A DNA stretch of 64,000 nucleotides from Brachyspira hampsonii. Its GTDB lineage: Bacteria; Spirochaetota; Brachyspiria; Brachyspirales; Brachyspiraceae. Below, piece after piece: positions 1 through 64,000 of the stretch. Each line of letters begins with the position of its first letter. The stretch's first letter is position 1. The position numbers and the translations under genes are program-made. The stretch lies in contig NZ_CP019914.1 of assembly GCF_002214805.1 (NCBI RefSeq), forward strand, positions 496,001 through 560,000. The letters run 5' to 3'. The notes beneath the pieces are model-generated. The model was given only the letters and a program-made list of their open reading frames with translations, ran no database searches and was not told the origin of the DNA.

Positions 1-1745
1 AAATTAAATCCGTAATTTGGTATACATCTTAATCTAAATTCAGTATAACCTATATTAATTTTTTCTAGTAACTCATTAATCATTTCTAGTGCTTCTTTAC
101 GAATTGCACTTTTAGTTGAATTTATATATATTTTATATAATAAACTCTGAGCATATCTGCTTTCTATATTAAAGCTTATCATTGTAAGTAGATTTTTTGA
201 TTCAATAGTATAAATTAATTCTTCTATTTTCTTTAAAGCTTCATCTCCTCCGTACATAGCATAAACAAAAGCAGTAATATCTTCATCTTGATTTTTTAAA
301 TAAATCTCTTTAGTAAAATTCACAAATGATTTTAAATCAAGCAAATTAACCATATTATCAATTTTTTCTAATCTTTTAATAATTTTCTTTAAAGACAAAT
401 ATTCTGAATATATATACTTTATAAGATTGATATTTACTTCTCTTGATTTATCTTTTATTAATACATGGCAATTCTTTATAAACTCAAGTTTCTTATCATA
501 TTTTTTAGCATTGTAATTTCTTTCAGCATACTTTTCTGCTTTTTCTATAGTTTTGAAATTATAATTATTTGTAACAAATGAAAGCTCTGATGAGAAATCA
601 CTTTCAAGTCTTTTTTTCAATCTTACAACTTTTTTATTTTTATCATCTGCAATAAGCTCATATATTTCTTTAACATTAAATTTTGTTATACTTATAATAT
701 CGTCCTTAGGAAAAAATGCCTGCCTATATACTTGAATTCTTGTAGGTAATTTATCCGTATCATCACAAATTATACTTATAGCTTGTAAACTATCTAAATT
801 CCAATTTGCTAAAGATTCATAATGATCAAACTTGTGTGCATAGGCAAACAACAACATTACACTAATGACATTTCTTGTATCCCATTTATCAAGAGGCTGA
901 TTAAATTCGCCTGTAAAAGCAAACATATGCTCTATATTTGTTACTTTAGACATATTCCAGCTATTTAAAGGCTGATTAAATTTACCGCATGCTTTAAATG
1001 CATGTTCCATACTTTCAACATTAGAAGTATCCCATTTATCTAAAGGCTGATTAAAAATTTCACAGTCCTCAAATATACCTCCCATATTTTTCACATTAGA
1101 TACATCCCAATCATTAAGAGGCTGATCAAAAGCTTTACAATAACGAAACGTCTTTGATAAATCTTCAACATTAGATACATTCCAATTATTTATATTCTGA
1201 TTAAATTTCAAAGCCACATTAAACATATTAGACATATCTTTAACATTAGAAACATCCCATTTGTCCAAAGGTCTATTAAATGCTTCACAGCTATGAAACA
1301 TATCGCTCATATCTTTCACTTTAGATACATTCCAATTATTTAAAGGCTGATTAAACTTTTTAGCACCCAAAAACATGCCAGACATATTTTCCACATTTGA
1401 AACGTCCCATTTATTTAAAGGCTGATTAAAATATGTACAATAAGCAAACATATAAATCATGTTTTTCACTTTTGATACATTCCAATTATTTAAATTAGAA
1501 TTAAACTCTGTCATTGAATATTTTCCCAAAACATTGTAGTCCATATATGCAAACATATAAGACATATTCTCAACATTAGAAGTATCCCACTCTTCTATGC
1601 CATCAAAATCTTTTCTTTTACTTTCATTAAAAAGGTCGCTCATATCTGTGATAAGACTTGTATCAATACAACTAAGTTTTATACCGTTGTTGGTGAATAC
1701 TAATCTTTTTAATTCTTCTTTTGTTGTTGGTTTATATTTTTTCAT
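1..1745 (-). CDS. BspA-type LRR / DUF4132-like protein, 3' part beyond window
   Basis: An open frame of 581 codons runs from an ATG at 1745 off the left edge of the window, so its C-terminus is missing. It begins MKKYKPTTKEELKRLVF, followed by about nine BspA/DUF285 leucine-rich modules of roughly 25 residues (core FNQPLDKWDTSNV...MxxMF). A predicted alpha-helical region follows, closely matching the middle of the paralogue at 25944-28535. The last visible residues (FRLRCIPNYGFN) align just before the DUF4132-like domain of that paralogue, so such a domain is expected outside the window. There is no signal peptide or lipobox, which is odd for a family usually described as surface proteins. 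A near-consensus promoter lies at 1824-1852. The function is unknown; the repeats suggest protein binding. Confidence 0.85.
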   Translation of the reverse strand, partial: MKKYKPTTKEELKRLVFTNNGIKLSCIDTSLITDMSDLFNESKRKDFDGIEEWDTSNVENMSYMFAYMDYNVLGKYSMTEFNSNLNNWNVSKVKNMIYMFAYCTYFNQPLNKWDVSNVENMSGMFLGAKKFNQPLNNWNVSKVKDMSDMFHSCEAFNRPLDKWDVSNVKDMSNMFNVALKFNQNINNWNVSNVEDLSKTFRYCKAFDQPLNDWDVSNVKNMGGIFEDCEIFNQPLDKWDTSNVESMEHAFKACGKFNQPLNSWNMSKVTNIEHMFAFTGEFNQPLDKWDTRNVISVMLLFAYAHKFDHYESLANWNLDSLQAISIICDDTDKLPTRIQVYRQAFFPKDDIISITKFNVKEIYELIADDKNKKVVRLKKRLESDFSSELSFVTNNYNFKTIEKAEKYAERNYNAKKYDKKLEFIKNCHVLIKDKSREVNINLIKYIYSEYLSLKKIIKRLEKIDNMVNLLDLKSFVNFTKEIYLKNQDEDITAFVYAMYGGDEALKKIEELIYTIESKNLLTMISFNIESRYAQSLLYKIYINSTKSAIRKEALEMINELLEKINIGYTEFRLRCIPNYGFN

Positions 1746-1823
1746 AATCTCATATCCTCATTATAAATTTTAATATATATAAATAGCAGCACTAAATTAA
1801 CTACTAATAATAATACTTATTTA

Positions 1824-1852
1824 TATATACTGAAAATTTTTAAGTTTGTCAA
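1824..1852 (-). promoter_or_regulatory. sigma-70-type promoter for the BspA/DUF4132-like gene
   Basis: On the minus strand TTGACA (1852-1847) is followed after 17 bp by TATATA (1829-1824). This predicts transcription starting near 1817, about 70 nt before the ATG at 1745. Confidence 0.6.
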
Positions 1853-1870
1853 TTTTTTTATTCAACTTTT

Positions 1871-1930
1871 TCCCGCCGCACACCGCAGGTGGGCTTCGCC
1901 AAAGTTGCTGCCGTAGGCACGCTTCGCGAA
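1871..1930. repeat. GC-rich intergenic repeat-like island
   Basis: Of the 60 bases here 40 are G or C, in a spacer that is otherwise about 20% GC. The segment contains short self-complementary motifs (GGCTTCGCC, GCACGCTTCGCGAAAGTGC) like those in REP-type elements. No ORF or RNA family is recognised. Similar cttcg/gcacgc-rich fragments occur at 2014-2118, near 40730 and inside the Rpn gene. Confidence 0.5.
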
Positions 1931-2013
1931 AGTGCAAGTATAAAATTAATACTAAATCATACTAAAATCGTCTTAAATGTAAGGTAATTCATAAAATTAA
2001 AGCCAAAATGTAG

Positions 2014-2118
2014 CCTTTCGCTAAGCGTATCCGAGCCTGTCTAGGATATAGCTTCTTTGTGGCAATACCACAGGCACTTCCTTCGGTCGCAAAAGAAGTG
2101 GGGGGCAAAGCCACCACA
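2014..2118. repeat. second GC-rich intergenic island
   Basis: This is a block of unusually high GC compared with its flanks. It carries short inverted motifs (TGTGGCAATACCACA, ACTTCCTTCGGTCGC, AAGAAGTGGGGGGC) and no plausible ORF. It is interpreted as a dispersed non-coding repeat or its remnant; a database comparison would be needed to name it. Confidence 0.4.
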
Positions 2119-2131
2119 AACAATAAAATTA

Positions 2132-2176
2132 AAAGACTAAATATTTATATATTTTATATATAAATATTTAGTCTTT
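2132..2176. other. 20-bp perfect AT-rich inverted repeat (hairpin)
   Basis: The arms at 2132-2151 and 2157-2176 (AAAGACTAAATATTTATATA and its complement) are perfectly complementary around a 5-nt loop. The stem ends in TTT but no T-run follows. Because the flanking genes are divergent it is not an obvious terminator; it may be a transposon-like end or a barrier between transcripts. Confidence 0.6.
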
Positions 2177-2250
2177 ACAAATATATGTACTTAGTATGCT
2201 TCTCAGTACAGCAAGCCATAGACTGGATGCGGTAATAGTTCATTAATCAT

Positions 2251-2273
2251 AAATAAAATTAGTTTTGAAACAA
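2251..2273. repeat. dispersed 23-bp repeat, copy 1
   Basis: These 23 bases (beginning AAATAAAATTAGTTTTGAAA) recur exactly, in inverted orientation, at 40583-40605. Both copies are intergenic, so they look like parts of a dispersed non-coding element. Confidence 0.55.
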
Positions 2274-2393
2274 GTCTAATAATTCCTAATATTAAACATT
2301 TAATTAAAGAGTACAATATGTATAAAAAATAAACTTAGCTTCAGTAATACATTAAACAAATATTATAAAAGATATTTTTCGTTGTAAATATTA

Positions 2394-2422
2394 TTGACAT
2401 ATAATGAAAGTTATTGTATTAT
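2394..2422 (+). promoter_or_regulatory. near-consensus promoter for the leader and cNMP-binding regulator genes
   Basis: TTGACA (2394-2399) and TATTAT (2417-2422) are separated by exactly 17 bp, predicting a start near 2429. The transcript would carry a leader ORF and two microsatellites before the regulator at 2666. Confidence 0.75.
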
Positions 2423-2459
2423 GCATCATGATTTTATAATATCAAATTTGGAGTTAAAG

Positions 2460-2665
<206 letters not shown>

Positions 2666-2669
<4 letters not shown>

Positions 2670-3820
2670 TAAATTATAATAAACTCACTTTAAAAAAAAA
2701 TTATGCTTTATTCATATCAGGACAATCTCCAAGTGATAAATTCTATATCATTAAAAAGGGAAAAGTTCTATTTGAAAGCTATTTTGCAGATAATTTTAAA
2801 TATGAAAATAAAAAAGGAGATATTATAGGTATGGTAAGTGCAGTTTTAGATGAGCCATATTTCTCCACAGCAAAAGTAACAGAAGAGCTGGAAGCATTAG
2901 AAATAGATGTCAAAGAAATAGAAAAAATAGATAATTCTATATTATTAAATAAAATATATCAGCATCTCATAAATATAATGGAAGTATGGGTAAAAAAATA
3001 TTATTATTTTTTGTCAAAATATGCAAAAATTGATGCTTCAACTAAAATTGATGTAGAAAAGTTAGCAAAAGCATATAAAGATGCAGGATTTGATGATGCC
3101 GTTTTGAAAATTTGTGAAAATAATAAGCATATAGAAAAAAGTATAGGAAAAATTAACAAAATAGAAGAACCTAAAGAATTAGCTAAAGGTATTTTTAATT
3201 ATAAAAAAGGAAGCTGTATATTTGCTGAAACTGCTGCAAGTAATCACATATATATTATTAAATCTGGTTCAGTTGGAGTATATAGTTATTTTAACGGAAA
3301 AATTATAACTAGGATAATATATTCAGATAATGATATTTTTGGATATAAGGATCTATTTGGTAAAAAATTGGTAACTACAACAGTTATAGCTATTGAAGAC
3401 TCTATTATAAAAGTTTTAGATAAAAAAGAATTTGAAAGTATGATACATATTGATAAATCTGTAAGAATATATCTAATAAAAATGATGTCTGCTAGAGTAT
3501 ATAATACCATATTAAGAATAAAGGCAATAGATATTAATAATATTATATTAAAAATTTTAACTGTTATAGAAGGATTGGTAAAACTAGAACTTTTATTTAA
3601 AAGAACCAATTACATATCATTAATGTATACAATAGATGACATATTAAGTATGGTTTTTATAAATAATAATGACTATGTTGAAAGAGAAATAAAAAAAATA
3701 AAGAGCATCAAAATCACAAATAATAAAAATATTATAGTAAATAATGTAAAAATTTTCTTTAAAGAATATGAAAGATACCAAAAAAGAAATTCTGAAAAAA
3801 TTGAAAAAGACTTATATTAG
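2666..3820 (+). CDS. Tandem cyclic-nucleotide-binding-domain regulator (Crp/Fnr-like)
   Basis: This is a cytoplasmic protein of 384 residues. Two cNMP-binding-like beta-roll domains are visible, at about residues 10-90 (FYIIKKGKVLFE...KKGDIIGM) and 190-270 (IYIIKSGSVGVY...DNDIFGY). They are joined by a helical, TPR-like linker (LAKAYKDAGFDDAVLKI). The C-terminus (IDDILSMVF...VEREIKKIKSIKI...IIVNNVKIFFKEY) resembles a divergent Crp winged helix-turn-helix. The start is supported by AAGAGG upstream and by overlap with the leader ORF stop. A paralogue follows 9 bp downstream. Ligand and targets are unknown. Expression is probably controlled by the microsatellite leader. The C-terminal part contains an A8 tract at 3691-3698, matching the A7 tract that breaks the paralogue. 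Confidence 0.75.
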
Positions 3821-3829
3821 GATATAAAA

Positions 3830-4888
3830 ATGATAAACTATAATAAAGTTCAATTTAAAAAATCTTCCATAATATTTATTGACGGACAGGAAGCAAAAAA
3901 CTATTTTTATATAATCACTAAAGGAAGTATAATATCATATAATTATTTTAGTGAAAATTATAATATGAATTATAAAAAAGGAGATATTATAGGCTTAGTT
4001 AATGCTGCTATAAATGTACCTTATTTTGCAACTTCAAAAGCAGAAGAAGATAGTGAGGCTATAGAAATAAACATAGCTGAATTACATAAAATTAACAATA
4101 TAAACATAATAGAAAAAATATATAATCATATATCAACATTAATGGAACTATGGCTCAATCAATACTATTTTATATTTAGTAAAGAAAAAAATATAAACTG
4201 TAAAAAAGAAAATACAATTTTAGAAATGGCCGAAATATATAAAAATAATGGATTTGATGATGCAGCATTAAAATTATATAATAAGTACATAGAGAAAAAT
4301 GGAGAAACTGAAGAGTTAAAAAAGATTATATCAAAAATAAAACCTTCAAATACAGCATGTCTTGTAATAGAAGGTATATACAAATTAGATAAAGGAACTT
4401 GTATATTTACAGAACTAGAAACTACAGAAAAACTATATATAATTATGTCTGGAAAAATAGGAGTATACAGTATATTTAACTCCAAACAAATTACAAGAAT
4501 TATATGTTCGGATAATGAAGTGTTCAGCGGATATGCCTCTAATGAAAATAATGATCTATTATTAACTACAGCAATAGCATTAGAAGATACAATAATTAAA
4601 ATATTAAAAAGAGAAGATATGTTGGAATTAGTAAAAACGGATAGAGCATTGAGAGAATACTCTATAAAGTTTTTTTCTATGAGAATATACAATATTATGA
4701 GAAACATAAATAGTTTCAAAATAAAAAATATAATTGGAAAATTCATGTTGGTATTAGAAAGCATAGTAAAAAAAGAAACTTTATTTAAAGAAACAAATAC
4801 TTTAAATCTCAAATATAATGTTTATGATATATTAAGTATAACAGGTGTTCAATATAATGAATATTCCTCAAGAGAAATAAAAAAATAA
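3830..4888 (+). CDS. Second cNMP-binding-domain regulator, C-terminus frameshifted
   Basis: This paralogue of the upstream gene has the same layout: a cNMP-binding-like domain (FYIITKGSIISYNYF...KKGDIIGL), a TPR-like linker (MAEIYKNNGFDDAALKLYNKY) and a second cNMP-binding-like domain (LYIIMSGKIGVYSIF). It stops at 4888 within the C-terminal winged-helix region, just after SSREIKK. The stop follows a run of seven A's (4879-4885) where the intact paralogue has eight (3691-3698). Adding one A restores a frame to 5001 and a 390-residue protein. AGGA precedes the ATG, and the gene lies 9 bp after its paralogue in the same operon. This may be a phase-variable or inactivated allele, or a homopolymer sequencing error. 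Confidence 0.75.
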   Translation: MINYNKVQFKKSSIIFIDGQEAKNYFYIITKGSIISYNYFSENYNMNYKKGDIIGLVNAAINVPYFATSKAEEDSEAIEINIAELHKINNINIIEKIYNHISTLMELWLNQYYFIFSKEKNINCKKENTILEMAEIYKNNGFDDAALKLYNKYIEKNGETEELKKIISKIKPSNTACLVIEGIYKLDKGTCIFTELETTEKLYIIMSGKIGVYSIFNSKQITRIICSDNEVFSGYASNENNDLLLTTAIALEDTIIKILKREDMLELVKTDRALREYSIKFFSMRIYNIMRNINSFKIKNIIGKFMLVLESIVKKETLFKETNTLNLKYNVYDILSITGVQYNEYSSREIKK

Positions 4889-5001
4889 AAACAATAAAAA
4901 TTGATGATAATGGAAATATAATAATTCCTGATATCAAAAAATTTATAAAAGAATATGATAGATTTCAAAAAATTAACTTTGGCGGAACAGAAGATGAATA
5001 A
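4889..5001 (+). pseudogene. Detached C-terminal tail of the frameshifted regulator
   Basis: In the shifted frame this stretch encodes IKTIKIDDNGNIIIPDIKKF followed by IKEYDRFQ and ends GGTEDE-stop. It matches the C-terminal end of the upstream paralogue (IKSIKITNNKNIIVNNVKIF...EYERYQ). It is therefore the missing end of the gene at 3830, separated by the A7 tract. Confidence 0.75.
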
Positions 5002-5305
5002 TATTTTCATGTTGATATAATACATTGTAATGTAATATAATATTCTTAATTACAAAAATAAATATTTCATTTTTAATGAAAAATTATATTATCATTAAAA
5101 CATATAAAAAATACATAGTATTATCATACAGAATACAATTCTAAAGTTTTATCAGTTATATATTTGTTTATTTTGAAATAATTATATCATTGAAATTAGT
5201 ATTTATGTAATTTTTATTGAATTATAGTAAAAAGAATTAAACTTAATTATAATTAACTATGTCAAACTATATAGTAGTAAAATTCTTTTAAATAATAGTA
5301 ATGTT
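5002..5305. other. AT-rich spacer between convergent genes, nothing recognised
   Basis: This is 304 bp of very AT-rich sequence between the regulator pair and the convergent DUF4261-like gene. A weak 7-bp hairpin (TTTCATT/AATGAAA, 5065-5081) is the only structure seen. There is no ORF with a credible ribosome binding site. Confidence 0.6.
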
Positions 5306-6064
5306 TTACTTATTATTTATATCTTTTAAACTCTTTTCAAGCATTATAAACTTATTATCAAAGAATTTAAACATTCCTATATAATCATCATCTGTCTGCA
5401 TAGTATTTCCATCTTCAAGATTAAGATTATTTTCTATAATGCTTCTTGATAATATCATAAGTACCCTAATTATACTTTCAGCATCTCTTAAAGTTTTATA
5501 AGCCATAATCTCATACTTACCAAAATTTTTAAGCCCCTCAGTATAAGCATGATTTCCATTATTATCTGAAAAAACATCAACTTTCACCCATAAACGAGTG
5601 GGAAAATATTTATTATTTTTTATATACTCATTCATCTCAAATAAATATATATTATTAGAAATGATAAGGTTAATCTCCCCTATTAAAACAGCTGATACAT
5701 TATTTACTTTTATTATAGAATAGCATACCTTACTAAAAGTTAAAGCAATATCTTTGAAATCAGTATTATTACCATTAACCTTAATTGATAAAAAAGATTT
5801 ATGATTAAGTATTTTTTCTCTTGTTCCATTATCTATATCATTATAATTTATTAATATTTCAGCCTCTTTATCTGGAACTTTAAAAGGAGCAAGTTCATAT
5901 TCAAAATCCATTGTTTCAATATTAAATGTATTTTTATTGTTATGACTTACTATAGTTATATTTATATCCCAATCTTCTTTTAATTGATTTGAGAAATCAT
6001 TAAAATTTTTATCATCTAATAAAATAAAAGCTATTACAGAATCATTTTGTATTAAATCATTCAT
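5306..6064 (-). CDS. DUF4261-like protein
   Basis: This is a 252-residue cytoplasmic protein without a signal peptide or membrane segment. The C-terminal third (AYTEGLKNFGKYEIMAYKTL...NLEDGNTMQ) resembles the DUF4261 signature, in which a Tx(G)hxxFGxxEhE motif is followed by a dGdT motif. The biochemical role of that family is unknown. The gene starts 10 bp after murF on the same strand, with AAAGG before its ATG, and is probably co-transcribed with it. That association alone does not imply a cell-wall role. The family call is from memory and moderate in certainty. Confidence 0.55.
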   Translation of the reverse strand: MNDLIQNDSVIAFILLDDKNFNDFSNQLKEDWDINITIVSHNNKNTFNIETMDFEYELAPFKVPDKEAEILINYNDIDNGTREKILNHKSFLSIKVNGNNTDFKDIALTFSKVCYSIIKVNNVSAVLIGEINLIISNNIYLFEMNEYIKNNKYFPTRLWVKVDVFSDNNGNHAYTEGLKNFGKYEIMAYKTLRDAESIIRVLMILSRSIIENNLNLEDGNTMQTDDDYIGMFKFFDNKFIMLEKSLKDINNK

Positions 6065-6074
6065 TTTTAAGCCT

Positions 6075-7427
6075 TTATATATTTTTTATAGAATCTATTA
6101 TCACAGCAAAGCCCATACCTAATGAGGCTTTTATTAACATTGCCGTATCATCTTTTAAAAACTCTTTTACTTTATCTATAGCACTTTGAGCATTTTCAAA
6201 ATAATATTTCTCACAATTAACAGTATCATAAATATCTTTTGAATGCTCCCCAACTGCTATAACAACATTAATATTTTTTAATTCATTTATAATATTTCCT
6301 ATATCCTTATGATAGCTTGAATTTTCAGTTTCTGCCTCAAGCATATCTCCTATTACAGCAATTTTTTTTGATTCATTTCTCTGTGATAAATAATTAATCA
6401 TATTTTTTAAAGCTGACGGATTAGAATTGTAGCAGTCATTAATAACATTACAGCCTTTTATATTAATTATCTGCATTCTGTTCTTTTGAGATTCATAACT
6501 TGGTAAAATATCAGCACATTTTCTTAAATCTGCATTATAAATCTCTGCTGCTTTTAATGCCGAAAGTACATTATGCAAATTAAAATCACCTATCAGATTA
6601 TGTTTAAAAGTTATGCCTTTATATTCAAATGTATTATCATCTTTTTTTGTTATCTCTTTTATATCAGCTTCTATTATATTTTTTATATTGTTTCTTTCAG
6701 CTTCTTTTTTTAAAATATCAAAACAATTAGTATTTTTGTTTATTACAGCATTAGCATTTTCTCTTGTATGATTAAAAAGTTCTGCCTTGGCATAAGCAAT
6801 ATTTTCTATAGAACCAAGATAAGCAATATGCACAGGCTCTACATTATTTATTATAACTGTATTTGCCTCTATAGCCTCAGATATTCTTAGTAATTCATTT
6901 TTATGATTCATACCAGCTTCAATAATAGCTATTTCATAACTACTGTCTAAATTAAATATTGTTTTAGGAACTCCTATTTCATTATTAAAATTACCTTCTG
7001 TTTTCAACGCTTTATATTTAGCAGATAAAAATAGATGCGTTAATTCTTTTGTAGTAGTTTTTCCGCAGCTTCCTGTTATTGATATTATAGGTATATTAAA
7101 TCTTCTTCTGTATTCTCTTGCCAATTTTATAAAGAAAAGTATAGTATCATCAGTATAAAAAACTACTGCATCATCTGGAAGTTTTATATTTTCATCGCTT
7201 AAAATAAAATATCTGCATCCTTTATTATAAGTTTCCAATGCAAATTTATTTCCGTCAAATTTTTCTCCCTTTATTGCCAAAAATAATTTAGAGCTGTCAA
7301 AATTATCTCTGCTGTCAGTTGATATTTCTAATTCTTTATTTAAATCTAATGATTCTATATTTTGAGAACATTTAGAGTTTAATTCTTTGCTTACTTTTAT
7401 TATATCATTTAATGAAGTTTTACCCAT
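6075..7427 (-). CDS. murF: UDP-N-acetylmuramoyl-tripeptide--D-alanyl-D-alanine ligase
   Basis: MurF adds D-Ala-D-Ala to UDP-MurNAc-tripeptide with ATP, the last cytoplasmic step of peptidoglycan precursor synthesis. The 450-residue length is normal. The Mur ligase P-loop is at about residues 119-127 (GSCGKTTTK). It is followed by the MurF-typical NFNNEIGVP and EAGMNHKNEL motifs and by the C-terminal ligase domain with NDCYNSNPSAL and IGDMLE. The first 80 residues (STDSRD...LFLAIKGEKFDGNKF) form the UDP-binding domain. The ribosome binding site is weak (CGGAAA). The DUF4261-like gene follows after 10 bp. Confidence 0.95.
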   Translation of the reverse strand: MGKTSLNDIIKVSKELNSKCSQNIESLDLNKELEISTDSRDNFDSSKLFLAIKGEKFDGNKFALETYNKGCRYFILSDENIKLPDDAVVFYTDDTILFFIKLAREYRRRFNIPIISITGSCGKTTTKELTHLFLSAKYKALKTEGNFNNEIGVPKTIFNLDSSYEIAIIEAGMNHKNELLRISEAIEANTVIINNVEPVHIAYLGSIENIAYAKAELFNHTRENANAVINKNTNCFDILKKEAERNNIKNIIEADIKEITKKDDNTFEYKGITFKHNLIGDFNLHNVLSALKAAEIYNADLRKCADILPSYESQKNRMQIINIKGCNVINDCYNSNPSALKNMINYLSQRNESKKIAVIGDMLEAETENSSYHKDIGNIINELKNINVVIAVGEHSKDIYDTVNCEKYYFENAQSAIDKVKEFLKDDTAMLIKASLGMGFAVIIDSIKNI

Positions 7428-7499
7428 AATAATATTTCCGATTAATTTATTTTGTTAACATAATAAAACCGTATAAATAAATATTTGTAAATATTATAT

Positions 7500-9320
7500 C
7501 TATCTATTAGTAATCGTAATAGGCATACTCTCATTATGAAGCCTATCTAAAGCAGTAATATAATAAATATAAGTTTTCTTAGTATTTGCTGTATTATCAT
7601 TGTATACTACATTAGAATGAGAATCAAAATTTGTTCTTCTTATTTTATCAATTAGAACTATATAATCTTCTGAAACATCTTTTCTGTATATAGAATAATA
7701 AACAGATGTACCTTCTACAGCACAGTTATATTTATCAGTTTTATATTCTCCTGAATCTGTGAAAGTAATTTCTATACTTCTAAACTTATTTGTTATATAA
7801 AGATTAGTTAAACCTGAAGGAGTAGTATTTAAATCTTTCATAGTGTTCATAGTTGGTATTATAGATTTAAAAGGATAGTTATTTTCTTTTAAATAATTTA
7901 AAGCCTTATAGCCAAAACCTTTTGTATGAATATCATCTTTATACATATTTCTCATAGTAAAAAATACAGAACCTTTTATATAACCTCTTCCTTTATCTCT
8001 AATATAATCAACCTGTTTTGACATTAAATCTATATCCTGCCAAGGCTCAACATTTGTGTCTCTTCCCATTTTATAAAGAGGATGCCCAACATATAAATCA
8101 GCCAATTTTCCATTAGCAGATTTTTTAGCTTGTTCAATCCACCAATCAGCTATAATATCAAAAGGGGCAGTTTCATGCTTATCACTCCAATATATCTGAG
8201 GTATAACAGCATCAACATACATTTTATTAATACCATCTTTTTCTGCAGCATTTTTTAAAGACTCAGTTTTCTCTCCATTAAGCATCCACAAAAGAACATC
8301 AGCATGCAATGCATCGAAATTAGGATTATAAGACTGAGTATCGCTTCCGTATTCATATCCATTGTAATCTGAAAGTTTTTCTTTGTTTCTCCAAACTCCA
8401 GCAGGTGATATAGTCCATTTTACATAAGGCTTTCTTGATTTTATTTCATTATATATAGAACTTACAAGCGTATTAATATTATTTCTTCTCCAAGCATAAA
8501 GCCCATTAACTCCATAATCATCATAATTTGTATTAGAAGCATCATAACCTTGGCTAGAAGCATATTTTGAAGAACTCACTTCATCAGGCCAATATTTATA
8601 TGTTTTATCTCCAATCATATTCTGATAAAAGTAATCATCAAAATGCACTCCGTCTATATCATAGTTCTCTACTACTTCCATAATAGAATCTATCACATAT
8701 TTTGCACTTATAGGCTCACCGGGGTCCAAATAAAGTTTATTATCATACCAATGAATAGGCTTTAAATTATTAGAGTAAGCATATACATGAATAAAATTCT
8801 TCTTTGAAAACTGCTCGGCATAACTTTTATTAGTATCATAAGTTACGGCTATTCTATAAGGATTAAACCAAGCATGAACTTCTAAATTTCTTTTATGAGC
8901 TTCATCTATAATAAATTTAAGCATATCAGTTTTAAAAGGATAATCATCTATTTCATTTGTACTGTCTTTACCAAAAAAATATCTTGTGGTAGGATTTATT
9001 TTTGAAGGAAATATTACTCCTGCATCAGGCTTAACTTGTACAAATACAGCATTAAAATTATTATCATAAAGTGTATCTAAATATTTCAAAGCTAGTTTTT
9101 TCTGCTCTTCCTCGCTTCCTCCCTCAAGAGGCCAATCCATGTTATTTACAGTTGAAAACCAAGCAGCTCTGAATTCTCTATATAAAGGATTTAAACTTTT
9201 ATCCTCATTAATATCTTTTATAAGCATACTTTTGAAATTATCAGGAATAATTATTTCACTTCTTTGACATGACAATAGATGAAATATTAATAAAGAAATA
9301 AAAATAAATAACTTTCTCAT
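7500..9320 (-). CDS. GHL10-family glycoside-hydrolase-like lipoprotein
   Basis: The N-terminus is a lipoprotein signal (MRKLFIFISLLIFHLLSC), so the protein is probably anchored in a membrane facing the periplasm or the surface. Residues 45-430 carry the GHL10 (YngK-like, formerly DUF187) TIM-barrel signature: REFRAAWFSTVNNMDWP, VFVQVKPDAGVIFPS, HAWFNPYRI, DGVHFDDYFY and VIPQIYWSD. A C-terminal Ig/FN3-like domain follows (residues ~490-606). The family is thought to act on glycans such as peptidoglycan or extracellular polysaccharide, but the substrate is unproven. AAGG precedes the start. The gene downstream in the same orientation is murF, 72 bp away. Confidence 0.85.
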   Translation of the reverse strand: MRKLFIFISLLIFHLLSCQRSEIIIPDNFKSMLIKDINEDKSLNPLYREFRAAWFSTVNNMDWPLEGGSEEEQKKLALKYLDTLYDNNFNAVFVQVKPDAGVIFPSKINPTTRYFFGKDSTNEIDDYPFKTDMLKFIIDEAHKRNLEVHAWFNPYRIAVTYDTNKSYAEQFSKKNFIHVYAYSNNLKPIHWYDNKLYLDPGEPISAKYVIDSIMEVVENYDIDGVHFDDYFYQNMIGDKTYKYWPDEVSSSKYASSQGYDASNTNYDDYGVNGLYAWRRNNINTLVSSIYNEIKSRKPYVKWTISPAGVWRNKEKLSDYNGYEYGSDTQSYNPNFDALHADVLLWMLNGEKTESLKNAAEKDGINKMYVDAVIPQIYWSDKHETAPFDIIADWWIEQAKKSANGKLADLYVGHPLYKMGRDTNVEPWQDIDLMSKQVDYIRDKGRGYIKGSVFFTMRNMYKDDIHTKGFGYKALNYLKENNYPFKSIIPTMNTMKDLNTTPSGLTNLYITNKFRSIEITFTDSGEYKTDKYNCAVEGTSVYYSIYRKDVSEDYIVLIDKIRRTNFDSHSNVVYNDNTANTKKTYIYYITALDRLHNESMPITITNR

Positions 9321-9345
9321 AAAATCAAACCTTATAATAAATAAA

Positions 9346-9375
9346 GGGCTGGTAAATTTATAAATTCACTAGCCC
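9346..9375 (-). terminator. Rho-independent terminator after the beta-propeller-like gene
   Basis: On the minus strand GGGCTAGT and ACCAGCCC form an 8-bp stem with one G-U pair. TTTATTTATT follows. It lies just beyond the stop at 9404. Confidence 0.75.
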
Positions 9376-9403
9376 AATTAAAATTCTATTATTAATTAAA
9401 TAA

Positions 9404-11455
9404 TCATATCAAGAATGAATAATATTTAGTATTTCCGTCAGTATCCATTACCTCAATAGTAACAGATCCGGCATTAGCATCTTCTATATTTATACTAAAT
9501 ATTTCATTCATAGAATCTAACATACCATCATCAGGAACAATATATTTCCATTCACCTGTTATAGTAGAATATCTTACTGTTTTTATGAAAGATAATTTAT
9601 CTTCTACTCTGAAAGTAATTTTTCTATTTGCACCGCTTCCTGTAACATTGAAATCTAAAACTTCCGGAGGATCATTATCATATTTCACATTAAATACTTC
9701 TAAAGTTTTAGTTTTAGCAATGCTTATAGGATTATCATATCTGTCGCTTGCTGTTATTCTAAAATCATAAATACCAGAAGGAAGTAAATAAGATTCAAAT
9801 TTAAAATATGATGTCGATAAATTGTCCGCTAATTTTCTATAATTTTTCTCACCTTTTAATCTATATTCCAAATTATATGTAAGTTTATCACCATTAGGAT
9901 CAGTTCCTTTCCAATAAATCATAGCCTCATTTTCTTCTAATTGAGGACTTTTAGCTGTTTCGGAAGAATCATTTTGCTGAAGATAACGAGTAGTAAGCCC
10001 TCCGTTTATTACTTCAGGAGGAAGATTATTTTCAACATAACTAAAATCCATAGAATTAAGTACAGGAGTAGTATTTGTATCAGAAGTTGTCATTGTAACT
10101 TTAAACTGTATAAATCTTCCGTCCGGAACATCTATCTTTCCATTAGCACCTACTGCATTAAAACTGCTCCAAGTATTATCAACTCTTGCTACATTTCCTG
10201 TTCTAACTTCAATAGATATGGAAGAACCGTTTGGAGTGGTTGATATTTCACTCAAACTTCCTAATTTACTTAAAAGTTTTAAATCTAACGAATCGCTTGT
10301 AAAAGTACCCTGATTAGGATAAGTATGTTTTACTCTGTATATTTCACCTGTTTTTGATATTGCAAAATAAAGCCCGTCATCAGAAACAGCAAATGTTGAA
10401 AGTATTTTATTTTTTAAACCGCCTATATATGATAAAAGTCCGTCATTTCCTCCTATTTTATATATATCAGCAGTGTCTCCTGTAACAAAATATATATTAT
10501 TATTATTATCGCTGCTCAATGCCAAAACTAATGTCTGATTCAAGAAAAATAATCTTTGAACTGTACCGTTAGTATCAGCTTTATATAAAGAGTTTCTGAA
10601 TTCCTTTTCGCTTTCGTCAGGTCTTTTATCGCCGTCTATTATAGAAGGAAGCAGCAAATAAGCAGGCTGTCTTGTAGAAGTTCCGAAATATAAATTTCCT
10701 ATATTATCCATAGTTATAGCATAAACTTCATTTTCCGCTGTATCATAAAGTACATTATATGAAGGATTTTCCAAATTTGTAGATAAATCAACAACTAATA
10801 CAAGCCCTCTTCCTGCAGTTCCTATATAAAATTTATTATTTTTATCATCATATAATAAGGACATAGCATGCTGCTCATCTGTTTTTAATATTTCTTTAAT
10901 ATTGCCGTCAGAAGTTATTCTCAATAGCTTGGCATTATTTCCGCCGGCTGCAGCAAATAAATTTCCTTTATCATCAAATTTCATATCCCATATATAAGTA
11001 TCATTTAAAGTTTTTCTCCAAAGCTCATTTCCCTGACTGTCATATTTTATTATTTTTGCATAAGGACCTGTAGCTGCATATACATTTCCCTCATTATCAG
11101 TAATAACTGCAGTAAAAGCATTCTCATTTTTCTCAGAAGCAAATAAAGAAAAATTAGTATCATCAGCAGTTCTTTTATAAAGTTCAGCACCGCTTCCGCT
11201 TATAGCCGCAAACATACTGCCGTCATTAGCACTATACATTTTCCATATATCTTTACCAGCAATTACTCCATTCTGTTCTATTATAGGAGCTAAAGTCAAA
11301 CTTCCCTGTTCTGTAAGCATTATTCCGTCATAAACGCCATTATCGTAAAATCCTCTTTTAGTACTTGATAATGTTCTGGTAACAACCCCAAAAACATTAG
11401 CAGAAGATAATATTAATATCAGCTGCAAAGCAATTATAATCTTAGCGATTTTCAT
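9404..11455 (-). CDS. Secreted beta-propeller-like protein with Ig/FN3-like C-terminus
   Basis: This is a 683-residue exported protein with a cleavable signal peptide (MKIAKIIIALQLILILSSANVFG). Residues 50-390 consist of repeated beta-propeller blades with motifs such as GNVYAATGPYAKIIKYD, GNLFAAAGGNNAKLLRI and GNLYFGTSTRQPAY, resembling NHL or two-component-regulator propeller repeats. Two beta-sandwich regions follow (around 400-480 and 500-680; e.g. YRLKGEKNYRKLADN, ITASDRYDN). No catalytic motif is recognised; it probably binds ligand or structures the envelope. AGAAGGGG precedes the ATG. That ribosome-binding segment is a near copy of the 3' end of the upstream S55 gene. Confidence 0.7.
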   Translation of the reverse strand: MKIAKIIIALQLILILSSANVFGVVTRTLSSTKRGFYDNGVYDGIMLTEQGSLTLAPIIEQNGVIAGKDIWKMYSANDGSMFAAISGSGAELYKRTADDTNFSLFASEKNENAFTAVITDNEGNVYAATGPYAKIIKYDSQGNELWRKTLNDTYIWDMKFDDKGNLFAAAGGNNAKLLRITSDGNIKEILKTDEQHAMSLLYDDKNNKFYIGTAGRGLVLVVDLSTNLENPSYNVLYDTAENEVYAITMDNIGNLYFGTSTRQPAYLLLPSIIDGDKRPDESEKEFRNSLYKADTNGTVQRLFFLNQTLVLALSSDNNNNIYFVTGDTADIYKIGGNDGLLSYIGGLKNKILSTFAVSDDGLYFAISKTGEIYRVKHTYPNQGTFTSDSLDLKLLSKLGSLSEISTTPNGSSISIEVRTGNVARVDNTWSSFNAVGANGKIDVPDGRFIQFKVTMTTSDTNTTPVLNSMDFSYVENNLPPEVINGGLTTRYLQQNDSSETAKSPQLEENEAMIYWKGTDPNGDKLTYNLEYRLKGEKNYRKLADNLSTSYFKFESYLLPSGIYDFRITASDRYDNPISIAKTKTLEVFNVKYDNDPPEVLDFNVTGSGANRKITFRVEDKLSFIKTVRYSTITGEWKYIVPDDGMLDSMNEIFSINIEDANAGSVTIEVMDTDGNTKYYSFLI

Positions 11456-11475
11456 ATTTTCTATCCCCTTCTATT
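11442..11475 (-). repeat. 34-bp direct repeat, copy forming the RBS and start codon
   Basis: This stretch differs at only 4 of 34 positions from 11523-11556. On the minus strand it reads AATAGAAGGGGATAG, then AAAATATGAAAATCGCTAA. It therefore supplies the Shine-Dalgarno and the first codons of the gene at 9404-11455. Confidence 0.8.
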
Positions 11476-11522
11476 ATCTATTTTTTATCATAAACATTTT
11501 ATCAATAAAAAATCATAAAAAT

Positions 11523-11556
11523 TTAACGATTTTCGTATTTTCTAGCACCTTCTATT
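11523..11556 (-). repeat. 34-bp direct repeat, copy forming the 3' end of the S55 gene
   Basis: This is the partner of 11442-11475. Here it encodes the C-terminal residues IEGARKYENR and the TAA stop of the upstream gene. Confidence 0.8.
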
Positions 11557-13274
11557 ATTATGTCCAATTTCATTAATCCTAGTATTGAACTATCCATTTG
11601 ATAATTTCCATTAATAGGAGTAATAACTGCCGCTTTATCTGATGTAGCATTCTTAGCCATTGTACCATATTTAGAAGGAGGAAGCGTAGGATATAAATCC
11701 TTACCTATTTGAACTCCCCTTGACGAAGAATAAAGCCATACTTTTAAGGCACTGTCATCATAACTTTTTCCATATATACGCTGAACATCATCTAAACTTC
11801 TTATTTCATATTTACTAGGCATAAATAACTGTTCAGCATAATTATAAATATATTCATTAGCAGCATATATAGTGTAAACATCTGTTTTCAAATTAACAGG
11901 AAGTCTTACAGGTATATCTACATATTGTTTTTCTTTGCCGTAAGGAGTATACCCCAATCTTAAATGTATAGTTTCTCCGGCAACTGCTCTAGGCTCTACC
12001 AAAGTTATATCATTCAAAAAAACATATTCAAGATTATTTCTTTTTATAGATAATTTTACAGATTTGATTCCTACTCTATTAAAGTTATTATAAATGAAGA
12101 AATCTATAGGAGCTATTAATTGTTTTATAGCAGCTTTGAAAGCCTCTGTAGAAGAATAATCCAATATTTTATCAGTTACTTTATAAGGCTCTTCAAAATA
12201 ATCTGTTTCTATTTCATAACTTATACTGAATACTCCCTCTTCAGCTCCGCCTGCAGCAGAACTTACAGCACTGTATAAAGCCATAGAAAGTATCTCTGTA
12301 AAATAGGTAGGATCATTTAATACTCTGAAATTAAAATCTCTAGTAAGGAAAGTCTGATCTTCTATTTCTACTTTTACAGGCACCATTACATTTTCAGGAA
12401 CTTCTCCGTAAACACCGGAAACTCCAAAAGCACCGTCATAAACAGTATATCCTAAATAGTTAGAATAAGCATATCCGAGTTTGAATGAAGAATCTACAGA
12501 AGCCACTACATGATTAATATATGCTCTTGACACAGGTGCTCTCAATCTTCCCTTAGACCACATAGAATGCCCGAAAATAAGGAATTTTTTATCATCTGTA
12601 TGAGAAACGGTACCAATACCAGCTAAAGAGATATCTCCGTCAGCCAATACTATAGCAACTGAATCACCAAATAAAAATTTACTTGCCTGATTTGTATCAG
12701 AAACAGAACCGCCTGCCTGCATAGGATAAAAACCGCCCTTTTTAAAAGAAGAAGAATATTCATTAAAAGCCTTACTGCTTATACCTGAAAACATTAAAGG
12801 AGTTTGAAGCGAATTATCGTCTGCAAATCCCAAAAGCGGTGCTTTAGCATTAGTATCTTCATACAATTTATACATCTCTTCTATAGGAGTAACTCCGGCT
12901 ATTGGATCCTTAGCATAGTTCCATCCAAAAGCCAATGCTCCGGCTATTTTTCCATTAAAATATATAGGAGAACCGCTCATACCAGCAACAGTTCCTGAAT
13001 GATCTAAATTAAGACCTTCGCATCTTATAAGTATAGCATCGCTATTATGCCATCTCTTTCTTAAAATAGATAATACTTTTACTTTAAATGGCTCCACATT
13101 CGTACCATGTATAACTGTATATCCTACTCCTTCCATTCCCTCATAAATTTCGCTTATAGGTATAACTTCAGGATTTTCCGGAGGATAAGGAGGTAATTCT
13201 TCATTTGTCTGCGAAAATAAATTAAATGTAAATATAACTAATAATGTAAAAATAAAGATTAATTTTTTTCTCAT
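11523..13274 (-). CDS. SpoIVB-like S55 peptidase domain protein
   Basis: This exported protein of about 583 residues has a signal peptide (MRKKLIFIFTLLVIFTFNLF). Its N-terminal half carries the S55 signature: EIYEGMEGVGYTVIHG, then DHSGTVAGMSGSPIYFNGK with the nucleophile Ser in GMSGSP (about residue 102 from this start), then AFGWNYAKDPIAGVTPIEEM. In Bacillus the family member SpoIVB cleaves a sporulation protease complex; here there is no sporulation context or PDZ domain, so an envelope proteolysis role is inferred. The rest is beta-rich and unassigned. An in-frame ATG pair at 13283/13286 is an alternative start. The gene downstream is a secreted propeller protein 67 bp away. Confidence 0.8.
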   Translation of the reverse strand: MRKKLIFIFTLLVIFTFNLFSQTNEELPPYPPENPEVIPISEIYEGMEGVGYTVIHGTNVEPFKVKVLSILRKRWHNSDAILIRCEGLNLDHSGTVAGMSGSPIYFNGKIAGALAFGWNYAKDPIAGVTPIEEMYKLYEDTNAKAPLLGFADDNSLQTPLMFSGISSKAFNEYSSSFKKGGFYPMQAGGSVSDTNQASKFLFGDSVAIVLADGDISLAGIGTVSHTDDKKFLIFGHSMWSKGRLRAPVSRAYINHVVASVDSSFKLGYAYSNYLGYTVYDGAFGVSGVYGEVPENVMVPVKVEIEDQTFLTRDFNFRVLNDPTYFTEILSMALYSAVSSAAGGAEEGVFSISYEIETDYFEEPYKVTDKILDYSSTEAFKAAIKQLIAPIDFFIYNNFNRVGIKSVKLSIKRNNLEYVFLNDITLVEPRAVAGETIHLRLGYTPYGKEKQYVDIPVRLPVNLKTDVYTIYAANEYIYNYAEQLFMPSKYEIRSLDDVQRIYGKSYDDSALKVWLYSSSRGVQIGKDLYPTLPPSKYGTMAKNATSDKAAVITPINGNYQMDSSILGLMKLDIIIEGARKYENR

Positions 13275-13401
13275 AGTTCCCATCATATTGTGAAATTATT
13301 TATTTGAATTTAATAAAAAAACTATATTTTATTATAAATAGTAAAATAATAATACATTAATTTTAGATTATATACAAGCATAATTATTAAATAAATTTTC
13401 C

Positions 13402-13430
13402 TTGACAAATAATATATATATATTAATATT
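13402..13430 (+). promoter_or_regulatory. near-consensus promoter for the BFN-domain gene
   Basis: TTGACA (13402-13407), a 17-bp spacer and TATTAT (13425-13430) predict transcription from about 13437, some 30 nt before the GTG start at 13469. Confidence 0.8.
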
Positions 13431-13468
13431 ATAATAAATAGGCATATATATAAAAGAGGTTTATAAAA

Positions 13469-14131
13469 GTGGTAGAAGCAAAGATACTTAATTTGGCTAT
13501 TACAGATAAAGGTTTTGTAGTTATTTTGAAGCCGGAAAAATCTGATAAGGTTGTACCAATATCAATAGCATATTTAGAGGCACAGTCTATAATGTCCAGC
13601 CTTATAGGATATAAAATAGAAAGACCGCTCACTCATGACATAATATACAATATATTTCAAAACTGCAATATAAGATTAATAAATGTAATAATAGATAATG
13701 TACATACAGATACTTTCTTTGCTAAATTAGTCATAGAACATAATGATAAAAATATATTTATTGATTCAAGACCTTCCGATGCTATAGCACTTTCTCTTAA
13801 ATCAAAAGCACCTATATTTATAGAAGAACATGTTATAGAAAAAGCAGGAATACTATTAGAAGAAAATGATAACTTAATGAAAGTAAAGGAAGGAATACCT
13901 TTTACTTATCAGAAATTTGAAAGAGATGAGCTTAGAGAAAAAAACGGTGAAAATATATTTGTAAAAAAAGAACCGGAAGAAATTAATAATACAGATAATC
14001 AGCAATTAAATACAAAAAGTAATAAAAAAAATAAAGAAGAATTACAGAAATTGCTGGATCAGGCAGTAAAAGAAGAAAGGTATGAGGATGCTGCTAAATA
14101 TAGAGATGAACTTGATAATTTAACAGAATAA
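13469..14131 (+). CDS. Bifunctional nuclease (DUF151) domain protein with UVR motif
   Basis: This 220-residue cytoplasmic protein has two parts. Residues 1-135 match the BFN/DUF151 domain (VVPISIAYLEAQSI, LTHDIIYNIF, FIDSRPSDAIALSLKSKAPIF). A charged linker leads to a C-terminal UvrB/UvrC-type helical hairpin (LLDQAVKEERYEDAAKYRDEL, written with its first residues omitted). BFN proteins are reported to have nuclease activity in plants and bacteria, but their bacterial role is poorly defined. Translation starts at GTG (13469) with AGAGG 9 nt upstream; no nearer ATG fits. It is followed after 74 bp by a secreted transglutaminase-like gene. Confidence 0.85.
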   Translation: MVEAKILNLAITDKGFVVILKPEKSDKVVPISIAYLEAQSIMSSLIGYKIERPLTHDIIYNIFQNCNIRLINVIIDNVHTDTFFAKLVIEHNDKNIFIDSRPSDAIALSLKSKAPIFIEEHVIEKAGILLEENDNLMKVKEGIPFTYQKFERDELREKNGENIFVKKEPEEINNTDNQQLNTKSNKKNKEELQKLLDQAVKEERYEDAAKYRDELDNLTE

Positions 14132-14205
14132 AATAAAATTTTGTTTTCTATATTACTTATATTTTTTATATATTATATAGTAAGTAATAGAATTATAGAG
14201 GATAT

Positions 14206-15378
14206 ATGAAACACTGTATTAAAATAATTTTATTTTTAATATTATTTAGTTATTCAGTAATATATTCAAAGCCATCTGATAAAATAAAATTTGAATCAGG
14301 CGAACTTACAGAATTAGAATATGATTTCTTTACAAAAGTAGATAATGGAGAAACTAATGATTTAGAACTTCATTATGACGGATTCATAATAGCTTCAGGA
14401 ATTACTGATAAAGATGAATTTGAATTCTATAGAGAAAAATTAAATAATATAAGAACATTTGCAAAAAAAGAATTGTCTTCATATACTAAAGAAGGGGCTT
14501 ATGCTTTTGGTAAAAGGCTTTTAAATTGGCTATACACAAGCGGAACATTAAAGCAATATTTTGAAACTTCTACCCTATTTCAGGATTTAATATATAAAGG
14601 TGAATATAACTGTTTAAGTTCAAGTATATTATACTCGCTTCTATACAAGGAATTCGGATTTGAGGTTACAGGCGTACTTACTTCAAGTCATTCATTTTGT
14701 ACAATATATGCAGATGATAAAGCGGTGGATGTTGAAACTACTTTATCAAGGGGATTCGATCCGGGGCAAAAAGAAATAAGAAATACAGGAAACTCTACAA
14801 TAGTTACTTTCGTGCCTCAAGGAAATTATAGAGACAGAAATAATGTAGATATACTCACTTTAATAGCAACATTATATCCTAATTCTATTTCATTAAAAAA
14901 AATAGAAAAAGATTTGGAAAAACAATTAGTAATGGCAAAAAAAGCATATTATCTTTCTCCTAATACCAAAATGTATAATGATAATTTAGTAAATGCTTAT
15001 AATAGATTGGCTTTAGATTATCTAAATAAAAATAATTTTGAAGCTGCTTATAGAACATTAGAAGAAGCATACTCATTCGATTCTAATAACTCTATGACAA
15101 AAAATAATAAAATACACTATTATAATACAATAGGCACAACTTATTTGAGTAAGAAAGATTTTCCAAATGCTATAGAAACATATAAAATAGGAATATCTGA
15201 TATAGGAGAAGGTGCTGATGTATTAAAAAGAAATCTTAAAGTTTCGTATTATAATTATGCTGTTACTGAATATAATCAAAGAAGATATAATAATGCAAGT
15301 ATTATATCTGAAGAAGCTTTAAAATTATTCCCTAATGATAGGGATTTTATAAGATTATTGTCATCTATACCGAAATAA
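14206..15378 (+). CDS. Secreted transglutaminase-like / TPR protein
   Basis: The 390-residue protein has a signal peptide (MKHCIKIILFLILFSYSVIYS). The middle holds a transglutaminase-like cysteine-protease triad: Cys136 in EYNCLSSS, His162 in TSSHSFCTIY and Asp175 in AVDVETT. Residues 230-385 form several TPR-like repeats (AYNRLALDYLNKNNFEAAYR, TYLSKKDFPNAIETYKIGI, EYNQRRYNNASIISEEALKL). It likely acts in the periplasm, perhaps as a peptidase or a protein-interaction factor; the substrate is unknown. AGAGG precedes the ATG. A small secreted protein gene follows after 26 bp, suggesting an operon. Confidence 0.7.
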   Translation: MKHCIKIILFLILFSYSVIYSKPSDKIKFESGELTELEYDFFTKVDNGETNDLELHYDGFIIASGITDKDEFEFYREKLNNIRTFAKKELSSYTKEGAYAFGKRLLNWLYTSGTLKQYFETSTLFQDLIYKGEYNCLSSSILYSLLYKEFGFEVTGVLTSSHSFCTIYADDKAVDVETTLSRGFDPGQKEIRNTGNSTIVTFVPQGNYRDRNNVDILTLIATLYPNSISLKKIEKDLEKQLVMAKKAYYLSPNTKMYNDNLVNAYNRLALDYLNKNNFEAAYRTLEEAYSFDSNNSMTKNNKIHYYNTIGTTYLSKKDFPNAIETYKIGISDIGEGADVLKRNLKVSYYNYAVTEYNQRRYNNASIISEEALKLFPNDRDFIRLLSSIPK

Positions 15379-15404
15379 TATAAAAATAATTCCGAATATA
15401 TTGT

Positions 15405-15956
15405 ATGAAATTTTATTTTACGATAATAATATTTATTCTTATAGCTAGTTCGTATAGTTTTGCTCAAAGTAATTATAATCTTAATATAACATTTAGAGTA
15501 ATTGAAAAATTTGATAAAATTCTATCATCTGATAATAAAGAATATGTATTCTATATAGATGCCAATTATATTTTTAGCGATGAAGGCAAAACTATATACA
15601 GCAATAATATATACAATATTCAAAATACATTAAACGATTTAGAAAGACAAGAAAAAGAAGCAAAAACACAATCAGAAAAAAATTCCATAAATCAAAATAT
15701 TAGAATATACAAAGCATTACTAGCCTACAATAGTCCGCCTAAAAAATTTATAACCCTATTAATAAATAGACAAATACATCAATACATATCTAAATATCCA
15801 TCAAGCTATATAGACGATATGATGCAGAATAATTTGCAGACTTTTTATGATGATATAAGAAATAATATAGTATACAATGAAAAATATACAGGAATATTTA
15901 CTTCTATAAAATTTCTTACAAAAGATAAATTCAAATATTATACAGGAAGAACATAA
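15405..15956 (+). CDS. Small secreted protein of unknown function
   Basis: The 183-residue product begins with a typical signal peptide ending near SYSFAQ. The mature part is a charged beta/alpha protein with a short coiled-coil-like stretch (LERQEKEAKTQSEKNSINQN). No family is recognised. The Shine-Dalgarno is weak, so the gene may depend on the transglutaminase-like gene 26 bp upstream. Its stop lies one base from the stop of the convergent PfkB gene, with no terminator hairpin between them. Confidence 0.65.
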   Translation: MKFYFTIIIFILIASSYSFAQSNYNLNITFRVIEKFDKILSSDNKEYVFYIDANYIFSDEGKTIYSNNIYNIQNTLNDLERQEKEAKTQSEKNSINQNIRIYKALLAYNSPPKKFITLLINRQIHQYISKYPSSYIDDMMQNNLQTFYDDIRNNIVYNEKYTGIFTSIKFLTKDKFKYYTGRT

Positions 15957-15957
15957 A

Positions 15958-16860
15958 TTATAAATTAAATTTGGATTTTACTTTTTCAATATCATATCTA
16001 GCAGTACCGCCTTTAAGCTGAATCATCTCCTCAGATACAGCTGAAGCAAATTTCAATACATTATTAATATCAAGCCCCCTCAATATAGCATAGCTCAAAG
16101 CAGCACAAAATGAGTCCCCAGCTCCAACAGTGTCAATAACATCAATTTTATTAGAAGGACTAAAAATATACTCATCATTATATAATACGCTCGCACCGGA
16201 TGCACCAAGTGTAAGAAATATATAATTAATATCAAAATCTTTACTAATAGCTTTAAGCAATGTTTCATTATCATTTTGTAAAGACGGATAAAAAATCCCT
16301 TTTATCACAGCTAGCTCATCATCATTAATCTTTAATATATTTACGAACTCTAAAGATTCTTTTATCTTTTCTTTAGTGTAATAATTTTTTCTGAATGTTA
16401 CATCGCATACTTTATATTTAGCATTAATGTTTTTGAATATGTTTTTTAATGTATTATAAGATTTTTCATTTCTTTGAGATAGTATATTAAAGTAAAATAA
16501 ATCATAATTTTCTTTCAAAGCATTTTCTATATCGGCATTATATTCTATATGATCCCAAGCAGCATTTTCATGTATTATATAATCAGGTACTTTCTTTTCA
16601 TTAAGAAAAACAGTAGCTTTTCCTGTTTCATAATTTTTTGATATCTGTATCAAAGATTTATATATATTCTCATTATCAATAAAAGATAAAGCATCTTTAG
16701 AATAATCATCATCACCCAAAGCAGTTATAAATTGCAGCTTATCATCTTCGTTTAAAATCCTTGAAAGCTGAAGAGAATAATTAAAAGGAGCCCCTCCTAT
16801 CACTGAAACATTATCATAAACATCATATAAAAGTTCTCCGAAAGTAAGTATATTTAACAT
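15958..16860 (-). CDS. PfkB-family carbohydrate kinase (fructokinase-like)
   Basis: PfkB/ribokinase enzymes phosphorylate sugars or nucleosides with ATP in the cytoplasm. The 300-residue protein has the N-terminal glycine motif (SVIGGAPFNYSLQLSRI) and the C-terminal catalytic signature DTVGAGDSFCAALSYAI, whose Asp is the general base. The length is typical. The GELLYD start and GGAPFN motif fit fructokinase best, but substrate specificity cannot be read from sequence. It starts 10 bp after the penicillin-binding protein gene, with AGGAG before its ATG, and is probably the last gene of the tRNA-Cys transcript. Confidence 0.85.
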   Translation of the reverse strand: MLNILTFGELLYDVYDNVSVIGGAPFNYSLQLSRILNEDDKLQFITALGDDDYSKDALSFIDNENIYKSLIQISKNYETGKATVFLNEKKVPDYIIHENAAWDHIEYNADIENALKENYDLFYFNILSQRNEKSYNTLKNIFKNINAKYKVCDVTFRKNYYTKEKIKESLEFVNILKINDDELAVIKGIFYPSLQNDNETLLKAISKDFDINYIFLTLGASGASVLYNDEYIFSPSNKIDVIDTVGAGDSFCAALSYAILRGLDINNVLKFASAVSEEMIQLKGGTARYDIEKVKSKFNL

Positions 16861-16870
16861 AAATAAACTC

Positions 16871-18775
16871 CTATTTATTATCTTGTTCTTTAATAGGTGC
16901 TTTTAATAATAATCTTATTATAGAATTATTAGTAACAGATGTACCAGCCTGCGGTGAAAAATCTGTTATATATCCCTCGCCTTGTATCATTATCTTAGCA
17001 TTATTATTTGATACTATATAAGATATACCATTTAAAGCATCTCTCAAAGAAAGTCCTGTCAAATTAGGCATAATGTTATTTGTAATATTATTTGCATGAG
17101 GCACTAAACTTAAAAAATCATTAGTATTTATTGTGTATATTTCTCCGTCAATAAGTCCCAAATAAGGTATAATCTGATTGGCTATTTTAGCAAAAAGAGG
17201 AGCCGCTACCCTTCCCGCTCCCTGAGATCCCTGCCCCTGAGGGTCATCAAGCAATACAAGTATAGATATTTTAGGATCTTCTAAAGGGAAACCTCCTACA
17301 AATATGGATTGATAATACTTTTCAGGCTTTTCAGATTCATTGTTTCTATAAACTTCTGTTATTGCAGTACCTGTTTTTCCAACAACATCTATATTAAGCA
17401 GATTAGCTCTATGCCCTGTAGAGCCAGATTCAACACCTTTTCTAAGTAAAACTCTAGCTATTTGGGAATACTGTTCATCTATTATTCTAGTCTTTTTTAA
17501 ATTATTTGTTGCACTGATTTTTTCTATGCCGTCATAAAATGAATCAACAACATGCATAGGTACTTTCCAGCCTCCATTCAAAAGAGGTAAATAAGAAGCA
17601 GCTATCTGCATAGGAGTAACACTTAAATCATAGCCTATTGCTAAATATCCTTTTGAAAATCTATGCCATTTATTTAAAGGGTGATATATTCCACTCCATT
17701 CATTTTTATAAGGTCCTACACCTGTAGGCTCTCCGAATCCAAATCTTTTTAAATAATCATAAAAAAACTGATTATCTATTCTTTCAGCTATAGTTACAAT
17801 AGCAAAATTGCAGCTGTATTTTAATATATCATTAAATGGCACATCTCCATGAGGATAATCACAGTGTATTCTTGTTTGTCTGCTGTAATCATAATAACCT
17901 TTGCAATGGAATATTTCATCACTATTCACTACTCCCTGCTCTATAGCGGCAAGCTCAGCAAATATTTTCATTGTACTTCCCGGATATATAGTGCTCATTA
18001 TACTTCTGTCCATTCTTTCATTATTAACATAAATAAAAGGATTATTCGGATCAAATGAAGGATAAGAATAATTTGCAACTATACCTCCGGTATTAACATC
18101 TGATACTATTACTGTAACAGATTGAGGAGATTTTTCAGCAACAGTTTTTAATACTTCATTTCTTACTATAGTCTGAACATCTCTGTCTAAAGTCAATACT
18201 ATATCTTTTGGATTATCATTTTCTGAAGAAAGAATAGCTTCATAAGTTGCCTCAAGTCCCGCATAGCCTTCAGTCTCAGTTCTATTCATATAACCTATAA
18301 CATGAGCAAATACATCTTTATAAGGATAAAATCTTTTATAACTTTCTATGCCATAAATGCTTTTTACATTATATTTATCCTTTATTTCCTTTATTTTCTT
18401 ATAGGAATCTAAATTAATATTCTGAGCCAGCATTATGGTTCTTCTCTTAGTATTTAACAATTCAGCAAATTTTTCTTTTGTAATGCCTATAATATTAAAT
18501 ATTTGAGAATAAGCTTCATTTATATCAGTTTTATCATTACCATCTAAAGAAACAGACTCAGTATCCAAATAAATTGTATATGCTGGGATATTTATTGTAA
18601 GAGGACGCATTTTTACATCATATATAGTTCCCCTTGGTCTATCGAGTCCGGATAATGATGATAAAGATTTTCTTTCTTTGATAGTTAAATTGAATAATTG
18701 AATGAATATTGCTATTGTTCCTATAAAAAAGCAAATAAGGAATAAATATAATCTTTTAACTCGGCTGTCATTCAT
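16871..18775 (-). CDS. ftsI: Penicillin-binding protein (FtsI/PBP2 type) with PASTA domain
   Basis: This transpeptidase cross-links peptidoglycan in the periplasm. From the ATG at 18775 the 634-residue protein has a single N-terminal membrane anchor (LYLFLICFFIGTIAIFIQLF) and a dimerisation domain beginning DRPRGTIYD. The active-site motifs are STMK (Ser267-Lys270), SCN (321-323) and KTGTA (from 467). A C-terminal PASTA domain follows (about 575-625, MPNLTGLSLRDALNGI). The frame is open further upstream, but that part lies inside the tRNA-Cys gene and is not coding. No clear Shine-Dalgarno is present. There is only 14 bp after the tRNA, so the mRNA must be processed from a shared transcript. 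The ftsI symbol is by family; a paralogous PBP function is possible. Confidence 0.88.
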   Translation of the reverse strand: MNDSRVKRLYLFLICFFIGTIAIFIQLFNLTIKERKSLSSLSGLDRPRGTIYDVKMRPLTINIPAYTIYLDTESVSLDGNDKTDINEAYSQIFNIIGITKEKFAELLNTKRRTIMLAQNINLDSYKKIKEIKDKYNVKSIYGIESYKRFYPYKDVFAHVIGYMNRTETEGYAGLEATYEAILSSENDNPKDIVLTLDRDVQTIVRNEVLKTVAEKSPQSVTVIVSDVNTGGIVANYSYPSFDPNNPFIYVNNERMDRSIMSTIYPGSTMKIFAELAAIEQGVVNSDEIFHCKGYYDYSRQTRIHCDYPHGDVPFNDILKYSCNFAIVTIAERIDNQFFYDYLKRFGFGEPTGVGPYKNEWSGIYHPLNKWHRFSKGYLAIGYDLSVTPMQIAASYLPLLNGGWKVPMHVVDSFYDGIEKISATNNLKKTRIIDEQYSQIARVLLRKGVESGSTGHRANLLNIDVVGKTGTAITEVYRNNESEKPEKYYQSIFVGGFPLEDPKISILVLLDDPQGQGSQGAGRVAAPLFAKIANQIIPYLGLIDGEIYTINTNDFLSLVPHANNITNNIMPNLTGLSLRDALNGISYIVSNNNAKIMIQGEGYITDFSPQAGTSVTNNSIIRLLLKAPIKEQDNK

Positions 18776-18789
18776 AGTTAGGAAAAATG

Positions 18790-18860
18790 AGGCGGCGAAC
18801 GGATTTGAACCGATGATAAGAGTTTTGCAGACTCCTGCCTTACCACTTGGCGACGCCGCC
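18790..18860 (-). tRNA. tRNA-Cys (anticodon GCA)
   Basis: The minus strand folds into a 71-nt cloverleaf: a 7-bp acceptor stem GGCGGCG/CGCCGCC, a D-arm GCC-AAGTGGTAA-GGC, an anticodon arm GGAGT-CTGCAAA-ACTCT with anticodon GCA, and a T-arm with the loop TTCAAAT. One U-U mismatch sits in the T stem. The 3' CCA is not encoded. Transcription is from the promoter at 18879-18907, toward the penicillin-binding protein gene. Confidence 0.95.
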
Positions 18861-18878
18861 ATATTTTAGATGTCATTA

Positions 18879-18907
18879 ATGATATATTATAATTAATAAA
18901 AAGTCAA
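18879..18907 (-). promoter_or_regulatory. promoter for tRNA-Cys, PBP and pfkB operon
   Basis: On the minus strand TTGACT (18907-18902), a 17-bp spacer and TATCAT (18884-18879) predict a start near 18872, about 12 nt before the tRNA. Confidence 0.65.
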
Positions 18908-19003
18908 TAGACATAATTTAAAAATAATGATGATTATTATATTTCAAAAAATAAAAACAGTAAAATAATATATATTATTTTACCAAAGGAACTATATAAA
19001 AAA

Positions 19004-19049
19004 ATACCTATTAACTAACTATATAAATTACATGTCAGTTAATAGGTAT
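19004..19049 (-). terminator. Rho-independent terminator after oppA
   Basis: The arms 19004-19016 and 19037-19049 (ATACCTATTAACT and its complement) form a perfect 13-bp stem. On the minus strand TTTTTTTATA follows. It lies 55 bp beyond the oppA stop. Confidence 0.85.
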
Positions 19050-19104
19050 AAAATTTATTACTTAATTCATAAGCTGTCAGCTGTTAATTTACAGATTTAT
19101 AAAA

Positions 19105-20733
19105 TTATTCTTCTAAATAAGCATAGAAAAACTTATGGAATCCTAATGGATTATATACAACATCTCTCAATTTAGGATTAACAAGCAAAGGCTCTGTGAA
19201 GAAATAAAGAGGTATGGCACCCATATCTTCTTCTATAAGAATTCTTTCAGCTTCATGCATAGCTTTCATTCTTATATTGTTATCATCTGTAGACATAGCC
19301 TCACCTATAAGCTCATCATATCTTTTATTGCTATATCCGCCGTTATTTTGAGTATTGTAGCTAGTAAACAAACTCATCATAGACATAGGATCACTGTAAT
19401 CAGCAGACCAATAAAGTCTTCCTATCATAAAGTTTTTTTCAAGCAAAGTCTGACCTAATAAAGCATTATCTATCTGAGTAATAGTAGAATCTATATTAAG
19501 ATGCTCTTTCCACATCTGCTGTACTGCTTCAAATATACCTACATGATTACCCGGATCAGTTTTAAACTCTATCACCGGAAAACCTTCTCCATTCGGATAT
19601 CCTGCTTCAGCCAAAAGCTGTTTAGCCATTTCTACATTGTTAGAATATCCTTCTTTAGATATATCATAAAAATCACCGCCATTAATTCTAAAGTCGCCGT
19701 CAACATCATTAACCGCATAAGGCACCCATCCGCCTGCAGGTTTCTGTCCGCCTTTAGTAACATTTTCTACTATATAGTTTCTGTCTATAGCTAGAGATAA
19801 TGCTTTTCTTACTCTAGGATCTTTTAAATATTCATTAGTTACATTTATAGGATAATAATAAGTAGCTATAAGAGGCTTAATCTGTATTAATCCTTCCTCT
19901 AAAAGTGTAGGTATATCCTGCTGAGGAGGTTCATAAGCCATATGTAAAGATCCGTCTTTTATACCAGCTACAGCAGCAGCCCCATTTTGCATAAATACAA
20001 ATGTTATTTTTTCAGCAACTATACTGTCAGCATTCCAATAATTAGGATTTTTTACCATTATGATGTTTTCATCAATGTTTCGTTCAGACATAACATAAGG
20101 ACCGTTTCCTATATAAGTTTCAGGCTTCAAAGTCCAATTATCTCCGTATTGCTCTATTATATCTTTTCTTAGAGGTGCAAATGTAGGAAATGCTGCTACT
20201 TCCAAAAAATATGCAGTAGGGGCTTCCAATTCTACAACCAAAGTATGATCATCAATAGCTTTTACACCTAAAGAATCTACAGGCATCTCTCCTCTTGTAA
20301 TAGCCATAGCATTTTTCACAGGTTCATGCTGATAACTGTATTCGCTTGCCACTTTCGGATCAACCTGTCTTTGCCAGCTGTAAACAAAGTCTTCAGCAAC
20401 AACAGGTTTTCCGTCTGACCAAGTAGAATTAGTTCTAAGAAAAAATGTATAAGTTTTTCCGTCAGCACTTATTTCCCAATTCTCAGCTACACCGGGTACT
20501 ATTTTATTATTTCTATCTCTTACAGTTAAACCCTCAAATACATGAGAAATATAAATTACTCCGTATATTTGTGCATTCAAACTAGGATCTATAGTCTTTG
20601 GCTCAACACTAAGATTAACAATAATTCCTTCATTAGTATCTTTGCCTTTAGAACATGATATTAACGATATTATCATCAAAAATGCTAAGCTAATACTAAT
20701 AACAGATAATAAAAATCCCCTTATAGTCTTCAT
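19105..20733 (-). CDS. oppA: Oligopeptide ABC transporter substrate-binding lipoprotein
   Basis: This SBP family 5 protein captures peptides outside the inner membrane and delivers them to an Opp-type permease, which is not encoded here. The 542-residue protein starts at the ATG at 20733, which has GGAG 6 nt upstream; a further ATG at 20745 is itself part of that Shine-Dalgarno. The signal ends in a lipobox (IISLISCSKG). Family motifs include LSVEPKTIDPSLNAQ, GLTVRD, WSDGKPVVAEDFVYSWQRQ, and NGPYVMSE with KNPNYWNAD. It has its own promoter and terminator, so it is monocistronic. Confidence 0.92.
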   Translation of the reverse strand: MKTIRGFLLSVISISLAFLMIISLISCSKGKDTNEGIIVNLSVEPKTIDPSLNAQIYGVIYISHVFEGLTVRDRNNKIVPGVAENWEISADGKTYTFFLRTNSTWSDGKPVVAEDFVYSWQRQVDPKVASEYSYQHEPVKNAMAITRGEMPVDSLGVKAIDDHTLVVELEAPTAYFLEVAAFPTFAPLRKDIIEQYGDNWTLKPETYIGNGPYVMSERNIDENIIMVKNPNYWNADSIVAEKITFVFMQNGAAAVAGIKDGSLHMAYEPPQQDIPTLLEEGLIQIKPLIATYYYPINVTNEYLKDPRVRKALSLAIDRNYIVENVTKGGQKPAGGWVPYAVNDVDGDFRINGGDFYDISKEGYSNNVEMAKQLLAEAGYPNGEGFPVIEFKTDPGNHVGIFEAVQQMWKEHLNIDSTITQIDNALLGQTLLEKNFMIGRLYWSADYSDPMSMMSLFTSYNTQNNGGYSNKRYDELIGEAMSTDDNNIRMKAMHEAERILIEEDMGAIPLYFFTEPLLVNPKLRDVVYNPLGFHKFFYAYLEE

Positions 20734-20810
20734 AATAAACTCCATAAAATTAAACTATTTATTTTTAATTAACTACCCTAAATAATAGTTAATCAAAACT
20801 TTGTAAAAAT

Positions 20811-20839
20811 ATTTTATATAATTTTCTAAACTTAGTCAA
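20811..20839 (-). promoter_or_regulatory. promoter for oppA
   Basis: On the minus strand TTGACT (20839-20834), 17 bp and TAAAAT (20816-20811) predict a start near 20804. The roughly 70-nt leader contains an 8-bp hairpin (ATTAACTA/TAGTTAAT, 20768-20793). Confidence 0.65.
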
Positions 20840-20866
20840 TTAAAAAAATAAAAAGTTATTAATGGA

Positions 20867-21862
20867 TTAAAATTTTGTTATTTGATTTATACATTTTCCT
20901 GTATTTTTGAATTCAAATATATTATCAATAGAAATGCTTACCATATTAAGTAATGCTTCATCAGTATAAAATGCAAAATGAGGAGTTATTATAACATTAT
21001 CCATTTTAAATAATTCCTCAATAATTTCATCTTTTAAAACAACATTTTTTATATCTTTATTAACATACTCAATCTCATTTGAATATACATCTATAGCAGC
21101 CCCCCCTATATGTCCGCTTTTTAAACCTTCAAGTAAATCTTTGTTATTAACTATTCCGCCCCTGCTTACATTGATGATATAAACACCTTTTTTCATTTTA
21201 TTTATAGAATCTCTGCAAATCATATTTTCAGTTTCTTTGCTGTATGGTATATGATAAATTACAGCATCACTGTTTGCATATAATTCATCTAAACTCATAT
21301 ATTCAGCATAATTTTTTATTTCTTCTTTTTCTGTCCTTGAATATACAAATATGTTTTTAGGTGAAAATCCTTTAAGATGCTTTACAGTCAAAGAACCAAT
21401 CCTTCCTGTACCTATAACACCAATATTTAAATTTCTAATCTCTTTTGCAACAAGTCCTGTTCTTATATAATTTCTATTATATCCATTTATAAGCACATTA
21501 TTATAATTCTTAACAATAGAAAGCAATGATAGAACTGTAAACTCACTCACAGAATTAGGAGAATATGAAGGTACATTTGCTATTTTTATTCCTATTTTGT
21601 TTGCATAATCAATATCTATATTATCATAACCTACAGATCTTGTACTCATATATTTTACGCCGTATTCTTTCAATTTATCAAAAACTTTATCAGTAATAAT
21701 GTCTCTTGCATTAAAAACTATAGAATCAAAACCTTTTGCATCTTTGACATTATCAATATTTAAATGATATTTATACAATGTGAATTTAGTATTATATTTT
21801 TTCTCCATTAATTTAAAAAATTCAGCTTCATCATCTAAAAAAGAATACACAGCTATACTCAT
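20867..21862 (-). CDS. ldhA: D-lactate dehydrogenase (D-2-hydroxyacid dehydrogenase family)
   Basis: The enzyme reduces pyruvate to D-lactate with NADH, regenerating NAD+ in fermentation. The 331-residue length is typical. Visible motifs are the NAD-binding GTGRIGS, STRSVGYDNID and NVPSYSPNSVSEFT, the substrate-binding and catalytic VSRGGIVN and GAAIDVYSNE, and the catalytic His in ITPHFAFYT. The ITPHFAFYTDEA and VYSNE segments favour D-lactate dehydrogenase over phosphoglycerate dehydrogenase. AAAGG precedes the ATG. The gene follows the tail-anchored protein gene by 43 bp and may be co-transcribed with it. Confidence 0.88.
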   Translation of the reverse strand: MSIAVYSFLDDEAEFFKLMEKKYNTKFTLYKYHLNIDNVKDAKGFDSIVFNARDIITDKVFDKLKEYGVKYMSTRSVGYDNIDIDYANKIGIKIANVPSYSPNSVSEFTVLSLLSIVKNYNNVLINGYNRNYIRTGLVAKEIRNLNIGVIGTGRIGSLTVKHLKGFSPKNIFVYSRTEKEEIKNYAEYMSLDELYANSDAVIYHIPYSKETENMICRDSINKMKKGVYIINVSRGGIVNNKDLLEGLKSGHIGGAAIDVYSNEIEYVNKDIKNVVLKDEIIEELFKMDNVIITPHFAFYTDEALLNMVSISIDNIFEFKNTGKCINQITKF

Positions 21863-21905
21863 AATTGTTGCCTTTAAGTTTGAAAAATATTACATTAATT
21901 ATAAA

Positions 21906-22937
21906 TCAAGTCTGAAAGAAGAATACATATACCATAGCAATAAATACAAATATTATAATAGCACCAAGTCCAAACATCATTAATTTAAAAGTGCTTATCT
22001 TAGAAAATATTCTCTCAAATAAACTTTTATTTCCATTATCTTCTTCGCTAGGCTCAACATACACATCTTTTTCAGGATTGAATAATTTTAATTTAATAGG
22101 TTCAATTTCTTCTATTAAGCAGCAATATCCGTCTATTAATTTTAATAAAATTTTAATGGATTTTTCTTCTACCGTTTTTTCTAATACCTCAGCAGGAACT
22201 AAATATTTTGAATATTTATCCTTTTTTCCTTTAAGCTCAAGATATATTATATTTTCTTCCACTGTGTTGGAATTTATACTAACTATAACCTTGTCTCCGG
22301 GAACTATATCATTTATAGATTTTCCTCCTATTGGGTCAACTACAAATGAGGCATTAATAAGTTTATAATGAGGAGTCTGAACTTCTTCAGATGAGGCATT
22401 TTCATCTTTAGTTTCATTACCGCTATTTTGATGTACTGAATGCATAGAAGCTACATCTTCCATTTCTTTATCAACATTCTCTATAGCACTGCGAACAGAA
22501 TTAATATCTAAAATACTGCTGTTTATATCAAATGTACCTATATGAAAATCCATAAATTTATTCATAGCACTTGCAAATATATCAATAATAGAAATAATAT
22601 TATTATTGCTTTGATATATTATAATATTATTAATATTTCTATCTTCACTTAGAATATTTGAAATTACTTCATAAAATTTATCAAAATATTGATTGCTCTC
22701 ATTGTTAAGTCTATTATAAATTTTAATATGTTTATACAATTCTAGTAAATCAGTATAAGCATTTAAAAAAGTTAAAAGTTTGCGATCACCTGAAATAACA
22801 AATGCAATATCTATCAAACTGCTATTATATTTATCTATAAAAAAAATGACATATATATATTTGTTTAAATCACTGTATTCAGCCAATATTTTTAAAGCTA
22901 AAACTTCATCATTTGGATTTATTTTTTGATGTGACAT
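21906..22937 (-). CDS. Tail-anchored membrane protein of unknown function
   Basis: From the ATG at 22937 (AGG 10 nt upstream) the protein has 343 residues. Residues 1-160 are predicted alpha-helical, a Ser/Glu/Asp-rich linker follows (SGNETKDENASSEEV), then a beta-rich domain at about 180-290 (ASFVVDPIGGKSINDIVPGD and later). A single hydrophobic segment sits at the very C-terminus (LMMFGLGAIIIFVFIAMVYV). This predicts a cytoplasmic protein anchored by its tail. No family is recognised. The open frame extends 23 codons upstream, but that part lies in the promoter region. It is divergent from the TPR protein gene at 23110. Confidence 0.65.
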   Translation of the reverse strand: MSHQKINPNDEVLALKILAEYSDLNKYIYVIFFIDKYNSSLIDIAFVISGDRKLLTFLNAYTDLLELYKHIKIYNRLNNESNQYFDKFYEVISNILSEDRNINNIIIYQSNNNIISIIDIFASAMNKFMDFHIGTFDINSSILDINSVRSAIENVDKEMEDVASMHSVHQNSGNETKDENASSEEVQTPHYKLINASFVVDPIGGKSINDIVPGDKVIVSINSNTVEENIIYLELKGKKDKYSKYLVPAEVLEKTVEEKSIKILLKLIDGYCCLIEEIEPIKLKLFNPEKDVYVEPSEEDNGNKSLFERIFSKISTFKLMMFGLGAIIIFVFIAMVYVFFFQT

Positions 22938-22971
22938 AAATCTATACCTAAAATAAAAAATTCTAACTGTT

Positions 22972-22999
22972 ATTATATCATAAGTAATATAATAAACAA
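22972..22999 (-). promoter_or_regulatory. possible promoter for the tail-anchored protein gene
   Basis: On the minus strand TATAAT (22977-22972) is preceded after 16 bp by a weak TTGTTT (22999-22994). Transcription would start near 22965, 28 nt before the ATG. Confidence 0.4.
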
Positions 23000-23043
23000 T
23001 ACCCAAATACCTCCATACCCAAAATAATTATTAAAATAAATAC

Positions 23044-23072
23044 TTGATTTTTTTATGTTTAATTATTATAAT
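23044..23072 (+). promoter_or_regulatory. promoter for the membrane TPR protein gene
   Basis: TTGATT (23044-23049), 17 bp and TATAAT (23067-23072) predict a start near 23079. This rules out upstream in-frame starts for the gene at 23110. Confidence 0.75.
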
Positions 23073-23109
23073 TGATTATTCTCAACTAATAGATTTTAAG
23101 AGGATTTTT

Positions 23110-23802
23110 ATGTCTGAAAATACAAATAAACTGCAAAAAAATGCTGAATTAATATTTACATATATATACAACAATAGAATAATATTTATATCCGGATTTG
23201 TTCTAATAGTAGTAATTGCAGCTGGAATTCTGCTTTACAGAGCAAATATAGAAAGTCAGGATGCCGCTAATAATGTAGAGTTCGAATCAGCACTAGCTTT
23301 ATATAATGTATATCAAAATGCACAATTACCAGCAGAACAATTAAATGATCCTGCCCTAATAATAGATATTACTTCAAGATTTCAAAAGGTATATAATGCT
23401 GCTAAAGGAAGCAAACTTAAATTAAGAAGTGCTTATGCATTAGGATGTGTTTATTATGATATAAATAACCTAAAAGAAGCTGAGAAATACTATCAGGAAG
23501 TAGCAAATTCAAGAGGATTCTATTTGCAGGAAACTGCAATGTATAATTTGGCTAATACACAAATAGGATTAACCAATTATACTCAAGCTGTATCTACTTT
23601 GGAAAATTTTATTAAAGCATATCCTAAAAGCTATTTGCTCCCTCAGGCAACTTTAACATTATCTGATGTTTATTTATCACAAAATGATAGAACAAAAGCT
23701 TTGAATGTATTAAAGTCTTGGACTACTAAAAATACTAATAATATTGAATATCTTTCTTTATTTAGAGAAACTATTTCATTGATAGAAAATAATGTTTATT
23801 AA
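23110..23802 (+). CDS. Membrane-anchored TPR protein (YfgM-like)
   Basis: The ATG at 23110 has AAGAGGA upstream. The 230-residue protein has a short cytoplasmic N-terminus and one membrane segment (IIFISGFVLIVVIAAGILLY). A periplasmic TPR domain follows (ALGCVYYDINNLKEAEKYYQ, YNLANTQIGLTNYTQAVSTL, LTLSDVYLSQNDRTKALNVL). This resembles the YfgM/TPR_21 group, whose E. coli member works with periplasmic chaperones and the translocon; that role is only suggestive here. The XPB helicase gene follows after 38 bp. Confidence 0.7.
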   Translation: MSENTNKLQKNAELIFTYIYNNRIIFISGFVLIVVIAAGILLYRANIESQDAANNVEFESALALYNVYQNAQLPAEQLNDPALIIDITSRFQKVYNAAKGSKLKLRSAYALGCVYYDINNLKEAEKYYQEVANSRGFYLQETAMYNLANTQIGLTNYTQAVSTLENFIKAYPKSYLLPQATLTLSDVYLSQNDRTKALNVLKSWTTKNTNNIEYLSLFRETISLIENNVY

Positions 23803-23840
23803 AAAAATTATACATCATTAAATATCGAAAGGAAAAAAAA

Positions 23841-25535
23841 TTGAATAAAAATGCTCCTATTATAGTTCAGGGCGATGGTACTATTCTTTTAGATGTTAGT
23901 ACAAAACATTTTGAAGAAATTAGAAATTTCATGTTAGTATTTGCTGAATTAGTAAAGAGTCCTGAATATATACATACATATAGAATAACATTAGTCTCTT
24001 TATGGAATGCTGCTAGTTTAAATTATACATCAGATCAAATACTTAATTTTTTGAAAAAATATACATCTTACGAAATTCCGAAAAATATAATAAAGCAGAT
24101 TGAAACTAGCATAGAAAAATACGGAAGAATAAAAATAATAAAAGAATATGATAAATACTATCTTATAAGCGAAGATAAAAATATCATTGATGAAATCCTG
24201 CATTATAAATTAATGACTAAATATATAAAGTCAGAAATTAACAAAAACAAATTAGAAATAGATGCAACATACAGAGGTCATATAAAACTTGCCCTTATAA
24301 ACATAGGCTATCCTGTTCAGGACTTGGCAGGATATAAAACAGGCGAAGAATATCATTTTAATATGAGAGAAAAATTGGCATCAAGCGGAGATGATTTTGC
24401 ATTAAGAGATTATCAAAAAAATTCTGTAGATGCTTTCTATGCTGATGGTAAACCTGAAGGCGGTGCCGGAGTTATAGCTCTTCCATGCGGTACTGGTAAA
24501 ACTATTGTAGGAATTGCAGCAATGCATAAAACTCAGACAAAAACTCTTATAATAGTAACAGGTGTTACAGCATGCCGTCAGTGGAGAGATGAAATATTGG
24601 ATAAAACTGATATTCCTCCTGAAGATATAGGTGAATATAATGGTCTCAATAAAGAAATAAAGCCTATAACAATAGCTACATATAAAATACTTACATATAG
24701 AAAAAATAAAGAATCTCCATTTGTGCATTTCGAGTTATTCTTTCAGCATAATTGGGGATTAATAATATATGATGAAGTACATTTGCTTCCTGCACCTATA
24801 ATAAAACTTACAAGTGAAATTCAGAGTATGAGAAGATTGGGACTTACTGCTACTTTAGTTAGGGAGGACGGACTTGAAAAAGATGTGTTCTGTCTTATAG
24901 GTCCTAAAAAATTCGATATACCTTGGCGTGAATTAGAAGAAAAGAAATTTATAGCTGAAGCATACTGTTATGATATAAGAATACCATTAGATGATTCTCA
25001 TAGATCTGATTATGTTGTATCCAGCGACAAAGTAAAATTTAGAATAGCAAGTGAAAATATTCTTAAATATAGAGTAGTAAAAAAAATTATAGAAAAGCTT
25101 GAAGGAAAAAATATTCTAATAATAGGTCAGTATTTGGATCAATTAAATGAGATGAAAAGGCTAACAGGATATACTATAATTACAGGAAAGACTCCTCAAA
25201 GCGAAAGAGATATAATATATAAAAAATTTAAAACCGGAGAAATAAAAATACTTATAGTAAGTAAAGTTGCCAATTTAGCTGTTGATTTACCTGATGCTAA
25301 TGTTTTAATACAGATTTCCGGAACTTTCGGTTCAAGACAGGAAGAAGCTCAAAGATTAGGAAGAGTTCTTCGTCCTAAAAAAGGTGAAAATAAAAGCTAC
25401 TTCTTTTCAATAATAACTACAGATACAAAAGAAGAAGATTTTGCTCATAAAAGACAATTATTTTTAACAGAACAGGGATATCATTACGAGTTATTAGATA
25501 AAGATTCGTTTGAAGAATTGGAATTTAATAATTAA
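23841..25535 (+). CDS. XPB/Rad25-type DNA helicase
   Basis: This 564-residue superfamily 2 helicase is related to archaeal and eukaryotic XPB, which unwinds DNA in repair and transcription. An N-terminal domain (about 1-180) precedes the helicase core. The core has motif Q (FALRDYQKNSVDAF), Walker A (LPCGTGKT, 214-221), the DEVH box (311-314, in IIYDEVHLLPAP), motif III (LGLTATLVREDG) and motif VI (QEEAQRLGRVLRPK). Translation starts at TTG (23841) with AAAGGA upstream; no ATG fits at the conserved N-terminus. Bacterial XPB occurs sporadically, including in spirochaetes. No Bax1-like nuclease partner lies beside it. A hairpin terminator follows. Confidence 0.9.
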   Translation: MNKNAPIIVQGDGTILLDVSTKHFEEIRNFMLVFAELVKSPEYIHTYRITLVSLWNAASLNYTSDQILNFLKKYTSYEIPKNIIKQIETSIEKYGRIKIIKEYDKYYLISEDKNIIDEILHYKLMTKYIKSEINKNKLEIDATYRGHIKLALINIGYPVQDLAGYKTGEEYHFNMREKLASSGDDFALRDYQKNSVDAFYADGKPEGGAGVIALPCGTGKTIVGIAAMHKTQTKTLIIVTGVTACRQWRDEILDKTDIPPEDIGEYNGLNKEIKPITIATYKILTYRKNKESPFVHFELFFQHNWGLIIYDEVHLLPAPIIKLTSEIQSMRRLGLTATLVREDGLEKDVFCLIGPKKFDIPWRELEEKKFIAEAYCYDIRIPLDDSHRSDYVVSSDKVKFRIASENILKYRVVKKIIEKLEGKNILIIGQYLDQLNEMKRLTGYTIITGKTPQSERDIIYKKFKTGEIKILIVSKVANLAVDLPDANVLIQISGTFGSRQEEAQRLGRVLRPKKGENKSYFFSIITTDTKEEDFAHKRQLFLTEQGYHYELLDKDSFEELEFNN

Positions 25536-25573
25536 AAGTTTAACGAACAAAAATAATATATTCGTTAAACTTT
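25535..25573. terminator. Bidirectional terminator between XPB and EIIB genes
   Basis: A perfect 13-bp stem (AAAGTTTAACGAA at 25535-25547 and its complement at 25561-25573) with a 13-nt loop lies between two convergent genes. On the minus strand it is followed by TTAATTATT. On the plus strand the stem itself ends in TTT. Confidence 0.75.
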
Positions 25574-25587
25574 ATAAATGATACTTA

Positions 25588-25845
25588 TTATAGGGGTCTT
25601 ACTCCCAATGTTACCATCTCATCATAAACAGGCATGACATTTTTACCTAGAACTATTTGATATTGTCCTGAATTATAGAAAACTCCTACAACACCTTCTA
25701 TTTTTTCAACTTCAGCATCTTTAATTTGTTCTCTGTTTTTCACAATTAATCTCAATCTTGTAGCACAATAACTAAGTGATTCTATATTATCTTTACCTAC
25801 TTTTGATATTATCTCTTCTGCTATTTTTTTGTAATTTACTTCCAT
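25588..25845 (-). CDS. Stand-alone PTS EIIB domain (glucose family)
   Basis: The 85-residue protein is a single EIIB domain of the glucose/N-acetylglucosamine PTS family. The phosphorylated Cys27 lies in SLSYCATRLRL, followed by VEKIEGVVGVFYNSGQYQIV. In the PTS this domain accepts phosphate from EIIA and passes it to sugar bound by EIIC. Here it is not fused to or next to EIIC or EIIA, so it either serves a distant permease or is regulatory. AGAGG precedes the ATG. It sits between a terminator and the BspA/DUF4132-like island. Confidence 0.88.
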   Translation of the reverse strand: MEVNYKKIAEEIISKVGKDNIESLSYCATRLRLIVKNREQIKDAEVEKIEGVVGVFYNSGQYQIVLGKNVMPVYDEMVTLGVRPL

Positions 25846-25943
25846 AAAAAAACCTCTGTATATTTTAATATCTTTTAATAATTAATTATATATCTTTTTT
25901 ATATATTTACAATCAATTTTATTAAAATTATTTTATTATGATA

Positions 25944-28535
25944 TCAATAAAATAAATCTGTCAATCTAAAATCCAAAATTGTAAATACTAAGAAAGTATA
26001 AACAAATCTGATGCTAATTTCTTTTTTATTTTCACTCTTTTTAAAATCAATAGTGATATCTATTGGCTCATCATATTCTATATCTGCATCGACTTTTGCA
26101 GACATTGTAAAAATATCTCCGTCATTTGCAGGAAATGTATATGTTATAGTATCATTATATCCCAATACATCATTGGTATACATATCATATCTTTTAGCAA
26201 ATGCCTTAAAAGCTCCGTAACTTGCCTCTATATTTTTTATCTTTTTTATTTCTTTTTTCAAATTCTTTTTATCTAATTTTATAAGTGTTAATTGATTTAT
26301 TGGCTGTGCTAATTCATAATCTTCAATCTGTTTTCTCCATTTATCTACAGTGTTATTATCCATTTCTGCAGGAGTTGCCAAACTTATAAAATTGTTAGAA
26401 TTAATCTTTACATCTTCATCATAACAATTTGAATAACTTCCATCATTTGAATATCTAAAAGTTGTTATAAAGTTTTTATCTTTATCATACAGATTCCATA
26501 TCAAAGAAGAAGCAAATTTATTCATTAAATAATTATCAATAAAAACTTCTTTAAACAAATCATAACTGTATATATCACCGTCTATTAATGTAATACTTAA
26601 AATACTAGCAGTATGATTAATAAACTTTGGTATTTCTTTTCTTAATTCTTTGATTTCTTCTTTTAATTTTTCATCAAAGTTTTGAGGAACCTTTTTCAAT
26701 TCTTTATTATCTTTTATATCAAACAAGCTCAAGGTGTAATCATTATTAACAATTAATTTATAATCATCATTTAATATTTTTTCACATTGAGAATTAAATC
26801 CGTAATTTGGAGTACATCTTAATCTAAATTCAGTATAACCTATATTTATTTTTTCAATCAATTCATTAATCATTTTTCCAGCTTCTTTACGAACTACAGA
26901 ATTCTTTGCGGTTATATATATTTCATATAATAAGCTCTGTGCATATCTGCTTTCTATATTGAATTTTATCATTATAAGGAAAACTTTTGAATCAATACCT
27001 AATGATATCAATTCAGATATCTCTTTTAAAGCTTCATCTCCTCCGTACATAGCATAAATAAAACCTGCAATCTCTATGCTTTGATTTTCTAAATAAATTT
27101 CTCTAATGAACTTCAAAAATGATTCAAAGTCAAGCAAGTTAACTATATTGTCAATTTTTTCTAATCTGTTAATTGTTCTTTTCAAAGATAAATACTCTGA
27201 ATATATATACTTTATAACTGTAATATTTACTTCTCTTGATTTATCTTTTATTAGTACATGACAATCCTTTATAAATGTAAGTTTTTTATCTTCTTTTTTA
27301 GCATTATATTTTTTTTGAGCATACTTTTCTGCTTTTTCTATAGTTTTGAAATTATAATCTTTTGTAACAAATGAAAGTTCCTGTGAAAAGTCGCTTTCAA
27401 TTCTTTTTCTCAATCTTACAACTCTTTTATTTTTATCTTTTGCAATAAGATTATATATTTCTTTAACATTAAATTTTGTTATAGTTATATAATCTTCTTT
27501 AGGATAAAATGCTTGCATATATACTTTAAGTCTTGTATGTAATTTATCCTCATCATCGCAAAAAGTACCAACTTCTTCTAAATTATCTAAATTCCAATTT
27601 TCTAAAGACCCATAATTATCATACTTATACGCAAATCTAAATAGTCCCGCAGCAGTGATTAATTTTTGTGTATCCCATTTATCAAGAGGCTGATTAAAAC
27701 TTTGTGCCATATAAAACATCATATCCATATTTTCTACATTAGAAACATTCCAACTATTTAAAGGTTGATTAAATTTCATGCATGAGAAAAATGTCTTTTC
27801 CATGTTTACAACATTAGAAGTGTCCCATTTATCAAAAGGCTGATTTAATTTTTCGCATTGCCTAAATAAAGAATCCATATTTGCAACATTAGAAACATCC
27901 CAATCATTAAGATTCTGATTAAAAACATCACAATATGCAAACATACTTGATAAATCTTTAACTTTAGAAATATTCCATTTATTTAAAGGCTTATTAAAAA
28001 CTTTTGCACGAGTAAACATAAATGACATATCTTTAACATTAGAAGTGTCCCATTTATTCAAGGGCTGATTAAAGTTTTCGCATTCCTGAAACATGCCTCT
28101 CATATTTTTAACTTTTGATACATTCCAATTATTTAAAGGCTGATTAAACTCATTCGCACCATAAAACATAAATGACATATCTTCAACATTAGAAACATCC
28201 CATTTATCAAGAGGCTGATTAAAATTAGAACAATGAGTAAACATGTTATTCATACTTTTTACTTTAGATACATTCCAATTACTTAAATCAGGATTAAAAT
28301 CTATAGCTGAATATCTTACCAACGCATTATAGCCCATATACGCAAACATCATATCCATATTTGTAACATTAGAAACATCCCACTCTTCTATGCCTTCAAA
28401 ATCTTTTCTTTTGCTTTCATAAAAAAGCTTGCTCATATCTGTGATAAGACTTGTATCAATATAACAAAGTTTTATACCGTCAGTAAATACTAATTTTTTT
28501 AATTCTTTTTTTGTTTCTGGTTTGTATTTTCTCAT
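25944..28535 (-). CDS. BspA-type LRR protein with DUF4132-like C-terminus
   Basis: The ATG at 28535 has GGAGA 5 nt upstream; the frame also opens at a TTG at 28547, but that lies in the Shine-Dalgarno. The 863-residue protein begins MRKYKPETKKELKKLVF. It carries about nine BspA/DUF285 repeats up to residue ~310 (FNQPLNNWNVSKVKNMRGMF and variants), then a long helical region. A C-terminal region follows with the DUF4132 signature: FASSLIWNLYDKDKNFITTF, ISLATPAEM and DKWRKQIEDYELAQPINQL. There is no signal peptide or membrane segment. DUF4132 is known from MolR/WGR-type proteins of unclear function. This is the third of three tandem paralogues and its repeats make it a substrate for recombination. 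Confidence 0.8.
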   Translation of the reverse strand: MRKYKPETKKELKKLVFTDGIKLCYIDTSLITDMSKLFYESKRKDFEGIEEWDVSNVTNMDMMFAYMGYNALVRYSAIDFNPDLSNWNVSKVKSMNNMFTHCSNFNQPLDKWDVSNVEDMSFMFYGANEFNQPLNNWNVSKVKNMRGMFQECENFNQPLNKWDTSNVKDMSFMFTRAKVFNKPLNKWNISKVKDLSSMFAYCDVFNQNLNDWDVSNVANMDSLFRQCEKLNQPFDKWDTSNVVNMEKTFFSCMKFNQPLNSWNVSNVENMDMMFYMAQSFNQPLDKWDTQKLITAAGLFRFAYKYDNYGSLENWNLDNLEEVGTFCDDEDKLHTRLKVYMQAFYPKEDYITITKFNVKEIYNLIAKDKNKRVVRLRKRIESDFSQELSFVTKDYNFKTIEKAEKYAQKKYNAKKEDKKLTFIKDCHVLIKDKSREVNITVIKYIYSEYLSLKRTINRLEKIDNIVNLLDFESFLKFIREIYLENQSIEIAGFIYAMYGGDEALKEISELISLGIDSKVFLIMIKFNIESRYAQSLLYEIYITAKNSVVRKEAGKMINELIEKINIGYTEFRLRCTPNYGFNSQCEKILNDDYKLIVNNDYTLSLFDIKDNKELKKVPQNFDEKLKEEIKELRKEIPKFINHTASILSITLIDGDIYSYDLFKEVFIDNYLMNKFASSLIWNLYDKDKNFITTFRYSNDGSYSNCYDEDVKINSNNFISLATPAEMDNNTVDKWRKQIEDYELAQPINQLTLIKLDKKNLKKEIKKIKNIEASYGAFKAFAKRYDMYTNDVLGYNDTITYTFPANDGDIFTMSAKVDADIEYDEPIDITIDFKKSENKKEISIRFVYTFLVFTILDFRLTDLFY

Positions 28536-28568
28536 AATTCTCTCCAAATTAACTTTAATTTTAAAATA

Positions 28569-29783
28569 TCATTTTTCATTATTTTTTATAGTTTTTAAAT
28601 AAGAATTTTTTGTAACAGATGAAAGTTCTTCTGAAAAATCACTTTCAAGTTTTTTTCTTAATTTGGATATTCTTCTATTTTTATCTTTTGAAATAAGATT
28701 ATATATTTCTTTAACATTATCTTTTGTTATAGTGATATAATCTTCTTTAGGATAAAAAACTTGCATATATACTTTAAGTCTTGTATGCAATTTATTTTCA
28801 TCATCACAAATTAAAGTTATATCTTTTAATTTATCTAAATTCCAATGTTCTAAAGATTCATAATTATCAAACTTTTCAGCATATTTAAACAAAAATGCTA
28901 TACTAATTACCTTTTTTGTATTCCATTTATCAAGAGGCTGATTAAAACTTTCTGCCAACATAAACATGCATGCAATATTTGTTACATTGGATACATTCCA
29001 GCTATTTAAAGGCTGATTAAATTTTTTACAATCATCAAACATTCTAAACATATTTTCAACATTAGAAACGTCCCATTTATCTAAAGGCTGATTAAAATTC
29101 TCACAGCTATCAAACAAACATTCCATATTTTTTACATTAGATACGTCCCAATCATTAAGAGGCTGATTAAAAATAGTACAATAACTAAACATATTTGATA
29201 AATCTTCAACTTTACTAATATTCCAATTATTTAAAGGCTGATTAAAGTTTTTTGCCAGATTAAACATACATGACATATCTTCAGCACTAGAAGTATCCCA
29301 CTTATCTAAAGGCTGATTAAAACTTTCTGCTAGCTTGAACATACCTCTCATATCTTTTACATTAGAAACATTCCAATCATTAAGAGGCTGATTAAACTCT
29401 TTTGCTCCCAAAAACATAAATGACATATCTTCAACATTAGAAGTATCCCACTTATCTAAAGACTGATTAAAATTAGAACAATAGGCAAACATATTACTCA
29501 TCTTTTTTACTTTAGATACATTCCAATTATTTAAATTAGGATTAAAATCTATTCTTGATAAGTCTAAAATAAAATTATAGTCCATATATGCAAACATATA
29601 AGACATATCCTCAACATTAGAAACATCCCAATCTTCTATGCCTTCAAAATCTTTTCTTTTACTTTCATGAAAAAGATTGCTCATATCCGTTATAAGACTT
29701 GTATCTACACAATCAAGTTTTATATCGTCTGTAAATACTAATTTTTTGAGTTCTTCTTTTGTTGCTGGTTTGTATTTTTTCAT
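28569..29783 (-). CDS. Truncated BspA-type LRR paralogue lacking the C-terminal half
   Basis: The 404-residue product matches its neighbours over the N-terminal motif and about nine BspA/DUF285 repeats. It follows them to SSVTKNSYLKTIKNNEK, exactly where paralogues continue KTIEKAEKYA into the helical and DUF4132-like regions. The next paralogue starts only 33 bp later, so about 450 codons are absent rather than hidden behind a point stop. This points to deletion, probably by recombination between tandem copies. AGGA precedes the ATG. It may still be a functional repeat-only protein or a decaying copy. Confidence 0.75.
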   Translation of the reverse strand: MKKYKPATKEELKKLVFTDDIKLDCVDTSLITDMSNLFHESKRKDFEGIEDWDVSNVEDMSYMFAYMDYNFILDLSRIDFNPNLNNWNVSKVKKMSNMFAYCSNFNQSLDKWDTSNVEDMSFMFLGAKEFNQPLNDWNVSNVKDMRGMFKLAESFNQPLDKWDTSSAEDMSCMFNLAKNFNQPLNNWNISKVEDLSNMFSYCTIFNQPLNDWDVSNVKNMECLFDSCENFNQPLDKWDVSNVENMFRMFDDCKKFNQPLNSWNVSNVTNIACMFMLAESFNQPLDKWNTKKVISIAFLFKYAEKFDNYESLEHWNLDKLKDITLICDDENKLHTRLKVYMQVFYPKEDYITITKDNVKEIYNLISKDKNRRISKLRKKLESDFSEELSSVTKNSYLKTIKNNEK

Positions 29784-29826
29784 AATCTAGTATCCTAATT
29801 ATAAATTTAAAAATTATATATTATAA

Positions 29827-32169
29827 TTAAAATAAATCTGTAAGTCTAAAATCCCAAATCATTAATACTAGTAAAGTATAAATAAATCTTTTACTTACTT
29901 CCTCTCCATTTTCATTATCAAAATAAATATTAATTTTTACTCTGTCATGATAATCAGTTTTAGAATTAACATCTGCATCTATAGTAAAAGTATCTCCATT
30001 CTTTGTTTTTAATGAATAATTTTTGACAACATCGTATCCTATATATTCAGAATACATTTCATATCTTGCACCGAAAGCTTTAAAAGTACCATAAGCTATT
30101 TCTAAATTATCTATTTTTTCTACTTCGCTTTTCAAATTATCTTTATCTAATTTTATAACTGTTAATTGCTGTAAAGGCTGTGCTATTTCATAATCTTCAA
30201 GCTGCTTTCTCCATTTATCTATAGTATTATCGTCCATTTCTACAAGGCTTGCTAAACCTACAAAACTATTATCATCAATTTTTACTTCTTCATCTTCACA
30301 GTTTGAATAACTTCCGTCACCTGAATATCTAAAAGTTGTTATAAAATTATAGTTATTATCATATAGATTCCATATTAAAGATGAAGCAAATCTATTCATC
30401 ATAGCATTATCAATAAAAATATCTTTGAATATATCATAACTGTATTTCTCTCCGCTTGCTAATAAAACAGCTAAAAGAGAAGAAGTATCTTTCATAAAAG
30501 AAGGAATTTTTTTTCTTAATTTTGTTATTTCATCTTTTAAATCTTCATCGAAGTTTTGAGGAATCTTTTTTAACTCTTTATTATTTTTTATATCAAACAA
30601 ACTCAAAGAATAATCATTATTCAAAATTAATTTATAATCTTCATTTAATAGTCTCTCTCCTTGAGAATTAAAGCTGAAATCAGGAGAAAATCTTAATTCA
30701 AACTCCTCATAGCTAATATTCATTTTTTTAATCACTTCTTCAATTAGATTATAAGCTTCATAACGTACTTCAGATTTTTTTGTACTTGAATATATTTCAT
30801 ATAATATTCTAAGTGCATATTTACTTTCTATATTTAATTTAATTATTAAAAGTGAAAGTTTAGTATCTTTTTCTTTTTTATATATATTTTTTATGGCTTT
30901 ATCTCCTCCGTATAAACAATAAATAAAAGCTGCTGTTTCTTTATTAGTTTCATCATAGATATTTTTAGCAAAATTTACAAATGATTCTTTATCAAGTAAA
31001 TTAACTATATTATCAATCTGCGTTAATCTTTTAATATCTCTTTTAAGAACTAAATACTCTAAATATATATATTTTAAAACTTTATTTTCAACTTCTCTAG
31101 CTTTATCTTTTATCAAAACCTTATAATTATTATTTATAAAGCTTACTTTCTTATCATCTTTTTTATTATAATTATCTTCAACATATTTTTCTGCTTCTTC
31201 TATAGTTTTGAAATTATAATCATCAGTAACAGATGAAAGTTCTTCACTAAACTCTGTTTCTAATTTCTTTTTTAATGCCATAACTTTTTTATTTGTGTCT
31301 TTTGATATTGCATTATATACTTCTTTGACATTTTCTTTTGTGATAGTTACATAATCTCTTGATACTAAATCATATTCTTCTGATATAAAATCATATTCAT
31401 CATCATCATATTCTTTATCACTATTTTCAATAGGTACATAAGTGTTGTGAGAACCATAAAATGCCTGCATATATACTCTAAGCCTTAAAGGCAATTTTTC
31501 ATAGAATCTTTCATAGTTAGTGCATAAATCACTCATATCTGATACTTTACTTAAATCCCAATTTGCTAATGAATCATAATAATCATAGCTGTCAGTATAT
31601 TTAAACATTGAGTACATTTTGCTTAATTTTTTTGTATTCCATTTATCTAAAGGCTGATTAAAAGAATCGGCAGAATAAAACATAGATTCCATAGTTTTTA
31701 CATTGGATACATTCCAGCTATTTAAAGGCTGATTAAAAGAAATGGAAGAATGAAACATAGCCTCCATAGTTTTTACATTAGATACGTCCCAATCATTAAG
31801 AGGCTGATTAAAAGAATCACATGCATTAAACATATAACTCATATCTTCAACTTTACTAACATTCCAATTATTTATATTCTGATTAAAAGTTTTAGCAATA
31901 CTAAACATACCGCTCATATTTGTAACATTAGAAGTATCCCATTTATCTAAAGGCTGATTAAAACTTAAACATTCTCTAAACATCCAAGACATATTCTCAA
32001 CATTAGAAGTATCCCAATCTTCTATGCCTTCAAAATCTTTTCTTTCACTTTTTTGAAAAAGCTCGCTCATATCTGTAATAAGGCTTGTATCTACATCGCT
32101 AAGTTTTATACCGTCTGTAAATACTAATTTTTTGAGTTCTTCTTTTGTTTTTGGTTTATACTTTTTCAT
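29827..32169 (-). CDS. BspA-type LRR protein with DUF4132-like C-terminus, short repeat region
   Basis: The 780-residue protein shares the start MKKYKPKTKEELKKLVF but has only about five FNQPL-type BspA repeats (to residue ~200). An acidic, tyrosine-rich insert follows (EYDDDEYDFISEEYDL) that the other copies lack. The helical region and the C-terminal DUF4132-like segment (FASSLIWNLYDNNYNFITTF, VGLASLVEM, DKWRKQLEDYEIAQPLQQL) are closely similar to the 863-residue paralogue. No export signal is present. AGGA precedes the ATG and there is a 192-bp AT-rich upstream spacer. As the first of the tandem set it probably leads the transcript. Confidence 0.8.
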   Translation of the reverse strand: MKKYKPKTKEELKKLVFTDGIKLSDVDTSLITDMSELFQKSERKDFEGIEDWDTSNVENMSWMFRECLSFNQPLDKWDTSNVTNMSGMFSIAKTFNQNINNWNVSKVEDMSYMFNACDSFNQPLNDWDVSNVKTMEAMFHSSISFNQPLNSWNVSNVKTMESMFYSADSFNQPLDKWNTKKLSKMYSMFKYTDSYDYYDSLANWDLSKVSDMSDLCTNYERFYEKLPLRLRVYMQAFYGSHNTYVPIENSDKEYDDDEYDFISEEYDLVSRDYVTITKENVKEVYNAISKDTNKKVMALKKKLETEFSEELSSVTDDYNFKTIEEAEKYVEDNYNKKDDKKVSFINNNYKVLIKDKAREVENKVLKYIYLEYLVLKRDIKRLTQIDNIVNLLDKESFVNFAKNIYDETNKETAAFIYCLYGGDKAIKNIYKKEKDTKLSLLIIKLNIESKYALRILYEIYSSTKKSEVRYEAYNLIEEVIKKMNISYEEFELRFSPDFSFNSQGERLLNEDYKLILNNDYSLSLFDIKNNKELKKIPQNFDEDLKDEITKLRKKIPSFMKDTSSLLAVLLASGEKYSYDIFKDIFIDNAMMNRFASSLIWNLYDNNYNFITTFRYSGDGSYSNCEDEEVKIDDNSFVGLASLVEMDDNTIDKWRKQLEDYEIAQPLQQLTVIKLDKDNLKSEVEKIDNLEIAYGTFKAFGARYEMYSEYIGYDVVKNYSLKTKNGDTFTIDADVNSKTDYHDRVKINIYFDNENGEEVSKRFIYTLLVLMIWDFRLTDLF

Positions 32170-32361
32170 AAATTTAATCCTAAGTTATAGTTTACATAAC
32201 TCTATTATAGATATATGATTTTTCTATACTAGAGAATAATTTTATTTATAAGGCAATTTTATAAATTTAACTGATTATTAAAAAATTAATATGCTAATAG
32301 TTATTCAAATACAAAATATAAAAAATTGTTCGATAAAATATTTTATTAAATAAATGAGAGT

Positions 32362-33273
32362 TCACAACTTTTTGATTTTTTCTATAGTTAAGCCTGTTAC
32401 TTTACTTATAATATCAATATCTATATTTTCTTTTTTCATATTTTTATCTAATGAATATTTTTCTTGTTCTATACCTTGTTCTATACCCTCTTTTATACCT
32501 TCTTCCCTTCCTAATCTTCTCTCCTCATCAAGCATTATTTGATTACCGTATAGATATGCCTCTTTTTTCTCATATTCCATCATCATTAATTTACTTTTGA
32601 CAAAATTATTATATTTTTTCTGCACTTCTTCCATTATGGTTTTTTCTTTTACTATTTCAGACATAGACACCTCCAAATTTTTACTTGTAAATATTTTTAG
32701 CCAATAATTTAAATCTCTAGATAATGCATTTTTCTTAATTTTTTTTAACTCTATTATATGTATCTGCAAATGATCTGTTAATAACTTTTTATTATTCATA
32801 TCATAAAGCATATAACATGAATGTATATTCTTTGTTTTATCCAAATTGAAATTTAATAGATTGATACTTATTACAGGAGTAAGTACATCGTATCTTTCAC
32901 CATGCTTTAGTAATTTACTATAATTAGCAGCCCAATAATAAAGTATGCGTTCTGGAAATCTAGAATTGCCTTGTAATTGTATTTCTATAATAACAACTGA
33001 ACCGTTTTGAGTAAGGCATTTTACATCGAGGCATCTGCGACATCTGTCCACCTTGCGTGCCACCTTCGGTGCTATTGTTTCCTTTAGATTCCTATTTTTC
33101 TTTAGATTGAAATGGGTAAGAATTTCAACAGAACGAAAAGTTTTCATATTAGCATTAATCATTATAGAATTAATAAAATCCAAAAGTATGGACTCGCTGC
33201 TGCCTTTATCAGTAAAATAATCATTTAAAGGATTAAAATATTTTATTTGTTTAATATTTGATTTATTTCTCAT
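32362..33273 (-). CDS. Rpn-family recombination-promoting nuclease (PD-(D/E)XK)
   Basis: Rpn proteins are metal-dependent DNA nucleases that promote RecA-independent recombination, formerly called putative transposases (YhgA-like). The 303-residue protein shows the family pattern: NPLNDYF...LLDFINSIM, the catalytic Asp83 in LDVKC, Glu97/Gln99 in IEIQ, RFPERILYYWAANYSKLLKHGERY and TPVISINLLNF. It ends with a short acidic/basic repeat (EGIKEGIEQGIEQEK). Residues 68-82 are encoded by a GC-rich insert unlike the rest of the gene. A perfect consensus promoter (33280-33308) puts the predicted transcription start on the ATG, so the mRNA may be leaderless. It lies between an orphan immunity gene and the BspA paralogues. 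Confidence 0.85.
   Translation of the reverse strand: MRNKSNIKQIKYFNPLNDYFTDKGSSESILLDFINSIMINANMKTFRSVEILTHFNLKKNRNLKETIAPKVARKVDRCRRCLDVKCLTQNGSVVIIEIQLQGNSRFPERILYYWAANYSKLLKHGERYDVLTPVISINLLNFNLDKTKNIHSCYMLYDMNNKKLLTDHLQIHIIELKKIKKNALSRDLNYWLKIFTSKNLEVSMSEIVKEKTIMEEVQKKYNNFVKSKLMMMEYEKKEAYLYGNQIMLDEERRLGREEGIKEGIEQGIEQEKYSLDKNMKKENIDIDIISKVTGLTIEKIKKL
33028..33072 (-). other. 45-bp GC-rich in-frame insert in the Rpn gene
   Basis: Of these 45 bases 28 are G or C (62%), in a gene that is otherwise strongly AT-rich. The insert encodes exactly 15 codons, residues 68-82 (APKVARKVDRCRRCL), just before the catalytic LDVKC motif. It interrupts a region that is short in typical Rpn proteins. Its composition resembles the GC-rich intergenic islands at 1871 and 2014. 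Confidence 0.55.
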
Positions 33274-33279
33274 ATATGT

Positions 33280-33308
33280 ATTATACTTAAAATTATTAAC
33301 TTTGTCAA
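33280..33308 (-). promoter_or_regulatory. consensus promoter giving a leaderless Rpn mRNA
   Basis: On the minus strand TTGACA (33308-33303), 17 bp and TATAAT (33285-33280) match consensus perfectly. The ATG at 33273 begins 6 nt after the -10 box, at the expected transcription start. No ribosome binding site can therefore exist in the message. Confidence 0.8.
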
Positions 33309-33330
33309 AAATAAATATAAAAGCTAATAT

Positions 33331-33678
33331 TTAATCAAGTTCAGCCCTAGAAAATAAATCTCTTATCAGTTTATCATCTTCGCATGCCTCTTTAAATAAT
33401 AAAGCAAATTTCTTTAATGCTTCAATATTGCTGCTGTAAGCACAGAACATACTTGATTCAGAATCAAAATCAATAATCCCTTTTAAATCAGGCACTCTTT
33501 CTTCTAAAAACACTATAGCCAAAGACTGCCAATCATACCCTCCTCCTTCAAAACCTTCATCTTCTCTTTCTTCAAATATTTCTACTTTATATTCTCCAAC
33601 ATTTAAACAAAGAGAAGCGGTATTTTCATGTTCTACAAAAAAGAATGGTTCTATTTGTTTTTCAAAATCATTTTTCAT
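33331..33678 (-). CDS. Imm51-like immunity protein (orphan)
   Basis: The 115-residue acidic cytoplasmic protein has the pattern I associate with Imm51: FEEREDEGFEGGGYDWQSLA, VFLEERVPDLKGIIDFD, SESSMFCAYSSNIEALKKFA and the end RDLFSRAELD. Imm51 proteins are described as immunity factors against toxins of polymorphic toxin systems. No toxin gene is recognised nearby, so it may protect against toxins from neighbouring cells. AAGGA precedes the ATG. A perfect promoter at 33956-33984 drives it through a leader of about 270 nt containing 17 heptamer repeats. The family call is from memory. Confidence 0.7.
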   Translation of the reverse strand: MKNDFEKQIEPFFFVEHENTASLCLNVGEYKVEIFEEREDEGFEGGGYDWQSLAIVFLEERVPDLKGIIDFDSESSMFCAYSSNIEALKKFALLFKEACEDDKLIRDLFSRAELD

Positions 33679-33797
33679 TTTTACTTCCTTTTAATTAATT
33701 TTTTTATACTAGTACTTTACTGCAATAATAAAAATGTTTAATCTTTTAATACTCTAAAATCATAAATAACAAAATATTAACAATAAATATTTTACTC

Positions 33798-33818
33798 CTA
33801 AACTTTAAACAAGTTTAG
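33798..33818 (-). other. hairpin at the end of the heptamer array in the imm51 leader
   Basis: CTAAACTT (33798-33805) and AAGTTTAG (33811-33818) form an 8-bp stem with a 5-nt loop. One arm is the first repeat unit and the other an inverted copy just outside the array. Any of the 17 units could pair with the outside arm in RNA. Confidence 0.6.
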
Positions 33819-33935
33819 AGTTTAGAGTTTAGAGTTTAGAGTTTAGAGTTTAGAGTTTAGAGTTTAGAGTTTAGAGTTTAGAGTTTAGAGTTTAGAGTTT
33901 AGAGTTTAGAGTTTAGAGTTTAGAGTTTAGAGTTT
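33812..33935 (-). repeat. heptanucleotide microsatellite (AGTTTAG) x 17 in the imm51 leader
   Basis: Seventeen perfect units (33812-33930) plus a partial AGTTT are visible. They lie between the promoter at 33956-33984 and the imm51 ATG at 33678, starting about 14 nt after the predicted transcription start. Read on the transcribed strand, every frame meets a stop every 21 nt, so the array is not coding. Confidence 0.95.
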
Positions 33936-33955
33936 CTCTTTAAGTATACTTTTAT

Positions 33956-33984
33956 ATTATATCATTAAAAATGTATTTTGTCAA
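33956..33984 (-). promoter_or_regulatory. consensus promoter for imm51
   Basis: On the minus strand TTGACA (33984-33979), 17 bp and TATAAT (33961-33956) are a perfect consensus match. Transcription would start near 33949 and enter the heptamer array almost at once. The promoter lies just beyond the 3' end of the TPR gene at 34000. Confidence 0.8.
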
Positions 33985-33999
33985 ATTATCAAAATTAAA

Positions 34000-35274
34000 T
34001 TAATTCCGTAATTTTTTCAAAGCTTCTTGCTTATTCTGTTTAGCCTTTTCATAATTTGAATCTATCTCTATGGCTTTGTCATAATCATTTATAGCTTCTT
34101 CATATAAACCCATACTATATTTTGTAAACCCTCTATTATTATATGCATCAGCCAATTTTGGATTTAACTCTATAACTCTATTATAATCTTTTAAAGCTTT
34201 TTCATAATCTCCTAAACTATAATACGAAAGCCCCCTATTATAATAAGCATTTATATTGTTATTATCCAATTCTATTACAACATCATAATCTTTTACAGCC
34301 TCATTATGAAGTCCAATATTATTTTTAGCAATTGCTCTGTTATAATATGCATCAATATATTGAGGCTCTATATTAATTGCATTAGTAAAATCTTCTAAAG
34401 CATCTTCATATAATCCTAATGCACTTTTGGCATTTCCTCTATTATTATAAGCATAAAAATATTGAGGCGATAATGCTATGGCTTTATTAAAATCTTTTAT
34501 TGCCTCTTTATAAAGTCCTAAATTATATTCTGCTGTTCCTCTGTTATTGTAAGCATCGGTATATTCATCATATATTTCTAATGCTTTATTTATATCTGCT
34601 ATAGCCTCATTATACAAACCTAATCCTATTTTGCATGCACCTATATTATTATAAGCATAAGAACTATTGGAATTGGAAAGTTCTATAACTTTATTATAAT
34701 AAGAAATAGCTTCTTCATAAAGCCCCATACTCCTTTTAGCATCTCCTATTCCATTATAAGCATATACTTCTGTATCATCTAATTCCAATACTTTTTTATA
34801 ATCTTCTATAGCTTCAATATATTTTTTCGACATTAATTTTATGAATGCCCTGTCTATATAAGCATCTATATTATTGCTATCCAAAACAATAGCTTTATCA
34901 ATATCTTTTAGTGCATCTTCATAATACCCCAAATTACCTTTAGCATATCCTCTGTCATCATAAGCATTTGAATGAGTAGGTACTAATTCTATAACTTTAT
35001 CATAATCTTTTACAGCTGATTCATAAATCCCAAGATTACATTCACAATTTGCCCTATTATAATAAAGCTCTGCATAATTTTCATCTATTTCTATACCTTT
35101 ACCATAATAATTAATAGCCTCTTCAAAAAATCCTAATGCCTGTTTAGAAAGACCTAAATAATTATATATTTCAGAATTATCCCCATCTTCTTCTAATGCT
35201 TTAATAAATAATTCTGATGCTTTATCAAACTGAGTTTCTCTAAATAATTGCAAACCTTCTTCAAAATATGACAT
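34000..35274 (-). CDS. TPR-repeat protein
   Basis: The ATG at 35274 has an AAGGAAGG Shine-Dalgarno; a longer open frame (to 35343) lacks one. The 424-residue protein consists almost wholly of about twelve 34-residue tetratricopeptide repeats (AYNNRGNAKSALGLYEDALE, AYYNRGLSYYSLGDYEKALK and others), from near the N-terminus to the C-terminal lysine-rich tail. There is no signal peptide. Such proteins are scaffolds for protein-protein contacts; no partner can be named. The upstream spacer carries three evenly spaced palindromes (35337-35504) that may bind a regulator. Confidence 0.85.
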   Translation of the reverse strand: MSYFEEGLQLFRETQFDKASELFIKALEEDGDNSEIYNYLGLSKQALGFFEEAINYYGKGIEIDENYAELYYNRANCECNLGIYESAVKDYDKVIELVPTHSNAYDDRGYAKGNLGYYEDALKDIDKAIVLDSNNIDAYIDRAFIKLMSKKYIEAIEDYKKVLELDDTEVYAYNGIGDAKRSMGLYEEAISYYNKVIELSNSNSSYAYNNIGACKIGLGLYNEAIADINKALEIYDEYTDAYNNRGTAEYNLGLYKEAIKDFNKAIALSPQYFYAYNNRGNAKSALGLYEDALEDFTNAINIEPQYIDAYYNRAIAKNNIGLHNEAVKDYDVVIELDNNNINAYYNRGLSYYSLGDYEKALKDYNRVIELNPKLADAYNNRGFTKYSMGLYEEAINDYDKAIEIDSNYEKAKQNKQEALKKLRN

Positions 35275-35336
35275 TATGCCTTCCTTAATTAATAAAAATT
35301 GTTTATTATTGCTAGCTATAAACTCGCTTAAAATAT

Positions 35337-35504
35337 CTGACAACTAAAGTTATCAGCTGCTCGTTTATAGCTTTAAAATTAGTATTAATTATAATTTATA
35401 AATAAATACTTTGACAAGTAAACTTGTTAGACACTTACAATTTTTATTTTAAAATTATTAATAAAAATTATTCACCACAAATCTCTGACAAGTAAACTTA
35501 TCAG
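35337..35504. repeat. three evenly spaced 20-bp imperfect palindromes in a 438-bp spacer
   Basis: Related palindromes occur at 35337-35356 (CTGACAACTAAAGTTATCAG), 35412-35431 and 35485-35504 (CTGACAAGTAAACTTATCAG). Their starts are 75 and 73 bp apart, about seven helical turns. They fill the otherwise featureless AT-rich spacer 35275-35712 between two TPR genes. They could be operators, or degenerate tandem copies of a dispersed element; nothing else is seen in the spacer. Confidence 0.6.
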
Positions 35505-35712
35505 AAACTCATAATTATTATTAATTAAAACAATATTTTTGCAAGAAATTTATATTATATTTTTGGATTTTTTATTATAAAATATAATACACACAAATAA
35601 AAAATTATTTAATAAAATAAATATAAGAAAATTGATAAATGTATCAATATAAAATTAAATTATATATACAGAAGATATAATAAAAATATAAAAGTAATCC
35701 TATTAGCTTATA

Positions 35713-36576
35713 TTATGAAATGCAAACATGCTCTTCATAAACTTCTTTGGCTTTAGAATAAAATTCGGCAGCCTTTTCATAATTTCCATCGATAAATTCA
35801 ATATTACCTAAATGGAAATAATCACTGGATTCAGGATTTTCTTTTATTTTATTTGTATACTTTTCTCTGCTTTCTTTCAAATTAGGATAATTATCTTTTA
35901 AAGTTTTACTTCTAAGGTTTTTAAGAGCTAAAACTTCAGGAGTATCAGCAGGATACATAGCTAAAGCCTGCAAATACATATTTTCTGCCTTTTTATAATC
36001 TTTAATTTCATGCAAACAAACACCATAATAATGATAATCATTATGGTCAGCCAATTTATTATCTACTAAGATTTTATAAAAATTCATAGCTTCTTTATAA
36101 AGTTTATTTCTAAAGAAGTAATTAGCCATATATACTAAAGCAACCCTATCTTTAGCATTAATTTTAAGTACATTTTTAGCAGTTTCCAATCCTTTATCTT
36201 CTTCCTTAAGTAGGGTGCATAAAGATAAAAATTCATAATAAGGATTAAGATTTGATGAAGTATATAAAGTGATTCCTTTTCTGTAAAGTTCAAAAGCCTC
36301 TTCAAGTCTATATTCTTTTTTAGCAATAGCACCTAAAATGAAATAGGCTTCTGCTGCCATCCAATATTCCAAAAAAGTATTTAAAAATATTTTAGCATGT
36401 TCATAATCTCCGTTTTCAAATAAAGAAACTGCCACTTGTAAATATGCTTTCATATCATCAGAAGTACTTAATCTCATACTTCTTTTCAAAGCTTCTATAG
36501 CTTCTTCATTTACTCCTTTTTTTAATAATTCTTCGGCAAGATTACTTAATTTCATTGCTTTAGTATTAGTAGACAC
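35713..36576 (-). CDS. TPR-repeat protein
   Basis: The 287-residue cytoplasmic protein has about seven TPR motifs (YLQVAVSLFENGDYEHAKIF, YFILGAIAKKEYRLEEAFEL, YYGVCLHEIKDYKKAENMYL, YFHLGNIEFIDGNYEKAAEF). A GTG at 36576 sits 7 nt after AGGAG and is the likely start; the in-frame ATG at 36582 is too close to that Shine-Dalgarno. It begins about 14 bp after the LamG/FN3 gene, so the two are co-transcribed and translation may be coupled. The role is unknown. Confidence 0.75.
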   Translation of the reverse strand: MSTNTKAMKLSNLAEELLKKGVNEEAIEALKRSMRLSTSDDMKAYLQVAVSLFENGDYEHAKIFLNTFLEYWMAAEAYFILGAIAKKEYRLEEAFELYRKGITLYTSSNLNPYYEFLSLCTLLKEEDKGLETAKNVLKINAKDRVALVYMANYFFRNKLYKEAMNFYKILVDNKLADHNDYHYYGVCLHEIKDYKKAENMYLQALAMYPADTPEVLALKNLRSKTLKDNYPNLKESREKYTNKIKENPESSDYFHLGNIEFIDGNYEKAAEFYSKAKEVYEEHVCIS

Positions 36577-36590
36577 GTTCATACTCCTTT

Positions 36591-38003
36591 TTATTGAATT
36601 GGTCTTACATAAACTTCTTCAGAAAAACCACTTTCTATATTTCCACCCTCTCCGCCTATAGCTGTAACAGTAAAATAATAAACTGTTCCTTCTTTAAGTC
36701 CTTCTATTTTATATTCATGTACATTCTCTATTACTATAGGTGTGTATTGTGCTTCATTATATTCACCTGATTTAGTTCCATAATAAATTTTATAACCTGA
36801 TATATTTTCATGAGAACCACTCCAACTTAGCATAACAGAAGTACCGCTTACCACATCAGCTTTTAAATTAGATGGTACTAAAGGTTTTTCAGGATGATGA
36901 TAATCTATAGAAACATTATTTAATACAGGCGTAACATTTCTATCAACATTACTTTTCAATACAGCTCTAATCTGAATATATCTAGTCATTGTATTTGTCA
37001 TAATATTTGTATAATTTTTTAAAGGCTCCCAAGCTATATTAACATCTTCAGAAGCAAAATAATAATCTGAAGTTCTGTAATACATATCTATATAACTTCC
37101 ATTTGTAGAATTTCCAACATAATTTATAGAGTCAATAAATGTATTCCTATTTCCCAAATCCATAACCTTACTTATTATCTCTCCGTCTGCAGTATAATTA
37201 TATAAATTAAAAGTCTGCTTATAACGAGGTGTAAAATAAAAAGCATCCAATCCGCCTATAAAACCATTTCCTAAATATAAAGGATCCAATTTTATATTAT
37301 CAAACTCTATAGTATAAGGAGAACCTGTTGCATCTCCTGTTCTAGTCAAGTATACAACCTGATCTTCAAGGCCGTCTATATATTTCACTAATTTTCCTGT
37401 AGAGGCATTAAAACTTACACTATGATGTCTCCATTCATTTTCTTTCAGATATTCTCCCTCAGATAATATAACATTTGTATATACTCCATTATAGGAAAAT
37501 ATGTTATTAAACTGCCAAACTAATCTGCCATTAACAATATTAGCTTTTATGCCTGAAGATTTTGTAACACCATTTTCATTATATATAGCAGTTTTTGATA
37601 ATACCTGAGAATTCATTCTTATTTTATAAGGATTCAAATAAAACTCCAAAGTAAAACTTGTCATAGTATCATCAAAATTGTGAGTACCATCTCCTACATA
37701 ATAATCTATTTTCACATACGATTTAATATTATGGAAGAATATGGCATCTCCTCCATTAGCACCCTTTATAGATTTAATATCCTTACTATATATAAGCCCC
37801 TGTAAAATACTAGAATCAAGAGCTGTATCTCCTCTTAGATAATTAAGTGCCGAGTCGCTGTCGCTCAATATATAACTATTAGTAATATTATTTAATGTGG
37901 TATAATAAATATTATTTGTGTTTGAAAAAACATCATAAACAACAGCATTTAAACTAGCTGTAAAATATAAAATAAAAGCTATTAAAAAACCTATATAATG
38001 CAT
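36591..38003 (-). CDS. Secreted LamG-like / fibronectin type III protein
   Basis: The 470-residue exported protein starts MHYIGFLIAFILYFTASLNA. An in-frame TTG two codons upstream is an alternative, but GGGA is better spaced for the ATG. Residues 60-260 resemble a LamG/concanavalin-like jelly roll (SFTLEFYLNPYKI, NEWRHHSVSFNASTGKLVKY, DGLEDQVVYL, YLGNGFIGGLDAF). A beta-sandwich linker follows (RYIQIRAVLKSNVDRNVTP). A fibronectin type III domain ends the protein (PLVPSNLKADVVSGTSVMLS, ISGYKIYYGTKSGEY, YYFTVTAIGG). This suggests a surface or periplasmic carbohydrate- or protein-binding protein. Confidence 0.7.
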   Translation of the reverse strand: MHYIGFLIAFILYFTASLNAVVYDVFSNTNNIYYTTLNNITNSYILSDSDSALNYLRGDTALDSSILQGLIYSKDIKSIKGANGGDAIFFHNIKSYVKIDYYVGDGTHNFDDTMTSFTLEFYLNPYKIRMNSQVLSKTAIYNENGVTKSSGIKANIVNGRLVWQFNNIFSYNGVYTNVILSEGEYLKENEWRHHSVSFNASTGKLVKYIDGLEDQVVYLTRTGDATGSPYTIEFDNIKLDPLYLGNGFIGGLDAFYFTPRYKQTFNLYNYTADGEIISKVMDLGNRNTFIDSINYVGNSTNGSYIDMYYRTSDYYFASEDVNIAWEPLKNYTNIMTNTMTRYIQIRAVLKSNVDRNVTPVLNNVSIDYHHPEKPLVPSNLKADVVSGTSVMLSWSGSHENISGYKIYYGTKSGEYNEAQYTPIVIENVHEYKIEGLKEGTVYYFTVTAIGGEGGNIESGFSEEVYVRPIQ

Positions 38004-38196
38004 TTTCAAGTCCCAATTACTATTATAATTCTTTAATAATTATTCGGATATTTTTTAAATATCATTATTAAAAATATAATAAAAACTATAATGTATATTT
38101 ATATAGTTGTAAAAACTATAATTAAACTATATTAATAAAACTAATCAAAAAAAGATTTGTTATATAATAAATAATAAAAATATACTAGGAGCAATT

Positions 38197-38838
38197 ATGA
38201 AATTATCATTTATATTTGCATTTATTTTATATATGAGCAGTATTTTATTGGCAGATACAAGAAGTGATTTTTTTTCTGCGGTACATAGCGGAAATATAAA
38301 ATCTGTAAAAGAATATATAGAAATGGGAATAAATGTAAATTTACGGGATGAAAGAAAAAGAACGCCTTTAATGATAGCGGCATATAAAAATGATATAAAA
38401 ATGGTTAAACTTCTAGTTGATAATGATGCAAATGTAAATATACAAGATGAAAAATTGAATTCTCCTTTTCTATATGCAAGTTCAAGAGGAATGCTTGATA
38501 TAATAAAACTAATATATAAAAAAGCTGATACAAAAAATGTTTTAAATATTTTCGGATCGAATGCATTAATGCTAGCATGCGAAAAAGAACATTTAGGAAC
38601 AGTGAAATTCCTTCTTGAAAACACTGATATAGATGTTAATCATATTAATCATTTATCATATACAGCATTATTAGAAGTTGCCATTGTTGGAAATGACAGT
38701 TTAAATTATGCTGAAATAGTTAAGATTCTATTAGAACATGGAGCCGACAAGACTATTAAAGATAAGAACGGACATGATGCTCTATATTATGCCAAAGAAA
38801 GAAATTTAAAAAATATAGAAAAATTATTAGAAGAATAA
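38197..38838 (+). CDS. Secreted ankyrin-repeat protein
   Basis: The 213-residue protein has a signal peptide (MKLSFIFAFILYMSSILLA) followed by about five ankyrin repeats (FFSAVHSGNIKSVKEYIEMG, TPLMIAAYKNDIKMVKLLVD, ALMLACEKEHLGTVKFLLEN, YAEIVKILLEHGAD, HDALYYAKERNLKNIEKLL). The repeats fill the whole mature protein, so it is a binding module in the periplasm or outside the cell. A perfect AGGAG (38187-38191) precedes the ATG. A TATAAT box lies at 38163-38168 without a good -35. A terminator follows. Confidence 0.85.
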   Translation: MKLSFIFAFILYMSSILLADTRSDFFSAVHSGNIKSVKEYIEMGINVNLRDERKRTPLMIAAYKNDIKMVKLLVDNDANVNIQDEKLNSPFLYASSRGMLDIIKLIYKKADTKNVLNIFGSNALMLACEKEHLGTVKFLLENTDIDVNHINHLSYTALLEVAIVGNDSLNYAEIVKILLEHGADKTIKDKNGHDALYYAKERNLKNIEKLLEE

Positions 38839-38839
38839 A

Positions 38840-38881
38840 AATAAAGGCAAAAGCCTAAGAAATAAGACTTTTACCTTTATT
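38840..38881. terminator. Bidirectional terminator between ankyrin and hydrogenase genes
   Basis: A 14-bp stem with one mismatch (AATAAAGGCAAAAG at 38840-38853, CTTTTACCTTTATT at 38868-38881) lies between convergent stops. On the minus strand it runs into a T-rich tract (TTTATTC). Confidence 0.75.
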
Positions 38882-38901
38882 AATAATTTCATAAGAACTT
38901 A

Positions 38902-40374
38902 TCAATCTTTTTTTACTTCCTTACCTGTCGCAGCATATCTTTGTAATTGAACAGTAGCAGCCTTAGGATTTTTTACCACGCAAGGACCGCCTACACAGCC
39001 TCCATTACAAGCCATAACCTCAACAAGATTAGGAGTATCAGCAGTAATAGGAGTTTCTCCTGCCTGAACTTTTCCATAACCTTTTAACTGTTTCATACCA
39101 TCTTTATCAAGTCCGTTAATCACAGCAGCTTTTAATTTTTCAGGGTGTTTTAATCTTACTTTAACAGCCTCAGCAACACCGCCGCTCATAGCATATTTTC
39201 TTCCTGAAGCAGTAGGAACAGTTTCTATATCTAAATCAGGTTCTTTTGATACATCAGTACCTGTAGCTATAAATAAAGCATCAAGCTCTTCCATAGATAA
39301 GCCATAATCTACTAACTCATCATCTAAACCTTCTCTTCTTTTTGCAAGACAAGGTCCTATAAATACATTAATAGCATCAGGATCATCTTTATGCATCATT
39401 TCAGCAGTATAATGCATAGGGGTTCTAGTTTCAGATACGCAAGGAATAAGTTCAGGTACATGCTTTCTCACCGCTTTTACATAGGCAGGACAGCATGAAG
39501 TAGTCATCAGTTTATCCCCTCTTTCCATTCTCTCTTCAAACTCAGCAGCCTCTTTATCTGATGTAACATCTGCTCCCAAAGCAACTTCCCATACCTTATT
39601 AAATCCTATTTTTAATAAAGCACTTTTTAATTGTCCCGGTTTAGCGTTAAATTGAGAAGCTATGGCAGGAGCATACATAACATTAACTTTTTCATCTGCC
39701 TTTAAATGCTTTAAAACATCTATAAGCTGCCCCTTATCCATCATAGCACCAAATGGACATTCTCTCATACAATTTCCGCAGAATATACATTTATGATAGT
39801 CTATTACTTCTTTGCCATACTCATTTTTATTAATAGCTCCTACAGGACAAGACTCCTCGCAAGGAACAGGTATATAAATAATAGCATGATAAGGACAGTT
39901 TTTTAAACATAATCCGCAGTTAATACATTTACTGCTGTCTATATGTGCCCTTTTTTCATCTAGTATTGTTATGGCATCTTTAGGACAATTAACTATACAA
40001 GGTCTGGCTAAGCAAGCCTGACAGGCATTAGTTACCATAAAATTAGCCCTTACACAAGCATTGCAAGCTTCATCAAGAACTGTAAGCATAGGCCAAGTAG
40101 GTTTATCTCTTTCTAATGCTAATTTAGCATATCCGGACAATGGTATTCCGCTATCCTCCTTGCCTTCAACACTTATACCAAGTCTTGCCATAATTCTATT
40201 CTTTATTATTTCTCTGTCATTGTGTATACAGCATCTTATAGATTTGCTATCTCTAGGTATTATCTCTATAGGCAGCCTATCAATATCTTCTACAAGCCTG
40301 TCTTCAATAAACATTAATGCAATCTTTACCAAGATATCTTTTTTTAACTGAGAAGCGTTATTATTAATATTCAA
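38902..40374 (-). CDS. [FeFe] hydrogenase, monomeric group B-like
   Basis: The 490-residue iron-sulfur protein should catalyse proton reduction or H2 oxidation in the cytoplasm. After a region of about 120 residues it has ferredoxin-type clusters (CLARPCIVNCPKD, CINCGLCLKNCPYHA, CIFCGNCMRECPFGA). The H-cluster motifs follow: TSCCPAYVK, IGPCLAKR and EVMACNGGCVGGPC. TSCCP instead of TSCSP, together with the short C-terminus, points to the group B clade rather than the bifurcating group A enzymes. Translation starts at TTG (40374), supported by AGGAG 7 nt upstream. No HydE/F/G maturase or partner subunit is adjacent. It is monocistronic by context. Confidence 0.88.
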   Translation of the reverse strand: MNINNNASQLKKDILVKIALMFIEDRLVEDIDRLPIEIIPRDSKSIRCCIHNDREIIKNRIMARLGISVEGKEDSGIPLSGYAKLALERDKPTWPMLTVLDEACNACVRANFMVTNACQACLARPCIVNCPKDAITILDEKRAHIDSSKCINCGLCLKNCPYHAIIYIPVPCEESCPVGAINKNEYGKEVIDYHKCIFCGNCMRECPFGAMMDKGQLIDVLKHLKADEKVNVMYAPAIASQFNAKPGQLKSALLKIGFNKVWEVALGADVTSDKEAAEFEERMERGDKLMTTSCCPAYVKAVRKHVPELIPCVSETRTPMHYTAEMMHKDDPDAINVFIGPCLAKRREGLDDELVDYGLSMEELDALFIATGTDVSKEPDLDIETVPTASGRKYAMSGGVAEAVKVRLKHPEKLKAAVINGLDKDGMKQLKGYGKVQAGETPITADTPNLVEVMACNGGCVGGPCVVKNPKAATVQLQRYAATGKEVKKD

Positions 40375-40433
40375 TTTTATACTCCTAATTTTTTAAGTGA
40401 TTTTTGGTTTAATATAAACGCATAATTGATATA

Positions 40434-40461
40434 ATTATAATACGAAGATTATTTTTTTCAA
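40434..40461 (-). promoter_or_regulatory. promoter for the [FeFe] hydrogenase
   Basis: On the minus strand TTGAAA (40461-40456), 16 bp and TATAAT (40439-40434) predict a start near 40427, some 50 nt before the TTG start codon. Confidence 0.55.
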
Positions 40462-40582
40462 GTATAACATAAAAATAATATATACATTTTAACATCTTAT
40501 TATAGAATAAAAACATTTATTAGTATATAAAACTCTTATTTCTATATATTCTATAAAAATATCTGTATTCCTAATGATAAAG

Positions 40583-40605
40583 TTGTTTCAAAACTAATTT
40601 TATTT
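40583..40605. repeat. dispersed 23-bp repeat, inverted copy 2, in a 490-bp gene-free spacer
   Basis: This is the exact reverse complement of 2251-2273. The surrounding spacer (40375-40867) also holds a small GC-rich fragment (TACGCTTCGC, near 40727) and acaagt-type motifs. It has no ORF, so it looks like accumulated repeat debris. Confidence 0.55.
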
Positions 40606-40867
40606 ATTAATTGAAGAATTACTCATTTGATATATATAATTATTATTTTGCAGCCTTTCTCTATTACGAAAAAATCCTACTTTAATGCCTGTATGTGAAA
40701 AGATTCTATACTAGACAAGTTAGTATACGCTTCGCAAAATAGTACATGTTTATATACTAAAACAGTAACAAATACAACATATAAAACATTATATATTAAT
40801 TTAAAAATTAAATAATTCTATACTTAATCTTATCAAGTGCTTCTCAAACAAGTCTAACAGTCAAAAC

Positions 40868-41614
40868 TTAATTTGATATTAATTTATCTCTTAATTCATT
40901 ATAATTTTTACTCATAATGTCATACCAATAATCCAATTTATCATTATCATCACCATTGATATCTTTAAAATAGAAAGGCTCTAAAAATCTCACAGTTATC
41001 TTTTTAAATGGGACAATCTTAATACTTCTAGCTTTCATAATATCTCTAGTACCATATATAACAACAGGCAAAACCGGTATATCTGAACATCTTTCTGATA
41101 TTTTTAATATTCCTCTTTTAGGCTTTTTTATTTCTCCTGTAGCACTTCTTGTACCTTCAGGATAAATGACTATACTGATATTATTTCTTAATCTGTTTTC
41201 CATATCATCTATAGATTTTACAGCACCTACCGTACCTCTTTTAACAAATATGTAATTAGCAAGAGACATACCAAAACCAATTAAAGGTACTTTTCCATAA
41301 GTATCCTTTGATACAAATGCAAAAGAATTTTTAAATATACTGAAGCATGCAAATATATCGAAAGCACTTTGATGATTAGGAGTCAGTAAGTAAGTTTTAT
41401 TAGGATCATAATTTTCTTTTCCTTCTATATCAAAAGAAATGAATGCCATTTTCATAAGCACTCTGCCCCAAAATTTAGCCATAGTATGAACATATTGCGA
41501 AGCTTTTCTCTTAGAAAATAATCTTATAAATGGGTAAATTGAAAAGGCTACAATTACACACAATAATGTAAAAATAAAACTTAATAAAAAATAAATTAAA
41601 CTAAATAATATCAT
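40868..41614 (-). CDS. plsC: 1-acyl-sn-glycerol-3-phosphate acyltransferase
   Basis: PlsC transfers an acyl group to lysophosphatidic acid, forming phosphatidic acid at the inner membrane. From the ATG at 41614 the protein has 248 residues. It has one N-terminal membrane helix (FSLIYFLLSFIFTLLCVIVA), the catalytic NHQSAFD (HX4D), the substrate-binding FVKRG and the YPEGTRS motif. The frame also extends 12 codons upstream to a TTG at 41650; neither start has a Shine-Dalgarno. It is divergent from nadK. Confidence 0.9.
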   Translation of the reverse strand: MILFSLIYFLLSFIFTLLCVIVAFSIYPFIRLFSKRKASQYVHTMAKFWGRVLMKMAFISFDIEGKENYDPNKTYLLTPNHQSAFDIFACFSIFKNSFAFVSKDTYGKVPLIGFGMSLANYIFVKRGTVGAVKSIDDMENRLRNNISIVIYPEGTRSATGEIKKPKRGILKISERCSDIPVLPVVIYGTRDIMKARSIKIVPFKKITVRFLEPFYFKDINGDDNDKLDYWYDIMSKNYNELRDKLISN

Positions 41615-41658
41615 AATAAATAGTTTATTATAAAAATAAAAAATTATCAATATACAAC

Positions 41659-41687
41659 TTGATATATTAATAACTGTTTGTTATAAT
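41659..41687 (+). promoter_or_regulatory. promoter for nadK-recN
   Basis: TTGATA (41659-41664), 17 bp and TATAAT (41682-41687) predict a start near 41694, giving a leader of about 37 nt. Confidence 0.75.
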
Positions 41688-41730
41688 TAATAAATATTTT
41701 TTTTATTTTTAATTAAATTACTTAATAATT

Positions 41731-42600
41731 ATGAATAACAGGAAAAAGCAACAAATAGGAATCATAGTTAATGTTCTTAGAACTGATACTGATGGAATTT
41801 TAAAAAAAATAAATACTATAATAAAAAGATATAATATAGAAGCTATTATAATAAATTATGATATATCATCTTACAATAATATAAAAAAAGCAGCAAGAGA
41901 GTTAAAAAATGTATCAATGCTGATATCTATAGGCGGAGATGGTACATTGCTTTCCGCTTTAAAAATAGCAATAAAATATGACATATCAGTTCTTCCAATA
42001 TATAACGGTACATTAGGTTTTATTTCAGAAATACCTCCTGAAGAAGCATATTTAATATTAGAAGAATATTTTGAAAATAAAAAAACATTATATGAAATAG
42101 AGCCTAGAACATTATTATCTGTAAGGGTTTATTCAAAAGAAAAAGATACATATAAAGAACATCTCGCTGTTAATGAGTTAGTTTTAAGTAAATGCGACGG
42201 CAGAGCAATACATATAAACATTATAATATCCGGTAAACTAATATCTTCAATAGTAGGAGACGGTGTTGTAATAGCAACCCCTACAGGCTCTACTGCTTAT
42301 GCTTTAAGTGCAGGAGGTCCTATACTTGCCCCCACCATTGATGCAATATCTTTTGTACCTATAGCACCTCATTCATTAACCTTCAGACCGCTAGTTATTC
42401 CTAAACATGATAATATAGAATTGGAATTGACACAAAAATCATTAAAGGCTATGATAACAATAGACGGATATGATATATGTCAATTTAAAAATAATGATAA
42501 GATAAAAGCGAAAATAAGTAATAAAAACTGCTATATATTTCAAAGTGCAAACAGGCTGTTTTATGATATACTTAGGAATAAACTTAATTGGGGTAGATAA
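41731..42600 (+). CDS. nadK: NAD kinase
   Basis: NadK phosphorylates NAD to NADP in the cytoplasm. The 289-residue protein has the GGDGT motif (68-72), NGTLGFISEI, the NE/D-type motif around VNELVLSKCDGRA, and PTGSTAYALSAGGPI. No Shine-Dalgarno is visible upstream of the ATG. The stop codon shares one base with the recN start (TAATG), so the two genes are translationally coupled. NadK next to RecN is a common bacterial arrangement. Confidence 0.95.
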   Translation: MNNRKKQQIGIIVNVLRTDTDGILKKINTIIKRYNIEAIIINYDISSYNNIKKAARELKNVSMLISIGGDGTLLSALKIAIKYDISVLPIYNGTLGFISEIPPEEAYLILEEYFENKKTLYEIEPRTLLSVRVYSKEKDTYKEHLAVNELVLSKCDGRAIHINIIISGKLISSIVGDGVVIATPTGSTAYALSAGGPILAPTIDAISFVPIAPHSLTFRPLVIPKHDNIELELTQKSLKAMITIDGYDICQFKNNDKIKAKISNKNCYIFQSANRLFYDILRNKLNWGR

Positions 42601-44309
42601 TGCTTAAATATCTCGAAATTAGAAATTTTGTGTTAATAGATAAATTAAAAATAAATTTCAGCAGCGGCTTCAATGTACTTACAGGTGAAACAGGTGCTGG
42701 TAAAAGCATTATAATCAGTGCATTAGAACTCATAACAGGGGAAAAAGGTTCTACTAGAATGGTTGGAGCTAATGGCGACAGATTAATTGTTTCAGGAAAT
42801 TTTTCTCTTCAATCATCTGCTGATATTGTAAAAAATAAATTAAAAGAATGGAATATAGAAATAAATAATGATGAGCTTAATATAAAAAGAGAAATTACAA
42901 AAGACGGAAAAAGCAAATCTTTTATAAATAATGTAGGTGTTAAAGTAGCTGAATTAAAAGAACTTGGTGATTTGATAGTAGATATACATGGACAGCATGA
43001 ACATCAGTCTCTTTTTAATCCGGCAAATCATTTAAACTTTTATGACAGTTATTTAAATATTGATGAAAAGCTTGAAAATTATAAAAATCATTATAATAAA
43101 CTCATCAAATTAATAAAACAGTATAATGAAATATATCAAAATAAAAACAATATTTTAAAAGAAAAATCTTTTTTAGAATATGCAATAGATGAAATAGAAA
43201 AAGCTAAATTAAAGCCAAATGAAGATGAAGATATAAAAAATGATATTACTATGATGTCAAATGCAGAAAGTATAGCTTCGTCTCTTTCTTCTATTAATAA
43301 AGATATATTCGGAAGCGAATCCGGAGCTTATATAAAATTAACTAGAAGCATTTCGGCATTACAAAGCATATCCAAATATGATAATAGACTTTCAGATATC
43401 GCATCACAAATAGAAGGCATAACATTAAATCTCGAAGATATAAAAACTGTTTTAACTGAAATAAGATCCAAAACAAAATTTGATCCTGAAGAACTTCAAT
43501 CACTTAATGAAAGACTTTTCTTCATTAATAATTTAAAAAAGAAATACGGCTCTAATATAAAAGAAATAATATCTTATGCCAAAGAATCCAAAGAAAAATT
43601 AGAATCTCTAAATTTCTCTGAAGAGGATATTGAAAACTTAAAAAAAGAAATAGAAAAACTAAGAGAAAAAACTTCCGTACTTGCAAAAGAGATATCGGAT
43701 ATAAGGCATAATAGAAAAGAAGATTTTATAAAAGCAATAGAAAATGAAATGAATGATTTGGGAATGTCATCTACAAAATTTGATGTTGAAATAACTTTAG
43801 ATGAAGATGATGACGGTATACTTAATATAGACGGTGCCAATATAAAAGCTAATTCTACGGGTATTGATAATATAGAATTTATAATAGCACCGAATAAGCA
43901 GAGTATGTTTCAGCCTCTTAGAAAAATTGCTTCAGGCGGTGAAATATCTAGAATAATGCTTTCACTAAAAAATGTACTTTCTTTAGGAGATTATTGTGAA
44001 ACATGCGTATTCGATGAAATAGATGTAGGTGTTGGCGGAAGAATTGCTGAAGTTATAGGCGAAAAAATAGCTGCATTATCAAAAAGAAAACAGGTGCTTA
44101 GCGTTACTCATTTAGCACAAATTGCAATATATGCTAATAATCATTTTAAAGTTACAAAAAATGAAGGCGATGATATTGTTACTTCAACTATTGAAGAGCT
44201 TGATGACAGTATGAGAGTTAATGAAATAGCAAGAATGATAACAGGAAAAGAAATCACAGAAGCAAGCATAAAACATGCCGAAGAAATGCTTGAACATGCC
44301 AAAAAATAA
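42600..44309 (+). CDS. recN: DNA repair protein RecN
   Basis: RecN is an SMC-like ATPase acting early in double-strand break repair. The 569-residue length is normal. It has Walker A GETGAGKS (29-36) near the N-terminus and the RecN-specific VDIHGQHEHQSLFNP. A central coiled coil (about 150-360) follows, then the C-terminal ABC signature ASGGEISRIMLSL, Walker B CVFDEIDVGVGG and the H-loop VTHLAQIA. The ATG overlaps the nadK stop. A strong terminator follows. Confidence 0.96.
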   Translation: MLKYLEIRNFVLIDKLKINFSSGFNVLTGETGAGKSIIISALELITGEKGSTRMVGANGDRLIVSGNFSLQSSADIVKNKLKEWNIEINNDELNIKREITKDGKSKSFINNVGVKVAELKELGDLIVDIHGQHEHQSLFNPANHLNFYDSYLNIDEKLENYKNHYNKLIKLIKQYNEIYQNKNNILKEKSFLEYAIDEIEKAKLKPNEDEDIKNDITMMSNAESIASSLSSINKDIFGSESGAYIKLTRSISALQSISKYDNRLSDIASQIEGITLNLEDIKTVLTEIRSKTKFDPEELQSLNERLFFINNLKKKYGSNIKEIISYAKESKEKLESLNFSEEDIENLKKEIEKLREKTSVLAKEISDIRHNRKEDFIKAIENEMNDLGMSSTKFDVEITLDEDDDGILNIDGANIKANSTGIDNIEFIIAPNKQSMFQPLRKIASGGEISRIMLSLKNVLSLGDYCETCVFDEIDVGVGGRIAEVIGEKIAALSKRKQVLSVTHLAQIAIYANNHFKVTKNEGDDIVTSTIEELDDSMRVNEIARMITGKEITEASIKHAEEMLEHAKK

Positions 44310-44324
44310 TAAATTATAAAATAT

Positions 44325-44360
44325 AAAAAGCAGGTATAAAATTAATTATACCTGCTTTTT
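44325..44360. terminator. Strong bidirectional terminator (recN / nhaC)
   Basis: AAAAAGCAGGTATAA (44325-44339) pairs perfectly with 44346-44360 around a 6-nt loop. A T-run follows on both strands. It separates the convergent recN and antiporter genes. Confidence 0.9.
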
Positions 44361-44379
44361 TATTTATAGGCATGATAGA

Positions 44380-45813
44380 TTATTTTTTATCTTCTTCTTT
44401 TTCTTTCAATACAGGAATAGCAAATTTTAATTTAGGAAAAATAAGTATATATATAAACATTACCACAATACTAACCAAATTAAAGAATGAATAAGGTAAA
44501 TATTGTAAAGTAGCCACTCCTAAAGTAGATGCCATATAAACACCTGTTACTGTCCATGGTACTATAGGTTCAGTTAAAGTTCCTCCTTCTTCCATAGTTC
44601 TTGATAAAGCAGAAGGATGTAATTTATATTTTTTATATATATCTTGGAATATAGGACCTAAAGTTAAAAAAGTAAATTGTGTACTATTAACACTTGAATT
44701 AACAATGAATGTAGTAAACCAAGTTACTATCATCAAACTCTTAACTCCTTTTATAACTTTTAATAATAAATCCAATATAGTTTGCAAAGTTCCTATTAGC
44801 TGAAGCATAGCTCCAAAAGTTAAAGCAGATATCAAAAATAATACTGTAGGCATCATATTAACCATACCGCCTCTATTTAATAAATTATTTAAATTAGCAG
44901 GTATTTGATCTGCAGGTAAATTTGACATAGAAACATTAAATCCTGATACAAAGGCTTTTACCGAATTTAAAAAACCAAAATCCTGGAATATTGCACCTAA
45001 TATTAAAGCTAGGAAACTTCCTAAAAACATAGTTATTATAGGTGATAAACCTTTAAAACTTCCTACAAAAACAACAACAGCTGGAAGTAATAATAATATA
45101 TTAAAATTAAACATATAATCTAAAGAATCTAATATTTCTCTAGTTTCTTTAACTGTTGAGATATCTATATTAGAAGAAGCAGTAAAACCTAAAACAATAA
45201 ATATAATACTTGATATTATTACAGAAGGTATAGTTACTATCAGCATAGATTTTATATGGTCTATTAACTGAGCACCTGAACCCATAGCTGATAAAACTGT
45301 TGTATCAGATATAGGAGAATTTTTATCCCCAACATAAGCACCGCTTATTATAGCACCAGCTATTAAAGGTAAAGGTATTCCTGTTGCATGGGCCACACCT
45401 ATGAAAGCAACTCCAGAAGTAGCAGCAGCTCCCCAAGAAGTACCTGTAAATATAGCAACGAAAGCAGTAACAATAAATGCTGTAAAAGGTATAAAGGAAG
45501 GATTAATCCATTTTATACCATAATATATAAGCATAGGAACAGCTCCGCTGTATATCCAAGTACCGACTATAGCACCTATCAATATTAATATAAGTACCCC
45601 AAGCCAAGTATCTGCTATTTTTTTTACAAAAGCCTTTTCCATTTCTTCCCATTTATATCCTGCAGTATATGCAATAATACAGCAAATAACAGTACCTATT
45701 ATAAGTAAAAATTCTATTGCTATGCCAAATCTTACAGTACCTATAAGAACACCAACTAATATAAATATAAGGGGGAATATTTTTAAAAATGTATTTATTT
45801 GTTTCTTTTCCAT
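44380..45813 (-). CDS. NhaC-family Na+/H+ antiporter
   Basis: The 477-residue membrane protein has about 11-12 hydrophobic segments and the NhaC-family conserved stretches FTGTSWGAAATSGVAF, GAIISGAYVGDKNSPISDTT, and NSSVNSTQFTFLTLGP with EEGGTLTEPIVPW. NhaC proteins exchange Na+ for H+, and some relatives move organic acids or amino acids. The ATG at 45813 has GGAG 8 nt upstream; the frame opens slightly earlier. It starts 18 bp after the sulfur-amino-acid lyase gene, so the antiporter may export products or balance ions for that enzyme. A terminator ends the transcript. Confidence 0.85.
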   Translation of the reverse strand: MEKKQINTFLKIFPLIFILVGVLIGTVRFGIAIEFLLIIGTVICCIIAYTAGYKWEEMEKAFVKKIADTWLGVLILILIGAIVGTWIYSGAVPMLIYYGIKWINPSFIPFTAFIVTAFVAIFTGTSWGAAATSGVAFIGVAHATGIPLPLIAGAIISGAYVGDKNSPISDTTVLSAMGSGAQLIDHIKSMLIVTIPSVIISSIIFIVLGFTASSNIDISTVKETREILDSLDYMFNFNILLLLPAVVVFVGSFKGLSPIITMFLGSFLALILGAIFQDFGFLNSVKAFVSGFNVSMSNLPADQIPANLNNLLNRGGMVNMMPTVLFLISALTFGAMLQLIGTLQTILDLLLKVIKGVKSLMIVTWFTTFIVNSSVNSTQFTFLTLGPIFQDIYKKYKLHPSALSRTMEEGGTLTEPIVPWTVTGVYMASTLGVATLQYLPYSFFNLVSIVVMFIYILIFPKLKFAIPVLKEKEEDKK

Positions 45814-45831
45814 ACATAACACTCCAAAAAA

Positions 45832-47010
45832 TTATTTTATATTTTTTAATGCCTCATCTAAATCAGCTATAAGATCATTATAATCTTCTAATCCTACAGA
45901 TATTCTCATAACCCCCAAAGATATGCCCATAGCATCAAACTGTTCTTTAGGCATTTCTTTTAAATAACTTATGGCAGGAGCATATATTAGACTTTCATGT
46001 CCACCCCAACTTACTCCTATTCTGAAGCATTTTAAACTATTGAAAAATTTCTTTATATCATTTAAATTATCAGAATTAATAACAAATCCCATAAGTCCTG
46101 AAAATCCTTTCATTTGTTCTTTAGCTAAATCATATTGATCAAAATTTTCAAGTCCCGGATACATAACTTTCTTAACTTTAGGATTATTATTTAAATATTT
46201 AGCAACAGCCAAAGCATTTTCCTGATGCTGCATCATTCTTATTTTTAAAGTCCTTAAACTTCTCAATATAAGCCAAGCTTCAAAAGGAGACATTTTAGCT
46301 CCTAAAAATGCATGTTCTCTGTCAAATAGCGATTTAATATCCTGCTCTTTACCGACTACAACACCAGCAACTACATCACTATGTCCTCCTAAATACTTAG
46401 AACAAGAATGAACTTCTAAGTCTATTCCCATTTCTAAAGGTCTTTGAAATATAGGAGTAGCCCAAGTATTATCTATTATAGTTTTGATATTATGTTTTTT
46501 TGCTAATGCCACAACTTGTTTTATATTCTGCAAACTAAATACTGCAGATGAAGGACTTTCCAAATATATTAATTTTGTGTTTTCTCTAATGGCATTTTCA
46601 AAATCTTCTATTTTTTTACCCTCTACAAAAGTAGTTTCTATATTACATTTTTCTTTTAAATATACATTCATAAAATTATTAGCAGGACCATAAACATTTT
46701 TTATAGATATTATATGATCTCCGCAATTAACATAATGAAGTATTGATGATGATATAGCCCCCATACCTGAAGAAAATAATTTAGCTCTCTCAGCTCCGCA
46801 TAAACAAGCTATCTTCTCTTCTACTAATGATACAGATGGGTTGTTTCCTCTTGTATATATAGAATTATTGAAAGGATCATCGAATGCTTTATCTATTGCT
46901 TCCCAACTTTCAAAAGTAAATAAACTACTTTGATATACAGGAGGCACTACAGGACCATTTCCTCCTTCTTTATAATGAATTAATTTTGTTTGATAAGATT
47001 GATCACTCAT
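45832..47010 (-). CDS. PLP-dependent Cys/Met metabolism enzyme (gamma/beta-lyase)
   Basis: The 392-residue protein belongs to the cystathionine gamma-synthase/methionine gamma-lyase fold type I family. Motifs are PPVYQSSLFTFES, SIYTRGNNPSV, SSGMGAISSSI (phosphate binding), IIDNTWATPIFQRP and the PLP-binding Lys205 in HSCSKYLGGHSDV. Members split methionine, cystathionine or cysteine, releasing sulfur products, ammonia and keto acids. Exact specificity cannot be assigned. AAGGA precedes the ATG. It begins 22 bp after the GH3 gene with no terminator or promoter seen between, so it may be read from the xylose operon. The antiporter gene follows. Confidence 0.85.
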   Translation of the reverse strand: MSDQSYQTKLIHYKEGGNGPVVPPVYQSSLFTFESWEAIDKAFDDPFNNSIYTRGNNPSVSLVEEKIACLCGAERAKLFSSGMGAISSSILHYVNCGDHIISIKNVYGPANNFMNVYLKEKCNIETTFVEGKKIEDFENAIRENTKLIYLESPSSAVFSLQNIKQVVALAKKHNIKTIIDNTWATPIFQRPLEMGIDLEVHSCSKYLGGHSDVVAGVVVGKEQDIKSLFDREHAFLGAKMSPFEAWLILRSLRTLKIRMMQHQENALAVAKYLNNNPKVKKVMYPGLENFDQYDLAKEQMKGFSGLMGFVINSDNLNDIKKFFNSLKCFRIGVSWGGHESLIYAPAISYLKEMPKEQFDAMGISLGVMRISVGLEDYNDLIADLDEALKNIK

Positions 47011-47032
47011 AATAAAAATCCTTTATTTTTAT

Positions 47033-49396
47033 TTATAATAAATTTACTTTTGTAGTAAACACTTTTTCTTTTATTTCTTCATCTTTATTTACTAATATAG
47101 TTTCCTTAAACAAGATATTATCAGAACTTACACCTAATAAAATATCAACATTAGCTTTTTTCATAACAAATTTCATATCTTCATCATAGAAAGCCAATAT
47201 ATGTATAGGCACTTCAAAATTAATTCCAACACTTTGATTAGGTTCTAAAGTTACTCTTTTAAATCCCTTGAGTTCTTTAACAGGTCTTGTAACACCTAAA
47301 ACATTATTTCTAAAATAAAGCTGTACAACTTCACTTCCTTTTACTTTTCCTACATTTTTTATTTTACAAGATATATTAATTTTATCTGTAGGAGATAATT
47401 CTTTTTTATCAACTTTAAAATCATATAATTCAAAGTTAGTATAGCTTAATCCATATCCGAAATTATATATAGCCTCATGCGGTCCATCTACATAACCGCC
47501 CCACATTCTTTCAGAACCACCTGATGGTTTATGAGAATAGTATATAGGTATTTGTCCTATATTATGCGGAAAAGTAACAGGAAGCTTTCCTCCCGGATTA
47601 TAATCTCCATATAATACATCTGCTATTGCCTGTCCACCCATTTCTCCTGGAAGCCAAGCACATATTATACCATCCATATTTTCTCTTTCCCAAGGCATTG
47701 TTACAGGACGACCTACTATTAATATCAATATAATAGGTTTTCCTAATTTTTTTAATTCTTTAAGCAATTTATTTTGACCAGGAAGCAGATTTAAAGATGA
47801 TCTATCTCTTGATTCTCCAGAACTAGTTCCATCTTCTAATCCTGATTTATCACCTAATATTGCTAATATTACATCTGATTTTTTAGCAGTTTCTACCGCT
47901 TCATTAACAAGCTCATCTGTAGTTTCAAATATTTCTGAACCCAAAGATAAAAATACATTATCTTTTCCTATTTTGGAACAAACACCTTCATATACAGAAA
48001 CACCTTCTATTTCTCTAATAAAATTATACAAAATATTAGCATCCAAATCTACTCTTTCCTGCATAGTAAAACCAGTAGCATTATTATTGTCTTCGTTATT
48101 AGACATGACCCTTAATGTTTCTACAAGCGATTCCACATGGGCTTTAAAAGCATAATCTCCTAGCTGATTTCTAACTGAATTTCCATTAGGACCTATTATA
48201 GCCACCTTTTGATCTTTTTTTAATGGTAAAATATTATTTTTATTCTCTAAAAGAACTATACTCTCTCTTGCTAATTCTAATGATTTATGTAAACTTTCAT
48301 TAGAACGCATAACAAAAGATATAGTTTCAGGTATATAAGGATTATCAAATAAACCTAATTCAAATTTTTTAGTTAATACTCTTTCTACTATCTTATCTAA
48401 ATTCTTTTCTAAAATATTCTCATTTTTTACTTCTTCTACTAAGATTTTTCCATATACCGCTTGAGTAGGAAGTTCTATATCAACTTCACAATCTATCGCT
48501 CTTTTAGCTATAGAGTTATAATCAGGAAATAATTTATGGAAAGATTCCAATAAAGTAAGACCGCTATAATCAGTTACTACTAATCCATCAAATTTCCATT
48601 CATCTCTTAATATTGTTTTTAATAATTTTTTTGAACTATGACAAGGTTCTCCATCATTTTCTTGATAAGCAGGCATAATAGATTTTAAATTTGCCTCTTT
48701 TATAGCTGCTTCAAATGCAGCAAGATAAACCTCCCTTAAAGTTCTTTCAGGAACTTGTCCAGGTGCCCAATTAAATCCTTTTTCTGCTGCCCCATAAGCT
48801 ACAAAATGCTTACCTGTAGAATAAATATTATTTTTTTGTATTCCTCTAATATAAGCCATACCCATTTGAGAAACCAAATATACATCCTCTCCAAAAGTTT
48901 CTTCAAGTCTTCCCCATCTAGGTTCTCTTGTAACATCTAAAAGAGGTGCCAATGTCTGATTACATCCTACAGCATTTAATTCCTTTCCTATTATATCTGC
49001 CATTTCTTCACATAGTGTATCATTAAATGTTGCGGCTACACCTATAGCTTGAGGGAAATTAGTTGTTCCATCGAACATAGCTCCACTGCAAGATTCTTCA
49101 TGAAACATTACAGGTATTTGTAATCTAGTATTATTCATAAAATATTCTTGCACTTCATTTCTAAATTTAGGTATATTCTGTACTTTTGTAGGAGTTCCTC
49201 CTCCTATTCTAGTTATTTGTCCTAATCCGTATGGAAATTTATTTTTTAATTTATCAATATCAAATGTAAAATCCTTTTTAGTGATTTCATAAGACCATAC
49301 AGAAGTAAGCTGATATGCTTTTTCTTCTATAGTCATTTGTGAAATTAAATCTTTTACTCTTTCAGATATAGGTTTTGTTTTATCTTTATAAATCAT
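47033..49396 (-). CDS. GH3 glycoside hydrolase, probable beta-xylosidase
   Basis: The 787-residue cytoplasmic enzyme lacks a signal peptide. The N-terminal GH3 barrel has KHFVAYGAAEKG, MPAYQENDGEPCH and the nucleophile Asp276 in LVVTDYSG. The C-terminal GH3 sandwich carries ILGDKSGLEDGTSSGESRDR (acid/base region), LPGEMGGQAIADVLYGDYNP and GKLPVTFP. A fibronectin type III-like domain ends it (VKGSEVVQLYFRN). GH3 enzymes remove single sugars from oligosaccharides. The position behind a sugar ABC importer and xylA points to imported xylosides as substrate. AGGAG precedes the ATG. Confidence 0.88.
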   Translation of the reverse strand: MIYKDKTKPISERVKDLISQMTIEEKAYQLTSVWSYEITKKDFTFDIDKLKNKFPYGLGQITRIGGGTPTKVQNIPKFRNEVQEYFMNNTRLQIPVMFHEESCSGAMFDGTTNFPQAIGVAATFNDTLCEEMADIIGKELNAVGCNQTLAPLLDVTREPRWGRLEETFGEDVYLVSQMGMAYIRGIQKNNIYSTGKHFVAYGAAEKGFNWAPGQVPERTLREVYLAAFEAAIKEANLKSIMPAYQENDGEPCHSSKKLLKTILRDEWKFDGLVVTDYSGLTLLESFHKLFPDYNSIAKRAIDCEVDIELPTQAVYGKILVEEVKNENILEKNLDKIVERVLTKKFELGLFDNPYIPETISFVMRSNESLHKSLELARESIVLLENKNNILPLKKDQKVAIIGPNGNSVRNQLGDYAFKAHVESLVETLRVMSNNEDNNNATGFTMQERVDLDANILYNFIREIEGVSVYEGVCSKIGKDNVFLSLGSEIFETTDELVNEAVETAKKSDVILAILGDKSGLEDGTSSGESRDRSSLNLLPGQNKLLKELKKLGKPIILILIVGRPVTMPWERENMDGIICAWLPGEMGGQAIADVLYGDYNPGGKLPVTFPHNIGQIPIYYSHKPSGGSERMWGGYVDGPHEAIYNFGYGLSYTNFELYDFKVDKKELSPTDKINISCKIKNVGKVKGSEVVQLYFRNNVLGVTRPVKELKGFKRVTLEPNQSVGINFEVPIHILAFYDEDMKFVMKKANVDILLGVSSDNILFKETILVNKDEEIKEKVFTTKVNLL

Positions 49397-49422
49397 TAAA
49401 AACTCCTTTTATATTTTCATAA

Positions 49423-50268
49423 TTAAGATTTGACAGCTCCTGCCATCATACCTTTTATTAATTTATCTTGACTGAATATAAATACTAATATCATTGGGGC
49501 AGCTGCCAGAGCTAATACACTCATCATCATTGGTATATTAGCAGTATATTGTCCTTGGAATTCCCATACAGATAAAGGAAGTGTTCTATTAGCTTTAGAT
49601 TGAGTTAAAACTAAAGCAAATATAAATTCATTCCACATTGTTGTTGTAGCATATATTGCTATAGTAACTAAACCTGGCGTTGAAAGCGGAAGAATAACAT
49701 TAAAAAAAGTTCTTACTTTTCCGCATCCATCTATTTCTGCACTATTTTCCAAGTCTTTAGGAATTTCTTGCATAAAATTTGTCAATATAAAAATGGATAT
49801 TGGTAAATTGAATGCAACATATGGACCTATTAATGCAAATATCGTATCATATAAACCAAATTTTTGAGTTAATAAATATATTGGAATTAATGTTACATGT
49901 ACAGGTATTGTCATAGATACAATAATGATACCAAAAAATAAATTATTAAACTTAAAATTGAGCCTTGAAAATACATAAGATGCAAGAGATGAGCAAAATA
50001 TTATTAATATTAAAGATATTAATGTAACAATTACACTATTAAAAAAATATGACCATATACCGCCTTTTAGTACAGAAATATAATTTGAAAAATTTAATTT
50101 GTTTGGAAAAGCAAATACTCCATTGGTGAATACTTCAAATTGTTCTTTAAATCCAGTCATCAAAGTATAGTAAAATGGTATAAAAGATATTAAAGCATAT
50201 AATATTAATAGAAATATTACCAATATTTTAATGATTTTTTCATTATGACTATATACTTTTTTATTCAT
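49423..50268 (-). CDS. Sugar ABC transporter permease (MalG/CUT1 type)
   Basis: The 281-residue inner-membrane protein has six predicted membrane helices. The EAA loop (ENSAEIDGCGKVRTFFNVIL, then PLSTPGL) contacts the ATPase. Its N-terminus (LISFIPFYYTLMTGFKEQ) and its C-terminus (FIFSQDKLIKGMMAGAVKS) are typical of MalG-like subunits. AGGAGG lies before the ATG. It is translated 9 bp after the partner permease. Its place in the cluster indicates xylose or xyloside uptake. Confidence 0.9.
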   Translation of the reverse strand: MNKKVYSHNEKIIKILVIFLLILYALISFIPFYYTLMTGFKEQFEVFTNGVFAFPNKLNFSNYISVLKGGIWSYFFNSVIVTLISLILIIFCSSLASYVFSRLNFKFNNLFFGIIIVSMTIPVHVTLIPIYLLTQKFGLYDTIFALIGPYVAFNLPISIFILTNFMQEIPKDLENSAEIDGCGKVRTFFNVILPLSTPGLVTIAIYATTTMWNEFIFALVLTQSKANRTLPLSVWEFQGQYTANIPMMMSVLALAAAPMILVFIFSQDKLIKGMMAGAVKS

Positions 50269-50277
50269 TATTTCCTC

Positions 50278-51171
50278 CTATTTTTCAGCAGTATTTAATT
50301 TTTTAAATGTTATAAATGAAATTATAGAAATTATGATAAGCATGGCAAATGCTATAGTAGCCCCATAACCAAGTTTTAATGAAACAAATGAATTTTTATA
50401 CATATAAGTTGCCATTAAATCAGTAGCTCCATTAGGACCGCCTTCTGTCATAACATATATTAAATCAAAGTACTTTAATGAACCAACCATAGAAAGTATA
50501 ATACTGCTTTTTATCGTAGGAGATATATATGGTATAACTACTTCTTTTGCATAATAAAAATAATTAGAACCATCTATTTTAGCAGCTTCATATAATTCCA
50601 ATGGTATTGAACTTATGCTAGCCACATATAAAATAAAATAGAAAGGTATAAATTGCCAGCATATAACAACAATAATGGCAAATATTGATATATTAGGATT
50701 TCCTAATATGTCTATTGTAATATCTATATTTAAAATATTCAAAATGCCAGCTATAATTCCAAATTGAGGATCGTATGCATATCTAAATAAAAAGCCAATT
50801 GCTACAGATGACATAAGCATAGGAAGAAAATATATAGATCGTAAAAAATTAAATTTTCTTCCAACATAATCCATCGCTAAAGCTAATAATATAGCTACAG
50901 GCATTTGTATTATAATTGATAAGAATAATATTAATAAATTATTTTTTAGGGCTTTCCAAAATCTTATATCTGTAATTAATATTTTCCAATTTTCAATCCC
51001 TACAAAAGTTTTTACGGGATCTATTCCATTCCAACTATGCAAACTAAGTATAAAAGAATCTACAATCGGATAAAAAATAAATAATATCATAAAGATTAAA
51101 GAAGGAATTAAAAATATTATAGATACAATATGTATTTCTCTATCTTTTATTTTTATAATTTTAGAAAACAT
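50278..51171 (-). CDS. Sugar ABC transporter permease (MalF/UgpA type)
   Basis: The 297-residue inner-membrane subunit has six predicted helices and an EAA loop (YEAAKIDGSNYFYYAKEVVI, then PYISPTIK). The start is the ATG at 51171, 5 nt after AAGGAG; a GTG two codons upstream lies within the Shine-Dalgarno. A 14-bp hairpin separates it from the binding-protein gene upstream. No ATPase gene occurs in the cluster, so a shared MsmX-like ATPase from elsewhere must energise this importer. Confidence 0.9.
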   Translation of the reverse strand: MFSKIIKIKDREIHIVSIIFLIPSLIFMILFIFYPIVDSFILSLHSWNGIDPVKTFVGIENWKILITDIRFWKALKNNLLILFLSIIIQMPVAILLALAMDYVGRKFNFLRSIYFLPMLMSSVAIGFLFRYAYDPQFGIIAGILNILNIDITIDILGNPNISIFAIIVVICWQFIPFYFILYVASISSIPLELYEAAKIDGSNYFYYAKEVVIPYISPTIKSSIILSMVGSLKYFDLIYVMTEGGPNGATDLMATYMYKNSFVSLKLGYGATIAFAMLIIISIISFITFKKLNTAEK

Positions 51172-51196
51172 AGACACTCCTTAATACTTATAAAAC

Positions 51197-51233
51197 ATAC
51201 ATAATAGTGATATAATGAGTCACTATTATGTAT
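51197..51233 (-). other. intercistronic hairpin between sugar-binding protein and permease
   Basis: ATACATAATAGTGA (51197-51210) pairs perfectly with 51220-51233 around a 9-nt loop, with no long T-run after it. Such hairpins commonly stabilise the upstream binding-protein message or terminate transcription partially, giving more binding protein than permease. Confidence 0.65.
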
Positions 51234-51243
51234 ACTATATTTA

Positions 51244-52545
51244 TTATTTAGAACTAGGACCTAATAATTCTAGAGCCTTTGCTTCTAATTGTTTACATGC
51301 TTCTTCTGGAGTCATAGTTTTAGCTAACATAGCTTGTAATGTATCTTTATGCACTTCAGCAAGTTCTGCTGGTAAATATTGATCGTACCAAAGCTGAACA
51401 GTTGAAGCTTCATTTATAGCATTAACAATTTTATCAAATATAGGTGAATCAACCTTTAAATCTTTTACAGGTGGTAATTTACCTATAGATAATCCTTCCT
51501 GAACAGATTCATTATCTACAAATTTCATCATTAATTTAAAAGCCTCTTCTGGATATTTACATGAAGAAGATATACTATAAAAATTATCCCCTATTGTACC
51601 TACTAATTCTTTAGGATCTCCTTTTCCTCCTTCAACTATAGGGAAAATGAAAGCATCTAATTTTTTAACAAAATCCGGATTTTCACTTGATATTGAACTT
51701 ATTAAGAATGAACCAGATATAGACATTGCAGCTTTATCAGTATAAAGTAAAGCTCTAGCCTGACCTGAATCATCATCAAGACCATTGAAACCATCATTAA
51801 AATAACCTTTATCAACCCACTCAACAAGCTTTTTACCAGCTTCTATAAATGCCGGATTTTCAAAACTTCCTCCATTTACTCTGTTAGCAGCATCATAAAA
51901 TACTTTGCTTCCACCTATTCTAGAAACCAATGACATATAGTACATAGATGCTGTCCATTTAGTTTTATTTGCTAATGCAAAAGGCTTTATGCCATTAGCA
52001 ACTATTTGATCACATAATACTTCAAATTCTGTTAAAGTTGTTGGAATTTGCCATCCATTTTTTTCAAATAACTCTTTATTATAGAATACCATAGCTATTA
52101 TTGAAGATTCTACAGGAAGACCATATATTTTTCCTTCATAACTTCCTTGACCCAAAGAAGCTGGAAGCAAAGTATTAGATAAATCATACTTAGCAATATA
52201 TGGAGTTAAATCTATAATTTTCCCTGCTTTTATATAATCTATCATAGTACCGCCGCTCCAAGTGAAAAATATATCTGGAGCATTGTTGGCCCCCACTGCT
52301 ATTTGTATCTGGGTTTTATAAGCATCATTTTTCATAGGTGTTATTTCTACATTGAAATCAGGATTTTCTTCTGTAAATCTTTTTCCTGCTTCTTCCTTAA
52401 TAGTTATTTGTTTTCCAACATTTTGAATATGCCATACTTTTATTGTTTTATCTCCGCTGCCATTAGAAGATGATGAAGCATTATTAGAACAAGAAATTAA
52501 CAGTAAGCTAGATATAATACTTAAAATCAAAATTATATTTTTCAT
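51244..52545 (-). CDS. Sugar ABC transporter substrate-binding lipoprotein
   Basis: The 433-residue SBP family 1 protein begins with a lipoprotein signal ending LLLISCSNN, followed by a Ser/Asn-rich tether (ASSSSNGSGD). Family features include IKVWHIQNVGKQITIKEEAG, FTEENPDFNVEITP, APDIFFTWSGG, GKIYGLPVESS and AAMSISGSFLI. It captures sugar outside the membrane for the two permeases downstream. AAAGGAG precedes the ATG. It follows xylA by 23 bp, so xylose or xylo-oligosaccharides are the likely ligands. Confidence 0.92.
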   Translation of the reverse strand: MKNIILILSIISSLLLISCSNNASSSSNGSGDKTIKVWHIQNVGKQITIKEEAGKRFTEENPDFNVEITPMKNDAYKTQIQIAVGANNAPDIFFTWSGGTMIDYIKAGKIIDLTPYIAKYDLSNTLLPASLGQGSYEGKIYGLPVESSIIAMVFYNKELFEKNGWQIPTTLTEFEVLCDQIVANGIKPFALANKTKWTASMYYMSLVSRIGGSKVFYDAANRVNGGSFENPAFIEAGKKLVEWVDKGYFNDGFNGLDDDSGQARALLYTDKAAMSISGSFLISSISSENPDFVKKLDAFIFPIVEGGKGDPKELVGTIGDNFYSISSSCKYPEEAFKLMMKFVDNESVQEGLSIGKLPPVKDLKVDSPIFDKIVNAINEASTVQLWYDQYLPAELAEVHKDTLQAMLAKTMTPEEACKQLEAKALELLGPSSK

Positions 52546-52568
52546 ATGATTTTCTCCTTTGTGAAATA

Positions 52569-53882
52569 TTATAAATTATATATAAATTGATTTAATTTAG
52601 CTTCAAGTAATTCCTGATTTCCGCTAGGAAGTTCTTTTTCTTCTAATGCTAGTGCATAATTGTATAATTCTTCTAATGAAGTTGATTTACTTTCTATTTT
52701 TGCACCTATTCCGCTATTATAAGAGCTGTATCTTTCTTCAATAAATTTATCGAAACATCCGTCTTTGACTATTTTGTCAGCTATTCTTAATCCCCAAGCT
52801 AAAGTATCCATTCCGGCAATGTATGCATATATTAAGTCGTCCATAGTATGAGATGGTCTTCTTACTTTAGCATCGAAGTTAAATCCTCCGTTTTTTAATC
52901 CTCCATTTCTTATAATCTCTACCATCATTAATACCGCATCATATACATTAGTAAGGAACATATCTGTATCCCAACCCAAGAAAGTGTCTCCGTAGTTAAT
53001 ATCAACAGAACCCAATTTTCCATGATTTCTAGCAACCTGCATTTCATGCTGCATAGTATGTCCTGCTAAAGTAGCATGATTTACTTCCAAGTTAAGCTCA
53101 AAATATTTATCCAAATTATAATGATATAAGAACTCTAAAGTAGTAGCAGCATCAAAATCATATTGATGTTTTGTTGGTTCTTTTGGTTTTGGCTCAATAA
53201 AAAATTGTCCTTTAAATCCTATTTTTTCTTTATACTCAACAGCCATAGATAAGAAATAAGCTAAATGATCCAATTCTCTTTTCATATCAGTATTAAGTAA
53301 AGTTTCGTAACCTTCTCTTCCACCCCAGAATACATATCCTTTGGCATCTAATTTTTTAGCTATATCCATAGTTTTTTTAGTCTGAGCAGCTGCAACTGCA
53401 AAAACATCAGCATAAGGACTAGTAGCAGCACCATGCATATATCTAGGATTTGTAAATAAAGAAGAAGTAGCCCATAAAAGTTTTTTGCCTGTTTTAGACA
53501 TACTTTCTGCCACTAAATTTACTATCATATCTAATTTTTCATTAGTTTCTTTTAGAGTTTTATATTCAGGAGCTAAATCTCTGTCATGAAAACAAAAATA
53601 ATTCATTCCTAATTTCTGCATAAGTTCAAATCCAGCCTCTACTCTCATTTTAGAAGCCTCTAATGCCTCTTTACCATTCCAAGGTCTGCTTGCTGCGGGA
53701 GCACCAAAAGGATCAGAGCTTCCTGCAGCTAATGTATGCCACCAACTCATTGCAAAAGGCATCCACTCTTCCATAGTTTTTCCTGATATAACTTCTGAAG
53801 CATTATATTGTTTGAATGAAAAAGCATCTTTACTGTCTTTTCCTTTATAAACTACCTTGTCTGTACTTGTAAAATATTCCAT
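52569..53882 (-). CDS. xylA: Xylose isomerase
   Basis: XylA interconverts D-xylose and D-xylulose using divalent metals in the cytoplasm. The 437-residue protein has the family motifs AMSWWHTLAAGSSDPFGA, FCFHDRDLAPE (catalytic His), VFWGGREGYETLLNTDM, FIEPKPKEPTKHQYDFD (metal-binding Glu), NLEVNHATLAGHTMQHE and DTFLGWDTDMF. CGGAGAG precedes the ATG. It is the first gene of the operon and its promoter overlaps putative XylR operators. Confidence 0.97.
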   Translation of the reverse strand: MEYFTSTDKVVYKGKDSKDAFSFKQYNASEVISGKTMEEWMPFAMSWWHTLAAGSSDPFGAPAASRPWNGKEALEASKMRVEAGFELMQKLGMNYFCFHDRDLAPEYKTLKETNEKLDMIVNLVAESMSKTGKKLLWATSSLFTNPRYMHGAATSPYADVFAVAAAQTKKTMDIAKKLDAKGYVFWGGREGYETLLNTDMKRELDHLAYFLSMAVEYKEKIGFKGQFFIEPKPKEPTKHQYDFDAATTLEFLYHYNLDKYFELNLEVNHATLAGHTMQHEMQVARNHGKLGSVDINYGDTFLGWDTDMFLTNVYDAVLMMVEIIRNGGLKNGGFNFDAKVRRPSHTMDDLIYAYIAGMDTLAWGLRIADKIVKDGCFDKFIEERYSSYNSGIGAKIESKSTSLEELYNYALALEEKELPSGNQELLEAKLNQFIYNL

Positions 53883-53904
53883 TTCTTTACTCTCCGATAA
53901 TTAA

Positions 53905-53927
53905 TTTAGTAAAATGAGTTTACTTAA
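53905..53927. promoter_or_regulatory. putative XylR operator O1
   Basis: TTTAGTAAA, 5 bp, then TTTACTTAA form an inverted repeat matching 8 of 9 positions. It is located about 22-44 nt downstream of the predicted xylA transcription start. Confidence 0.55.
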
Positions 53928-53942
53928 TAAATAATAAAATCA

Positions 53943-53967
53943 TTTTACTAATAAAAGTTTAGTAAAA
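53943..53967. promoter_or_regulatory. putative XylR operator O2 over the xylA -10 region
   Basis: TTTTACTAA (53943-53951) and TTTAGTAAAA (53958-53967) are inverted around 6 bp. The site covers the predicted -10 box (53956-53961) and the transcription start of xylA, a good position for repression. Confidence 0.6.
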
Positions 53968-53984
53968 AAAATTATATTTGTCAA
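53956..53984 (-). promoter_or_regulatory. xylA operon promoter
   Basis: On the minus strand TTGACA (53984-53979), 17 bp and TAAACT (53961-53956) predict a start near 53949. The -10 box lies within operator O2. Confidence 0.65.
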
Positions 53985-53998
53985 GAAAAATATGATTT

Positions 53999-55144
53999 TT
54001 AACTAAAAAAATCACTGTCATATATAAAATTAAAAAAATTAATAAGACCTACCCCTACTAGAGAAGCTTTATCACCTAATTTAGATTTAAAAATAAGAAC
54101 ATTAAATTTTGAATAGAAATTATTATTCTCAAATATTTCTTTTTGTATATAAGGATAAATTCTATCCCAATAATCAGTCATTTTTCCGCTTAAAATAATT
54201 TTACTGGAATCATATATAGATAGTAAACTTCTTATACCTCTTCCCAAAAATTTGCAGTACTCCTTTATTACTTTTTCACTTTTTTTATCATAACTTTCAA
54301 AAAGCTGATTGATATCATCAAAGTCTAGTTTATGTTTTTTCATAATATTTTTTAATCCCTCATAAGAAGCATATCTTTCAAAGCACCCCCTATTTCCGCA
54401 GGTACAAGGTTCACCATCCATAATAATAGTAAAATGCCCTATTTCTCCGGCTAATCTATGTGCACCTTTTAATAATTTACCATCAACTATTTGTCCTCCT
54501 CCTACTCCGAAATTGGATATGGATATGAGCATATAATTGTTTTTATCAGCCTCTTTTGACAGAAAAAATTCTCCCAATACCGCACTGTTAGCCTCATTCT
54601 CCAAAATAATATCCAAATTTAATTCATTTTCCAAATATTTTATATTAATATTTTCAAGCCCCAAGTTCGTAGCATATAATATATTTTTCCTATCAAAACT
54701 AATATTTCCGGGTATTGATATCCCTAATCTTTTTATTTCTTCAGATTCTTTATATTTTTTTCTATAATCATTTATTATAAAACTTATAACATTAAAAAAA
54801 TTATTATTATTAATAGTTTTTTTATACTCTTGATAATTATAATAATTTCCAGCCATATCAACAATAGCTATCTTTACTAAATTAAAATCTATATCTATTG
54901 CCAAAGACTTTTTTTTATGAAGAGTTGTTTTCCAAATCTGTGCTTTTCTGCCAACCATACCTTCTGTAAAATTTTCTTTTGTTATAAAATCATTTTTAAA
55001 TAATATATCTAAAGACTCATTTACAGTAGGTTTTGTAAGTTTCAAACTTTCAACTATATCAATACTTGTAAATCTGTCTTTTTTAATACATTCTTTTAAA
55101 ATATTTCTTAAAGTTTTTTCTTTTGCTAATACTTGATATTTCAT
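53999..55144 (-). CDS. xylR: ROK-family transcriptional repressor XylR
   Basis: The 381-residue protein has an N-terminal winged helix (residues 1-70, DRFTSIDIVESLKLTKPTVN). A ROK sugar-binding domain follows (LAIDIDFNLVKIAIVD, LGISIPGNISF, ENEANSAVLGEF). The ROK zinc motif is at GEPCTCGNRGCFERYAS. This is the layout of XylR/NagC regulators, which leave DNA when sugar binds. It sits between the xylA operon and divergent xylB, both with TTTAGTAAA-type inverted repeats upstream. No clear Shine-Dalgarno is present. XylR as the name is inferred from context. Confidence 0.88.
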   Translation of the reverse strand: MKYQVLAKEKTLRNILKECIKKDRFTSIDIVESLKLTKPTVNESLDILFKNDFITKENFTEGMVGRKAQIWKTTLHKKKSLAIDIDFNLVKIAIVDMAGNYYNYQEYKKTINNNNFFNVISFIINDYRKKYKESEEIKRLGISIPGNISFDRKNILYATNLGLENINIKYLENELNLDIILENEANSAVLGEFFLSKEADKNNYMLISISNFGVGGGQIVDGKLLKGAHRLAGEIGHFTIIMDGEPCTCGNRGCFERYASYEGLKNIMKKHKLDFDDINQLFESYDKKSEKVIKEYCKFLGRGIRSLLSIYDSSKIILSGKMTDYWDRIYPYIQKEIFENNNFYSKFNVLIFKSKLGDKASLVGVGLINFFNFIYDSDFFS

Positions 55145-55289
55145 AATTATTAATTAAATGAGAGCTATTAAATTTTTCAGATAATATTAAATACTAAAAA
55201 TATATAAAAATCAATTTGCAAAGATAAAGTTTTTTATAATTTAGTATTAAAAATATTGATTTTTTATATATATTTTTATATACTTCAAA

Positions 55290-55319
55290 TATAATAATTT
55301 AGTAAAATGATTTAATAAA
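55290..55319 (+). promoter_or_regulatory. xylB -10 region with putative XylR operator
   Basis: TATAAT (55290-55295) is followed at once by TTTAGTAAA (55298-55306), 4 bp, then TTTAATAAA (55311-55319). The half-site is identical to that at xylA, so both units probably respond to one repressor. No good -35 box is seen. Confidence 0.5.
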
Positions 55320-55339
55320 TATTTTTTAAGGATAAGCAA

Positions 55340-56893
55340 ATGTATACATTAGGAATAGATTTAAGCACACAAAGTATAACTTTAAGTATTATAAATTGCG
55401 AGAATTATAAAAATGAGTTAAATATCTCTATAGTATTTAATTCATTAGAAGAAATGAAATATTCAAAAATGAATAAAAATACATTGCTGATAGATTCAAA
55501 TACAAAAGGAAAAGCAGAACAGGATATAAATATATTTTTAGCGGCATTGGATAAATCACTATTACAGCTAAAAGAAAAATTTAATACAAAAGAGATAAAA
55601 GCAATACAAATATCAGCTCAGCAGCATGGACATGTTTATCTTTCAGAGAAATATAAATCAAATATAGAAAAATTAAAAGATAAATCATCAATAAATAATA
55701 GTTTAGCTGAAATATTACAAGATTCATATTCTTATGATTATGCCCCTATATGGAGAACTTCATGTACACAGAAAGAAGCTGAAGAATTGAGAAATGCAGT
55801 AGGCGGAAAAGATAATATGATAAAAATAACCGCTTCAAATTCTCCGCTCAGATTTACAGGTGCGATAATAAAATATAATTTTGACAACAATCCTGAATTA
55901 TCAAAAAACACATATAAAATATTTTTATTAAATACATTTATAGCATCAATACTAACAGCGAAAGATAATATACCTGTAGATTTTGGAAATGCTTCGGGAA
56001 TGAGCTTAATGGATTATACAAAAAAAGAATGGAATAATACTTTATTAAATACTGTGTCAAATGATTTAAAAGAAAAATTAGGAAATATAAATGATCCTTC
56101 TAGCTTCGCAGGATATATAAGCGAATATTTTGCAGAAAAATACGGATTTGACAGTGAATGTATAGTTGGTATAGGAAGCGGAGATAATCCTCAGACAAAA
56201 GTTTTGTACAAAGGAGATATATTATCATTAGGAACTAGTTTTGTTTATATGATCAATATTGATGAAAACAGCCGAGATTATTCCGGAGTATCAAATGCTA
56301 TGTATGACGGAATAGGAAATCCTTTCATGATATTCTGCAGAACTAACGGTGCCATAATATGGGACGAAATCATGAAATTATATACAAGAGATTATAAAGA
56401 AATTACAGAATCTTTAGAAAAAAACATTGATAATATGCCTCTAGTTCTATGGCAGAAAGAAAATGAATCAGTACCTATAAGCATGGCATTTCCTATAAAA
56501 AGATTCCATTCAGTTCCTTCTTTTGATGATGATTATAAAGGTATAGTATTAAGTTCTTTGGGGCTAGTGGCTTTATACTCTGAACAATTTACTTCCAAAA
56601 ATAAAATAGATCTTGCCGTTACAGGAGGACCTACAAAAGATAAAGAAATATTAAAAATAATAGCAAATATTTGGAAATGCCCTATAAAAACACTTCCTTC
56701 AGGAGGTGCTTCACTTGGTGCTGCTTTATCTGCTATATTATTATTGGGAAAAAGGGTTTCATTAGACGATATAAGAAATTCTCTAATCGGCAATACAGTA
56801 ATAGAACCTGATGATAATCTTGCAAATAAATATCATGACTATATGATACTTTTAAAAGAAAAATTTAATGAAATAAATAAAGGCATATTATAA
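55340..56893 (+). CDS. xylB: Xylulokinase
   Basis: XylB phosphorylates D-xylulose to xylulose 5-phosphate with ATP, feeding the pentose phosphate pathway. The 517-residue FGGY-family kinase has the N-terminal phosphate motif GIDLSTQSI, substrate-loop features (QISAQQHGH), GIGSGDNPQTKVL, LSLGTSF and a C-terminal ATP-binding region (TGGPTKDKEILKIIANIW, LPSGGASLGAAL). AAGGA precedes the ATG. It is transcribed divergently from xylR. Confidence 0.93.
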   Translation: MYTLGIDLSTQSITLSIINCENYKNELNISIVFNSLEEMKYSKMNKNTLLIDSNTKGKAEQDINIFLAALDKSLLQLKEKFNTKEIKAIQISAQQHGHVYLSEKYKSNIEKLKDKSSINNSLAEILQDSYSYDYAPIWRTSCTQKEAEELRNAVGGKDNMIKITASNSPLRFTGAIIKYNFDNNPELSKNTYKIFLLNTFIASILTAKDNIPVDFGNASGMSLMDYTKKEWNNTLLNTVSNDLKEKLGNINDPSSFAGYISEYFAEKYGFDSECIVGIGSGDNPQTKVLYKGDILSLGTSFVYMINIDENSRDYSGVSNAMYDGIGNPFMIFCRTNGAIIWDEIMKLYTRDYKEITESLEKNIDNMPLVLWQKENESVPISMAFPIKRFHSVPSFDDDYKGIVLSSLGLVALYSEQFTSKNKIDLAVTGGPTKDKEILKIIANIWKCPIKTLPSGGASLGAALSAILLLGKRVSLDDIRNSLIGNTVIEPDDNLANKYHDYMILLKEKFNEINKGIL

Positions 56894-56907
56894 TAATACA
56901 CCTTTAT
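56877..56907. terminator. weak bidirectional terminator hairpin after xylB
   Basis: ATAAAGG (56877-56883) and CCTTTAT (56901-56907) form a 7-bp stem between convergent stops. On the minus strand TTATTT follows. The stem is short and AT-rich, so efficiency is uncertain. Confidence 0.4.
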
Positions 56908-56925
56908 CTATTATTATAATTAAGG

Positions 56926-57873
56926 CTATTTTCTATAAGCCATTCTTCTGTAGGTATGTCTTATTCCTCTAATAGCAATGGACATAGCCATAATATTTTC
57001 AGGCAATGCCATTCCTCCGCAGGCAGCATCCCCTATATGTACTATATCAGCATCTGCCATTTTTGACCATAATGTCATTTCTCTAATTGTATTTACATCG
57101 GCACCTTCCTGAGAAGTACCTATTGCAGTTTTTGCCAAAGCACCTAAACTATGTATCCTCTTTATCTGTTCATAAACGAAATCTACAGTATATCCCGGAA
57201 GTGAAGAAGGGGCTCCAACCATAACAACATCAGCACCTGATTTCACCATACTGTCAAGCTCTTCCATAGAATAAACATTATCTCCGCCTGCACCGTGCAT
57301 TTTACCTGCTATTATAAGAATTTTATCTGAGCAAATATTCTTTAATTCTTTGGAAGCCTTTGATATGCTTTCTATAGTAACTCCTGTATTAGGGTTTCCT
57401 GTAAGAACAACATAATCAAAACCATACTTGATAAGTTTTTCATAATTTTCTTTTGAAGCTCTAAAACCTGAATTATAATTACTTCCATCTGGAACAGGCT
57501 CTAAATTAACACCTATTAATCTTCCTGTAATTTTTTTCAAATCTCTAATAATATTGTCATTGTTGCTGTTTATTTCATTTATAAATCCTTTTAATTTTGA
57601 AGCCAGCCATATTTTCTCTGAAGTATCATGTTTTTCTTCATAAAGTCCCCAAATGAAAGGCTTATTCATATCAAATAAATTCAAAGTTATTAAATCCGCC
57701 CCAAAAGCAGAAGCAGTTTCAGCATTACTTACAGAATCTATAAAAGACTGATGACCGCAGCATACTTCTGCCATTACAGACCGTCCTTCAGATCTTTTAA
57801 TAACCTCTTTTAATAAAGATGCATTCATATTTAAAACATCTTCTGAATTTAATTCAAAAATTCTTTTATTCAT
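56926..57873 (-). CDS. TIM-barrel-like protein of unknown function (DUF7916-like)
   Basis: The 315-residue cytoplasmic protein has the alternating strand/helix pattern of a TIM barrel. Conserved-looking stretches are MAEVCCGHQSFIDSVSNAET, ADLITLNLFDMNKPF, GVNLEPVPDG, YVVLTGNPNTGVT, IIAGKMHGAGGD, GADVVMVGAPSSLPG, and DIVHIGDAACGGMALPENIM. I associate it with a family often mislabelled haloacid-dehalogenase-like hydrolase, but it lacks the HAD DxDxT motif. The reaction is unknown. AAGGA precedes the ATG. It is probably monocistronic, with its own promoter at 57902-57929. Confidence 0.55.
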   Translation of the reverse strand: MNKRIFELNSEDVLNMNASLLKEVIKRSEGRSVMAEVCCGHQSFIDSVSNAETASAFGADLITLNLFDMNKPFIWGLYEEKHDTSEKIWLASKLKGFINEINSNNDNIIRDLKKITGRLIGVNLEPVPDGSNYNSGFRASKENYEKLIKYGFDYVVLTGNPNTGVTIESISKASKELKNICSDKILIIAGKMHGAGGDNVYSMEELDSMVKSGADVVMVGAPSSLPGYTVDFVYEQIKRIHSLGALAKTAIGTSQEGADVNTIREMTLWSKMADADIVHIGDAACGGMALPENIMAMSIAIRGIRHTYRRMAYRK

Positions 57874-57901
57874 AAAAAAGTCCTTATATTAATATTAATC
57901 A

Positions 57902-57929
57902 AGTATAAAGTTATAAATGCATTTGTCAA
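57902..57929 (-). promoter_or_regulatory. promoter for the TIM-barrel-like gene
   Basis: On the minus strand TTGACA (57929-57924), 16 bp and TATACT (57907-57902) predict a start near 57895, 22 nt before the ATG. Confidence 0.65.
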
Positions 57930-57967
57930 TATAAAATACTTCTGCAGCAATACGGAAATAAATTCAC

Positions 57968-57996
57968 TTGACAGATTTTCAATTAAATAATATATT
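57968..57996 (+). promoter_or_regulatory. promoter for the FmdB-type zinc ribbon gene
   Basis: TTGACA (57968-57973), 17 bp and TATATT (57991-57996) predict a start near 58003, 30 nt before the ATG at 58033. Confidence 0.7.
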
Positions 57997-58032
57997 ATTA
58001 AGCTATAATTTAATTTTGAAAAGGAAAAAATT

Positions 58033-58272
58033 ATGCCTACTTATGAATATAAATGTGAAAAATGCGGACATGAATTTGAAGAATTTCAATCCATAACCGC
58101 TGAAGCTAAAGCAGTATGCCCTGAATGCGGAAGTGAAGCTAAAAGAATGATATCTTTAAATAGCGGTATCATCTTCAAGGGAAAAGGATTCTATGTTAAT
58201 GATTATAAAAATAAAAGCGGTTCCAGCTCATCAAGCGGTAATTCTGACAGTTCTCCTACTAAAAGCTGCTGA
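58033..58272 (+). CDS. FmdB-family zinc ribbon protein
   Basis: The 79-residue protein starts MPTYEYKCEKCGHEFEEFQS. Two CxxC pairs (Cys8/Cys11 and Cys29/Cys32) form a single zinc ribbon. A Ser/Gly-rich low-complexity tail ends the protein (SGSSSSSGNSDSS). The FmdB family was named for a gene near formamidase, and its proteins are thought to be regulators, but most members have no known role. AAGGA precedes the ATG. Its promoter and a following hairpin suggest a short monocistronic message. Confidence 0.9.
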   Translation: MPTYEYKCEKCGHEFEEFQSITAEAKAVCPECGSEAKRMISLNSGIIFKGKGFYVNDYKNKSGSSSSSGNSDSSPTKSC

Positions 58273-58333
58273 GGAGTTAAATAACAGCTTATAGGTTATA
58301 GGCACAAAATATTTTTATAATAAAATAATAATT

Positions 58334-58366
58334 GGCTGATAGCTTATGAATAATATGTTATCAGCT
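58334..58366 (+). terminator. hairpin after the zinc ribbon gene
   Basis: GGCTGATAGC (58334-58343) pairs with GTTATCAGCT (58357-58366), including G-U pairs, and is followed by ATTATAATTTTAAT. It is a plausible weak terminator before rlmN. Confidence 0.45.
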
Positions 58367-58410
58367 ATTATAATTTTAATAATATTAAAAAGGTTATTAA
58401 TTATTATAAT

Positions 58411-59439
58411 ATGGCTAAAAAAATATCTATAATGAATGTTTCAGAAGATGAATTATCTAAATTCTGTATAGAAAATAATTTCCCTAAATTTCATGCATCT
58501 CAAATACTTAATTGGATATATAAAAAATATGCTGTAAGTTTCGATGATATGAGCAATATACCTAAGAATTTGAGAATTTTATTAGATGAATATTATTTTA
58601 TTCATAATTCAAAGATAGAAACTATATCAGAAGATGAATACGGAACACAAAAATTGCTGATTTCTCTATATGATAAGAAAAAAATAGAATCTGTTATATT
58701 GAATAAAAAGGACAGAGTAACTTTCTGCTTATCATCGCAGGTGGGATGCGGCTACGGATGTGCTTTCTGTGCTACAGGAAGCATGGGACTGTCAAGAAAT
58801 CTTACTGCTGATGAGATACTTGCAGAATTTTTACTTATGAGGGCTGTAACTAAAAAGGTAAATTCTATAGTATTTATGGGTATGGGAGAACCCTTAGCAA
58901 ATACAAAGAACCTTTTTAAAGCAATAGATACCATAAATTCATTTAAAGGCTTTAATTTAGGAATAAGGCATATTACAATATCAACATCAGGAGAAGTTGC
59001 AGGAATAAAGCAGCTAATAGAAAGAGATCTAGACTGCAGATTGGCTGTTTCTTTGCATTCATTAAAAAATGATGTCAGAGATAAAATTATGCCTATTAAT
59101 AAAAGATATCCTATAGAAAATCTGATGGCGATACTTAAAAGATACAGTAGAAATGGTAAAAGAATGATTACTTTTGAATGGGTTCTTATAAAAGATATTA
59201 ATGATTCAGTTAATGATGCATACAGACTTGTGAATTTGAAAAAAGAATTTCCTTTCAAAGTTAATGTTATACCTATGAATCCTGTTGCTCATGCCCCTGA
59301 ATTACAAAGACCAAATAAAGATATTATATTAAGATTTAAATCAATACTAAAAGACAACGGAATAGAAGTTGTTGAAAGATTTAAACAAGGGCAGGAAATA
59401 TTAGCAGGCTGCGGACAATTAGCTGTAAAAAACATGTAA
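58411..59439 (+). CDS. rlmN: 23S rRNA (adenine-2503-C2)-methyltransferase
   Basis: RlmN is a radical SAM enzyme that methylates A2503 of 23S rRNA and A37 of some tRNAs. The 342-residue protein has the CX3CX2C cluster at Cys113, Cys117 and Cys120 (in VGCGYGCAFCATG). Further motifs are GMGEPLAN, HITISTSG, LAVSLHS and the C-terminal AGCGQLA containing the second catalytic Cys. The length matches the family. AAAAAGG lies before the ATG. Confidence 0.96.
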   Translation: MAKKISIMNVSEDELSKFCIENNFPKFHASQILNWIYKKYAVSFDDMSNIPKNLRILLDEYYFIHNSKIETISEDEYGTQKLLISLYDKKKIESVILNKKDRVTFCLSSQVGCGYGCAFCATGSMGLSRNLTADEILAEFLLMRAVTKKVNSIVFMGMGEPLANTKNLFKAIDTINSFKGFNLGIRHITISTSGEVAGIKQLIERDLDCRLAVSLHSLKNDVRDKIMPINKRYPIENLMAILKRYSRNGKRMITFEWVLIKDINDSVNDAYRLVNLKKEFPFKVNVIPMNPVAHAPELQRPNKDIILRFKSILKDNGIEVVERFKQGQEILAGCGQLAVKNM

Positions 59440-59515
59440 ATTAATATAGTATTTATTATTTATTTAAATGATAGTATAATAAAGTTTATTTCTAGAAAAT
59501 TAAAGAGTATAATTT

Positions 59516-62221
59516 ATGGAAAAATTTAATAGTTCTCTATTCAGCAAAAGATATGAAGGATACAATTTAGAAAAAGAAATATGCATCATCAATAGAGGAA
59601 TAATAGAAAATGATATATATGCATTGGACTTTTTAAGAGAAGCTAATTATACTTATAATAAAGATAAAGAATATTTTTATTCATTATATAAAAAATTAGA
59701 AAGCAGCAATAATTGCGGAATATATCTAATATTAACAGCAATCTTATTAAAAAATGAAGATAAAACAGCTAATTTAAAAATAGCCGATAAAAAAATAGAT
59801 TTGCTGATGCAGAAAATATATGATTCCTATTATGTTAAATATAATGTTGTTGAACATATAGGAACTCCTAACAGCATTACAGTAATAAATGATGATATAA
59901 TATATGAAGATGATAAAAGATATGATTTAATAAAAAAATTCCATGTAAAGAAATCAGCATTTGGTTATTTCAGTGCTTTAAAACCTTATGCTCCGTACCA
60001 TATAAAAAGAGCCCCCGATAATAATGATATAGAATTTATAAAAAGCTCAATATTAAATAATTATAGAATATATTACATCTTATTATTATCAGATTACTCA
60101 AAAAAAGCAAAAAAACTTCTCAATATAATATTAAAAACTAATAGTTATAAAGCATTAACTTATTTAATATTAATAAGAAAAGAAGGATTTGCAACAACAT
60201 ACCAAGAGAGTTTAGATTATTTAATTAATCTCAATGTAACTTTAGATGATATTTTTATTTCTTATATATTCTTTTATTCCTATAATGATAGGATATCATA
60301 TTATGATTCGTTTGCGGTTCAGATAAAAAATATAGAATTTAATAATTTCTTTTATTCTCTTATCAAGAAGAATTCAGAATATTTTGAAAGTTTATTTGCC
60401 AATAAAAATTTCGTAAGAAAAGTCACTAAAAGCAGTAAAAATTTCATACCATTTTTAAATGAACTTTATAGTAAAGAAATAGATTTCGGATCAAGCAAAA
60501 TACTATGCTCTCTTTTAGAAAATGAATCTCCAAATATTAGAAAAGCTGCAATAAAAATAATTAATCGTAAGAAAAAAGAATCTTATGAGTATTTAAAAGG
60601 TTTAAATAGTGATTTAGCCAGAGATATATTGAAAAAATGGAAAAATAAAAAAATAATTAATTCAGGTTTTAAAGATATTGACAGTATAGTTAATTTTGTA
60701 AATAAAAACTATGATAAGAAATTTGAAAAGAACTTATTATGTTTAGATGAATCTTTACTATACGGAGTAAAGGGAAAAAATTCCAATCAAACTATACCTA
60801 TAATCATAATAAAATATATATATTTAGAATATTCTAAACTTAAAGCCCCCGCAAAAATAAAAGATTTAGATAAAATAATTTCATATTTTGATTTTAATTC
60901 ATTTATTAATGTAATAAAAAGTATATATGAAAGATGGATATTTGAAGGAGCTAATACAACCTACAAATATGTAATGATTCCATATTTAGTATATGAATCA
61001 GAATATAAAATCGAAAAAGTAGCTTATAATTTGAAAGAATGGTGCGAATCAGGAAGAATATCTCTTGCTAATTATGCCATATCAACATTAGCTTTCAATG
61101 GAAGTCTTTATTCTCTTATTCTTATTGACTATATATCAAATAATTTTAAATACTATCAAATAAAAAATACTTCAAAATTAGCATTTAAAGCTGCTGCAAA
61201 AAAATTAGATATTTCTGAAGATAAACTATCTGATAAAATAATACTTGATTTTGGAATAGATAAAGATGGGAAAAGATTATTAAAAGATGCTTCTTCTTCT
61301 TTCACATTATATATAAATGAGAAACTAGATATTGATAAAATATTTGATAATAAGAAAAAAGAATATATATCAAAAATAGATAAATATTACAATATAAGTA
61401 AAGATTTATTAGATGAATTTTACAGTATAAAAAGTAATATAAAAGCTACATATAAGTTTCAAATATCAAGATTAAGCAAAGCATTAATGACAGGAAAAAA
61501 ATGGACAGCAGATGATTGGAAAAAAATATTTACAGAAAATTATATTATGAGTATATTAGCAGATATGTTTATATGGACTATCTATAATAAGAATGATAAA
61601 ATATTAAAACATGTAAAATATGATAGAAAATCTAATACCTTACAAACATTAGATAATGAAGAATATAAATTAAATAAACAGTGTAAATTATCATTAGCAA
61701 GTCCTGTAGAAATGACAAATGAAGAAATAAAAAAATCTAAGCAATTATTAACAGATTTAAAAATAAAACAGCCTTTTAATCAAATGCAGAATATTAATTT
61801 CTCTTTTGAAGATGATGATATAAAAGAAAACATTATAGTAAAATACAGAAATAAAGAAGTAAAATTAAAAACTTTCAGGGATTTAAGTGATTATCTTGAT
61901 ATGGAATTTGATTATGAGAATTCATATATAGTTGGATATAAAATTATAGACACATCTATATCGGTTGGGGTGAAAATTAATTTAATGGGAATGGATAATG
62001 CAATAGATGATAATGATCTTATTTTATTTGGGGATATTGTATTTTATACTATAGATAATAATAACGAAATATTCTCATATAAAAATATAATAGATCCTAA
62101 AACATTATATATAAGATATGTGAAGTATATTATGTTCAATATAGATAATTACATAAAAAAGAATGTTAAAAAAACACAAAAAACAGTAAAAAGAAACAGG
62201 AGAAAGTCAGATATAAAATGA
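59516..62221 (+). CDS. DUF4132-like protein without LRR repeats
   Basis: The 901-residue cytoplasmic protein is largely alpha-helical over residues 1-640, possibly with HEAT-like stretches (LLENESPNIRKAAIKII). The C-terminal part carries the DUF4132 pattern: LADMFIWTIYNKNDKILKHV, LSLASPVEMTNEEIKK and LKIKQPFNQM. The same helical-to-DUF4132 layout (KYIYLEYSKLK...FDFNSFINVIKSIY) is found in the BspA-type proteins at 25944 and 29827, which replace its first half with LRR repeats. The C-terminus is very basic (KKTQKTVKRNRRKSD). The TGA stop overlaps the next ATG (ATGA). A weak TATAAT lies at 59475. The function is unknown. Confidence 0.7.
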   Translation: MEKFNSSLFSKRYEGYNLEKEICIINRGIIENDIYALDFLREANYTYNKDKEYFYSLYKKLESSNNCGIYLILTAILLKNEDKTANLKIADKKIDLLMQKIYDSYYVKYNVVEHIGTPNSITVINDDIIYEDDKRYDLIKKFHVKKSAFGYFSALKPYAPYHIKRAPDNNDIEFIKSSILNNYRIYYILLLSDYSKKAKKLLNIILKTNSYKALTYLILIRKEGFATTYQESLDYLINLNVTLDDIFISYIFFYSYNDRISYYDSFAVQIKNIEFNNFFYSLIKKNSEYFESLFANKNFVRKVTKSSKNFIPFLNELYSKEIDFGSSKILCSLLENESPNIRKAAIKIINRKKKESYEYLKGLNSDLARDILKKWKNKKIINSGFKDIDSIVNFVNKNYDKKFEKNLLCLDESLLYGVKGKNSNQTIPIIIIKYIYLEYSKLKAPAKIKDLDKIISYFDFNSFINVIKSIYERWIFEGANTTYKYVMIPYLVYESEYKIEKVAYNLKEWCESGRISLANYAISTLAFNGSLYSLILIDYISNNFKYYQIKNTSKLAFKAAAKKLDISEDKLSDKIILDFGIDKDGKRLLKDASSSFTLYINEKLDIDKIFDNKKKEYISKIDKYYNISKDLLDEFYSIKSNIKATYKFQISRLSKALMTGKKWTADDWKKIFTENYIMSILADMFIWTIYNKNDKILKHVKYDRKSNTLQTLDNEEYKLNKQCKLSLASPVEMTNEEIKKSKQLLTDLKIKQPFNQMQNINFSFEDDDIKENIIVKYRNKEVKLKTFRDLSDYLDMEFDYENSYIVGYKIIDTSISVGVKINLMGMDNAIDDNDLILFGDIVFYTIDNNNEIFSYKNIIDPKTLYIRYVKYIMFNIDNYIKKNVKKTQKTVKRNRRKSDIK

Positions 62222-62949
62222 AAGCTATTATAGTATTACCAACATATAATGAAAAAGACAATATAGAAAAAATGCTTAATAAAGTATTATCATTACCTGA
62301 ATATATAGAAATTTTAGTAGTAGATGATAATAGTCCTGATGGTACTGCAAATATCGTAGAAAAATATTTATCTAATAATAGAGTACATTTATTAAAAAGG
62401 GAAAAAAAAGAAGGATTAGGACCTGCATATATCGCCGGATTTAAACATTCATTTCAATACAATCCTGATTATGTAATAGAGATGGATGCCGATTTCTCTC
62501 ATGATCCTGATTTTGTAATTAAATTTATAGAAAGAATGGAAAATGAAAAATTAGATCTAGTAATAGGATCAAGATATTGCAATGGAATAAGCGTTGTAAA
62601 TTGGCCTTTAAGAAGGCTTTTCCTTTCATACTATGGAAATAGATATGCATCATTTGTATTGGGTTCTAAAATTATGGATATTACAGGCGGATTTAAATGT
62701 TTCAGGGTATCTGTATTAAAGAATATGAACTTTGATAATATACTTTCAGCAGGATATTCTTTCCAAATAGAAATGAATTATTCCTTTGAAAGCAATGGCT
62801 ACAAAGTAGAGGAAGAACCTATAATATTTTATGAAAGAAGAAGCGGACAATCAAAGATGTCTAAAAATATTATAGCAGAAGCATTATTTAGAGTAGTGAG
62901 ATTAAGATTTAGAAATAAGAAAAAATATTTTAATAATCAATCAAAATAA
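62218..62949 (+). CDS. GT2 glycosyltransferase, polyprenol-phosphate mannosyltransferase-like
   Basis: The 243-residue protein belongs to the dolichol/polyprenol-phosphate mannose synthase group, which transfers a sugar from a nucleotide donor to a lipid carrier. Motifs are VVLPTYNEKDNIE-like at the start, LVVDDNSPDGTANIVE, EMDADFSHDP (metal-binding DxD region), GSRYCNG and DITGGFKCFR. No C-terminal membrane anchor is present, as in some bacterial members. The start overlaps the DUF4132-like stop, so translation is coupled. Confidence 0.88.
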   Translation: MKAIIVLPTYNEKDNIEKMLNKVLSLPEYIEILVVDDNSPDGTANIVEKYLSNNRVHLLKREKKEGLGPAYIAGFKHSFQYNPDYVIEMDADFSHDPDFVIKFIERMENEKLDLVIGSRYCNGISVVNWPLRRLFLSYYGNRYASFVLGSKIMDITGGFKCFRVSVLKNMNFDNILSAGYSFQIEMNYSFESNGYKVEEEPIIFYERRSGQSKMSKNIIAEALFRVVRLRFRNKKKYFNNQSK

Positions 62950-62994
62950 ATATTATTGTATTTTGATTTTTATAATATAATTAGGATATATATT

Positions 62995-63987
62995 ATGAAT
63001 AAAGTTATTTATATTTTTTTTATTGTAATTATATTAATATCATGCATCAAGCCAAAAGAAGAAGATAAACCTGCAAATACAAAAATAAGAATAGGATATT
63101 TATATGAATTTGCTGGAGCTTCAGCTGTTGCAATAGCAAAAGAAAAAGGTTTTTTTGAAGAAGAAAATTTGGATGCTGAATTATATGAATTTTTTAATGG
63201 ACATGCTGCTATTTTATCTATGATTTCTAAAGAACTTGATTTTACATATATAGGTCATGCCGCACATTCTCTGATTATAAATGGAGATGTACAAATATTA
63301 ATACCAAACGGAATAAGCAAAGGCGAAAAAATAATAACAGGAAAATGGACCGGAATTAAAAGTATTTCTGGTTTGAAAAGAAAAATAGTGGCAACCCACT
63401 TGGGTACTTCAGGTGAAACTATGCTTAATATAGCATTAAAAAATAATAATATAAAATTACAAGATATAAATTTAACCAATATTAATATTACCAATCTTGC
63501 TAATGCTTTAATAAACAAACAAGTTGATGCCGTATCAACATGGGAGCCTTATGCAAGAGAAATTACTGATAAGATTCCAAATGATTATATTCTATTATCA
63601 GATATAATAAATTACATAGATGAAATTGCATTAACAAGCAGTTTTGTATCAACATTAGAATATATAAATAATAATCAAGATACAGTAAAAAAATTTTCAA
63701 GAGCCATATTAAAAGCTATGGATTATAGAAAAAATCATCTATATGAAGCAATAGAATTCACATCAAAACTTACAGGAAATAATATAGAATCTATAGAAAA
63801 AGAAATAGATACAGCAATATTTTTTACATCATCAGATATAAAAAATGCCTGCAGCTCAGGAGAGATTCTAAAATGGTATGAAACACAGCAAAATATCTTT
63901 TTAGATTCTAAAGTTATAAAAGCAACTGTACCTGTAACAAATTATATACAACTATCAATTCTTACTAATGTACTGTATAGTTTATAA
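62995..63987 (+). CDS. NMT1/SsuA-like ABC substrate-binding lipoprotein
   Basis: The 330-residue protein starts at the ATG at 62995, with AGGA 9 nt upstream. An upstream open frame begins in the spacer without a ribosome binding site. The signal ends in a lipobox (FFIVIILISC). The mature part has features of SBPs for nitrate, sulfonates or thiamine precursors: RIGYLYEFAGASAVAIAKEK, GFFEEENLDAELYEF, VATHLGTSGE, DAVSTWEPYAREI. The ligand is unknown, and the permease and ATPase would lie beyond the window. It follows the glycosyltransferase gene after 45 bp. Confidence 0.82.
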   Translation: MNKVIYIFFIVIILISCIKPKEEDKPANTKIRIGYLYEFAGASAVAIAKEKGFFEEENLDAELYEFFNGHAAILSMISKELDFTYIGHAAHSLIINGDVQILIPNGISKGEKIITGKWTGIKSISGLKRKIVATHLGTSGETMLNIALKNNNIKLQDINLTNINITNLANALINKQVDAVSTWEPYAREITDKIPNDYILLSDIINYIDEIALTSSFVSTLEYINNNQDTVKKFSRAILKAMDYRKNHLYEAIEFTSKLTGNNIESIEKEIDTAIFFTSSDIKNACSSGEILKWYETQQNIFLDSKVIKATVPVTNYIQLSILTNVLYSL

Positions 63988-64000
63988 TTCAATTTTACCG

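Follow-up and report, generated by a model that had tools for sequence, protein, structure and literature searches.

Haemophilus, Neisseria and Moraxella are well-known examples of bacteria with contingency control by repeat tracts. In H. influenzae, heptamers lying downstream of the P2 promoter of hmw1A lower expression as their copies increase (PMC8262952, PMC10127715), and in M. catarrhalis an AGAT tract 132 bp upstream of uspA2 is associated, depending on its length, with mRNA differences of up to 3.37-fold (PMC7302503). Heptamers of the sequence TAACTGA, found in Beggiatoaceae, Cyanobacteria and Bacteroidetes, are intergenic, reach up to 43 copies and have been suggested to play a post-transcriptional role (PMC4679880). 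For Brachyspira, a gut spirochaete, the open-access literature that was searched held nothing on repeat phase variation beyond MLVA typing. The heptamer array described here comes from a window of 64,000 nucleotides (the whole stretch of DNA that was analysed) of Brachyspira hampsonii, whose 3.19-Mb genome is referred to below as G000. Judged by its sequence, the array is real, locked to its promoter and genus-wide, and it is probably a further 5'-UTR repeat tract of the uspA2/hmw1A type.

Promoter, array and leader

The features of the locus, with positions in the window, are given below in the order of transcription, followed by the gene upstream.

33984-33956, minus: promoter TTGACA-AAATACATTTTTAATGA-TATAAT, spacer 17, extended -10 (TGA TATAAT); 12/12 match to the consensus, TG before the -10
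33936-33955, minus: spacer from the -10 to the array, ATAAAAGTATACTTAAAGAG, 20 bp, without a start codon (from the sequence)
33812-33935, minus: heptamer array, transcribed unit AAACTCT, 17.7 copies, 124 bp; TRF gives period 7, 100% matches and 0 indels
33798-33818, minus: last unit and inverted partial copy, CTAAACTT-GTTTA-AAGTTTAG, with the anti-repeat GTTTAAAGTTTA (from the sequence); RNA pairing with array units predicted
33679-33811, minus: remaining 5' leader; no promoter-like site was found on the minus strand between array and imm51, and no intrinsic terminator or attenuator in the leader
33684-33691, minus: ribosome binding site AAAGGAAG (from the sequence)
33331-33678, minus: imm51, 115 aa; Pfam Imm51 (PF15595), E=6.8e-36, 122.7 bits against a cut-off of 29.8
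32362-33273, minus: rpn-like gene (PD-(D/E)XK nuclease family transposase), 303 aa; PF12784, E=1.8e-34, and TIGR01784
34000-35343, minus: upstream TPR gene, the context of the cassette in G000 and G023; distinct from the one found downstream of imm51 in relatives

The perfect TTGACA-17-TATAAT promoter that the first-pass annotation had placed at 33956-33984 is borne out, with 12/12 matches on the minus strand. Promoters of this quality are not rare in G000 (27% GC), since 36 were found in the 1.254 Mb of it that was sampled; the array promoter is the sole one among them with both a spacer of 17 and TGn. With 20 bp separating the -10 from the first repeat and a start 6-7 bp past the -10, transcription is predicted to begin near 33949, thus about 14 nt before the array, in agreement with the earlier estimate.

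In the predicted transcript the array is a pure tandem tract of a short unit between promoter and start codon. The 17 units first counted are 17.7 pure copies by TRF; the array itself stood, but the unit given for it, AGTTTAG, had to be corrected for strand, because promoter, array and gene all lie on the minus strand and the transcribed unit is therefore AAACTCT. This is the single (AAACTCT)n array in the whole 3.19-Mb genome: three tandem units occur at this locus alone, and even the two-unit motif has no second occurrence in the 1.25 Mb of G000 sampled. The inverted copy of the unit was likewise confirmed (CTAAACTT, 33798-33805), and GTTTAAAG or a near variant lies 3' of the array in relatives.

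The gene beyond the leader is Imm51-like, as had been proposed, and scores above the curated cut-off for PF15595; the gap of 134 bp given for it measures 133 bp from the array end (33812) to the ATG (33678). In most relatives the predicted transcript carries imm51, sometimes an rpn-like gene, and a TPR gene (~486 aa). In G000 this TPR gene is found ~35 kb off, in the same orientation as imm51 and preceded by another, partial rpn-like copy. Since the rpn-like gene next to imm51 has its own 12/12 promoter (33308-33280), the array may govern imm51 only in G000. The two rpn-like copies (window 32362-33273 and G000:C1:491500-496500, L242) flank ~35 kb with many DUF285 repeat genes and separate imm51 from its TPR gene, which may reflect an insertion or duplication at rpn. 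A cognate toxin gene was also sought beside imm51, and no toxin domain was found among the neighbours scanned; around the cassette these were TPR, rpn-like, DUF285, ankyrin-like and methylase genes, and the adjoining cognate toxin of a polymorphic-toxin immunity pair was not among them.

Distribution and turnover within Brachyspira

Relatives, whether found by imm51 or by DNA, were Brachyspira. A survey of 26 Brachyspira species genomes, one per species, revealed the promoter followed by an AAACTCT array in ten (G000, G023, G017, G013, G019, G002, G018, G005, G022 and G011), with two such loci in G002 (G002a and G002b). An eleventh genome, G024, holds the array end alone, beside an assembly gap, and in a twelfth, B. 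alvinipulli ATCC 51933 (G016), a different heptamer is expanded at the same position, which brings any form of the array to 12 of the 26 genomes. The gene ahead of the cassette varies by species: it can be a TPR gene, an ankyrin-like gene, an rpn-like gene or one for a DNA methylase. In the ten arrays of nine genomes that were measured, the promoter hexamers are kept and the distance from the -10 to the array is 18-20 bp. Complete arrays have 16.7 copies in G023, 17.7 in G000, 18.9 in G017, 19.0 in G013, 21.0 in G019, and 9.7 and 13.3 in G002; the remaining arrays run off contig ends, and short-read assemblies may have collapsed some.

Across ~1.4 kb of AAACTCT arrays there are zero interruptions. 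The leader 3' of the array differs at 16 of 120 nt (13%) between G000 and G023 and at 44 of 114 (39%) between G000 and G013; by simple arithmetic, the chance of 0 differences over 117 bp at 13% divergence is ~5e-8. That the arrays stay uninterrupted despite leader divergence of 13-39% argues that slippage renews the tract faster than point mutation, and we infer that the AAACTCT tract gains and loses units through replication slippage. The unit is the same in all array genomes except B. alvinipulli, where AAACTCT has shrunk to <2 units and TTTAAAG, the inverted repeat's right arm, has grown in its place to at least 13.6 copies (L034 and L019). The earlier picture of a transcribed, slippage-prone leader array before imm51 is thus supported at the sequence level, with the promoter kept alongside the array across the genus and a copy number that depends on the species.

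The identity of the target is another matter. Behind kept arrays, imm51 is degraded in G019, absent at G002b, marred by a nonsense codon at G002a and frameshifted in a run of A in B. alvinipulli; in G004, G009 and G020 imm51 is intact and has no array. It follows that imm51 neither requires the array nor alone accounts for it. The suggestion that an immunity gene is the target is accordingly weakened, both by the frameshifted, nonsense-bearing, deleted or missing imm51 behind kept arrays in several species and by the TPR gene of the same operon. Of the 57 imm51 loci from outside Brachyspira, none had a repeat tract in the 600 bp upstream. In G003, with its decayed promoter, both array and imm51 are gone, and in G015 a deletion took the -10, the array and half of the leader ahead of the TPR gene. 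In G018 imm51 may lie in an assembly gap, because the contig with the TPR gene starts inside an rpn-like gene; a leader DNA search for genes behind the contig-end arrays of G018 and G011 gave no usable match. A phage origin was considered and rejected: five IMG/VR contigs contain AAACTCT arrays, but in an unrelated context.

How tract length might act

The best explanation, to which we give about an even chance, is that the array is an untranslated leader repeat that tunes the mRNA of an imm51-(rpn)-TPR operon in a graded manner, as appears to be the case at uspA2 and hmw1A. A strong promoter would transcribe an untranslatable (AAACTCT)n, fixed 18-20 bp past the -10 in the 5' leader of the operon, and replication slippage would change its number of units. 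Tract length would in turn set the amount of operon mRNA by degrees, through leader length and mRNA decay or through the yield of downstream transcript; initiation, a folded switch and a frame switch would not be the route by which it acts. The constant spacing from the -10, the purity of the units and their replacement in B. alvinipulli are consistent with graded tuning, as are the loss of the array with the promoter (G003 and G015), the lack of an open frame and the 0 of 57 tracts outside the genus. Counting against it are the arrays before a broken or absent imm51 (G019, G002 and G016), the intact imm51 genes without an array, the rpn-like gene's own promoter and a predicted structure that is constant above ~6 copies. 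If true, the imm51 array would be an example of a contingency locus that is non-translated, graded and conserved across species. Because the promoter distance is fixed and B. alvinipulli offers a natural replacement of the unit, the way in which 5'-UTR tract length affects mRNA can be tested directly at this locus.

Neutral slippage is a serious rival to graded tuning, although on balance we consider it the less likely of the two. Here, an old inverted repeat (TAAAC...GTTTA) by a strong promoter would form a slippage hot spot without any effect on expression, and the array would simply be carried with its promoter. Such a passenger could persist while imm51 decays and be missing where imm51 is intact (G004, G009 and G020), and the expansion of the other arm of the inverted repeat in B. 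alvinipulli is what would be expected of a local mutational hot spot; long repeats are, moreover, common in the Brachyspira genomes sampled. Less easily accommodated are a -10 distance that is constant in otherwise diverged promoters, a unit that is unchanged except in B. alvinipulli though leaders differ by up to 39%, and the loss of the array whenever promoter loss was seen. Tracts near genes with little or no shown effect, a point against graded tuning, have been described for hyp and gor of M. catarrhalis (PMC7302503).

Alternatively, each unit could be the site of a protein that recognises DNA or RNA (of the cold-shock or S1-like type, or a roadblock repressor), with the number of copies setting the bound dose. 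This would suit a unit kept across deeply diverged leaders and positioned directly past the start site, and heptamer-periodic RNA binding by Csp has been discussed for the intergenic TAACTGA repeats (PMC4679880). We nevertheless judge repeated binding sites improbable, as the unit differs in B. alvinipulli and there is no sign of a regulon, three tandem units being absent elsewhere in G000. Little weight can likewise be given to the version in which a dedicated nucleic-acid-binding protein reads the genus-wide, promoter-locked array as a dose, so that slippage would serve as a graded heritable dial on the immunity/TPR operon and not as an on/off frame switch.

A structural RNA switch, in which the anti-repeat GTTTAAAGTTTA pairs with a chosen register of the array and copy number sets the fold, is very unlikely. 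The anti-repeat does lie behind the array in relatives and pairing is predicted, but the predicted leader energy and the accessibility of the ribosome site are flat from ~6 to 30 copies and the leader is without a terminator. A fold that changes with copy number was rejected on account of this plateau, and a conserved leader hairpin because the predicted shapes differ between species; the earlier proposal that copy number tunes leader structure is weakened on both counts. A second proposal, that copy number tunes initial transcription, fares no better: once three copies are present, further units leave the stretch between the promoter and ~+35 unchanged, so that initiation and early elongation cannot read it. 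The structural plateau and a start-site sequence independent of copy number thus make two of the three mechanisms proposed earlier unlikely. With initiation and folding disfavoured, what is left is an effect of leader length on decay or yield, repeated protein binding, or no effect. Finally, a translational frame switch has next to no chance and is refuted by the sequence, for although G000 is rich in ATG-adjacent tracts with units of 4-7 bp, TAA occurs in every frame of this array, neither strand has an open frame through it and no start codon precedes it in the predicted transcript.

Other tracts in the genus and known systems

In the DNA sampled for tracts (1.254 Mb of G000 and 0.4 Mb of G017, B. 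murdochii), many long pure tracts with units of 4, 5 and 7 bp are found. Of 17 long arrays checked, the imm51 array alone has no open frame on either strand. In each of the other 16 a frame runs through the tract, often with an ATG a few bases before it, and in several cases this frame then goes on either to a stop or into a gene. For instance, at window 2394-2669 a promoter (TTGACA-17-TATTAT) and an ATG are directly followed by 11.9 copies of GTTATCC and 12.8 of TATC, and the TGA of the short frame overlaps the ATG (2666) of a cyclic-nucleotide-binding gene. Copy number would consequently set coupling or fusion, and the site is likely a translational contingency locus. At G000:C1:400486-400622 (L083 486-622), a perfect promoter and an ATG precede 19.6 copies of CAAGACA; the ATG frame stops just past the array and another frame continues into a cyclic-nucleotide-binding domain, so that the gene, related to the one at window 2666, is apparently switched off. 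At L108 (9204-12365), an Eco57I-type restriction-modification gene has 14 copies of AGCAC seven bases past its ATG and stays in frame over a further 1021 codons, making it a probable phase-variable restriction enzyme.

Further tracts lie in other settings. L079 (1694-10431) holds three arrays of one pentamer (rotations of ACCAG), within or at the ends of genes, in a surface-sugar-like region (CMP-sugar-synthetase-like by eye) that also has 14.8 copies of ACAAC after an ATG. In G017, 34.8 copies of AAAC begin three bases past an ATG (L214 12965-13103), where the ATG frame has 21 codons and another frame 512, which can be read as a contingency locus in its off state. Pure heptamer arrays lie shortly behind promoters or start codons at L191 (7952-8152), L207 (13274-13371) and L211 (13355-13448), the first being two arrays with the register shifted between them, and in G011 11 copies of GAAATCA at a contig end (L033 1-77) lie ~100 bp upstream of a glycosyltransferase-like gene. 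The sampled Brachyspira genomes thus contain many clear contingency-locus candidates, and a genus-wide census of heptamer contingency loci seems worthwhile. The ATG-adjacent tracts resemble the imm51 array in that they include pure heptamers behind strong promoters; they lie in an open frame, as frame switches do, whereas the imm51 array cannot be translated.

Among the TAACTGA family, the likeness is that of an intergenic heptamer containing stop codons (PMC4679880). Those repeats are dispersed over many genes and in Beggiatoaceae mostly abut start codons, with two to six copies; AAACTCT, by contrast, is confined to a single promoter-bound locus. The uspA2 tract and the imm51 array are both untranslated and lie at nearly the same distance upstream of their gene (~132 bp and 133 bp). 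However, uspA2 has a tetramer ahead of a surface protein gene and a measured, graded effect of length on mRNA, while the Brachyspira tract is a heptamer with an effect that is inferred. In hmw1A and hmw2A of non-typeable H. influenzae, a 7-bp unit (ATCTTTC) also lies directly behind a promoter and within the 5' UTR, and the 14-24 copies of reporter and recombinant work are similar to the numbers in Brachyspira; there, transcript falls as copies are added in hmw (PMC8262952, PMC10127715). In hmw, however, the tract extends over both the P2 -10 and the -35 of another promoter, P1; the Brachyspira array begins 18-20 bp past the -10 (20 bp in G000), with no other promoter found between array and gene. 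The units differ as well (ATCTTTC and AAACTCT), as do the genes served, an adhesin in the one case and an immunity-like gene in the other, and the effect of copy number, shown for hmw, is predicted here.
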